Assembly: GCA_003140785.1 (NCBI GenBank)
Contig: PLKY01000255.1
Coordinates: 1-34,572 of the forward strand
Reading direction: 5' to 3'
Length of the DNA: 34,572 nt
From: Acidobacteriaceae bacterium
GTDB taxonomy: Bacteria > Acidobacteriota > Terriglobia > Terriglobales > Acidobacteriaceae
Below the pieces are notes generated by a model, which saw only the letters and a program-made list of their open reading frames with translations, did not search any database and was not told the origin of the DNA. Below, one piece after another: positions 1-34,572 of this stretch. A program made the translations under genes and the position numbers. Every line of letters begins with the position of its first letter. The first letter of the stretch is position 1.

Positions 1-28
1 AAAACCCTGAATCCCTTTCGTAAAAAAT

Positions 29-70
29 CAGTTCTCAGTTCTCAGTTCTCAGTCGTCAGTTCTCAGTTTC
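29..70 (+). repeat. Heptamer array CAGNNNN x6, plus orientation
   Basis: Six consecutive 7-bp units, mostly CAGTTCT, run from 29 to 70: three CAGTTCT, one CAGTCGT, one CAGTTCT and a last CAGTTTC. The period is 7, not a multiple of 3, so it is not coding. It faces a reverse-oriented array at 116-143, and TCAGT in one arm can pair with ACTGA in the other. Confidence 0.85.
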
Positions 71-115
71 ATCCCGTCCATTCCAGCCTCATCCGCTCCA
101 CCCACCGTGATCGAG

Positions 116-143
116 ACTGACTACTGATTACTGACGACTCACT
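116..143 (-). repeat. Heptamer array x4, minus orientation
   Basis: Four 7-bp units, ACTGACT, ACTGATT, ACTGACG and ACTCACT, read on the plus strand. On the minus strand they read as CAGTNNT units. The array begins directly at the stop codon of the minus-strand small ORF that ends at 143. It is the reverse-oriented partner of the array at 29-70, 45 bp away. Confidence 0.75.
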
Positions 144-451
144 CAATAGTAGGCGTAAGCCTTCAAATACCTCTGCCGCAGTTCCTGCGGCACCTTCTCC
201 ACCAGCCGCAAATACCGTTCGCGGGTCAACGCCTGATCCGAAACCGGCAACGCCGCATACAACGCCGGAGCCTCTTTGCCCAGAAATCCGCGCTTCAGAA
301 TCGTCTCGTAATCGCGGATTCGCAGCTTTGCCCGCTTCACGCGGTTCAACAGGACTTCAACGTCCCGCACATCAAACGCCGCATCAAACAGCGAGTGAAG
401 CTTCGCGTATCCCTTTTCATCCTGAACCGCGATCGCTGCCTGCTCGAACAT
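143..451 (-). CDS. Small conserved-looking hypothetical protein
   Basis: The likely protein is 102 residues long. The ORF track begins at a TTG codon at 472, but an ATG at 451 has AGGAG four bases upstream and is preferred. The protein is soluble, charged and probably mostly helical, with many Arg, Lys and Glu residues, no signal peptide and no membrane segment. It ends in an aromatic-rich tail (KAYAYY). It lies just downstream of tRNA-Gly on the same strand, so it may be co-transcribed with the tRNA cluster. I do not recognise a family and assign no function. Its stop codon runs directly into a heptamer array. Coding status is supported by the full-length frame and the ribosome binding site, not by a known domain. 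Confidence 0.6.
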   Translation of the reverse strand: MFEQAAIAVQDEKGYAKLHSLFDAAFDVRDVEVLLNRVKRAKLRIRDYETILKRGFLGKEAPALYAALPVSDQALTRERYLRLVEKVPQELRQRYLKAYAYY

Positions 452-493
452 CTTTCTCCTGGCCTCAAACAAACTTCTCGACTCTTCAAACTC

Positions 494-568
494 TGGAGCG
501 GGAGACGAGGATCGAACTCGCGACCAACAGCTTGGAAGGCTGTGACTCTACCACTGAGTTACTCCCGC
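494..568 (-). tRNA. tRNA-Gly(TCC)
   Basis: The minus strand folds as a standard tRNA with acceptor GCGGGAG pairing CTCCCGC, T-loop GTTCGATCC, anticodon loop CTTCCAA with anticodon TCC, and an encoded CCA at 494-496. The mature length is 75 nt including CCA. It is the last tRNA in transcription order of the four-gene cluster. Confidence 0.96.
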
Positions 569-576
569 CCTGAAAA

Positions 577-611
577 CAGTCGTCAGGCATCAGCGGTCAG
601 GGATCAGTCAT
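577..611 (+). repeat. Heptamer array CAGNNNT x5, plus orientation
   Basis: Five 7-bp units: CAGTCGT, CAGGCAT, CAGCGGT, CAGGGAT and CAGTCAT. The array starts 8 bp from the 5' end of tRNA-Gly. Only CAG at positions 1-3 and T at position 7 are constant. It faces a reverse-oriented array at 652-682. Confidence 0.85.
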
Positions 612-651
612 TCGTGCAGTTCGAAGCCGCTTCAATCCTACCGAGCCTCAA

Positions 652-682
652 CTGACCCCTGTTCCCTGACCCCTGTTCCCTG
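652..682 (-). repeat. Heptamer array x4.5, minus orientation
   Basis: On the plus strand the units are CTGACCC, CTGTTCC, CTGACCC, CTGTTCC and a final CTG. On the minus strand they read CAGGGAA, CAGGGGT, repeated. The array starts 6 nt after the encoded CCA of tRNA-Thr(GGT) in the transcript. With the array at 577-611 it fills most of the gap between tRNA-Thr and tRNA-Gly. Confidence 0.85.
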
Positions 683-688
683 CATCTC

Positions 689-764
<76 letters not shown>

Positions 765-788
765 CCCTCTACAAACCCTTCGGGCAAA

Positions 789-1064
789 CTAACTGCTGCC
801 CTTTTCCCCACCGCGGCGAATCTTATCCGCCTGCAGCGCTACCACCGTGCGCAACGCCAGGCCGCCCAAAATCATCAGCGGAACCAGCCTTAACTCTACC
901 GGCTTTCCCATGACGAGAACTTTGCCGTCGCCCATGGTAAACCAAACCAACGCGCCCAACACCGCGTAAAGCCCAAGGGCCACCCAGAACTTGCGCTCCA
1001 ACTCCACGCCCGTATTCTGCAGCCCCTTCGCAGCGCGGTCCAGGTTGGAACCGTATATGCTCAT
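789..1064 (-). CDS. Small two-helix membrane protein, unknown function
   Basis: This 91-residue protein has a charged N-terminal third, then two hydrophobic stretches (about residues 27-44 and 59-77) separated by a short loop containing GDGKVLVMG, and a basic C-terminus. It is therefore probably a small inner-membrane protein with both ends in the cytoplasm. The ATG at 1064 has GAGG four bases upstream. The gene sits between tRNA-Tyr and tRNA-Thr on their strand and is probably part of the same transcript. I do not recognise a named family. The frame, ribosome binding site and membrane pattern favour a real gene, but function is unknown. Confidence 0.65.
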   Translation of the reverse strand: MSIYGSNLDRAAKGLQNTGVELERKFWVALGLYAVLGALVWFTMGDGKVLVMGKPVELRLVPLMILGGLALRTVVALQADKIRRGGEKGSS

Positions 1065-1082
1065 TCCACCTCACCACGCCGC

Positions 1083-1106
1083 CTGTTCCCCACTCCCTAT
1101 TCCCTG
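1083..1106 (-). repeat. Degenerate heptamer array, minus orientation
   Basis: On the minus strand this reads CAGGGAA, TAGGGAG, TGGGGAA, CAG: a 7-bp period with the same consensus as the other arrays. It starts 6 nt after the encoded CCA of tRNA-Tyr, the same distance as the array behind tRNA-Thr(GGT). No reverse-oriented partner is visible nearby. Confidence 0.6.
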
Positions 1107-1112
1107 TTTTTC

Positions 1113-1201
1113 TGGTGCACAGGGGAGGATTCGAACCTCCGTAGCTCGCAAGGAGCGGCAGATTTACAGTCTGCTGCCATTAACCGCTCGGCCACCTGTG
1201 C
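1113..1201 (-). tRNA. tRNA-Tyr(GTA)
   Basis: A class II tRNA of 89 nt with an encoded CCA. The acceptor is GCACAGG pairing CCTGTGC, the anticodon stem-loop is GCAGACTGTAAATCTGC with anticodon GTA, a long variable arm lies between the anticodon and T arms, and the T-loop is GTTCGAATCC. The long variable arm and GTA anticodon make the assignment secure. Confidence 0.96.
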
Positions 1202-1478
1202 CCAACTGCCCCAGCGAAGAAGACCTGTCGCCGGGGACCCCGCCCAAAATCTCCAGCGAAAAAATCCCTCGCAGAAGATCCAAACTCACCTGCAACACCG
1301 CCCACAAAACCCACGGCATAAAGCCGCTTCAACGCATACTGCCCCACCCGGAGAACATCCGGCATTGCGGAGCATGCACCTCAGTGGGATCGCCGCGGAG
1401 GACAGATCCGGCGCTCAAAAAACTACGCGCCGATCCAAAACTTGCTGCCGTTTCCAGCACCGGTTTCAGATCTCTAAG
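1202..1478. other. Gap between tRNA-Tyr and tRNA-Thr(TGT)
   Basis: A 277-bp gap with no gene I can support. It holds a palindromic repeat at 1208-1243, close to the tRNA-Tyr 5' end. Short ORFs here run into the tRNA gene and lack any family signature. Confidence 0.6.
1208..1243 (-). repeat. Dispersed palindromic repeat (copy 1)
   Basis: On the minus strand the core reads GGGGTCCCCGGCGACAGG, followed by a spacer and TCGCTGGGG. The arms CCCCAGCGA and TCGCCGGGG pair over 9 positions with one wobble. The same core occurs at 33311-33344 in the opposite orientation. It starts 6 bp upstream of the mature 5' end of tRNA-Tyr. Confidence 0.75.
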
Positions 1479-1554
1479 TGGAGCTGGCGAAGGGATTTGA
1501 ACCCCCGACCCTCTGATTACAAATCAGATGCTCTACCAGCTGAGCTACGCCAGC
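1479..1554 (-). tRNA. tRNA-Thr(TGT)
   Basis: The minus strand gives acceptor GCTGGCG pairing CGCCAGC, D-loop AGCTCAGCTGGTAGAGC, anticodon loop TTTGTAA with anticodon TGT, T-loop GTTCAAATCC and an encoded CCA. Length is 76 nt with CCA. It is the first tRNA of the cluster in transcription order. Confidence 0.96.
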
Positions 1555-1804
1555 CCAAAGACGGCTTCCCATGCTTCGCAAAACCGCTTCGCCACCCGGA
1601 AATCTACCCGGAAACCGGTGATCCGCACGGGCACACCCCTGCTCCGCGCATACCACGGCACAGTCTCCAAGGTTAGCACACCACAAACGCCGCAGCAAAC
1701 CGGAAGGATCAGGCATGAAGTTCAGGTTGACACCGCAGTGATCCTGCATTTAGCTTACGTTCCACCCGGTCTCATTTCCTATTCTCTACTACTGGAATTG
1801 TCCA

Positions 1805-2683
1805 ATGGAACAGCTTCGAAGGTTTCGTCCGTTCGGATTGGCAGCAGTGGCTGCGATCCTCGTTTTAGGGCCTCAAGCCGTCCGCCTAAAAGCTCAGGTG
1901 GGCGATCCAGCAACGTTGGATCAGGAAAAGCTTGCCGCTCAAATAAAGCTGACAAAAGCTGCTGCGGATCACTCGGATGTTGTCACGCCCGGCGACATCG
2001 TCATGTTGCATAAAGACGGTTTGATGATGTGCAGTTCGGCATCGTCCTATGCCTTCTCCAACACGTATAGCAGCGGTGTTCTAGCCCCGAATTACAACAA
2101 CCGCGCCAAGGATGCGGCGAAGTCTTTCCTCAAGGGACGCCTTCCCTTTGGTGGTGGCGGAAGCGCCACCGACGCTGCCAACAATGGGTGCGCCTCGCGC
2201 AAGTTTGTCGCCGGAGAAAAATTCTGGGTTACCGGAATCGTTGTGCAAAAGGACGGGATCCTCGTCAGCACAATCAGCGACCCCTACAACGACGTCCGCT
2301 TCTACGGTGATATCAAGTTCCTGTTTCCGAAAAGCAGCGTGCCTCCGCCGGACGACTTCGTGAAGACCGTTGCAGAAGTGATCACGGTCCAGCCCCCCGA
2401 TGACCAGGCCCAGGGAGGCCAAAGCAATCAGGGCCAGCCAGCCCAGGCCGCTGGACCAGCTGCCGCACCGGCCCCGCCACCGGCGCCAATGGCCGCGATT
2501 CCGCCGCCGCCGCCCCCAACCGATGCACCTCCGCCGACAATCGCCATCGGCCAGACTGAGGACCAGGTAACCGCTGCCTTCGGGCAACCGCTGCGGGCAG
2601 CCAAGCTGGGAGCGAAGAAAATTCTCTACTACAAGGACATGAAAGTGACCCTTACCAACGGAAAAGTCAGCAACGTGGAATAG
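1805..2683 (+). CDS. Secreted protein with BamE-like C-terminal module
   Basis: This 292-residue protein has an N-terminal signal sequence (basic start, hydrophobic stretch about 10-25, likely cleavage after LKAQ). A mature domain (about 35-190) follows with two widely spaced Cys positions (MMCSS, NNGCAS) and the motif SDPYNDVRFYGD. After a Pro/Ala/Gln-rich linker (about 200-245), a C-terminal module of about 45 residues begins IGQTEDQVTAAFGQP and ends GKVSNVE. The module resembles the SmpA/OmlA (BamE) fold by its xxxQVxxxxGxP pattern and following strands; that is inference from pattern. The next gene ends in the same module, so the two are partial paralogues. Location is periplasmic or extracellular. 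Function is unknown. Confidence 0.8.
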   Translation: MEQLRRFRPFGLAAVAAILVLGPQAVRLKAQVGDPATLDQEKLAAQIKLTKAAADHSDVVTPGDIVMLHKDGLMMCSSASSYAFSNTYSSGVLAPNYNNRAKDAAKSFLKGRLPFGGGGSATDAANNGCASRKFVAGEKFWVTGIVVQKDGILVSTISDPYNDVRFYGDIKFLFPKSSVPPPDDFVKTVAEVITVQPPDDQAQGGQSNQGQPAQAAGPAAAPAPPPAPMAAIPPPPPPTDAPPPTIAIGQTEDQVTAAFGQPLRAAKLGAKKILYYKDMKVTLTNGKVSNVE

Positions 2684-2736
2684 GCGTTCGCGACTTCGAG
2701 TTGGCGCGCGGGTTGAAACAGGAATGAGGAACAAGA

Positions 2737-4515
2737 ATGACGATGCGACTTCTTCGCAAGACAATTAGGCATGGCTCCGTAGCGATTGTTCTTGCCGGTC
2801 TGCTCGGTGCAGTCGGCATCGCGAGCGCGGCTGCAGACAATAAGAAGACACCTCCCGCGAAATCGACGTCGACAGCCAAACCCGCAGCAAAAACGGGCGG
2901 AGCCGGCACAGCGCACGGAACAACCACCGGTGCATCCACCTCGCATGGGCCCGCTGCGAACGGCACACACACCACCACCACCACCGGCTCGCGTACGACA
3001 ACCACCGGGGGCTCGCGCACCACAACCACCGGAGGCGGGGTACGCGCCGGCGGCGCAGCTGGTGCAGGCCCGCACGGGGGTGCTGGAGCCGGCGGACACC
3101 CAACTGCCTTCCACGGCCCCGCTCCGCGCGGAGTTAATGACCACGTCACCAGATCCGGAAGCGCAATCCGCACCCACCCCAACGGCAGGGTGAGCGACAT
3201 CCACGACGCTCGCAGAGGCATGGACGTCCATCACGGACTGGCTGGTGGCCGTAGAGTCTCGATGGAGCGCGGCGACCACAGCCGCGTCTTCGCCGAGCGC
3301 GGACGCCGCGGATTCGTCGAGCGCCCGTATGGTTTTCACGGTCACGATTTCGCCCGCCGCAGTTACTTCTACCACGGCCGCGCCTACGACCGTTATTACC
3401 GCGGCTACGGGTATCGCGGACTGTATTTGAACGTCTATGCGCCTGGTTTCTACTATGCACCGGGCTTTTATGGATGGGCCTACAATCCCTGGGCGGCGCC
3501 CATCGCCTATGGGTGGGGATGGGGTGTCGGCAATCCTTGGTTCGGGTTCTACGGCGGCTACTTTGCTCCCTATCCTGTATACCCCTCGGCCGCGTTCTGG
3601 CTGACGGATTACATCATCTCGCAGGATTTGCAGGCAGCCTATGCGGCGCGCCAGGAAGCGGCAGCCGAAGCTGCAGCCGCCGCACCGCCGCCAGCGGGTG
3701 GACCGCCTGCACTCACTCCTGAAGTCAAGCAGATGATCTCCGACGAAGTCCGTGCGCAGTTGGCTCTCGAGAATCAGGAAGCAGGCCAGAACGCACAGCA
3801 GCAGGACGTCGACCCCGCATCCAGCGGCATCGCGCGCATGTTAAGCGACGGGCGTCCGCATGTGTTCGTAGCCGGTGGCAGTGTCGATGTCGTGGATGCA
3901 TCCTCTGGCCAGGAATGCGCCATCAGCGACGGCGACGCGTTGCAATTGCAAGCGCCGCCACCTCCCGACGCGACTTCGGCAAGTCTTGTCGTGCTGGCCA
4001 GCAAGGGCGGAGTCGAGTGCGCGCGATCCAGCACCGTCACGGTCCAGTTGACCGACTTGCAGGAGATGCAGAACCACATGCGCGAGACCATCGACCAGGG
4101 TCTCCAGGATCTGCAAGCCAAGCAGGGCAAGGGTGGATTGCCTCCAGCCCCGCCTTCTGCGCAGGCACAACCGGCGTCTGCCGCGTATGCTGCGGCTGCT
4201 CCTCCGGCTGAGGCCAACGTCGGCACGGAGATTGCGCAGGTCGACCAGCAGAGCGATCAGGCAGAAAAGGATGTCGCTGCCGAAGCTGCCCAGCAGGATA
4301 GCGGCGCACCCTCACCCGTCGCTGCAGCAGCGGCCGCAGCTCCTCCCGCTCCCGCAGCGCCAACGGCCACCGTCGAGCTGGGTCAGACACCGGATCAGGT
4401 GAAAGCGGCGCTCGGTGCGCCCACCAGAATCGCGAACCTGGGACCGAAGGTCATCTACTACTACAACGGCATGAAGGTCACCTTCAAAGCTGGGAAAGTA
4501 AGCGACGTCGAGTAA
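2737..4515 (+). CDS. Large low-complexity secreted protein, BamE-like C-terminus
   Basis: This 592-residue protein starts at an ATG with GAGGA six bases upstream, 53 bp after the previous gene. A signal sequence (about 1-32, ending ASA-A) is followed by a Thr/Gly/His-rich stretch with TTTTG repeats (about 45-135) and a basic segment. Next come a strongly aromatic Tyr/Gly/Trp/Phe region (about 200-290, for example YDRYYRGYGYRG), an Ala-rich helix (about 300-350) and a beta-rich domain (about 360-440). A helix (LQEMQNHMRETIDQGL), Pro/Ala linkers and the C-terminal module QTPDQVKAALGAPTR...GKVSDVE close the protein. The aromatic region suggests a surface or matrix structural role, which is inference. 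The shared module links it to its upstream neighbour, probably in one operon closed by the terminator that follows. Confidence 0.8.
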   Translation: MTMRLLRKTIRHGSVAIVLAGLLGAVGIASAAADNKKTPPAKSTSTAKPAAKTGGAGTAHGTTTGASTSHGPAANGTHTTTTTGSRTTTTGGSRTTTTGGGVRAGGAAGAGPHGGAGAGGHPTAFHGPAPRGVNDHVTRSGSAIRTHPNGRVSDIHDARRGMDVHHGLAGGRRVSMERGDHSRVFAERGRRGFVERPYGFHGHDFARRSYFYHGRAYDRYYRGYGYRGLYLNVYAPGFYYAPGFYGWAYNPWAAPIAYGWGWGVGNPWFGFYGGYFAPYPVYPSAAFWLTDYIISQDLQAAYAARQEAAAEAAAAAPPPAGGPPALTPEVKQMISDEVRAQLALENQEAGQNAQQQDVDPASSGIARMLSDGRPHVFVAGGSVDVVDASSGQECAISDGDALQLQAPPPPDATSASLVVLASKGGVECARSSTVTVQLTDLQEMQNHMRETIDQGLQDLQAKQGKGGLPPAPPSAQAQPASAAYAAAAPPAEANVGTEIAQVDQQSDQAEKDVAAEAAQQDSGAPSPVAAAAAAAPPAPAAPTATVELGQTPDQVKAALGAPTRIANLGPKVIYYYNGMKVTFKAGKVSDVE

Positions 4516-4542
4516 ATTGACGTCAGCTGCAAACTAAGTAAG

Positions 4543-4575
4543 ACGCCCGCTGCACGCAATGTAGCGGGCGTTTTT
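4543..4575 (+). terminator. Rho-independent terminator
   Basis: A perfect 9-bp stem, ACGCCCGCT with AGCGGGCGT, has an 11-nt loop and a run of T at 4571-4575. It lies 28 bp after the stop of the 592-residue secreted protein and ends that transcript. Confidence 0.9.
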
Positions 4576-4582
4576 GCGTCTG

Positions 4583-4713
4583 CGTTAAGGAAGCTCCGAA
4601 GAAGCCACCTTTTTGAAAGGGCACGGCTTCAGCCGTGCCATAAAGGAGCAAAGATGAATGCGGGCTTTAGCCCCTGAGGGAATGCGAACGGCTTGATCAG
4701 AGCTTCCTTAACG
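4583..4713. mobile_element. MITE-like element with 14-bp terminal inverted repeats
   Basis: The outer ends are CGTTAAGGAAGCTC (4583-4596) and its exact reverse complement GAGCTTCCTTAACG (4700-4713). Inside are two compact palindromes: GGCACGGCT-TC-AGCCGTGCC (4620-4639) and GGGCT-TT-AGCCC (4662-4673). At 131 bp there is no room for a transposase, so any movement would need one elsewhere. It sits between a terminator and the next gene. I saw no convincing target-site duplication. Confidence 0.75.
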
Positions 4714-4858
4714 GCGTAGTGCGGCATGCACGGCCAGTCGATTATTACCCATGTATGACCCTTAGCTTGAGGCCAACCTTGACGAACTGAAGGTGCAGGA
4801 GGAGGATTCGGTAACATCAATTCCTGAAAATCGCCTGTCGTGAAAGAAGGGGAACCTT

Positions 4859-5704
4859 GTGGTTTGCAACGTAGCTGTGGCCGTACTTATCCTTGGCTTC
4901 TCCGAAGTTCTGGTAGCTCAGCAAGCGCCACCTCCAGCACTCCCGTCGGTAGCCGCCTCCTCGCAACTTCCCGCGCCGCACACTCTCCTCGACGGAACTC
5001 CAGTCAAGTTACGTTTGAGCCGAACAATCTCATCTTCGGATGCAAAGGTCGGCCAGGAAATTCCATTCGAAGTCGTCGAAGAGATAAAGGTGGATGACGC
5101 AGTTGTCTTGCCGAAAGAGGCTACGGCAATCGGAACCGTGACTGAGGCAGATCACAAGAAGAGCATGGGGCGAGCCGGAAAACTGAATTTGAATATTAGC
5201 TACGCACGTCTGGCAGATCAGGAGAAAGTTGCGCTCCGTGCTGTGAAGGACTCCAAAGGCGGCGGCCATGTGGGCGCGATGACAGGTGCTATCGTGGCAA
5301 CTTCGATCGTCTTCTTCCCTGCGGCACCGTTATTTTTGTTTATTCACGGCAAAGACATCACAATTCCCCAAGGCACCGAGGTCATGGCCTTCGTGGAAGG
5401 CGACATGCACCTCGATATGGCGCGATTCGGCGTAGCAGCGCCCACGTTGGCTAGTTCAGCACCCGCCGTCGCTCCAGCCGCAAGCGTCCAAGTGAGTTTG
5501 GTCATTGAATCCACTCCGCCGGGAGCCGACATCGAAATCGATGGCAGCTTTGTTGGCAATACGCTATCGACCATCGCACTCGCGCCAGGTAGCCACCAGA
5601 TTGTCGTCAAGAAAAAGGGCTTCGCGGACTGGACCAAAACGTTGAATGTCACCGGCGGCAACATCCACCTGAACGCCGATTTGGAGCAGACTCTCGGACG
5701 CTAG
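4859..5704 (+). CDS. Secreted PEGA-domain protein
   Basis: This 281-residue protein starts at GTG (4859), with GAAAGAAGGGG just upstream. The N-terminus is a signal sequence ending near LVAQQ. A domain at about 45-175 contains GTPVKLRLSRTISS and TIPQGTEVMAFVEGD, with a hydrophobic Gly/Ala-rich stretch (about 143-165). A linker precedes a PEGA-type repeat domain (about 208-278): VIESTPPGADIEIDG, then PGSHQIVVKKKGF. PEGA domains are beta-rich modules of surface or periplasmic proteins that probably bind other proteins or the wall. The gene begins 145 bp after the MITE-like element. The start is less certain than the body because the signal sequence lacks the usual basic residues. Confidence 0.78.
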   Translation: MVCNVAVAVLILGFSEVLVAQQAPPPALPSVAASSQLPAPHTLLDGTPVKLRLSRTISSSDAKVGQEIPFEVVEEIKVDDAVVLPKEATAIGTVTEADHKKSMGRAGKLNLNISYARLADQEKVALRAVKDSKGGGHVGAMTGAIVATSIVFFPAAPLFLFIHGKDITIPQGTEVMAFVEGDMHLDMARFGVAAPTLASSAPAVAPAASVQVSLVIESTPPGADIEIDGSFVGNTLSTIALAPGSHQIVVKKKGFADWTKTLNVTGGNIHLNADLEQTLGR

Positions 5705-5788
5705 GGCCGAGGACCCGCTCTGAGGTTGGCGGCAATCTGTTCCGGCAATGTTAGGGTTAATCCTGACGGGTCTTTCCGACCGAAGGGT

Positions 5789-6811
5789 ATGCATAGACGC
5801 ACGCGTCGAACGCTGTTGATTGTGGCCGGGGTTGTGCTCCTGCTGGCCGTCGCCGTGTTCCTGCGTTCCAAGGCTCCGCCCGAAGCCGCACGCCTGCTGC
5901 CCGAGTCCGACGGCATCATCTACATCAACTTCAGCCCCTTCCGCGCCTTCTTTCACCAGGATCTGAAGCCGCCCGAGCGTGTCCCCGAATACCAACAGTT
6001 CGTCGACGCAACCGGCATTGACTGGGAGCGCGACCTCGACCAGGTGGCCATCGCGTTGCATCGCATGCCCAATCCCAACGGCCCCAACGGCCTGGTGGCG
6101 TATTCCCTCGTCCTGGTCGGCAAGCTCACTGGCACACGGCTGAACTCGTGGCTCGAAGCGCACGCGGCCTCACGCGAGAACTACGCCGGCCACATCATTT
6201 ATTCCGTTCCGTCAGACGGCCGCACCGTGCGCGTCGCCCAGATCGGCTATGACATGCTGGCAGTCAGCAACACGCCCACGCCGGAACAAATCCACTCCAT
6301 CATCGACCGGCATCGCACTGCGGCGCTGCCCTTTGCCGGGTCGTCGCTGCTGTCGCATCATTTTCACGAGGTCCCCCTGCTCTCGCTGGCATGGGGCGTC
6401 GGCCAGATCGCGCTGCCGTTCTCTGAAAGCGGCGCCATCAGCGTCTTTGGCCTCTCCATGCCGCTCCAGGATGGCGCAACCATCGTCGCCAGCGCAACGC
6501 CGACTCTGCCGTTGGTCGGTTCCCTCCGGATGCGCGTCGAAGAAATCGCGCCCAACGAGCAGGATGCCGAGAGCCAGGCAGCGTCGCTCAATCTGCTCCT
6601 CTCGCTCGCCCGGCATGTTTCTGTTCCGCTTGCCGAAAATGCCGCCAACAACGGGTTGAGAGAAGTGCTGAAGACGGCACAGGTCGCGCAGAAACGTGAT
6701 CGCGTGATTGTGACGGCGACATTGACGCCTTCGATTCTGAACGGACTCACGTCCGGAATGAATTCCGCGCAGTCACCGGAAACAGAGGCGATTCAAGGCG
6801 CATCGAAATAA
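5789..6811 (+). CDS. Membrane-anchored hypothetical protein
   Basis: The ORF track starts at TTG 5726. The ATG at 5789 is preferred because it puts a basic patch (MHRRTRRT) directly before a hydrophobic helix (about residues 9-25), a normal N-in signal anchor. The remaining 315 or so residues would lie in the periplasm. They contain LLPESDGIIYINFSPFRAFF near the start of the domain, then alternating strands and helices. No catalytic motif is apparent. The protein may belong to an Acidobacteria family of single-pass proteins, but I cannot name it. It is 84 bp after the PEGA gene on the same strand and could be co-transcribed. The putative ribosome binding site CGAAGGG is very close to the ATG, so the start is moderately certain. 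Confidence 0.72.
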   Translation: MHRRTRRTLLIVAGVVLLLAVAVFLRSKAPPEAARLLPESDGIIYINFSPFRAFFHQDLKPPERVPEYQQFVDATGIDWERDLDQVAIALHRMPNPNGPNGLVAYSLVLVGKLTGTRLNSWLEAHAASRENYAGHIIYSVPSDGRTVRVAQIGYDMLAVSNTPTPEQIHSIIDRHRTAALPFAGSSLLSHHFHEVPLLSLAWGVGQIALPFSESGAISVFGLSMPLQDGATIVASATPTLPLVGSLRMRVEEIAPNEQDAESQAASLNLLLSLARHVSVPLAENAANNGLREVLKTAQVAQKRDRVIVTATLTPSILNGLTSGMNSAQSPETEAIQGASK

Positions 6812-7033
6812 ACGGGACCAGCCTACTCCGCTGAAATGGCGTCTATCCGATCACATCAGCACTTCAACTCTGCGCAAACTCCAGGCCTCGCACCCCCAGC
6901 GTCATAAATTTCCCTGTTAAACCGAATCGAATCGCTCGCAACCGCGTCCTTTGGATGAAAGCATTTTCACCCTTCTCGTGTAGAGTTGTAACGCCGAATT
7001 TTCACCGCTTCCAAAATCAAATTGAGAGGTTTC

Positions 7034-8350
7034 ATGAGCCTTCCCTTTCGCATCCACACTTCGTTCGCCGCTCTGCTTATCCTGCCTTGCATCTCCGCCA
7101 TCGCCGCCGATTCGCCGAATCACCCGGTCCTCACCGGCCAGTCCGCATTCACCGACGCGCTTCATGAGTCGCCGGGCACGCGCCGTCATGTCACGGTAGG
7201 CGATCTGCCTGCGCCCGCGCCCGCGCAATCGGTGGACAACGGTCCGACGGTAGTAGCGCGCCCTGCCAACGCCTGGCCCATTGCGCCCAAGGGCTTCAAA
7301 GTGGACATGTATGCCACCGGCCTCGACAATCCGCGCCTCCTTCGCGTCGCGCCTAACGGCGACCTGTTTCTCGCCGAAAGCGAAACAGGCAAAATCAAAG
7401 TTTTTCGCGGCGTGGGAGCGGACGGCAAACCGCAGCAGACCTCAGTCTTCGCAACTGGTCTGCATCAACCCTTCGGCATCGCGTTCTATCCCGCAGGCCC
7501 GAATCCGCAATGGATCTACATCGGCGACACCGACGCTATCGTGCGCTTCCCTTACAAGAACGGCGATTTGAAAGCGACCGCTGGCCCAACGCAGTTGGCC
7601 GAGCTCCCCGGTGGCGGACGCCTGCGTGGCGGCGGCCATTGGACCCGCGACGTCATCTTCTCCAAAGACGGAACGAAGCTCTTCGCGTCGGTCGGATCGC
7701 ACTCCAACGTCGATGACAGCGACACGCACCCCGAGGAATTTCACCGCGCCGACGTGCTCGAGTTCACGCCCGAGGGCAAGTTCATCAAGGTCTACGCATG
7801 GGGCATTCGCAACTGCGTGGGAGAAGCCATCAATCCCATCACTGGCGAGCTCTGGTGCTCCACCAACGAGCGCGACGGCCTCGGCAACAATCTCGTGCCC
7901 GACTACGTGACGCATGTGCAGGAGGGCGGCTTCTACGGCTGGCCGTGGTACTACATGGGCGGCCATCAAGACCCGCGCCACGTCGGAAAGCACCCCGAGC
8001 TGCAGTCCAGGGTCATCACGCCGGACATCCTGCTCAACCCGCACTTCGCGTCGCTCGAAATGTTTTTCTATTCCGGCTTGCAGTTCCCCGCCGAATTCAA
8101 GGGCGACGGCTTCGCCTGCGAACACGGCTCATGGAACCGCGCCCAGCGCTCTGGCTACGAGTGCATCCGCCTGCCCATGCACAACGGCCAGGCGACAGGA
8201 GAGTATGAAGACTTCCTCACCGGTTTCGTTCTACCCGATGGCAGTGTGTGGGGCCGCCCGGTCGGCGTAGCGCAAGCAGCCGATGGCTCGCTCTTCGTAA
8301 GCGACGACGGGTCCCACACCATCTGGCACGTCAGCTACGTTGGCAAGTGA
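7034..8350 (+). CDS. Sorbosone dehydrogenase-like (soluble PQQ-type) six-bladed propeller
   Basis: This 438-residue protein starts at ATG 7034 with GAGAGG at 7024-7029; the TTG at 7022 falls beside that site and is rejected. A signal sequence (about 1-24, ending AIAA) directs it to the periplasm. The body matches the L-sorbosone/glucose dehydrogenase beta-propeller family by successive blade motifs: GFKVDMYATGLDNPR, NGDLFLAES, GTKLFASVGSHSN, WGIRNCVGEAINP, GELWCSTNERDGLG, GGFYGWPW and SLFVSDDGSHTIW. Family members oxidise sugars or aldehydes with PQQ as cofactor. No PQQ synthesis gene is in the window, so cofactor and substrate are inferred. Its 3' end overlaps the convergent SDR gene by 20 bp. 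Confidence 0.88.
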   Translation: MSLPFRIHTSFAALLILPCISAIAADSPNHPVLTGQSAFTDALHESPGTRRHVTVGDLPAPAPAQSVDNGPTVVARPANAWPIAPKGFKVDMYATGLDNPRLLRVAPNGDLFLAESETGKIKVFRGVGADGKPQQTSVFATGLHQPFGIAFYPAGPNPQWIYIGDTDAIVRFPYKNGDLKATAGPTQLAELPGGGRLRGGGHWTRDVIFSKDGTKLFASVGSHSNVDDSDTHPEEFHRADVLEFTPEGKFIKVYAWGIRNCVGEAINPITGELWCSTNERDGLGNNLVPDYVTHVQEGGFYGWPWYYMGGHQDPRHVGKHPELQSRVITPDILLNPHFASLEMFFYSGLQFPAEFKGDGFACEHGSWNRAQRSGYECIRLPMHNGQATGEYEDFLTGFVLPDGSVWGRPVGVAQAADGSLFVSDDGSHTIWHVSYVGK

Positions 8351-9356
8351 CGCCGCCCTCGCCATCCCAGGTCTGAGCCGCCTCAGCGAAAGACCTGGGA
8401 AACGTCCGCTGTCTGGCAGCTTTCGAAAGCACACCAAAACTTACCCCCGTCAGTTGCTCCGATTCGTCCCACAGCCGGCGCGCCACAACGCCATCCTGGG
8501 CTGCCTTCGGAATCGGAACGGCAACCGGGTAGCCCTTCAGTTCGAAAAAGCGGTCGGGGCCGTAGTACCCGCCCGGCGTGACATCCGGTCCGACTGCGGC
8601 CATCAGAGTCGGCAGCGCGCCGTGCGCTGCGTCCTGCGAGGCGATCGGAGTCAGAATGCTTGTAATCAGCCCCATAAAACCGCCCTTGATCGTCACCTGC
8701 AGGTTCGTGATGGCATAGCCGGGATGCGCCGCCGTGCAGATGATCGGTGATCCGGCGGCCGTCAGTCGCCTCTGCAGCTCGAACGCAAAAATCGAGTCGG
8801 CGAGTTTAGCTTGCGCGTAGGCCTGCCACATCGGCTTGTAGACGCGCTCGCTCTGCAGGTTGTCGAAGTCGATCTTCGCCCGTTTGGTTACCGAACTGGA
8901 AACAACCACCACGCGGGAACCGGGCTGTGATTTGATCGACGGCAGCAACAGCGCCGTCAGCGCAAACGGCCCAAGATAATTCGTCGCAAATTGACGCTCC
9001 CAGCCGTCCACGGTAATCTCGCGGGTCGGCAGCGCCATCACGCCCGCATTGTTAATCAGCAGATCGAGAGATTGGCCGGGAAAGCGATCGATGTAGCGCG
9101 CGGCAAACGAACGAACCGATTTCTGGTCGGCCAGGTCGACAATCTCTGAAGCGAGTTTTGCATTGGGAACTTCGGCACGAATGCGCGCGATGGCCCCATC
9201 GGCCTTTTCTTTGGTGCGCGCAGGAAGGATCACCTCCGCGCCCTTGCGCGCCAACTCGAGAGCGGCATGAAAGCCGATGCCGCTATTGGCCCCCGTGATC
9301 ACGACGCGGCGTCCCTGCTGCGAGGATATGTTTTTGGCAGTCCAAATAGTCTTCAT
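8331..9356 (-). CDS. Short-chain dehydrogenase/reductase, retinol-dehydrogenase-like
   Basis: A 341-residue NAD(P)-dependent oxidoreductase with a classical SDR fold. It has the nucleotide-binding motif TGANSGIG (residues 21-28), NNAGV (102-106), the catalytic Ser region VVSSS (151-155) and YxxxK as YAQAK (180-184). A late segment, GGYYGPDRFFELKG, is typical of this SDR group. The usual end is near WDESEQLTGV; here about 35 further residues follow, partly encoded by a palindromic repeat at 8365-8400. It is divergent from an HxlR regulator across 74 bp and is the probable target of that regulator. Substrate is unknown. Confidence 0.9.
   Translation of the reverse strand: MKTIWTAKNISSQQGRRVVITGANSGIGFHAALELARKGAEVILPARTKEKADGAIARIRAEVPNAKLASEIVDLADQKSVRSFAARYIDRFPGQSLDLLINNAGVMALPTREITVDGWERQFATNYLGPFALTALLLPSIKSQPGSRVVVVSSSVTKRAKIDFDNLQSERVYKPMWQAYAQAKLADSIFAFELQRRLTAAGSPIICTAAHPGYAITNLQVTIKGGFMGLITSILTPIASQDAAHGALPTLMAAVGPDVTPGGYYGPDRFFELKGYPVAVPIPKAAQDGVVARRLWDESEQLTGVSFGVLSKAARQRTFPRSFAEAAQTWDGEGGVTCQRS
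8365..8400. repeat. Palindromic repeat inside the SDR 3' end
   Basis: TCCCAGGTCT (8365-8374) and AGACCTGGGA (8391-8400) are perfect 10-bp inverted arms around a 16-bp spacer. The arms match the outer arms of the repeat between hypD and hypE (AGGTCTC and GAGACCTGGG). It is translated in the SDR gene as part of its C-terminal tail. Confidence 0.75.
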
Positions 9357-9430
9357 GAGAGTAGTATTTCCCCATTAGTATACTTTTGCAATAAGGCACC
9401 TTTCTGTTCTGTACTTACCTTGAGGTTACA
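9357..9430. promoter_or_regulatory. Divergent SDR/HxlR control region
   Basis: This 74-bp gap must hold both promoters. An 8-bp palindrome AGTATACT (9377-9384) is a candidate operator; it also contains TATACT, a good -10 match for the SDR gene on the minus strand. TAGTAT occurs twice, at 9362 and 9376. GAGG at 9422-9425 is the ribosome binding site of the regulator. Confidence 0.45.
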
Positions 9431-9832
9431 ATGAAAAGCAAAAAGATCGATTGGGACAAAGCGAAGCAGCTTTGCGAAGGATTGACCGAAGAGCAGGACG
9501 CACTGACTCGCGAACTGGTTTCTCGCATCGCGGACAAATGGTCGCTGTGGACCATGGCGGTGCTGGCCGAGGCGGGAGCGGCGCTGCGCTTCTCCCGCGT
9601 GATGGAACACGTGGAAGGGATCAGCCAAAAGTCCCTAACCAAGACGCTGCGAGGACTGGAGCGCGACGGTCTGGTGACCCGAAAAGTCTTTGCTGAGGTG
9701 CCTCCGCGCGTCGAGTACGAAATCACCGATTTTGGCATGGAATTGCTGGATCAGGTCGCGCCGCTCTGGGCTTGGGTCGCCCAGAGCGTCAACATGTTTC
9801 AGCACGCGCGTACAAAGTTCGATCGAGGGTGA
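9431..9832 (+). CDS. HxlR-family transcriptional regulator
   Basis: This 133-residue protein matches the HxlR winged-helix family. An N-terminal lead helix is followed by DKWSLWTMAVLAEAGAALRFSRVM (the first helices), then ISQKSLTKTLRGLERDGLVTRK, the recognition helix and wing that is the best conserved part, and PPRVEYEITDFG. The family binds DNA as dimers and often controls an adjacent, divergent oxidoreductase gene in response to reactive aldehydes, quinones or disulfide stress. Here the divergent neighbour is an SDR enzyme, which fits. The usual conserved Cys near the N-terminus is present as LCEG. What it senses cannot be read from the sequence. The ATG has GAGG five bases upstream. Confidence 0.92.
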   Translation: MKSKKIDWDKAKQLCEGLTEEQDALTRELVSRIADKWSLWTMAVLAEAGAALRFSRVMEHVEGISQKSLTKTLRGLERDGLVTRKVFAEVPPRVEYEITDFGMELLDQVAPLWAWVAQSVNMFQHARTKFDRG

Positions 9833-9908
9833 TAATCAGCTTGTGCCCAGGACATCGTCCGATCTGCTGAGTACGACCCTGGGTGTTACGCACCCGGCTC
9901 AACCAACC

Positions 9909-11045
9909 TTACTTCTTCAGCCCAAGCGCCTCCACCGTATCCGGATCGACGACCGACTTCCCGCTCGCATCCTTCACGGCCACGCCAAAACCGTTGTGGT
10001 AATCCCACATTGCCCAGCCGATGCCATTGGCTTCAAGCGCCGTGCGCACATCGTGCAGCCACGCCAGCCGCGATGTAGGCGCCGTCACTTCGCGATAAGC
10101 GCCGAATTCGTTGCAGATCAATGGCACATTGTTCTCATGCGCCCACGCTGCAGCCTCGTCAGTCAGCAGCCGAATGCGATGCGCATCCCAGTGATCGAGC
10201 CAGTAATTCTCCAGCTTGTAGCGATCGGCTAGATCGGGAACCTGCTTCACCAATTCCTGCATGGAATCCTCAGTCGGCGGATACGGAATGCCATGCTCGT
10301 AAATCCAGTAAGGCGCGCCCCATGCCGCGCCCTGGTGTGTAAACTCGTGTGGATCGTAGAAGTGGAAGTTGTAGATCACGTTGCCATCGGGCAAAGGATG
10401 CTGCGTGAGCAGATCCACAATGTCGGAATAATTCGGGCCCGTCGCGATGATTGTGTGGCGCGGCGCTGCTTCACGAATCGCCGCAGCCACGCGCGCCTGC
10501 ATACCCGCCCAGCGATACGGATCGTTCTCTTCCGGCTCATTCATGATCTCGAAAAAGACGCGCTCCGGGTCGCGATTGGCATAGTGGGCCGCAAGTCTGC
10601 GCCATAGCTGAACAAGCCGATCCACCGATGTGTTGTTGCTGCGAATGCCCTGCTTGTATCCCTCTTCAGGGTGCAGATCGACCTGCACCGCCATCCCATC
10701 AGCAAGAATCATATCGAGCGCGCGATCGAGCCGCGCCATGAATTCGGCATTCAAGCCATCCACACCGCGTGGATACTGTTCGAGCGGCGTTGCGTCAACG
10801 CTCAGGCGCACATTGTCGAAGCCCAACTTCGCGATGATCGCGATGTCTTCCGGCGTGGTCTCGGTGTCGGTGTGGTGCGCGGAGTAGTCCTGCGCATTCT
10901 GCGAGAACCAGTGCGAAACGTTGATGCCGCGCTTCAGATGCTGCGCACGGGCAAAGGCTGTCTTCAGATCGGCTTCATGATTCTGCGCAGAAGCCGGAAG
11001 GACGAAGGCAAGAACGACGATCAGCCAACGAAGGTGAATACACAC
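9909..11045 (-). CDS. Glycoside hydrolase family 5 (cellulase-like), secreted
   Basis: This 378-residue protein starts at GTG 11045 with GAGGAG eight bases upstream. A signal peptide (about 1-20, ending ASA) is followed by a TIM-barrel catalytic domain. RGINVSHWFS opens the barrel, DNVRLSVD carries the conserved Arg, FFEIMNEPE has the acid/base Glu at residue 170, and ICNEFGAY has the nucleophile Glu at residue 313. HFYDPHEFTHQG supplies the conserved substrate-binding His/Tyr. GH5 enzymes hydrolyse beta-linked glycans by a retaining mechanism. The substrate, such as cellulose, mannan or another beta-glucan, cannot be fixed from sequence, and no carbohydrate-binding module is attached. It probably degrades plant or microbial polysaccharide outside the cell or in the periplasm. 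Confidence 0.92.
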   Translation of the reverse strand: MCIHLRWLIVVLAFVLPASAQNHEADLKTAFARAQHLKRGINVSHWFSQNAQDYSAHHTDTETTPEDIAIIAKLGFDNVRLSVDATPLEQYPRGVDGLNAEFMARLDRALDMILADGMAVQVDLHPEEGYKQGIRSNNTSVDRLVQLWRRLAAHYANRDPERVFFEIMNEPEENDPYRWAGMQARVAAAIREAAPRHTIIATGPNYSDIVDLLTQHPLPDGNVIYNFHFYDPHEFTHQGAAWGAPYWIYEHGIPYPPTEDSMQELVKQVPDLADRYKLENYWLDHWDAHRIRLLTDEAAAWAHENNVPLICNEFGAYREVTAPTSRLAWLHDVRTALEANGIGWAMWDYHNGFGVAVKDASGKSVVDPDTVEALGLKK

Positions 11046-11145
11046 GGCAGAGTCTCCTCGGAAGGGTCAAAAAACGCCCGGGGTAACGATACCACCATCA
11101 CGTGAGACAGACTCTGAATAAGATCAGCGCGCTAACTTGAACAGC

Positions 11146-11171
11146 AAAAAGCGGCCCGCTCGGGAGCCGCT
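11146..11171 (-). terminator. Terminator of the M23 peptidase gene
   Basis: On the minus strand AGCGG pairs with CCGCT, with an inner CCC-GAGC-GGG stem and a short bulge. The stem is followed by TTTTT at 11150-11146. It lies 24 bp after the stop of the M23 gene. Confidence 0.75.
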
Positions 11172-11195
11172 CTTTGAAAAGCCAACGCTCGCGGT

Positions 11196-12167
11196 CTATC
11201 GGCCGCCGCTGGCAACCGAGATGTTGTTGAGCTCCGCCTGAGCGTAGGTAGTGCGCAGATACTTGTGCGGATTGACAGGCACGTTGTGCACCCGCACTTC
11301 GTAATGGAGATGCGGTCCGGTCGCTCGGCCAGATTGACCCACATAGCCAATGACCTCGCCGCGCGTGACGTGCTGTCCCGGCAGCACCGCAATTGCGGAG
11401 AGATGACCATAAACGGTGCTTAATTCATGGCCGTGATTGAGAACGATTTCTCTGCCATAACCGGAGACCGTCGAGGCCCCGGTGACTTCTCCATCGGCGG
11501 TCGCGCGTACCGGCGTGCCATACGGCGCATCGATATCGATGCCGGAATGGAAGGCGCCTTCGCCGTTGAACGGATCTTCGCGCTCGCCAAAGCTTGAAGC
11601 AACACGGCCCTCAATCGGCCAGAGCGAAGGTGCATCGGCAAGTTGTGTCCAATCGCCGGTGTAGGCAGGCGACAAGCCGCCTTCGAGGGCGCGTGTCAAG
11701 CGGCCGGACATCGCCTGCTCCCGCAGCGCATAGAACTGATCGATGGAAAGCTTGACTGCCTGCTGATTCACCTCGTCACTGAGGGCCAGGCTCTGCGGCG
11801 TGGGCGCCGTGACAGGATTGGCTGCCTGCTGTGCGGCATTGAGCTTGTTTTGCCGCAGGCCATAGAGCGTGGTCACCTCACTCGCCAATGCGCCGAGCGA
11901 GGCCACCTGCACATCGCGATCATGCGCGATCTGCGCCATCTGCTTGTAATTTTTTCGGAGGGTTTCGCGCTCCTGGCGCACCTGGTTGAAGCTCTCGGTC
12001 TTGAGCAGCATGCGTGTATAAGAGCCGGCCAGCCCGACGATCGTGAATGCGCCTACCAGCGCGGCCGCGACGAAGCCATACACGTAGTGCAAGGGCAGCG
12101 GAATCTTCCGCACCCGACCATCTTCATCTCTGGCAACGAAAAGAATGTAATAGCGCTTGCGCAGCAT
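11196..12167 (-). CDS. M23-family peptidoglycan endopeptidase, membrane-anchored
   Basis: This 323-residue protein has a short cytoplasmic N-terminus (YYILFVARDEDGRVRK), one transmembrane helix (about 28-48) and a periplasmic coiled-coil-like stretch (about 53-85). The C-terminal LytM/M23 domain (about 183-305) holds the zinc ligands and catalytic His: FHSGIDID (H207, D211), YGHLS (H255) and GPHLHYEV (H286, H288). All expected residues are present, so it should be an active metallopeptidase cutting peptide crosslinks in the wall. The family includes cell-division and elongation factors. The coiled coil suggests regulation by a partner, but no FtsE/FtsX genes are adjacent. The leader region has its own promoter-like site and hairpins. 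Confidence 0.92.
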   Translation of the reverse strand: MLRKRYYILFVARDEDGRVRKIPLPLHYVYGFVAAALVGAFTIVGLAGSYTRMLLKTESFNQVRQERETLRKNYKQMAQIAHDRDVQVASLGALASEVTTLYGLRQNKLNAAQQAANPVTAPTPQSLALSDEVNQQAVKLSIDQFYALREQAMSGRLTRALEGGLSPAYTGDWTQLADAPSLWPIEGRVASSFGEREDPFNGEGAFHSGIDIDAPYGTPVRATADGEVTGASTVSGYGREIVLNHGHELSTVYGHLSAIAVLPGQHVTRGEVIGYVGQSGRATGPHLHYEVRVHNVPVNPHKYLRTTYAQAELNNISVASGGR

Positions 12168-12270
12168 AATCTTCTCTCATTCCCGCATCTGGGGAAGGCT
12201 GCAATTCGCCACATAGCAATCGAACAGCGAAAGGCGATAAGGTTCCTTGGGGGAGACCACGAAACCGATG

Positions 12271-12340
12271 AAAAGCCCCTGCGTGGGGGCGATTTCCAGG
12301 ACGTTCGGACCAGCCTAACAAAGCTGGTCCGCAGGGTCAA
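12271..12340 (-). promoter_or_regulatory. Candidate promoter, hairpin and attenuator before M23 gene
   Basis: On the minus strand TTGACC (12340-12335) and TAGGCT (12317-12312) are separated by exactly 17 bp, a sigma-70-like spacing with a weak -10. A perfect 9-bp inverted repeat, CGGACCAGC with GCTGGTCCG (12306-12331), overlaps this promoter and could be an operator. Just downstream GCCCC pairs with GGGGC (12275-12290), followed by TTTT: a small terminator-like hairpin, about 105 bp before the start codon. Confidence 0.5.
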
Positions 12341-12450
12341 CGAAATCTGACCAGATTCCATCTTCTCACGCGCCAACAGTCCCCTATCGCAGCCCTCCTT
12401 TGGTTTCTTCTAGCAGCGATCAGGCGGCCAGTTGCCCTATTCTCATAAAG

Positions 12451-13488
12451 ATGCGCAATAGCCAAGAGCCTTTTGCTGCAAAACACCCGCCCGGTGAGCG
12501 GGCTCTGATCCAGCGGATCCGCAGCCGGGTTGCCGGCAAAGCATACGCTGGGCTCACTTTAGGAATCGGCGACGACTGTGCATTGCTGGAGCCGAAACCG
12601 GGCGAGCAAATCGCTGTAACGACCGATCTCTCGATCGCTGGCCGTCACTTTTTGTTAGAGTGGCATCCGCCCGAAGTGGTTGGTCACAGAACACTCGCAC
12701 GCGGTCTCAGCGATCTGGCGGCAATGGGAGCGCGCCCACTCGCTGCCTTTCTTTCCTTAGGGTTGCCGTTCGAGTTGACGGAGGCAAAAGGACGCAAAAA
12801 AGCATGGATTGACTGTTTCTTTGAGGGCTTTCTGGCCCTGGCCAAAACCCACAAGACCCCATTGGCGGGCGGCGATTTGGCCGAATCCCCCATCGTTCTG
12901 GCAGACATCGTGTTGGTCGGAGCCGTGCCCAAAGGACGTGCTCTGTTGCGGTCTGGAGCGCACGCCGGGGACCTGCTCTACGTTACGGGAGCCCTCGGAG
13001 GGGCTGCGGCTGGCTTGGCGGAGTTAAACAAGCTCGCGGCAAGATCGGGAAACCGGGTGGGGCTCCCGACTTTGCCAAAAAAGATGCACAACTCGCTTGC
13101 TGCTCACTTGTATCCGCAGCCACGGATCGCGCAGGGATTATGGCTCCAACGCCGGGGGCTGGCGAGTGCCGCGATCGATTTAAGCGACGGGCTCTCGACG
13201 GACCTGGCCCACCTCTGCGAGGAATCTGAAGTCGCGGCCGAGATCGATGCATCTCTCTTGCCGGTTAATCCCAACGCCACTCTCAAACAGGCACTGCATG
13301 GCGGCGAAGACTATGAGCTTCTGTTTGCCGCATCGCCAATGGCACGCATTCCAAGGATCATTGCCGGTGTCGCTGTCAACCGGATCGGACGAGTGACTCG
13401 CCGCAGCGTGCGTCTGCCCGACATCACGATCTGCAGCAACGGTGGAGTGGCATCACTCGAATCGAAAGGTTGGCAGCATTTCCAATGA
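12451..13488 (+). CDS. thiL: Thiamine-monophosphate kinase
   Basis: ThiL phosphorylates thiamine monophosphate to thiamine diphosphate with ATP, the last step of cofactor synthesis. The ORF track starts at TTG 12400; the ATG at 12451 gives 345 residues, close to the family norm, and is preferred. Motifs appear in order: GIGDDCALLEP (metal and nucleotide binding), VTTDLSIAGRHF, RGLSDLAAMGARP, GGDLAESP, DLSDGLSTDLAHL and HGGEDYELLF. This is the AIRS/PurM-like kinase layout with all key acidic residues present. The gene is divergent from the M23 peptidase and has no thiamine neighbours. I did not find a TPP riboswitch signature in the upstream gap. Confidence 0.95.
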   Translation: MRNSQEPFAAKHPPGERALIQRIRSRVAGKAYAGLTLGIGDDCALLEPKPGEQIAVTTDLSIAGRHFLLEWHPPEVVGHRTLARGLSDLAAMGARPLAAFLSLGLPFELTEAKGRKKAWIDCFFEGFLALAKTHKTPLAGGDLAESPIVLADIVLVGAVPKGRALLRSGAHAGDLLYVTGALGGAAAGLAELNKLAARSGNRVGLPTLPKKMHNSLAAHLYPQPRIAQGLWLQRRGLASAAIDLSDGLSTDLAHLCEESEVAAEIDASLLPVNPNATLKQALHGGEDYELLFAASPMARIPRIIAGVAVNRIGRVTRRSVRLPDITICSNGGVASLESKGWQHFQ

Positions 13489-13500
13489 ACTGTGCTTCGA

Positions 13501-13531
13501 GGCCCTTCATTTCACGCAGGCGTGAAAGGCC
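13501..13531. repeat. Palindrome between convergent genes
   Basis: TTTCACGC-AG-GCGTGAAA is a perfect 8-bp inverted repeat (13510-13527), flanked by GGCC on both sides. It lies between the convergent ends of thiL and the next gene. There is no T tract, so it is either a weak two-way terminator or a dispersed palindrome. Confidence 0.5.
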
Positions 13532-13559
13532 GAGTTCCGGGCTCGGATAGGTTAATCGC

Positions 13560-14186
13560 CTAATATGCCACGGTGAATTGCTGACGCACATGGGTCGGGT
13601 TCTCCAGTTCATCCACCAGTGCGATCGCATAATCCTCAGCCGAGATGCGGCTCTCGCCCTTGTCGTCGGTCAGGAGCCTCGTCCCACCCAGACGGAACTT
13701 TCCTGTGCGTTCTCCCGGCTGAATGACGGCTGCGGGGCTCAGATAGCTCCAATCGAGGGTCGATTCGTTCAGGACCGGCAAGACGTCGCGATGTGCGAGA
13801 GCAATGGCCTTGAATGCTTCAGGAAAATTCGGAGTATCGACCAACTGTACACCCGGCGCGACTTCGAGGCTGCCTGCGCCGCCGACGAAGATGAGCCGTT
13901 TCACACCTGCCTGCTTCATACCCGCGACCAATGACCGGGTTGCTTTGACAATCGCTTCTTCATGCCCCTGCGGCGGCGCATATGCGCTGATTACCGCATC
14001 TGCGGCCTTTATTGTCGAGGCCACGGTGGACTCGTCCATGACGTCGCCTTCCAATGCCCTCACACCGGCGGCGGTGATCTTTTCGGGATTGCGAACCACT
14101 GCGGTCACGTCATGCCCGCGGTCCACGAGTTCCTGCAAGACGCGCGAACCGATCATGCCAGAGGCCCCAAACAAAACAACCTTCAT
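13560..14186 (-). CDS. NAD(P)-binding atypical SDR (NmrA/YwnB-like)
   Basis: The protein is 208 residues from the ATG at 14186, which has AGGAGAG a few bases upstream. The ORF track start at 14267 adds an unlikely Cys/Ser-rich leader and is rejected. The N-terminus MKVVLFGASGMIGSRVL is a Rossmann nucleotide-binding motif of the atypical SDR type. The pattern continues with TAVVRNPEKI, LEGDVMD, DAVISAYAPP, KRLIFVGGAGSL and DWSYLSPAAVIQPGERTG. Proteins of this kind use or sense NAD(P)H. The classical YxxxK is not evident, so it may be a redox-sensing or non-classical reductase. It is convergent with thiL and not obviously in an operon. The substrate is unknown. Confidence 0.85.
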   Translation of the reverse strand: MKVVLFGASGMIGSRVLQELVDRGHDVTAVVRNPEKITAAGVRALEGDVMDESTVASTIKAADAVISAYAPPQGHEEAIVKATRSLVAGMKQAGVKRLIFVGGAGSLEVAPGVQLVDTPNFPEAFKAIALAHRDVLPVLNESTLDWSYLSPAAVIQPGERTGKFRLGGTRLLTDDKGESRISAEDYAIALVDELENPTHVRQQFTVAY

Positions 14187-14386
14187 CTTTATCTCTCCTG
14201 TCAGATGAGATGTCTGGCACGAAGGGAAAGAACCAGAATGTGAGTAACACAAGAATCTGCGCAGCACGAAGGGGAATAGAGTGTTGAACCGTGCTGATGC
14301 GGAGCCCGGCTAGTTACACGAGAGGAACGATCCCCGCGCAACCCCATGGACGGTCGCGCGCTTCAAGCGGCTATGATCAGGGTGTC

Positions 14387-15916
14387 ATGGAAAACGGAAA
14401 GATTCGCGTGCGGTTTGCGCCATCTCCCACGGGGCTTTTGCACGTGGGCAATGCGCGGACGGCGCTCTACAACTGGCTTTTCGCGCGTCGCTCCGAGGGC
14501 ACCTTCATCCTCCGCATCGAAGATACCGACACCGAGCGCTCTCACCCGCGCTATGAGAAGCAGTTGATGGAAGACCTGCGCTGGCTTGGTTTGGATTGGG
14601 ATGAAGGACCGATTGAGCCCGGCACGAAGGGACCGGGAAAGGGCGAATTCGGGCCCTACCGTCAATCCAACCGGTTACAAATCTATACAAAATATGCAGC
14701 AAAGCTGCTGGCAGAGGAAAAGGCCTACCGCTGCTTTTGCTCGATTGAAGAGCTGGAAGCGGAACGCAAGGCGCTTTTGGAAAAGCAACTGCCGCAGATC
14801 TACTCCGGCCGCTGCCGCCATCTAAGCGCGAAGGTGCTCAAGAGGAATGTTGCAGCGGGATTGCCGTTTTCGATTAGGCTGAAGATTGGCGAAGAGCCGT
14901 TGCGCTTTCAGGATATGGTACGCGGGCCCGTCGAGTTTCAGGCGGAAGCGGTGAGCGATCCGATTCTCGTTCGCTCCGGGACCGAGATGGAGCCGGGCAT
15001 GCCGGTTTACAACTACGTGGTCACGGTGGACGACGCGCTGATGGCAATCACCCACGTGATCCGCGGCGACGACCACATCTCGAATACGCCCAAGCAGGTC
15101 GCGATCTACGAGGCATTCGGATGGCCGGTGCCAATGTTTGCGCACCTCTCCACAATTCTTGGCGCAGACCGCGAACGGCTCTCGAAGCGTCACGGGGCAA
15201 CGTCCATCGCGACTTTCCGCGAAATGGGCTATCTGCCCGAAGCATTGGTGAACTACCTTGCCCTGTTGGGATGGGGCGCGGAAGACGGCAAGACCGAAAC
15301 CTTCACTCTGCCCGAACTGATCCAAGCGTTTGCGCTGGAACGCGTGACGCCGTCACCGGCTATCTTCGATTTTGACAAGTTGAATTGGCTGAACCGGCAC
15401 TACATCAAGATCGCCTCGCCCGTGCGGCTCGCGGCGCTGGCTTGGGAGTATTTCGGTGGACTGCTTCCGGAGAAGGACGATGCCTCCGACGCAGTGCTGG
15501 TATGGTTTGTGCGGGTAGTGGAACTGTTTGTTCCCAGCGTCGATCATCTGGGCCAACTGACGGCGAAGGCGCTTTTCCTTTTTGGATTCGATCCGGACGT
15601 GGCGCGCTCCAAGCCCGAGAACGCTGAGGTTCTTGCCGCCGATTCGGCGCGTACAGTGCTGGGAGAACTGGCCAACCGAGTTCGCGCGCACAGCCAGCCG
15701 GTGACCGCCGAAGTCTTCAAGCGGTGGATGGAAGAGATCAAACAGGCCACCGGAATCAAAGGCACGGAACTCTATCATCCGATCCGCATTGCGATCACGG
15801 GCTCGCATTCCGGCCCTGATTTTGACAAGCTGATTCCGGTGATCGAGCAGGGGGCGACTCTTCGCGTGGGAGTGCCCAGCATCCGGGAGCGGGTGGAGCG
15901 GTTTGTCGGGGTCTGA
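14387..15916 (+). CDS. gltX: Glutamate-tRNA ligase
   Basis: A 509-residue class I aminoacyl-tRNA synthetase that charges tRNA-Glu with glutamate, and possibly also tRNA-Gln in bacteria that use GatCAB. The ATG at 14387 is chosen over the track start 14291 because family proteins begin with a few residues before RVRFAPSPTG. The HIGH-type motif is HVGN in PSPTGLLHVGNARTAL. The KMSKS-type motif is LSKRHG (265-270). EDTDTERSHPRYE, IRGDDHISNTPKQ and FDFDKLNWLNRHYI are further family markers. The four zinc-binding Cys are not complete, which is common. The next gene follows after 3 bp. Confidence 0.97.
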   Translation: MENGKIRVRFAPSPTGLLHVGNARTALYNWLFARRSEGTFILRIEDTDTERSHPRYEKQLMEDLRWLGLDWDEGPIEPGTKGPGKGEFGPYRQSNRLQIYTKYAAKLLAEEKAYRCFCSIEELEAERKALLEKQLPQIYSGRCRHLSAKVLKRNVAAGLPFSIRLKIGEEPLRFQDMVRGPVEFQAEAVSDPILVRSGTEMEPGMPVYNYVVTVDDALMAITHVIRGDDHISNTPKQVAIYEAFGWPVPMFAHLSTILGADRERLSKRHGATSIATFREMGYLPEALVNYLALLGWGAEDGKTETFTLPELIQAFALERVTPSPAIFDFDKLNWLNRHYIKIASPVRLAALAWEYFGGLLPEKDDASDAVLVWFVRVVELFVPSVDHLGQLTAKALFLFGFDPDVARSKPENAEVLAADSARTVLGELANRVRAHSQPVTAEVFKRWMEEIKQATGIKGTELYHPIRIAITGSHSGPDFDKLIPVIEQGATLRVGVPSIRERVERFVGV

Positions 15917-15919
15917 CGG

Positions 15920-16513
15920 GTGCGCCCATTTTTGACAGACTTGAGCTTTCCGCACCACTGGCAGGCGGAAGTACTTGCGGCGCGGCCTCTGATTCTGCCT
16001 TCGCGGCATTTCACTTATCCACGGGACGTTGAAGAGATCGAGCGCGGCGCGCTGGAAATACTGGTGCGGCCAGATGAGCCGAACGCGCAGCAGGCGCGGG
16101 ATGCGGAATCCTTTCTGGCGACGTGCGCGCTTGGATTTCGCGATCCGGCAGTGCCCACCGGCGTGTGGGCGACTCCAAATCCAGATGAGCTGTGCGCCGT
16201 GGCAGGTGGATACGCCTACCTGATCGACACGAGCGCGCCTGAAAACTTCACGATGATTGCCTATCGGCCAGTGCTTGAAGTGCGCGCGCTCCCCGCGCAA
16301 GGCCTGCTGCTGTTTGTCGGCCACCACAGCATTCTGGCGTGGGGCGCTGCCGGTCGGGCATGGGAATCCGGGAAGCTCTCGGACGAAGGCGTAACGATCA
16401 CGAGCGTTGAGGGTATCGTGTTGCGTGGGCTGGGCTGGGAAATGATGAGCGACAAGGAAGCGCCGTTTGCCGTGGATTTGCGAACGGGTTCTCGGATGAG
16501 CCTAATCCAGTAG
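15920..16513 (+). CDS. Hypothetical protein closely following gltX
   Basis: This 197-residue protein starts at GTG, 3 bp after the gltX stop, so translation is likely coupled to gltX. There is no signal peptide or membrane helix. The N-terminal half (about 1-75) is rich in acidic and aliphatic residues with RHFTYPRDVEEIERGALEI. The C-terminal half (about 85-190) looks beta-rich with GGYAYLIDT, GLLLFVGHHSILAWG and VEGIVLRGLGWE, and might be a small beta-propeller-like or OB-like fold. I recognise no family and no catalytic motif. The close spacing suggests a role near translation, or simple co-transcription; nothing more can be claimed. Confidence 0.75.
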   Translation: MRPFLTDLSFPHHWQAEVLAARPLILPSRHFTYPRDVEEIERGALEILVRPDEPNAQQARDAESFLATCALGFRDPAVPTGVWATPNPDELCAVAGGYAYLIDTSAPENFTMIAYRPVLEVRALPAQGLLLFVGHHSILAWGAAGRAWESGKLSDEGVTITSVEGIVLRGLGWEMMSDKEAPFAVDLRTGSRMSLIQ

Positions 16514-16577
16514 TGAAATTTCGCTTCGTATCCCGCCATGGCGGTGTCGTTAAATCTTGATTTTCTCAATCAATTGA

Positions 16578-16598
16578 TGTACGATTTGAATGCGTACA
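16578..16598. promoter_or_regulatory. Operator-like palindrome of the toxin-antitoxin pair
   Basis: TGTACG (16578-16583) and CGTACA (16593-16598) are perfect 6-bp inverted arms with a 9-bp spacer, centred 23 bp before the antitoxin ATG at 16611. DUF1778 ribbon-helix-helix antitoxins repress their own promoters, and this is the natural binding site. It also argues against the ATG at 16590, which lies inside it. Confidence 0.65.
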
Positions 16599-16610
16599 AA
16601 CGGAGATGCC

Positions 16611-16889
16611 ATGCCTCGCGCAGCAATCGGCCAGAACAGCCGGATGTCACTGCGCATCCGGCCCGAGCAAAAGAAGCTGCTGATGCGGGCAGTCTCCCTG
16701 CAAGACACAGATTTGACTGATTTCGTGTTGAGGCACGCTCTTCAGGCCGCCCGCCACGCGATCGAGCAGGCAGAGCGCATCCAGCTGACGGAACGCGATA
16801 GCCTGCGGGTTCTGGATCTGCTCGAAACTCCGCCAAAACCGAATGCCCGGCTGCTTGCTGCTGCAAGATCTCTCCCAAAAGAGCGATGA
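16611..16889 (+). CDS. DUF1778 (TacA-like) antitoxin
   Basis: A 92-residue antitoxin of the type II GNAT toxin-antitoxin class. The ATG at 16611 has CGGAG at 16601-16605; the upstream ATG at 16590 falls in the operator. The N-terminal part forms a ribbon-helix-helix DNA-binding domain: SRMSLRIRPEQKKLLMRAVSLQDTDLTDFVLRHAL. The C-terminal tail RVLDLLETPPKPNARLLAAARSL is the usual toxin-blocking segment; DUF1778 proteins show a similar L-x-PPxPN pattern. The gene overlaps the toxin gene by 4 bp (ATGA), so the two are translationally coupled, and the pair is probably autoregulated. Confidence 0.92.
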   Translation: MPRAAIGQNSRMSLRIRPEQKKLLMRAVSLQDTDLTDFVLRHALQAARHAIEQAERIQLTERDSLRVLDLLETPPKPNARLLAAARSLPKER

Positions 16890-17419
16890 CCCGGCCCGCA
16901 CGGGTTGCGTGGCACGAAGAACCAATCGGGAGGCAGCACGACCGGCAGGCCTTCGACTGCGGTGAAGAAGCGCTGAACGATTTTCTGCGCCACCACGCCC
17001 GGAAGAATCACGAGATGGGCGGATCAAAGACGTTTGTCGCCGTGGCCGACCACAACAACACAACCATTCTCGGCTTCTACAGCCTGAGCCCCGCTTCAAT
17101 TGCTTACGCCCGAACGCCGGAGACGGTGCGGCGTGGGCTGGCGCGCTACGAAGTGCCCGCATTTCGTCTGGCGCGGCTGGCGGTTGATCGAGAGGCGCAG
17201 GGACGAGGCCTCGGCGGTCAGCTTCTGCTTGCCGCAGGGCGGCGCTGTTTACGCGCGGCGGCGGAAGTTGGCGGAGTCGCACTTTTGATTGACGCCAAGA
17301 ACGACAAGGTTGCCGGCTGGTACGCAAGCTACGGAGCCATACCGCTGCTCGACGCTCCACTCACGCTGTTGCTGCCGTTGAAGACCATCGAGGCAGCTTT
17401 GCAGTCGGCCGGAAAGTAG
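16886..17419 (+). CDS. GNAT toxin (TacT-like tRNA acetyltransferase)
   Basis: A 177-residue GNAT-fold protein. Characterised TacT-family toxins acetylate the free amino group of certain aminoacyl-tRNAs and stop translation. The sequence shows the conserved start FDCGEEALNDFLRHHARKNHEMGGSKTFVA, the core strand RLARLAVD (94-101), the acetyl-CoA pyrophosphate loop QGRGLGG (105-111) and WYASYGAIPL, whose Tyr146 matches the catalytic Tyr of known toxins. All key positions are intact, so it should be active. It follows the DUF1778 antitoxin with a 4-bp overlap. The next gene is convergent, 8 bp away. The acceptor tRNA cannot be predicted. Confidence 0.92.
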   Translation: MTRPARVAWHEEPIGRQHDRQAFDCGEEALNDFLRHHARKNHEMGGSKTFVAVADHNNTTILGFYSLSPASIAYARTPETVRRGLARYEVPAFRLARLAVDREAQGRGLGGQLLLAAGRRCLRAAAEVGGVALLIDAKNDKVAGWYASYGAIPLLDAPLTLLLPLKTIEAALQSAGK

Positions 17420-17427
17420 CTGCAGGC

Positions 17428-18624
17428 TTACCCAGCGGCGGCGCTCATCCGACGCGCCACGATCGTTTCATACGCTGCATACACCCCATCAAACACAGAA
17501 TCCCAGCTAGCCGTGAGTGCGTAGGCCCGTGCGGCCTTGCGCATGGCCGCGTGCTTGGCGGGGTCGCCCAGAATGCTGGCGACTGCCGTAGCGAACTCCG
17601 CGTCGGGCACGATGCGGCCGGTTTCGCCGTCGCGCACAATCGTCTTCGGCCCCCCATCGGGCGTCACCACCGCCGGGACGCCGCTGGCCAGTGCCTCCAG
17701 CACCACGTTGCCGAAGGTGTCGGTATGCGACGGGAAGACGAAGAGATCCATGTTCGCATAAGCCTCAGACAGCGCTTCCCCGCGCAGAACACCGGTGAAC
17801 TCCGCGCGGCGCAGGCGCCCGCGCAGCCACGCTTCATCGCCACCGTGACCGACGATGAGAAAACGAAAGCTTTGGTGGCCCATTCGTTCGAGCTCGTCCT
17901 GCACCTGCACCAGGCCTGCAATGTTCTTCTCAACCGAGAGGCGGCCGACAAATCCGAGCACCTGATCGCGATCGTCGTCTGGGCGGTTGCGTTTCGCGGG
18001 ATGGAAGAGATCCGCGTCGACGCCGCGCGGCATCAGGAAGCACGGGCGTTCAGTCATCTGCTCAAGGCGCCGGCAGAGATCCGGATTGGGAGCGAACAGC
18101 ACCTGCGCCACGGAGTAAAACCTGGCAGCGGCCGCCATCGCCAAGTCCTCAATCGTCTGGCCTGTCGCAGCCGAATGGCGCGCAGGCAGAAGGCGCAGAA
18201 ACCACTCCGAACGACGCGCCGCATACTCGTGCACATTGGTGTGCCAGCTTGCAGCCAGCGGCAGGCCCAGGTAACTTGCAAGCCCTGCACCGAGCATGCC
18301 TACTTCGCTTGGCCCCGTGATGTGAATCAGGTCGGGCTTGAAGCGCTCCAGCACTTCCTCAATGAATGGAATATGACGCAGATATGCGGGATCGAAGCGA
18401 AGATCCTTTTCTAATGCAAAGGATAGGATGCCGCGCGGCAACTCCAGTGTCCAAACATTGCCTTCTTCGATGATTGCCTGCGTGCGGTCGCCGGCTCGCA
18501 CGCATAAGAACGGCAGGTTGCGCCGGCGCGCGAATGCCTCAAAGTGGCGACTGGTGTGGGCGACCCCATTCACTTCATGGAAGGAGTCAGGAAAGTACGC
18601 CACGCGCGGCACAGATGCGTTCAT
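17428..18624 (-). CDS. Family 4 glycosyltransferase
   Basis: This 398-residue protein is a GT-B glycosyltransferase of family GT4. The N-terminal domain begins RVAYFPDSFHEVNGVAHTSR, typical of GT4 acceptor-side domains, and contains PDLIHITGPSEVGMLG. The C-terminal donor domain has GFVGRLSVEKN and FRFLIVGHGGDEAWLR. It ends with the EX7E-type segment VFPSHTDTFGNVVLEALASGVP followed by VTPDGGPKTIV. Relatives transfer mannose or glucose from a nucleotide sugar to lipids or polysaccharides. It follows the PHP-domain gene by 54 bp on the same strand, so the two are probably an operon. It has no membrane helix and is probably cytoplasmic or membrane-peripheral. The donor is not known. Confidence 0.92.
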   Translation of the reverse strand: MNASVPRVAYFPDSFHEVNGVAHTSRHFEAFARRRNLPFLCVRAGDRTQAIIEEGNVWTLELPRGILSFALEKDLRFDPAYLRHIPFIEEVLERFKPDLIHITGPSEVGMLGAGLASYLGLPLAASWHTNVHEYAARRSEWFLRLLPARHSAATGQTIEDLAMAAAARFYSVAQVLFAPNPDLCRRLEQMTERPCFLMPRGVDADLFHPAKRNRPDDDRDQVLGFVGRLSVEKNIAGLVQVQDELERMGHQSFRFLIVGHGGDEAWLRGRLRRAEFTGVLRGEALSEAYANMDLFVFPSHTDTFGNVVLEALASGVPAVVTPDGGPKTIVRDGETGRIVPDAEFATAVASILGDPAKHAAMRKAARAYALTASWDSVFDGVYAAYETIVARRMSAAAG

Positions 18625-18678
18625 AACCCTGTTTTACACTTGCCGAAAAAACGGTTCGGACGAGATCGGATCAAAGCG

Positions 18679-19839
18679 TCAGGCCTCTTGTTCTCCAAGT
18701 GCCAGGCGCAGCTTTTGCGAGTCGCTCCACGCGATCCGAAGGCCGCCGGATACGGGCCCTTTGCCCAGCAACTGCACCATCGCGATGGTCCAGCCAATCG
18801 CACGCGGTGCGCGGCCTTTGGGCCAAATCTCTGTCAAGGGGCGAACCACACCCTGGGCATCGGGATGGTAAACGCGCTCGTCCCAGGTGCGCGAGCCCTG
18901 CGGAAACTCCGGATAATTGCGGATCGCGTCCATTGTCGACTGCAGGATGCGATGCTTCCACGGCTCCGCATATTGCGGCATGAAGAGCACGTTGCTCTTC
19001 TTCTGCCGGCGGATCTCATGGACGAATTCGGTAAAGCTGGTTGCGTCGGTCAGGTTGATGTTGGCGTTCGGTTCCACGCCGTGCCGGTCGCCCCCACTGA
19101 TCAACAGCATGTTCCACTGCGGGGCCAGGCACCGCACCGCGCGATTCTCATCCCAGTGGCGCAGGCCGTTCAGTTCCAGTGCGTGCAGCCATGTGCCGTT
19201 TTTCTGGATAAATTCGTTGACAAGGAATTCGTGTTTCTCTTGTCCGACGAGGTAGAGGTCCCACATCGGGTGGTTGAACACCACCAGGACATTGGGCTCC
19301 TGGTGCAGCGCGGCGAGAATTTGTGTGAGTTCACCATCGCTTGGATTGGCAGTGAAGTCTTCCAGCACGCGCATCCAGTCGGCGGCCCTGGCGCTTGGCA
19401 AATTATGGATGCCGAGATGGAACGACTGCACCCCCCCGTACGGAGCGCTCCATTCAACCGAAACGGGAATGGTGCGGGCGCTGGGTACCGTGCGCAGAAG
19501 CATCGGCGCCTTGATGTTGTCGTGATCGGTGATCGACACCATGGGAGCCACATCGAGATTCTCGATTTGCCGGCTCTCGAGATCGTAGGCCAACTTGGGC
19601 GTCATCGGCGGCGTCCAGTAACTCTTCGCGTAGTCGATGCAGACTCCATGAACTGATTTCGATCGACGTTCGAGTCGCGAAATCAATGGACGAATCAGCG
19701 GATATTGATTTCCCAGATTCGCCAGAAAGTCCAGTGTCTCCATGGATTGGTTGGTATGGCTATGGAGGGAAACGCCCGAACGAAATCCCTTTGCAGCCTT
19801 TTGGTCGAGCCACAAGTAGTTGATCGTAGAGTTTGCCAC
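18679..19839 (-). CDS. PHP-domain metallohydrolase-like protein
   Basis: This 386-residue protein starts at GTG 19839, supported by AAGGAG six bases upstream. It matches the PHP (polymerase and histidinol phosphatase) fold by its metal ligands in order: SLHSHTN (H26, H28), SITDHDN (D105, H106, D107), VSVEW (E129), GIH (H145), FNHPMWD (H190) and GGDRHG (D251, H253). A full metal site is therefore likely. PHP proteins are phosphoesterases; the substrate here is unknown. Long insertions between motifs set it apart from histidinol phosphatase. The downstream GT4 gene in the same direction suggests that the pair acts on a glycan or glycolipid precursor, which is inference. A soluble cytoplasmic location is expected. 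Confidence 0.82.
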   Translation of the reverse strand: MANSTINYLWLDQKAAKGFRSGVSLHSHTNQSMETLDFLANLGNQYPLIRPLISRLERRSKSVHGVCIDYAKSYWTPPMTPKLAYDLESRQIENLDVAPMVSITDHDNIKAPMLLRTVPSARTIPVSVEWSAPYGGVQSFHLGIHNLPSARAADWMRVLEDFTANPSDGELTQILAALHQEPNVLVVFNHPMWDLYLVGQEKHEFLVNEFIQKNGTWLHALELNGLRHWDENRAVRCLAPQWNMLLISGGDRHGVEPNANINLTDATSFTEFVHEIRRQKKSNVLFMPQYAEPWKHRILQSTMDAIRNYPEFPQGSRTWDERVYHPDAQGVVRPLTEIWPKGRAPRAIGWTIAMVQLLGKGPVSGGLRIAWSDSQKLRLALGEQEA

Positions 19840-20158
19840 GTCCGCTCCTTTTTACCGCCACCCGGTCTACTGCCTGGTCCCGCGATCTGGCTGGAGTTTC
19901 TGTGCTTAGTATCCTCCGACTGCCGTCAATATCGCGTTAAGAGAGTGCGAATGTGGCTTCAATTGCGGAAAGAATCAATACAGTAACCAGAAATGCCAGT
20001 AAAACCCGATGTTTTCGGCTAAAACACGGAGAAAGCTGCACTCCAAAGTGTGCTTTCGGAAAGTCCAAGAAATTCCCGGCCAACGTGGTTGAGCACCATT
20101 TCCAGTGCACACGAGCGCTCGGGGACCGCTTCGCGGTTTTTTCAGGATTTGGGCGGAT
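19840..20158. other. Gap before PHP gene
   Basis: A 319-bp gap without a gene I can support. It contains a 10-bp palindrome CGAGCGCTCG (20112-20121), an imperfect hairpin AAAGCTGCAC/GTGTGCTTT near 20033-20055, and a plus-strand terminator-like hairpin at 20125-20142. Both flanking genes are on the minus strand. Confidence 0.6.
20125..20142 (+). terminator. Plus-strand terminator-like hairpin
   Basis: ACCGC-TTC-GCGGT followed by TTTTTT (5-bp stem, 3-nt loop). No plus-strand gene ends here, so it may end antisense transcription or a small RNA, or occur by chance. Confidence 0.45.
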
Positions 20159-21295
20159 CTAGCCGTTCGTTTTGGCCAATTCCGGCCCCAGGAAATCTTC
20201 GAGCGTCGAAGCCGGCATCAGTTCATTCGACGCGTGCTCGGCAGCCGCCTCGGGAATCAGGTAGTTCTCGGTGAGTCCTTTGCGCAGCATCTCGAAGGCT
20301 TCCTCCGGCGTGTCGGCAAACTGAAAGAGCTCGACATCCTTTGGCGAGATCGCGCCGGTCTCCACCAGCACTTCCAGGTTGAAGACGCGCCGCCAGTATT
20401 CCGGTCCATAGATGACGACTGTGATTTTCTTCGCCAGCTTATGCGTCTGCGCCAGCGTCAGAATTTCGAACATCTCATCGAGCGTGCCGAAGCCGCCCGG
20501 GAAGACAACCAGCGCCTTGGCCAAGTAAGCAAACCAGAGCTTACGCATGAAGAAATAGTGGAACTCGAAGTTGAGCGTTGGGGTGATGTACGGATTAGGA
20601 GACTGCTCGAAAGGTAGCTGGATGTTCATGCCGACGGTTTTGCCGCCGGCCTCGTGGGCGCCGCGATTGGCCGCTTCCATGATGCCGGGCCCTCCGCCCG
20701 AGGTGACTACGAAACGATGGCGGCGCGAGGGAATGGTCTTGGCCCAGGTGGTGAGCATGTGCGCGAGGCGGCGTGCGTCTTCGTAATAACGTGCCATTTC
20801 GACGGCCGCAACGGCACGCTTGCGCTGCAAGTCGGTCGCCTTGCCGGCGGCAATCTCGGGCGGCTTGGCCGGCTGCTCCTCACTCGGTGCGGGACGCGTC
20901 GACCCGGTGTTATCGAGAAGCTCCAGCTCGTGGTCAGCTTCTTCGCGGCCACGAAACCGCGCTGACCCGAAAAAGACCACCGTGTCCTGAATGCGCTCGC
21001 GGCGAAATCGCGCCAATGGCTCCATGTACTCGGCCACAATCCGAATCAGCCGCCCATCGGCGCTGTTAAGAAAGTTGGAATTTTCATAGGCCAGCGGGGC
21101 CGACGCGAGAGGCGGCGGCTGGCCGTTTCCAGGTAACTTGGCAACACCGTCAACGGCGGGTGTGGAGGGCAACGATGCGTTCTCAACCAGCGTTTCTGTC
21201 GTCTGTGTCTTGGGCGATGTAGGGCTGCTGCCCTCGGTTCGTGGAGAGCGATCTGCGCTTGCTGAGGAGGCTTCTTTGTTTTCTTGTTCGCTCAT
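20159..21295 (-). CDS. LOG-family (TIGR00730) nucleotide-binding protein
   Basis: This 378-residue protein combines a disordered, Ser/Thr/Pro-rich N-terminus (about 1-65) with a LOG/TIGR00730 Rossmann-fold domain (about 75-345). The family signature is clear: VVFFGSARF (107-114), TSGGGPGIMEAANRGAHEAGG (198-218) and VVFPGGFGTLDEMFE (263-277), the PGGxGTxxE site that in LOG enzymes binds and cleaves nucleotide 5'-monophosphates. Acidic and amide-rich residues after FEFHYFFMRKLWF complete it. It is probably a phosphoribohydrolase or nucleotide pyrophosphatase-like enzyme, perhaps related to cytokinin activation, but the substrate is not shown. It is larger than minimal LOG proteins (about 180-200), mainly because of the N-terminal tail and an insertion. 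It follows the membrane-protein gene after 3 bp. Confidence 0.9.
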   Translation of the reverse strand: MSEQENKEASSASADRSPRTEGSSPTSPKTQTTETLVENASLPSTPAVDGVAKLPGNGQPPPLASAPLAYENSNFLNSADGRLIRIVAEYMEPLARFRRERIQDTVVFFGSARFRGREEADHELELLDNTGSTRPAPSEEQPAKPPEIAAGKATDLQRKRAVAAVEMARYYEDARRLAHMLTTWAKTIPSRRHRFVVTSGGGPGIMEAANRGAHEAGGKTVGMNIQLPFEQSPNPYITPTLNFEFHYFFMRKLWFAYLAKALVVFPGGFGTLDEMFEILTLAQTHKLAKKITVVIYGPEYWRRVFNLEVLVETGAISPKDVELFQFADTPEEAFEMLRKGLTENYLIPEAAAEHASNELMPASTLEDFLGPELAKTNG

Positions 21296-21298
21296 GGC

Positions 21299-21658
21299 TT
21301 ACCCGTTTCTGTGGCGGAATGCATCCTTGAGCGCTATCCACAAATTCAACAACCCCAGCCCGGAAATAATGCCCCGTACGGCGCCATTGGCAGCATAGAT
21401 CGAGAGCGTCGGAAACTGGACGAAGAGCGGATTTTGATCCCAGAACAACGGCGACCAAGGCGCATAACAGACGGCCAATCCGATGTAGATCCGCAGCGTT
21501 ACACGCAGGAAAAGCTCTGCACGGATGAGCCATCGCGGAATTCGTTGCGGGGGATGGTCCGCCACCGACGCTCCAGACGGACCGCCAGCCAAGGAGCCAG
21601 GTTCAGGAGCCGGGCTCGCGGGCAAAGGATGCGATATCAATTCCGGCTGCTGAGACAT
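21299..21658 (-). CDS. Small membrane protein upstream of the LOG gene
   Basis: This 119-residue protein has a Pro/Ser/Gly-rich cytoplasmic start (about 1-40), a membrane helix (about 49-66, LFLRVTLRIYIGLAVCY), and a second hydrophobic stretch (about 86-108, with GAVRGIISGLGLLNLWIAL) before a basic end (FRHRNG). It resembles many small unannotated inner-membrane proteins and I cannot name a family. The stop is 3 bp before the LOG start, so the two are an operon and are probably translationally coupled. It is divergent from the secreted protein at 21862; the 200-bp gap between them should hold both promoters. Confidence 0.75.
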   Translation of the reverse strand: MSQQPELISHPLPASPAPEPGSLAGGPSGASVADHPPQRIPRWLIRAELFLRVTLRIYIGLAVCYAPWSPLFWDQNPLFVQFPTLSIYAANGAVRGIISGLGLLNLWIALKDAFRHRNG

Positions 21659-21861
21659 TCGTCAATATGAACTTCTGGCGCGCGTCCATCGTCACTCGGC
21701 TGGAACGGGGAGGCCGTATTGAAACGGTATCACAGCGGAGAGCGGGCCAGACGCGCTCCTTCCACGCTGTCGAAACGATAGTTCAGTAACGGTATTGCCG
21801 GTTCATTCTGGTCGGCGTATTTTATTTGTGTGCGCGGATTTCTTCTCAGAGGAGCCAGCCC

Positions 21862-22434
21862 ATGAAGCGTGCCGTCCCAGTCGGAATCGCATTCATTTTC
21901 GCCGTTGCAACCTTAGCTGCGCAGACTACCGCGACTCCGCCCGCGAGCCGGGAGAATGCTCAGACTGCAACGAACTTCGTCCTTTATCTGCCCGCACCAA
22001 CTTGCCCAGTGAGCATGCATGCGTTGCACGGGGCTGGGACCGGTCTGGTTGCCGTGCACGGGGATCAACGAATGGCGGGCTTCTCGCAGCGGATCCATCT
22101 CATTCTCACTAATCCGAAGTCGACAAAGATCGCCGTCGCGAAGGTGAAGGTCTTTGGTCTTTCCGGTAAGAATCGCGTCGAACGGGCATCGGCCAATCAG
22201 CTTGGCCTTACGAATCAGCAACCCGCGTTCGACCTGACAAGGACCCTCGATGTCACGTTCACACCGGAAGGCGAAAGGGACGTTGCGACCGATCTGGTTC
22301 TACCCGGCTTTACGTCGGTCCTCTCGATTCAGTTGGAATCGCTCACCTACAAGGATGGTTCGACTTGGACCGTCGCCGGGCGGCAGGCCTGCCGCGTCGC
22401 ACCCGATCCCATGATGCTCGTCGCCGACCGGTGA
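21862..22434 (+). CDS. Secreted hypothetical protein
   Basis: This 190-residue protein has a clear signal peptide (MKRAVPVGIAFIFAVATLAA, cleavage near AAQ), so it is exported. The ATG has AGAGGAG at 21848-21854 and replaces the track start at 21826. The mature region has one Cys in PAPTCPVSMHAL and another in GRQACRVAP, which may form a disulfide. Its later part is beta-rich with RIHLILTNPKSTKIAVAKVKVFGLSGKNR and SVLSIQLESLTYKDGSTW, suggesting an immunoglobulin-like or similar beta-sandwich. I do not recognise a named family. The next gene follows after 30 bp on the same strand. Confidence 0.78.
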   Translation: MKRAVPVGIAFIFAVATLAAQTTATPPASRENAQTATNFVLYLPAPTCPVSMHALHGAGTGLVAVHGDQRMAGFSQRIHLILTNPKSTKIAVAKVKVFGLSGKNRVERASANQLGLTNQQPAFDLTRTLDVTFTPEGERDVATDLVLPGFTSVLSIQLESLTYKDGSTWTVAGRQACRVAPDPMMLVADR

Positions 22435-22464
22435 GCATATCTGCCTTTTCCATTGGAGATCGCT

Positions 22465-22842
22465 ATGCAGACCGATGTGTATGAACTCCACGGCCAGCGC
22501 ATTCTCGATTTGCCCGCCGAAGGGCCGCTTTTGCGTACCGGGCAAGATGCAAACGATCTGATTGGCGAAGCGAAAGCCGCAGGAGCCGGTCTTGTCGTTC
22601 TCCCGATCACCCGCCTCGATCCAGCATTTCTTGAATTGCGCAGCGGGATCGCCGGTGACATGGTGCAGAAATTTGTCACCTACCAGGTCGCGGTTGCAAT
22701 TGTCGGAGACACCAGTCCACTCGAGTCCGAAAGCAAATCTCTTCGCGACTTCATTCGCGAATCGAATCGGCGAGGCTCGGTCTGGTTCCTCGCCGATAAG
22801 GATGCACTACGTGAAAAGCTGAGCACGGGCAGCCGCGCATAG
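22465..22842 (+). CDS. DUF4180-family protein
   Basis: This 125-residue soluble protein starts at ATG 22465 with GGAG six bases upstream; the TTG at 22453 in the track is rejected. The pattern fits DUF4180: a beta-rich start (VYELHGQRILDLPAEGPLLRTGQDANDLIGEA), LVVLPITRLDPAFLELRSGIAGDMVQKFVTYQVAVAIVGD in the middle, and SLRDFIRESNRRGSVWFLAD at the end. No biochemical role is established for the family to my knowledge, and no catalytic residues can be proposed. It lies 30 bp after the secreted protein and could share its transcript. Confidence 0.82.
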   Translation: MQTDVYELHGQRILDLPAEGPLLRTGQDANDLIGEAKAAGAGLVVLPITRLDPAFLELRSGIAGDMVQKFVTYQVAVAIVGDTSPLESESKSLRDFIRESNRRGSVWFLADKDALREKLSTGSRA

Positions 22843-22846
22843 GAAC

Positions 22847-22869
22847 TGGGCACGCGCCTGCCCATTCTT
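22847..22869 (+). terminator. Weak terminator between convergent genes
   Basis: TGGGCA and TGCCCA form a 6-bp stem around a 6-nt loop, followed by TTCTT. It lies just after the DUF4180 stop and before the end of the convergent barrel gene. Confidence 0.5.
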
Positions 22870-23502
22870 CAGAAACGGAAATACCCGCCAATCATCGGCT
22901 CGGCCGTGTGCGTAAACGCGTCGGTCGATGTATAGAGCCGCGTCGGGTCGGGCGCCTTGTAGAGGTTGCCGCGATATTGAAAGCGCAGCCCGAGATGCGG
23001 CACCAGGCCCCAGTCGAGCCCCGCACCATAGATGAATGTCGGCTTCGTCGCGGTGTCGGTCGAGCTTTGGTTGCCACTGGGGACATCGAACAGAAGCCCT
23101 ACGCCCGCGAGCGCGAAGGGCCGGAGATGAGCCAACCGCAAAGAGGCCACCCAATCGCCTGAAATCTCGTGCGCGTTGGCGGAGACGGAAGCCGGCGTAG
23201 GCGCGCCGCAACGGGGGCACAAGCCCGACAGGGCACACGTAACCGGACGCCTTATACACCTGGTTGGCGCGGTTGTAGGAGTAAGTGCCCTCGTAGCCGA
23301 TCAGCGGATTTGAAATGTGGCGCACTTCGATCATGCCGCCCGCAGCATTCGCTGGACTCTGTACCGTGCCGTTGCCGTTGCTGGTTCCGTTAAAGGCACC
23401 GTAGAGGCTCAATGCAACATCGGTCTGTGCAATGGCGATTTTGTTGCCGAGCGTGATGAGTGCGAGAAATAAGAAAACTGCACGAATCCATGAAATTCGC
23501 AT
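22869..23502 (-). pseudogene. Outer-membrane beta-barrel protein, frameshifted
   Basis: Two minus-strand frames together make one barrel protein. The first starts at ATG 23502 (AGGAA six bases upstream), has a signal peptide (MRISWIRAVFLFLALITLG...AIAQ), barrel strands and YSYNRANQVYKASGYVCPVG, then goes out of frame. The second continues PRCGAPTPASVSANAHEISGDW and ends FTHTAEPMIGGYFRF, a normal outer-membrane barrel C-terminus with a terminal Phe. The break is at a run of five G on the plus strand (23213-23217). Removing one base restores a single frame of about 210 residues. The intact reading would be an OmpA/OmpW-like eight-strand barrel. This is either a recent pseudogene or a sequencing or assembly error in a homopolymer. 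Confidence 0.85.
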
Positions 23503-23674
23503 GAGGGTTTCCTGAGCTGCATCCGTTTGCGAGTAATTCAATCTCTTCCTGAAAGTCCGACTTTTCACCTGCAAGTTTTTTGACGCCCTCCCCGGAGTAA
23601 TGTTTTCATGCCGGAGACGTGTGTCGTGGTTTCACTGGCCTCGGAACTTCGCCGGGTTATTCTGTGAGGACTGC

Positions 23675-25450
23675 ATGAACCGACTCCTCTACGGCACACT
23701 TTTGGCCACGCTCACCGGCTCCTCGCTCTTCCTGTCGACGTATTTCACGGGCCAGGAGGGTTCAACGCAGGGGCTCGCCTACAAAGATGAGCAGCCTGTG
23801 CGTGCGCGTCACGGCATGGTGGTGAGCGTGCATCATCTGGCTGCCGACGCGGGGCTTGAAGTATTGCGCGAGGGCGGCAACGCGGTGGATGCGGCTGTAG
23901 CGACCGGTTTCGCGCTCGCTGTGGTGCATCCTGCGGCCGGTAATCTCGGCGGGGGCGGGTTTTTGCTGCTGCGCACACACGACGGCAAAGCCACCTTCAT
24001 CGACTATCGCGAGAAGGCTCCGCTGGCTGCTACGGAAACCATGTACCAGGACGCGCAAGGCAACGTGTTGCCCGCAACGAGCCTGCAATCGAGCGTGATT
24101 GGCTACCGTTCCATCGCGACCCCCGGCTCCGTGGCGGGCCTCGCCTACGCCGAACGCAAATACGGCAAGCTCGGCATTGCGCGCGTGATGGCTCCCGCGA
24201 TCAGGCTGGCGCGCGAAGGCTACGAGCTTTCAGCCGAGGAGGCGCACGAGCTCACCGATGAGGACCTGGCCAAATTCCCCGACTCGAAGCGCATCTTCCA
24301 GCGCGACGGCCAGCTTTACAAAGCCGGCGAAATCTTCAAACAGCCTGAACTGGCCCTGACGCTCGCACGCATTGCCACGGACCCCGATGATTTTTATCAC
24401 GGAAAAATGGCGCAGGAACTGATTAACGATTTGAAGCCGGGCGGCGCGCTGCTCGCGCTCGAAGACCTTGCCCATTACACGGTCGTCGAGCGCACGCCTG
24501 TCACGGGCACATTCCACAACTACACGGTTCTCAGCGCACCGCCGCCCTCTTCAGGAGGTGTAGTGCTGGTGAGCGCGCTGAACATTCTCGAAGGCTACGG
24601 TCTTGGTTCCCTCGGCGATCGCACCGCTGCCTCGATGCGTTTGATCACCGAAGCCTACCGTCGTGCCTACATGGATCGCGCGGACTACCTCGGCGATCCC
24701 GATTACAACTCCATTCCAGTGGCCGAACTCACTGCGAAGAAGTATGCAGAAGCATGGCGCGCAAGTATCGAGCCGAAAACGGCAACTCCCAGCACTTCGC
24801 TGCAACGGCCTCCGGGCTTTTTGCCGCCGGCTCCCACCACAACGGGCCATCGCCGCGCCGAATCGCAGGATACGACGCATTATTCGGTTGTCGATGGCGA
24901 AGGCAACGCAGTCTCGGTGACCACGACGCTCAATGACAGCTTCGGCTCACATGTCACCGCCGGGTCGCTCGGATTCTTGCTGAACGACGAAATGGACGAT
25001 TTTGCCGCGAAGATGGGCGTGCCGAATATGTTCGGGCTCATCCAGGGTCCGGCCAATGCGATTGCTCCCGGCAAGAGGCCGCTTAGTTCCATGACGCCGA
25101 CCATTATTTTGGAAGACGGCAGGCTCCGTTACGTGCTCGGCTCGCCCGGTGGAGCGCGCATTATCACGACCGTCGCGAATATTTTCCTGTCCGCGGCTGA
25201 AGGCGGTCTCAATATTCAACAAGCCGTGGACGCTCCGCGCTTCCACCATCAATATCTGCCCGACAAGCTGTATCTCGAGCCGGGCTTCAGCGAAGCCACG
25301 TTGAGCGACCTGCGTGCCATGGGTTACACGCTCGATATACGGAATGGCCGTTGGTCGAACGGCGAATGCATCGCCGTGGATCCAAAGACGGGCGAGTTGG
25401 AAGGCGGCCAGGCCCACCGCAGCCACTATGGCAAGGCGGCTGGCTACTAA
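23675..25450 (+). CDS. ggt: Gamma-glutamyltransferase
   Basis: A 591-residue Ntn-hydrolase that splits gamma-glutamyl bonds of glutathione and transfers or hydrolyses the glutamyl group in the periplasm. The ATG at 23675 has GAGGA just upstream and leads a signal sequence (LLYGTLLATLTGSSLFL). The large subunit shows NAVDAAVATGFALAVVHPAAGNLGGGGF and IDYREKAP (the conserved Arg). The small subunit should begin by self-cleavage at Thr400 in DTTHYSVVDGEGNAVSVTTT. It continues with LNDEMDDF, KRPLSSMTPTI (oxyanion site) and GSPGGARI. All catalytic residues are present. It is divergent from the frameshifted barrel gene. No glutathione genes are nearby. Confidence 0.95.
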   Translation: MNRLLYGTLLATLTGSSLFLSTYFTGQEGSTQGLAYKDEQPVRARHGMVVSVHHLAADAGLEVLREGGNAVDAAVATGFALAVVHPAAGNLGGGGFLLLRTHDGKATFIDYREKAPLAATETMYQDAQGNVLPATSLQSSVIGYRSIATPGSVAGLAYAERKYGKLGIARVMAPAIRLAREGYELSAEEAHELTDEDLAKFPDSKRIFQRDGQLYKAGEIFKQPELALTLARIATDPDDFYHGKMAQELINDLKPGGALLALEDLAHYTVVERTPVTGTFHNYTVLSAPPPSSGGVVLVSALNILEGYGLGSLGDRTAASMRLITEAYRRAYMDRADYLGDPDYNSIPVAELTAKKYAEAWRASIEPKTATPSTSLQRPPGFLPPAPTTTGHRRAESQDTTHYSVVDGEGNAVSVTTTLNDSFGSHVTAGSLGFLLNDEMDDFAAKMGVPNMFGLIQGPANAIAPGKRPLSSMTPTIILEDGRLRYVLGSPGGARIITTVANIFLSAAEGGLNIQQAVDAPRFHHQYLPDKLYLEPGFSEATLSDLRAMGYTLDIRNGRWSNGECIAVDPKTGELEGGQAHRSHYGKAAGY

Positions 25451-25808
25451 TCCGAGATCTGCGAAGACGAAAACGCGATTCCACCGTTTTCCACAGATTG
25501 GTCTGTATCGTCTGTCACAGCTTTTGTGGGTCCGATAGTACGAAAGTTGCATTACGTGCTCTCGCTCCTGCCGAGTTCCCGGCCGCACGATTAAGCGCTT
25601 CCGCCGAGTAAGAAAAACAGCCCAAAGAAATGGAGGATCGAGCCTTCATTTCAGACAGAAAACTGCACCAGGACTCGCGTTCACACCGCCAGAACCTTCG
25701 CGACCGTCGCGACGGGTTCGTGGAGTGAACCTGTCGTTTCCAGATGGACCTCGTTTGGAAGTCGAGCCGGGTGCCCTCAAAAGGAGCAGCCTGTACAGGA
25801 GGTTTCCC
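25451..25808. other. Gap between ggt and the stress protein gene
   Basis: A 358-bp gap. I see an imperfect hairpin at 25692-25719 (GAACC...GGTTC around TTCGCGA-CCG-TCGCGAC) about 90 bp before the stress protein start, and AGGAGG at 25797-25802, its ribosome binding site. No gene is supported; overlapping ORFs are shadows. Confidence 0.6.
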
Positions 25809-26768
25809 ATGTTCCCCCCCATCAAGCATGGATGGAGCAAGCCTTCCACTATCCTCTTCGCCTCGGAGTTTCCCGCAAACGAAAACGTCTTTGCGTTCGC
25901 CCTCGCCCAGGCCCGGGAGTCTTGCGCAGATCTCATTATTTTTCACGTGTACGAGGATTCCGGCTTAGCCGCAGGTACGAGTTCGGAAACGAGGCCCAGC
26001 GCCTACGCCGAAGCTCGAGCCGCGAGACGCCGCTTTGAGCACCTCGCCCAACGCGCCAGGGATCTTGGGATTCAATGCAGAGTCGTGGTCCGGCCTGGAT
26101 CGGCCGTTGATGAGATTCTCTCGTTCCTTGAAGGGCGAAAGATCGATCGTGTCGTCATGGGCGCTCATACTCCCGGCCCCATCGGCAAGTTGCTCGTGGG
26201 CTCAGTGGCGGAAGCTGTGCTCCGCAACGCCAGAGTGCCGGTCAACACTGTCGGCCCGTTCGTGGTTGAGAATTCCTATCGCAATTTCGCCACATGCACC
26301 ATCCTCTGTTCGGTCAGCACGCATGAGTCAGCTTCCTTGGTTGTGGCCTTTGCCGCGGAACTCGCCGACCGCCACGACGCTCGTCTGATTCTGCAACAGG
26401 CCATCCCACCCCAGGAATGCGTTGAGGTTCTGACTAATCGAAGCACAGCCCAGATAGAAGCGGACCTCCTCGCGTTGATTCCGCTCAAGCTGAGAAATAA
26501 GGTTAACGTCCAAACCATCGTCTCGATCGGAGATCCTACAGAAGAACTTCTCTACCAGGGAAGAGTCCAGCAGGCCAACCTGATTGTGCTGGGCGCACAG
26601 GGTGCCTCTCATTTTGCCGCCGTCACACGTGCCGGCCTCGTTTACAAAGTGCTGGCCTACGCGCGTTGTCCGGTGATCACGCTGTCGCCCCTGGTGTTGG
26701 CCGCGTCCGGAGCCGACCAGGGTATACCGCGCCACGACACTGTCAACTATATGGCAGGGGTAATCTAA
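25809..26768 (+). CDS. Tandem universal stress protein (UspA family)
   Basis: A 319-residue protein of two UspA domains. The ATG at 25809 has a perfect AGGAGG six bases upstream, which overrules the track start at 25725. Domain 1 (about 14-155) includes TILFASEFPANENVFAFALAQ, LIIFHVYED, GSAVDEILSFLEGRKIDRVVMGAH and GKLLVGSVAEAVLRNARVPVNTV. The last parts form the ATP-binding GXnGX9GS-type site. Domain 2 (about 160-300) has TILCSVSTHESASLVVAFAAELA, IVLGAQGASHF and AGLVYKVLAYARCPVITL, with a weaker nucleotide motif. Such proteins respond to starvation, oxygen or energy stress. It is convergent with a histidine kinase, 13 bp away. Confidence 0.92.
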   Translation: MFPPIKHGWSKPSTILFASEFPANENVFAFALAQARESCADLIIFHVYEDSGLAAGTSSETRPSAYAEARAARRRFEHLAQRARDLGIQCRVVVRPGSAVDEILSFLEGRKIDRVVMGAHTPGPIGKLLVGSVAEAVLRNARVPVNTVGPFVVENSYRNFATCTILCSVSTHESASLVVAFAAELADRHDARLILQQAIPPQECVEVLTNRSTAQIEADLLALIPLKLRNKVNVQTIVSIGDPTEELLYQGRVQQANLIVLGAQGASHFAAVTRAGLVYKVLAYARCPVITLSPLVLAASGADQGIPRHDTVNYMAGVI

Positions 26769-26781
26769 CGAGGACCCTTTT

Positions 26782-28386
26782 CTAGCCGATTGAATTCACA
26801 GCTGGAGCCTCGACCGGCACTGCCTGCACGGCGGCCGGTTCCACTTCAACACCTTCCATCGCGGACACAAGCGCTGTGGGCAAAAAGATGGAAAAGACCG
26901 TCCCACTTGCGCCGTAGCGCTGTCTGCTCCACACTCTCACGTTGCCACCATGACGTTCGACAAGCTGCGCAACCACCCACATACCCAAGCCGGTTCCAGT
27001 CTCAGCCTTGGTGGTGAAGAATGGCTCAAAGATGCGGCGCATCGTTGCGCGATCCATCCCCACTCCGGAATCGCAAAGGGTTACTCGGATTCCTTCCACA
27101 GACCATTCGCGCCAGTCGCGGGAAGGACGAAGCCGAATCACCATCTTTCCGCCTTGCGGCATGGCTTCAATCGAGTTGGCGATCAGGTTCGCGAAGATCT
27201 GCTGTGCCTCGCTGGGCATGCAGGCGATAGCGATTTCATTTGTGGCGAGAACGTCTACCGTGATTCCCGAAACCGTCAGCCTGGGGCGAAACATCCCGAT
27301 GACACCGTCGACGACTTCCGACAGCATCGTGATCTTCGGCGTGCCCTGCTCGCGGTGGAATTTCAAAGTCGACTGTGTAATCAGCGATACACGCAGCAGT
27401 TCGTCCAATGCGCTGCGTGCGTGCGCGCGCGCTTCCTCGGCGGTGCCGCTCATCGTGATCAGGTAGAGCAGGTTCGTGACCGCTTCAAGGGGATTGTTGA
27501 TTTCGTGTGCCACCGAAGCCGCTAATCTCCCTGCCACGGCAAGTTTCTCCGCGCGCAGCATCGCATCTTCCGCTTGCTTGCGATGCGTTACGTCCGTCAC
27601 AACACCCATAAGAAAGATCGCCCGGCTATCCTTACCCCGCTGACATTGTCCCTGCGACTCGACCCAGCGCACGGTTCCGTCCGGCCACACGATGCGGTAT
27701 TGGCGACGAAATTCGTCAGCATGCTCGAGATCGTGAGCGAACGCCTCTCTCATGGTTTCCGCGTCGTCGGGATGAATGGCGTCGAACCAGATTTGATTTC
27801 GGGGCTCAAATTCACCGGGTTCATAGCCGATCATTCGGAACATTTCGTCAGACCACTGAACGGATTCGCTCACCACATCCCAGCTCCAGAGCCCCATGCC
27901 GCTGGCGCGCAGGGCGATCCGGAGTGCCGCATCGCGATCCCGCAAGGCCTCGCCGGCGCGTGCCCGCTCCTCGGCCATCTGCTTTTGGGTCTGGGCCAGA
28001 ATGAGACTCTTCTTCAGTTCCCGCGCATTCAATTCAGTACGCTGGTCGGCCCAGCGCCGGATCAGAACCCCCAGCAATGTCGACAGCACGAGGAACAGCG
28101 AGAGCCGCACTTCTTCCTGCGCGAATCCAGTCGAGAACCGGAACTGCGTCTTGGTCAGCAGCAGGTCCACGAGGGTCACATCGAGAACCGCGCATCCGAA
28201 ACTGCCCGCCATCCCGAAAAACCACGCACTCAAAACCACCGTGGGAAATGCGAGTAGGAGAGGAAAAGCGTGCAATGGAGCGATCGCGTACGTCAGACCA
28301 ACTGACACAGCCGCTGTGCAGCACCCGAGCAGAGTTCGAAAGGGCCATGGAAGGTGGTCGATAGAGCTGGCACTTGGAATCTTCAA
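26782..28386 (-). CDS. Membrane histidine kinase with DUF4118 and PAS domains
   Basis: A 534-residue sensor kinase. The N-terminal part has membrane segments (about 18-35, 40-60, 62-80, 93-110) resembling the KdpD-type DUF4118 domain. A coiled linker (about 115-150) leads to a PAS domain (about 155-270; GLWSWDVVSESVQWSDEMFRM, PDGTVRWVESQG). The HisKA phospho-acceptor is His294 in SVAHEINNPLEAV. The ATPase domain has the N-box QQIFANLIANSIEAM, G1 DSGVGMD, F-box FEPFFTTK and G2 GTGLGMWV. It should autophosphorylate in response to a signal at the membrane or PAS domain. No response regulator is adjacent, so the partner is unknown. The start fits, but the exact N-terminus is not proven. Confidence 0.93.
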   Translation of the reverse strand: MKIPSASSIDHLPWPFRTLLGCCTAAVSVGLTYAIAPLHAFPLLLAFPTVVLSAWFFGMAGSFGCAVLDVTLVDLLLTKTQFRFSTGFAQEEVRLSLFLVLSTLLGVLIRRWADQRTELNARELKKSLILAQTQKQMAEERARAGEALRDRDAALRIALRASGMGLWSWDVVSESVQWSDEMFRMIGYEPGEFEPRNQIWFDAIHPDDAETMREAFAHDLEHADEFRRQYRIVWPDGTVRWVESQGQCQRGKDSRAIFLMGVVTDVTHRKQAEDAMLRAEKLAVAGRLAASVAHEINNPLEAVTNLLYLITMSGTAEEARAHARSALDELLRVSLITQSTLKFHREQGTPKITMLSEVVDGVIGMFRPRLTVSGITVDVLATNEIAIACMPSEAQQIFANLIANSIEAMPQGGKMVIRLRPSRDWREWSVEGIRVTLCDSGVGMDRATMRRIFEPFFTTKAETGTGLGMWVVAQLVERHGGNVRVWSRQRYGASGTVFSIFLPTALVSAMEGVEVEPAAVQAVPVEAPAVNSIG

Positions 28387-28730
28387 CGCTCTCCTCGATT
28401 TGCCGAACGGTCGCGCAGAGTGTCCGAATGGTTAGCTAAAGTCTCACACTGGGCAGACGGATAAACCATGCAAAGGTGCGAGGCTCCGAGCCGGAATCTC
28501 CGGGCAGGTCGTCTGAATGGGGTCCGGCAGGGGATCGCAGTGTCGGTAGCATAGGAGACTTACGCTCCACTGTCCAGTGCATTGACTGCGGATCACCCGC
28601 CGGACGGTTACCATTCGCAACAACGGGCGAGCGCCCTATTTCGCGGTATCTTATTGGAAAAATGCGACAATAGGGACAGTTTCCGGATTGCGCCCGCAAT
28701 CAATCCGGCGCGAAGGAATTCTTTTCCATC
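28387..28730. other. Divergent gap before the isomerase-like gene
   Basis: A 344-bp gap between divergent genes. It contains CCCTATT (28634-28640) and AATAGGG (28669-28675), 7-bp inverted arms whose inner flanks (TCGC and its near match) extend the similarity. Such a site near -60 to -100 of the plus-strand gene could bind a regulator. No gene is supported. Confidence 0.5.
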
Positions 28731-29549
28731 ATGCTTCGAGTCTTATCAACGCACTTATTTTTGAACCAGCGTCTTCATCCCGGGCTGTTGGAAGTCGCCT
28801 GTCGCGGCGGCGCGCAGGGGGTTGAAGTTTTTGCCGCACGCCAACACTTCGACTACACCAGCCGGGAACACGTGGGCGAGCTTGCCTCGTGGTTTGGCGA
28901 AAATTCTCTCGAACCCTTTTCGCTGCACGCACCTATGTTTCCGGACCGCGAAATGGGCCGGGCTGGCGCTCCGGCTGTGAACGTGCTGCACCCTGAGAAG
29001 TCGCGACGCATCGACGCGATGGACGAGATCAAGCGCGCCCTTGAGTCGGCAGAACGCATTCCCTTCAAGAACCTGGTCGTACATCTGGGCGAGAACAACG
29101 ACCAATGGTCGCCGCGGAGCATTGAATATGGCATGACGGCCCTGGAGCATCTCGGCGCCTTCGCGCACCCCCTTGGCGTCAAGCTCCTGGTGGAGAACCT
29201 CTTGAGCGAGGCCACCACCCCCGAGCACCTGTTGACCATTCTCGACATGGGTCACTTGCAGAACGTAAGTGTTTGCCTGGACCTCGGCCACGCGCATATC
29301 GGTCCCGGCGCAACGGAAGCCATCGCGACACTCGCCAACCGGATTGGCTCCGTGCACATGCATGACAATCACGGAACGAAGGACGAGCATCTTTGGCCGA
29401 GAGACGGAACCATCGACTGGCCCGCCGTCGCAAAGGCCCTGGGTGAACTCGCAGCGCCGCCCGCCGCAGTTCTCGAAATCAGCCACACGCTGAGCGACCC
29501 GCCACCGACCCTACCCGACAGGATCAAGAAGGCTTTCGATTTGCTTTGA
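28731..29549 (+). CDS. Sugar-phosphate isomerase/epimerase-like TIM barrel
   Basis: This 272-residue protein belongs to the AP_endonuc_2 / xylose isomerase-like TIM-barrel superfamily. Barrel motifs run in order: RVLSTHLFLN, GAQGVEVFAARQHFDY, FSLHAPMF, NLVVHLGENN, VKLLVENLL (metal-binding Glu), VCLDLGHAHI (Asp/His), GSVHMHDNHG (His-Asp-His) and PAAVLEISHT (Glu). These match the usual divalent-metal site of the family, so an isomerase, epimerase or related hydrolase role is likely. The substrate cannot be chosen. Length fits the family. It is divergent from the histidine kinase gene. The start is the ATG at 28731, with AAGGAATT a short way upstream. Confidence 0.85.
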   Translation: MLRVLSTHLFLNQRLHPGLLEVACRGGAQGVEVFAARQHFDYTSREHVGELASWFGENSLEPFSLHAPMFPDREMGRAGAPAVNVLHPEKSRRIDAMDEIKRALESAERIPFKNLVVHLGENNDQWSPRSIEYGMTALEHLGAFAHPLGVKLLVENLLSEATTPEHLLTILDMGHLQNVSVCLDLGHAHIGPGATEAIATLANRIGSVHMHDNHGTKDEHLWPRDGTIDWPAVAKALGELAAPPAAVLEISHTLSDPPPTLPDRIKKAFDLL

Positions 29550-30051
29550 GGGTTGCGCCTGAGGGTGTCCGGCTGTGGACATACGGATGGAAGTGGCAAC
29601 CCCTCTTTGCCATTTCGCCATTCCCGCGTTCTCCACATGACGGAGGTAACAACGCGGCCTCGGATTCGCCGCAAATTCGCTTGTAGAGCGCTGCCAACGC
29701 TGCTCCTCTTAAGACAAATGGACCGCACGCTCTCCACCTTATTAACGGTGGCCAAATTGCATTGGGAGTTTGACCACAAAGCGTGAGCGGGCAGAAAAAG
29801 AAACGCGGTTTTTGATTGAATCTTATCTACATTGGCCCTGTCGCAAGGCTGGACCGAAATACACGTTTTACCTACTACGGCAATCCTTCCATCCCGGATC
29901 TGAATTTGATTTGAACGATTGCGGATGTATTCCTGACGGAGCGACGTGTCGCATTTTCATGGTCCGAGCGAGTGTCCATGCGGCATGGAAGCGATGCGGC
30001 GAGCGGCTGATCCCGTCGCACATTGAACGGAACGAACGGGAGCGAGGAAGC
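29550..30051. other. Gap before the Ig-repeat lipoprotein gene
   Basis: A 502-bp gap. A small hairpin CCACC...GGTGG lies near 29736-29753. The in-frame extension upstream of 30052 (track start 29770) has no family signature and is not supported. I see no riboswitch pattern. It probably holds the promoter and 5' leader of the lipoprotein gene. Confidence 0.55.
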
Positions 30052-32163
30052 ATGCGAAGGATTGGCTTTTGTCTCGTGCTGGGAGTTGCGGCTTTTCTGT
30101 CTGGATGCGGTTCCTTCATTGTTAGCTCCTCGAAGACCGGCACACTGGCGATCACCACCTCCGCGCTTCCCGGAGCGATTGTTGGCGTCGCGTATAGCAG
30201 CACTGTTGTGGCTTCTGGGGGCACAACTCCTTACGCCTTCAGTGCGACTGGGCTGCCCAGCGGGCTCACGATCAACAGCACGACCGGCGCGATTACAGGA
30301 ACACCGGCGCAAAGCGCAGTGGGCACCGCGTCCGTCGCGGTTAAGATTACTGACTCGGGTTTGCCGCCACAGTCTGCGAAGGCGACGCTCAGCCTGACAG
30401 TGAGCGCGGTGCCAGCGAACACGCTGACCATCACCACAACTTCTCTTCCCAACGGAACCATCGGCGCACCGTACAACGGGACCATCACAGTCACGGGCGG
30501 CTCTTCGCCCTTCAACTTCAGTGCGACGGGATTGCCGACTGGGCTCTCGATCAACGCGACGACCGGCACGATCTCCGGCACCCCTACACAAAGCACCGCC
30601 GGAACAGCCAACGTCACGATCACGGTGACGGATTCGACAAGGCCCACTGCCCAGACCACAACGGCTTATCTCAGCCTCACGATCGGTGCGGGACAGTCGG
30701 GCACACTGGCCATCACAACATCGTCGCTGCCGTCAGGAACGGTGGGTGCCTCGTACAGCGGCACGATAACTGCGACGGGGGGCACAGCGCCTTATGCGTT
30801 CACCGCGACCGGATTACCGAGCGGTTTCACCATCAATGCGACATCGGGAACAATCACGGGAAATCCCACCCAGGCTGATGTGGGACCGACTTCAGTGACA
30901 GTCACGGTGACGGATGCAACCCAGCCCACAGCACTGTCGGCATCGGCGACTCTGAACCTGACCATCGAAGCCGCAGGATCAGCTTCGGCGTGCACCCAGA
31001 TGAGCACGGGCAATAACGCCAGTCTCAACGGCTTCGTTCCCTTCCCATCAACAAGCGCATGGAACACCGATATCTCGCAAGCTCCACTCGACCCGAACAA
31101 CACCGCAATCACATCAGCCTCAGGATTTGCCGGAGAGCATCTGCATCATGATTGGTCGTCGGTGGCCGGCGGCAACTACGGCATTCCCTACGTTGTCGTC
31201 GATTCGAGCAACACGCCGCTGGTCCGCATCGACGTGGTCTCCTACGCCAGTGAAAGCGATGTCGCCCAGGCTCCATTCCCCATCACTGCACCGATTGAAG
31301 GCTCCCCGGCGGATTGCACGGGCGGCCCGAATAATTATGTTGGAGACCAGCACGTGCTCGTGCTGGATCGCAACGCGTGCATGCTCTACGAAACATTCAA
31401 TACGGTGCGTTGCAACGGAGCCTGGAGTTCGGATTCGGAGACGATTTGGGACTTGAAGAATTATGAGCAGCGTCCCTGGGGATGGACGTCGGCCGATGCC
31501 GCAGGCCTGCCGATTTTTCCAGGGCTGGTGCGGTACGACGAAGTAGCCTCCGGCGCAATCAATCACGCCATCCGCTTCACGTTGCCACACACCAAGAACG
31601 ACGCCAACGGCGGCTACTTTGTGGAACCGGCCAGTCACGCCGCAGGTAACAACTCGACCACGAGCAACGTGATGGGCATGCGCATCCGCCTCAAAGCAAG
31701 TTTCGATATCTCAGGCTATTCCGCGGCCAACCAGGTCATCCTGACGGCGATGAAGAAGTACGGCTTGATCCTTGCCGACAACGGAAGTTATTTCTACTTC
31801 CAGGGCGTACCCGATCCTCGGTGGGACGACAATGATTTGGTCAATCTGGATTCAATCCAGTCTTCCAACTTTGAAGTGGTGCAGATGACGCCCACGTATC
31901 CCGGCTACGACGACGCGACTGCGCCCACAGGAGCGCCTCCCACGATCGGCAGCTTCGCCGCATCGTCAACTTCAGTCACTGCGGGGACACCGGTGACACT
32001 GACTTGGGATACGACGAACGACTCGTATGATTTTATTGATGTACTCGGCGGTGTGAGTGGCGGCAGTGTGAGCGTGAAGCCTGCGGCGACCACGACCTAC
32101 ACGCTGAACGCGACGAATCAATACGGACGATCGACTGCCACGGTGACCGTAACTGTCCACTAA
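30052..32163 (+). CDS. Lipoprotein with three putative-Ig repeats and unknown central domain
   Basis: A 703-residue protein. The start at ATG 30052 has GAGGAAG upstream and gives a lipoprotein signal (MRRIGFCLVLGVAAFLSGCGS) with the lipobox LSGC, so it is lipid-anchored in an envelope membrane. Three putative-Ig (He_PIG-type) repeats follow (about 28-116, 122-213, 216-304), each with the pattern ITT-LP-G--G--Y, FSATGLPSGLTIN, TGAITGTPAQ and an SxTV end. A large domain (about 312-620) has AWNTDISQAPLDPNN, ASGFAGEHLHHDW, YVGDQHVLVLDRNACM and VYDEV-like strands; I do not recognise it. A last Ig-like module (about 627-703) begins PTIGSFAASST. It probably acts in adhesion or binding of polymers. 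No enzyme activity can be claimed. Confidence 0.85.
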   Translation: MRRIGFCLVLGVAAFLSGCGSFIVSSSKTGTLAITTSALPGAIVGVAYSSTVVASGGTTPYAFSATGLPSGLTINSTTGAITGTPAQSAVGTASVAVKITDSGLPPQSAKATLSLTVSAVPANTLTITTTSLPNGTIGAPYNGTITVTGGSSPFNFSATGLPTGLSINATTGTISGTPTQSTAGTANVTITVTDSTRPTAQTTTAYLSLTIGAGQSGTLAITTSSLPSGTVGASYSGTITATGGTAPYAFTATGLPSGFTINATSGTITGNPTQADVGPTSVTVTVTDATQPTALSASATLNLTIEAAGSASACTQMSTGNNASLNGFVPFPSTSAWNTDISQAPLDPNNTAITSASGFAGEHLHHDWSSVAGGNYGIPYVVVDSSNTPLVRIDVVSYASESDVAQAPFPITAPIEGSPADCTGGPNNYVGDQHVLVLDRNACMLYETFNTVRCNGAWSSDSETIWDLKNYEQRPWGWTSADAAGLPIFPGLVRYDEVASGAINHAIRFTLPHTKNDANGGYFVEPASHAAGNNSTTSNVMGMRIRLKASFDISGYSAANQVILTAMKKYGLILADNGSYFYFQGVPDPRWDDNDLVNLDSIQSSNFEVVQMTPTYPGYDDATAPTGAPPTIGSFAASSTSVTAGTPVTLTWDTTNDSYDFIDVLGGVSGGSVSVKPAATTTYTLNATNQYGRSTATVTVTVH

Positions 32164-32175
32164 GAGCGGTTCTAT

Positions 32176-32199
32176 CTGTTCCCTGTTCCCTGTTCCCTG
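32176..32199 (-). repeat. Heptamer array x3.4, minus orientation
   Basis: CTGTTCC three times, then CTG. On the minus strand this is CAGGGAA x3 plus CAG, nearly identical to the array behind tRNA-Thr(GGT). It starts 3 bp after the hypE stop codon. No reverse-oriented partner is visible. Confidence 0.85.
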
Positions 32200-32202
32200 C
32201 CT

Positions 32203-33270
32203 TTAGCAGATTCTCGGCAGCTGCTCGCCAATCTGTGTCGGGATGACGCGATTTCCGCCGATAGAAGTCCGCGCGACCAGCATGCGCTTGTGTTGCGCGG
32301 TCACATGGCCGATGCGCGCGGCATCACGCCCTAACGGATTTGCGCGCAGCACTTCAAGCACGCGGTCTGCGGTCTCTGGAGCGACAAAAAAGACCGCCTT
32401 GCCTTCATTGGCTACATACACGGGATCGAGGCCGAGTAGCTCGCAGGCCGATTGCACTTCCAGCCGCACCGGCAAGGTGGTTTCATCAATCTCGATGCCC
32501 ACATTCGACGAAGTCGCAATTTCATTCAGAGTTGAAGCGAGCCCGCCCCGTGTCGGATCGCGCATCGCATGGACCGCCTCTCCCGCCGCTTTGAGCACTA
32601 CGGCAATCATCCCGTTCAGCGCCGCGCAATCCGACCGAATCTGGCTTTCAAATTCAAGGCCCTCGCGCACACTCATGATCGCCATGCCGTGATCGCCGAT
32701 GGTTCCCGAAACAAGCACCACATCGCCGGGTTGCGCGCGATGCGGGCCAACGTTAACGCCCGGCCGCAGCAAGCCCACGCCTGACGTGTTGATATAGCAA
32801 CCATCGCCGTGCCCGCGCTCCACAACCTTCGTATCGCCGGTAACGATCCGGACGCCCGCCGTAGCTGCGGCATCTGCCATGGCCTGCACGACAGCCGCAA
32901 GCTGCGCCAACGGAAATCCCTCTTCCAGAATGAAGCTAGCGCTTAAATACTTCGGCTCCGCGCCAGAGACCGCAAGATCGTTGACCGTCCCATTCACGGC
33001 CAGCGCGCCGATTGATCCGCCCGGAAAAAACAGCGGCTGCACGACAAAGGAATCCGTACTCATGGCCAGCTTGCCGGGCCCCAGTTCAAACACCGCCGCA
33101 TCGCCCAAATTCTCAAGAGCAGGATTGCGAAAAGCAGGCAGAAATAAGTGTTCGACGAGCTCGTTGCCAAGCTTGCCGCCTCCCCCATGGCCCATCACGA
33201 TGTTCGGATAGCCAACCAGAGGTAGGGGACACGACCAAATCGAAAAGTCGGGCGCGCCGCTCTCAGGCAT
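32203..33270 (-). CDS. hypE: Hydrogenase maturation protein HypE
   Basis: A 355-residue AIRS/PurM-like protein. With HypF it converts a carbamoyl group on its C-terminal Cys to thiocyanate, supplying the cyanide ligands of the [NiFe]-hydrogenase iron. The sequence shows CPLPLVGYPNIVMGHGGGGKLGNELVEHLFLPAF, STDSFVVQPLFFPGGSIG, VNGTVNDLAVSGAEP, RIVTGDTKVVERG, VLVSGTIGDHGMAI and DPTRGGLASTLNEIA, and ends in PRIC, the functional C-terminal Cys. All are standard, and the length is normal. It follows hypD on the same strand, with a 116-bp gap that holds a palindromic repeat. GGAG lies six bases before the ATG. Confidence 0.97.
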   Translation of the reverse strand: MPESGAPDFSIWSCPLPLVGYPNIVMGHGGGGKLGNELVEHLFLPAFRNPALENLGDAAVFELGPGKLAMSTDSFVVQPLFFPGGSIGALAVNGTVNDLAVSGAEPKYLSASFILEEGFPLAQLAAVVQAMADAAATAGVRIVTGDTKVVERGHGDGCYINTSGVGLLRPGVNVGPHRAQPGDVVLVSGTIGDHGMAIMSVREGLEFESQIRSDCAALNGMIAVVLKAAGEAVHAMRDPTRGGLASTLNEIATSSNVGIEIDETTLPVRLEVQSACELLGLDPVYVANEGKAVFFVAPETADRVLEVLRANPLGRDAARIGHVTAQHKRMLVARTSIGGNRVIPTQIGEQLPRIC

Positions 33271-33286
33271 GCGCCGCTCCGCAGAA

Positions 33287-33362
33287 CATGGGTGCCCTAG
33301 GTCTCGATGCCGGGGTCCCCAGCGACAGGTCGTCGTCGCTGGGGTGGTTTGAGACCTGGGAA
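33287..33362 (+). repeat. Dispersed palindromic repeat between hypD and hypE (copy 2)
   Basis: The element starts near CATGGGTGCCCTAGGTCTCG and ends GAGACCTGGG. Outer arms AGGTCTC and GAGACCT pair. The inner arms CCCCAGCGAC (33317-33326) and GTCGCTGGGG (33335-33344) are a perfect 10-bp inverted repeat with the loop AGGTCGTC. The core matches 1208-1243. The left end recurs at 34553-34572. Confidence 0.88.
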
Positions 33363-33386
33363 AACTGCCAAACTCCGTAGCTGAAA

Positions 33387-34529
<1,143 letters not shown>

Positions 34530-34552
34530 GCGTCGCCTTCAGTCAGCGAAAC

Positions 34553-34572
34553 TTGGGTGCCCCAGGTCTCGC
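34553..34572 (+). repeat. Partial palindromic repeat at window edge (copy 3)
   Basis: TTGGGTGCCCCAGGTCTCGC matches the left end of the repeat at 33287-33362, which reads TGGGTGCCCTAGGTCTCGAT. The rest is cut off by the window edge. It lies 23 bp upstream of the hypD start codon, on the 5' side of that gene. Confidence 0.7.

Follow-up and report, generated by a model that had tools for sequence, protein, structure and literature searches.

A paired heptamer array between two tRNA genes of an Acidobacteriaceae bacterium and related intercistronic stem-loops in Acidobacteriota

What is an inverted pair of heptanucleotide arrays doing in the gap between two tRNA genes? The pair occupies positions 577-682 of a 34,572-nucleotide stretch of DNA from an Acidobacteriaceae bacterium ("the window", meaning the whole stretch analyzed). 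Read along the minus strand (494-764), the transcript runs through tRNA-Thr(GGT) (689-764), 6 nt, a CAG array, a spacer of ~40 bp (612-651), five CTG-type units, UUUU, and tRNA-Gly(TCC) (494-568), so that tRNA-Thr is the upstream gene and tRNA-Gly the downstream gene, with spacings of 6 nt and 8 nt, respectively, to the arrays. The upstream (5') arm (652-682, minus strand) consists of four and a half units, CAGGGAA CAGGGGT CAGGGAA CAGGGGT CAG, and starts, as read from the sequence, 6 nt past the 3' end of tRNA-Thr. The downstream (3') arm (577-611, minus strand) consists of CTG units, which on the plus strand are the five CAGNNNT units CAGTCGT, CAGGCAT, CAGCGGT, CAGGGAT and CAGTCAT; it is abutted by the UUUU (573-576, minus strand). 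Within the arms, a 24-nt inverted repeat (584-607 and 659-682) is 83% complementary. The whole 120-nt gap (569-688, minus strand) is predicted to fold into a stable stem-loop of -55.3 kcal/mol, versus -35.5 ± 3.3 kcal/mol for 200 dinucleotide shuffles (z -6.1; no shuffle was as good), and the long imperfect hairpin is kept when the fold takes in both flanking tRNAs. Rfam matches in the window are tRNAs only, and the heptamer hairpin matches no family. As a set of intergenic 7-bp repeats capable of forming a hairpin, the element resembles the STRR heptamers of cyanobacteria, a likeness in kind only.

The pair is not the only array in the window. The first-pass annotation described 577-682 accurately but overlooked a second inverted pair at 29-143 and the lone arrays at 1083-1106 and 32176-32199, all on the minus strand. 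The second pair is of the same kind and lies 3' of the stop codon of ORF 143-472(-), with its upstream arm at 117-133 and its downstream arm at 29-70, followed by a T-run. This ORF encodes a 109-aa protein, without a Pfam match, that adjoins the tRNA cluster genus-wide at 68-80% identity. The array at 1083-1106 is a decayed one of three units, 6 nt past the 3' end of tRNA-Tyr(GTA) (1113-1201, minus strand). The array at 32176-32199, three CAGGGAA units and a CAG, begins 3 nt past the stop of ORF 32203-33270(-) and has no partner arm. The ORF is AIR-synthase-related and converges on an Ig-domain protein (29770-32163), the lone array filling the 39-bp gap between them.

Such arrays are abundant across the genome and have a preferred orientation. 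In the source assembly (5.4 Mb in 436 contigs, 86% complete), the pattern (CAGNNNN)3CAG gave 51 + 49 matches versus 0 + 1 for the reversed pattern. Pairs and spacers of this assembly were analyzed in the ~0.5 Mb of stretches surrounding array matches, and genes were called with a simple custom codon-usage script. A three-unit YAG criterion was applied here (reversed-pattern background, 34 versus 104) and a four-unit criterion in a complete relative (6 versus 75). Array neighbors at most 300 bp apart stood in CAG-then-CTG order 26 times and in the reverse order once; in the complete relative the numbers were 17 and 3. All 25 automatically detected pairs of the source assembly with both neighbors called lay between co-directional genes, and one additional pair, found by eye, lay in a convergent gap. 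The relative had 17 co-directional pairs, 1 convergent and 0 divergent. The pooled pairs (42 co-directional, 2 convergent, 0 divergent; 452, 105 and 106 gaps available) show a modest deficit in convergent gaps (Fisher p 0.008) and a clear one in divergent gaps (p 0.0005). For many arrays, no partner arm could be detected. At least two tandem 7-nt units, intergenic enrichment and pairs in one relative orientation are features that these arrays have in common with those of Xanthomonas and Nostoc. A strict co-directional rule was considered and rejected as general, since one class relative (G057) has pairs equally often in convergent and in co-directional gaps. Arrays often lie near contig ends (window 1-70 and eight contigs of the source assembly), which suggests that the repeats break short-read assemblies and are under-counted.

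Relatives carry such hairpins too. The tRNA-Gly/tRNA-Thr gap was recovered in 40 genomes of the genus; it is long in 34 and 14-39 bp in the other 6, and both arms were detected in 31 of the 34 long gaps, built from units of the CAGGGA, CAGTGA/CAGTGG, CAGTTC and YAGCTT families. Two more distant homologues have gaps of 14-16 bp. The tRNA-gap hairpin is present in cultured Terracidiphilus gabretensis S55 and Occallatibacter savannae AB23, and the element can thus be put to experimental test. In core operons such as S10-spc, the gaps are usually short and conserved. An array-rich region of the complete relative is the str/S10-spc/alpha ribosomal-protein cluster, part of which is also found on a contig of the source assembly, and in 22 genomes 107 gaps of the S10-spc operon carry both arms. 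A tRNA-specific element can therefore be set aside: the hairpins are intercistronic genome-wide and mostly 3' of stop codons, and the earlier suggestion that they might mark tRNA processing is unsupported as a sole role.

The position of the arrays relative to gene ends is sharply defined. Two null models were used, a uniform one in which an array may lie anywhere in the gap, and a conservative one that treats the gap as filled by the entire element. The first sense-strand array began 0-6 nt past the stop codon in 30 of 40 gaps of the source assembly (4.1 expected under the uniform and 16.6 under the conservative null) and in 17 of 30 gaps of the complete relative (2.7 and 11.1). Array starts at exactly +3 numbered 13 in the source assembly and 9 in the relative, against 1.2 and 0.9 expected under the conservative null; arrays facing the start codon, scored in the relative, show no comparable peak. 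In the S10-spc operon, 36 of the 107 hairpins start at +3 with the junction stop-RRG-CAG, and a G is found at +3 in 78% of operon gaps with a hairpin versus 36% of those without a detected pair. At the other end of the element, TTTT occurs within 8 nt of the downstream arm in 21 of 97 operon hairpins versus 2.8% of spacer windows, and in the tRNA gap of relatives the downstream arm is commonly followed by a T-run; such runs are frequent but not general. Two outcomes had been named in the first-pass annotation as grounds for abandoning its description, random placement and orientation of arrays relative to genes and their absence from homologous tRNA gaps. Neither occurred, as the orientation counts, the stop anchoring and the 31 two-armed gaps show.

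The two arms of a hairpin match each other. Among 138 hairpins (107 from operon gaps and 31 from tRNA gaps), the unit family is the same in both arms in 71%. When right arms were permuted, the agreement fell to 45 ± 3% within genomes, 31 ± 3% within gaps and 23 ± 3% overall. Since the observed value exceeds both the within-genome and the within-gap permutations, the arms match at the level of the individual locus and not only at that of the genome or the site. The match extends to the order of the units, in which arms agree better than after shuffling (mean z 0.77, s.e. 0.07). In predicted folds, the right arm pairs with 73% of the bases of the left arm, a share that drops to 52% when right arms are swapped within a genome. 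In the tRNA gap of 34 genomes, mean local complementarity is 16.7 versus 9.7 ± 0.8 after random exchange of right arms among genomes (20,000 permutations, maximum 13.0). The imperfect hairpin with a 7-nt rhythm originally described for the window is thus borne out in both tRNA and operon gaps.

While the architecture stays, the sequence of the operon-gap hairpins turns over between sister species. In three sister pairs (G013/G062, G001/G009 and G004/G017), the flanks and the downstream leader-like sequence can be aligned, and between them whole hairpins are missing or have changed in arms and spacer. When hairpins in the same gap are of different families, their spacers are as unlike as unrelated ones (a fraction of 0.02 lies above the 99th percentile of unrelated spacers). 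A switch of arm family in place, with the spacer kept, gains no support from this, species distance being a confounder of the comparison. The spacers of the source assembly, 612-651 included, are all unique, without a similar copy in the ~0.5 Mb examined. The sister-species swaps and the unrelated, unique spacers together indicate that hairpins turn over as units, in the source assembly without visible donor copies. Other cores, CGTGANN heptamers and RAGTGAAN octamers, build hairpins in the same gaps, so neither YAG nor a 7-nt period is strictly required.

What could produce and keep such elements? The explanation that we favor, with slightly less than even confidence, is that the pair in the window is one copy of a genome-wide set of transcribed intercistronic stem-loops, formed by slippage and template switching and acting on RNA. 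The upstream arm would start a few nucleotides past the upstream gene (~3 nt past a stop codon; ~6 nt past tRNA-Thr), the downstream arm would follow after the spacer, and the transcript would then fold into an imperfect hairpin of tandem units between the two genes. Replication slippage in a 7-nt register would make an arm longer or shorter, and template switching in the foldback would copy one arm into the other, so that the arms stay alike; the match of the arms in family and order points to such copying, with slippage along the arms. Template switching that makes and maintains RNA hairpins has been described (PMC8794818). The hairpin would most likely act on the RNA by setting a boundary for cleavage or stability where two co-transcribed genes meet, an RNase III-type double-stranded site being one example. 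A role at the RNA level is favored by the anchoring at the upstream end, the avoidance of promoters, and pairing that is kept while the sequence changes. Against the favored explanation, several genomes of the genus with very few arrays (G018, G026 and G033) still have the S10-spc operon, so the element is dispensable, and the many arrays lacking a detected partner arm also count against it. The equal frequency of the G057 hairpins in convergent gaps is not predicted by a role in separating co-transcribed genes, and part of the placement could result from purifying selection alone if it keeps neutral tracts in the unoccupied DNA next to genes. We suggest, still more tentatively, that the stop-anchored intercistronic RNA hairpins form a class in Acidobacteriota in which selection maintains nothing but the architecture: arms at ~stop+3, separators in core operons, and matched pairs that are rewritten fast. 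If so, sister species would be expected to bear unrelated sequence at the same site.

Nearly as likely as an RNA role, and a serious possibility in its own right, is that the hairpins have no function. Slippage and foldback switching would make them in any free intergenic DNA, and selection would only clear important sites, namely genes, promoters, ribosome-binding sites and leader sequences. Several observations are well accommodated by such confinement to space: divergent (promoter) gaps are avoided, turnover affects the part near the stop codon and spares the conserved leader-like sequence downstream, and units other than YAGNNNN take up the same gaps. Array number also ranges from a few to several hundred per genome in one genus, and the array-poor genomes are scattered over the ribosomal-protein tree. 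Left unexplained, however, is the peak at +3 with the RRG junction, which rises 10-fold over a null in which the element is limited to free space from the outset, and single arrays that hug the stop codon in long gaps are not predicted. The SbcD profile TIGR00619 found no match in 36 genomes of the genus, whereas 13 of 14 control genomes match. SbcD is a palindrome nuclease, and its loss could make long inverted repeats tolerable; unmatched by this profile in array-rich and array-poor genomes alike, it may be permissive and cannot explain the variation.

A third explanation, unlikely on present evidence, is a non-autonomous mobile element of the MITE or REP kind, with the heptamer arrays as terminal inverted repeats and a transposase inserting it after stop codons. 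It would account for the gain, loss and replacement of whole hairpins between sister species and for the unrelated spacers of different-family hairpins in the same gap. However, the near-identical copies expected of a MITE are seen in G057 only, the ~0.5 Mb of the source assembly having none among its spacers, and the sister-species comparisons, with their short flanks, show no clear target-site duplication. Three-unit haplotypes common to several loci are not clearly above shuffled expectation: 127 versus 71 ± 19 in the source assembly, driven by the GGAA repeat, and 15 versus 11 ± 4 in the complete relative. Two candidate drivers were tried and rejected. The count of Y1/RAYT-type transposases does not follow that of arrays (Spearman 0.17 over 36 genomes), two array-rich genomes (G036 and G042) being without a Y1 match, and neither does the count of reverse transcriptases (Spearman -0.04). 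REP/BIME elements are abundant intergenic hairpins that are avoided in promoter regions; the Acidobacteriota hairpins are alike in abundance and promoter avoidance but lack a conserved REP sequence and a link to RAYT number. The four near-identical copies in G057 (loci L116 and L117, on contigs C5 and C9; core 85-93% identical), possibly a dispersed element, are built of nested, mirrored families, with CAGGTGT outside, then CAGCTNT, and AAGCCNN inside. Such mirror-image arms are consistent with one arm having been copied into the other in a foldback.

Intrinsic terminators or attenuators are improbable. The stem past the stop codon, the purine flank before it and, in part, the T-run after the downstream arm, which is strong in the tRNA gap, speak for them; the element is not the compact GC stem with short loop and T-run that defines an intrinsic terminator, since the loops are large and the T-run is missing in most hairpins, a terminator scan finds none at 569-688, and full termination inside the S10-spc operon would be harmful. 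Slightly more improbable still is that the arrays serve as DNA or RNA binding sites of a protein recognizing YAG at 7-nt intervals. YAG is the core common to the main families, but unit families change at orthologous sites, CGTGANN and RAGTGAAN cores take the same positions, and no candidate protein was found; the protein-binding site suggested earlier for the pair is thereby made less likely if it is to be sequence-specific. G-quadruplexes, proposed for the Xanthomonas and Nostoc arrays that the present ones resemble in placement (PMC4692102), can be dismissed almost entirely as a general cause, since a G-run in every unit is found only in the CAGGGA family (CAGGGAA/CAGGGAT), most families have none, and orthologous sites build the same architecture from CAGTGA, CAGTTC and YAGCTT units.

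Heptamer arrays of this kind have precedents. In Xanthomonas and Nostoc, arrays of ~four GGGAATC or GGGGA(C/T)T units are mostly intergenic, lie between aligned ORFs and are depleted between divergent ones, and a G-quadruplex structure was proposed for them (Rehm et al. 2015, PMC4692102). On the sense strand, they lie close to the stop that ends the upstream ORF (within 50 bp, on average 28 nt), and they differ in length and sequence among related species at the same genes; Xanthomonas has 70-75 inverted pairs per genome, always in one relative orientation (PMC4692102). The Acidobacteriota arrays are alike in their intergenic 7-nt repeats, stop proximity, depletion in divergent gaps, one-way inverted pairs and variation among related species at the same genes. 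They differ in their units, which are mainly YAGNNNN, belong to several families and mostly have no G-run, and in an upstream arm tied to ~stop+3, where the junction is RRG. In addition, unit family and order match between the two arms of a hairpin, and the elements are found in tRNA gaps and in the S10-spc operon. In filamentous cyanobacteria, 7-bp STRR repeats form hairpins between hupS and hupL, a role in transcript stability or translational coupling having been suggested (PMC2670836). Intergenic regions that are variable but structured among close relatives were noted by Jackman and Mulligan (1995, as cited in PMC2670836). By description, the Acidobacteriota elements are similar in their intergenic 7-bp hairpins and variable yet structured gaps; the phylum and the units are different. 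TAACTGA repeats form intergenic heptamer arrays in marine Beggiatoaceae, cyanobacteria and Bacteroidetes (MacGregor 2015, PMC4679880). The reverse complement, TCAGTTA, contains the unit CAGTTAT, of YAGNNNN form, but the Beggiatoaceae arrays are direct repeats just 5' of start codons, with one indirect repeat only (PMC4679880), whereas those of Acidobacteriota are inverted pairs just downstream of stop codons. The inverted pairing, taken at first as an unfamiliar arrangement, had thus already been reported, both for the Xanthomonas pairs (PMC4692102) and for the hupS-hupL hairpins (PMC2670836). A search of open-access papers turned up no account of repeats like these from Acidobacteriota.

The Acidobacteriota hairpins are thus of the same kind as the known heptamer arrays and extend them by non-G families, a +3 anchor, arm matching at the level of the locus, whole-hairpin turnover and presence in core operons. 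If they are functional, they constitute a layer of RNA control invisible to sequence-based RNA searches, because only the shape is kept. If they are neutral, they document in nature, cleanly and at hundreds of loci per genome, how slippage and template switching give rise to RNA hairpins. In either case, the G-quadruplex explanation of stop-proximal heptamer arrays is not general.

Two further observations concern neighboring sequences and a more distant genome. The class relative G050 (loci L232-L234) has CAGCACT/CAGGACT heptamer arrays without stop anchoring or the usual pair orientation. In ribosomal-protein operon gaps (L182 and L197-L216; rplW-rplB, before rplF, rplR, rpsD and others), a conserved leader-like sequence lies downstream of the hairpins, for example CGGAGAAACGGGGAGAGCGGCGC before rplB and GGGCCGGGATGACAT...GTAAACCGGCCG before rpsD. 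Rfam gave no match to these sequences at the gathering score (L182 and L202) or at E 0.5 (L202), and they are possibly undescribed ribosomal-protein leaders.
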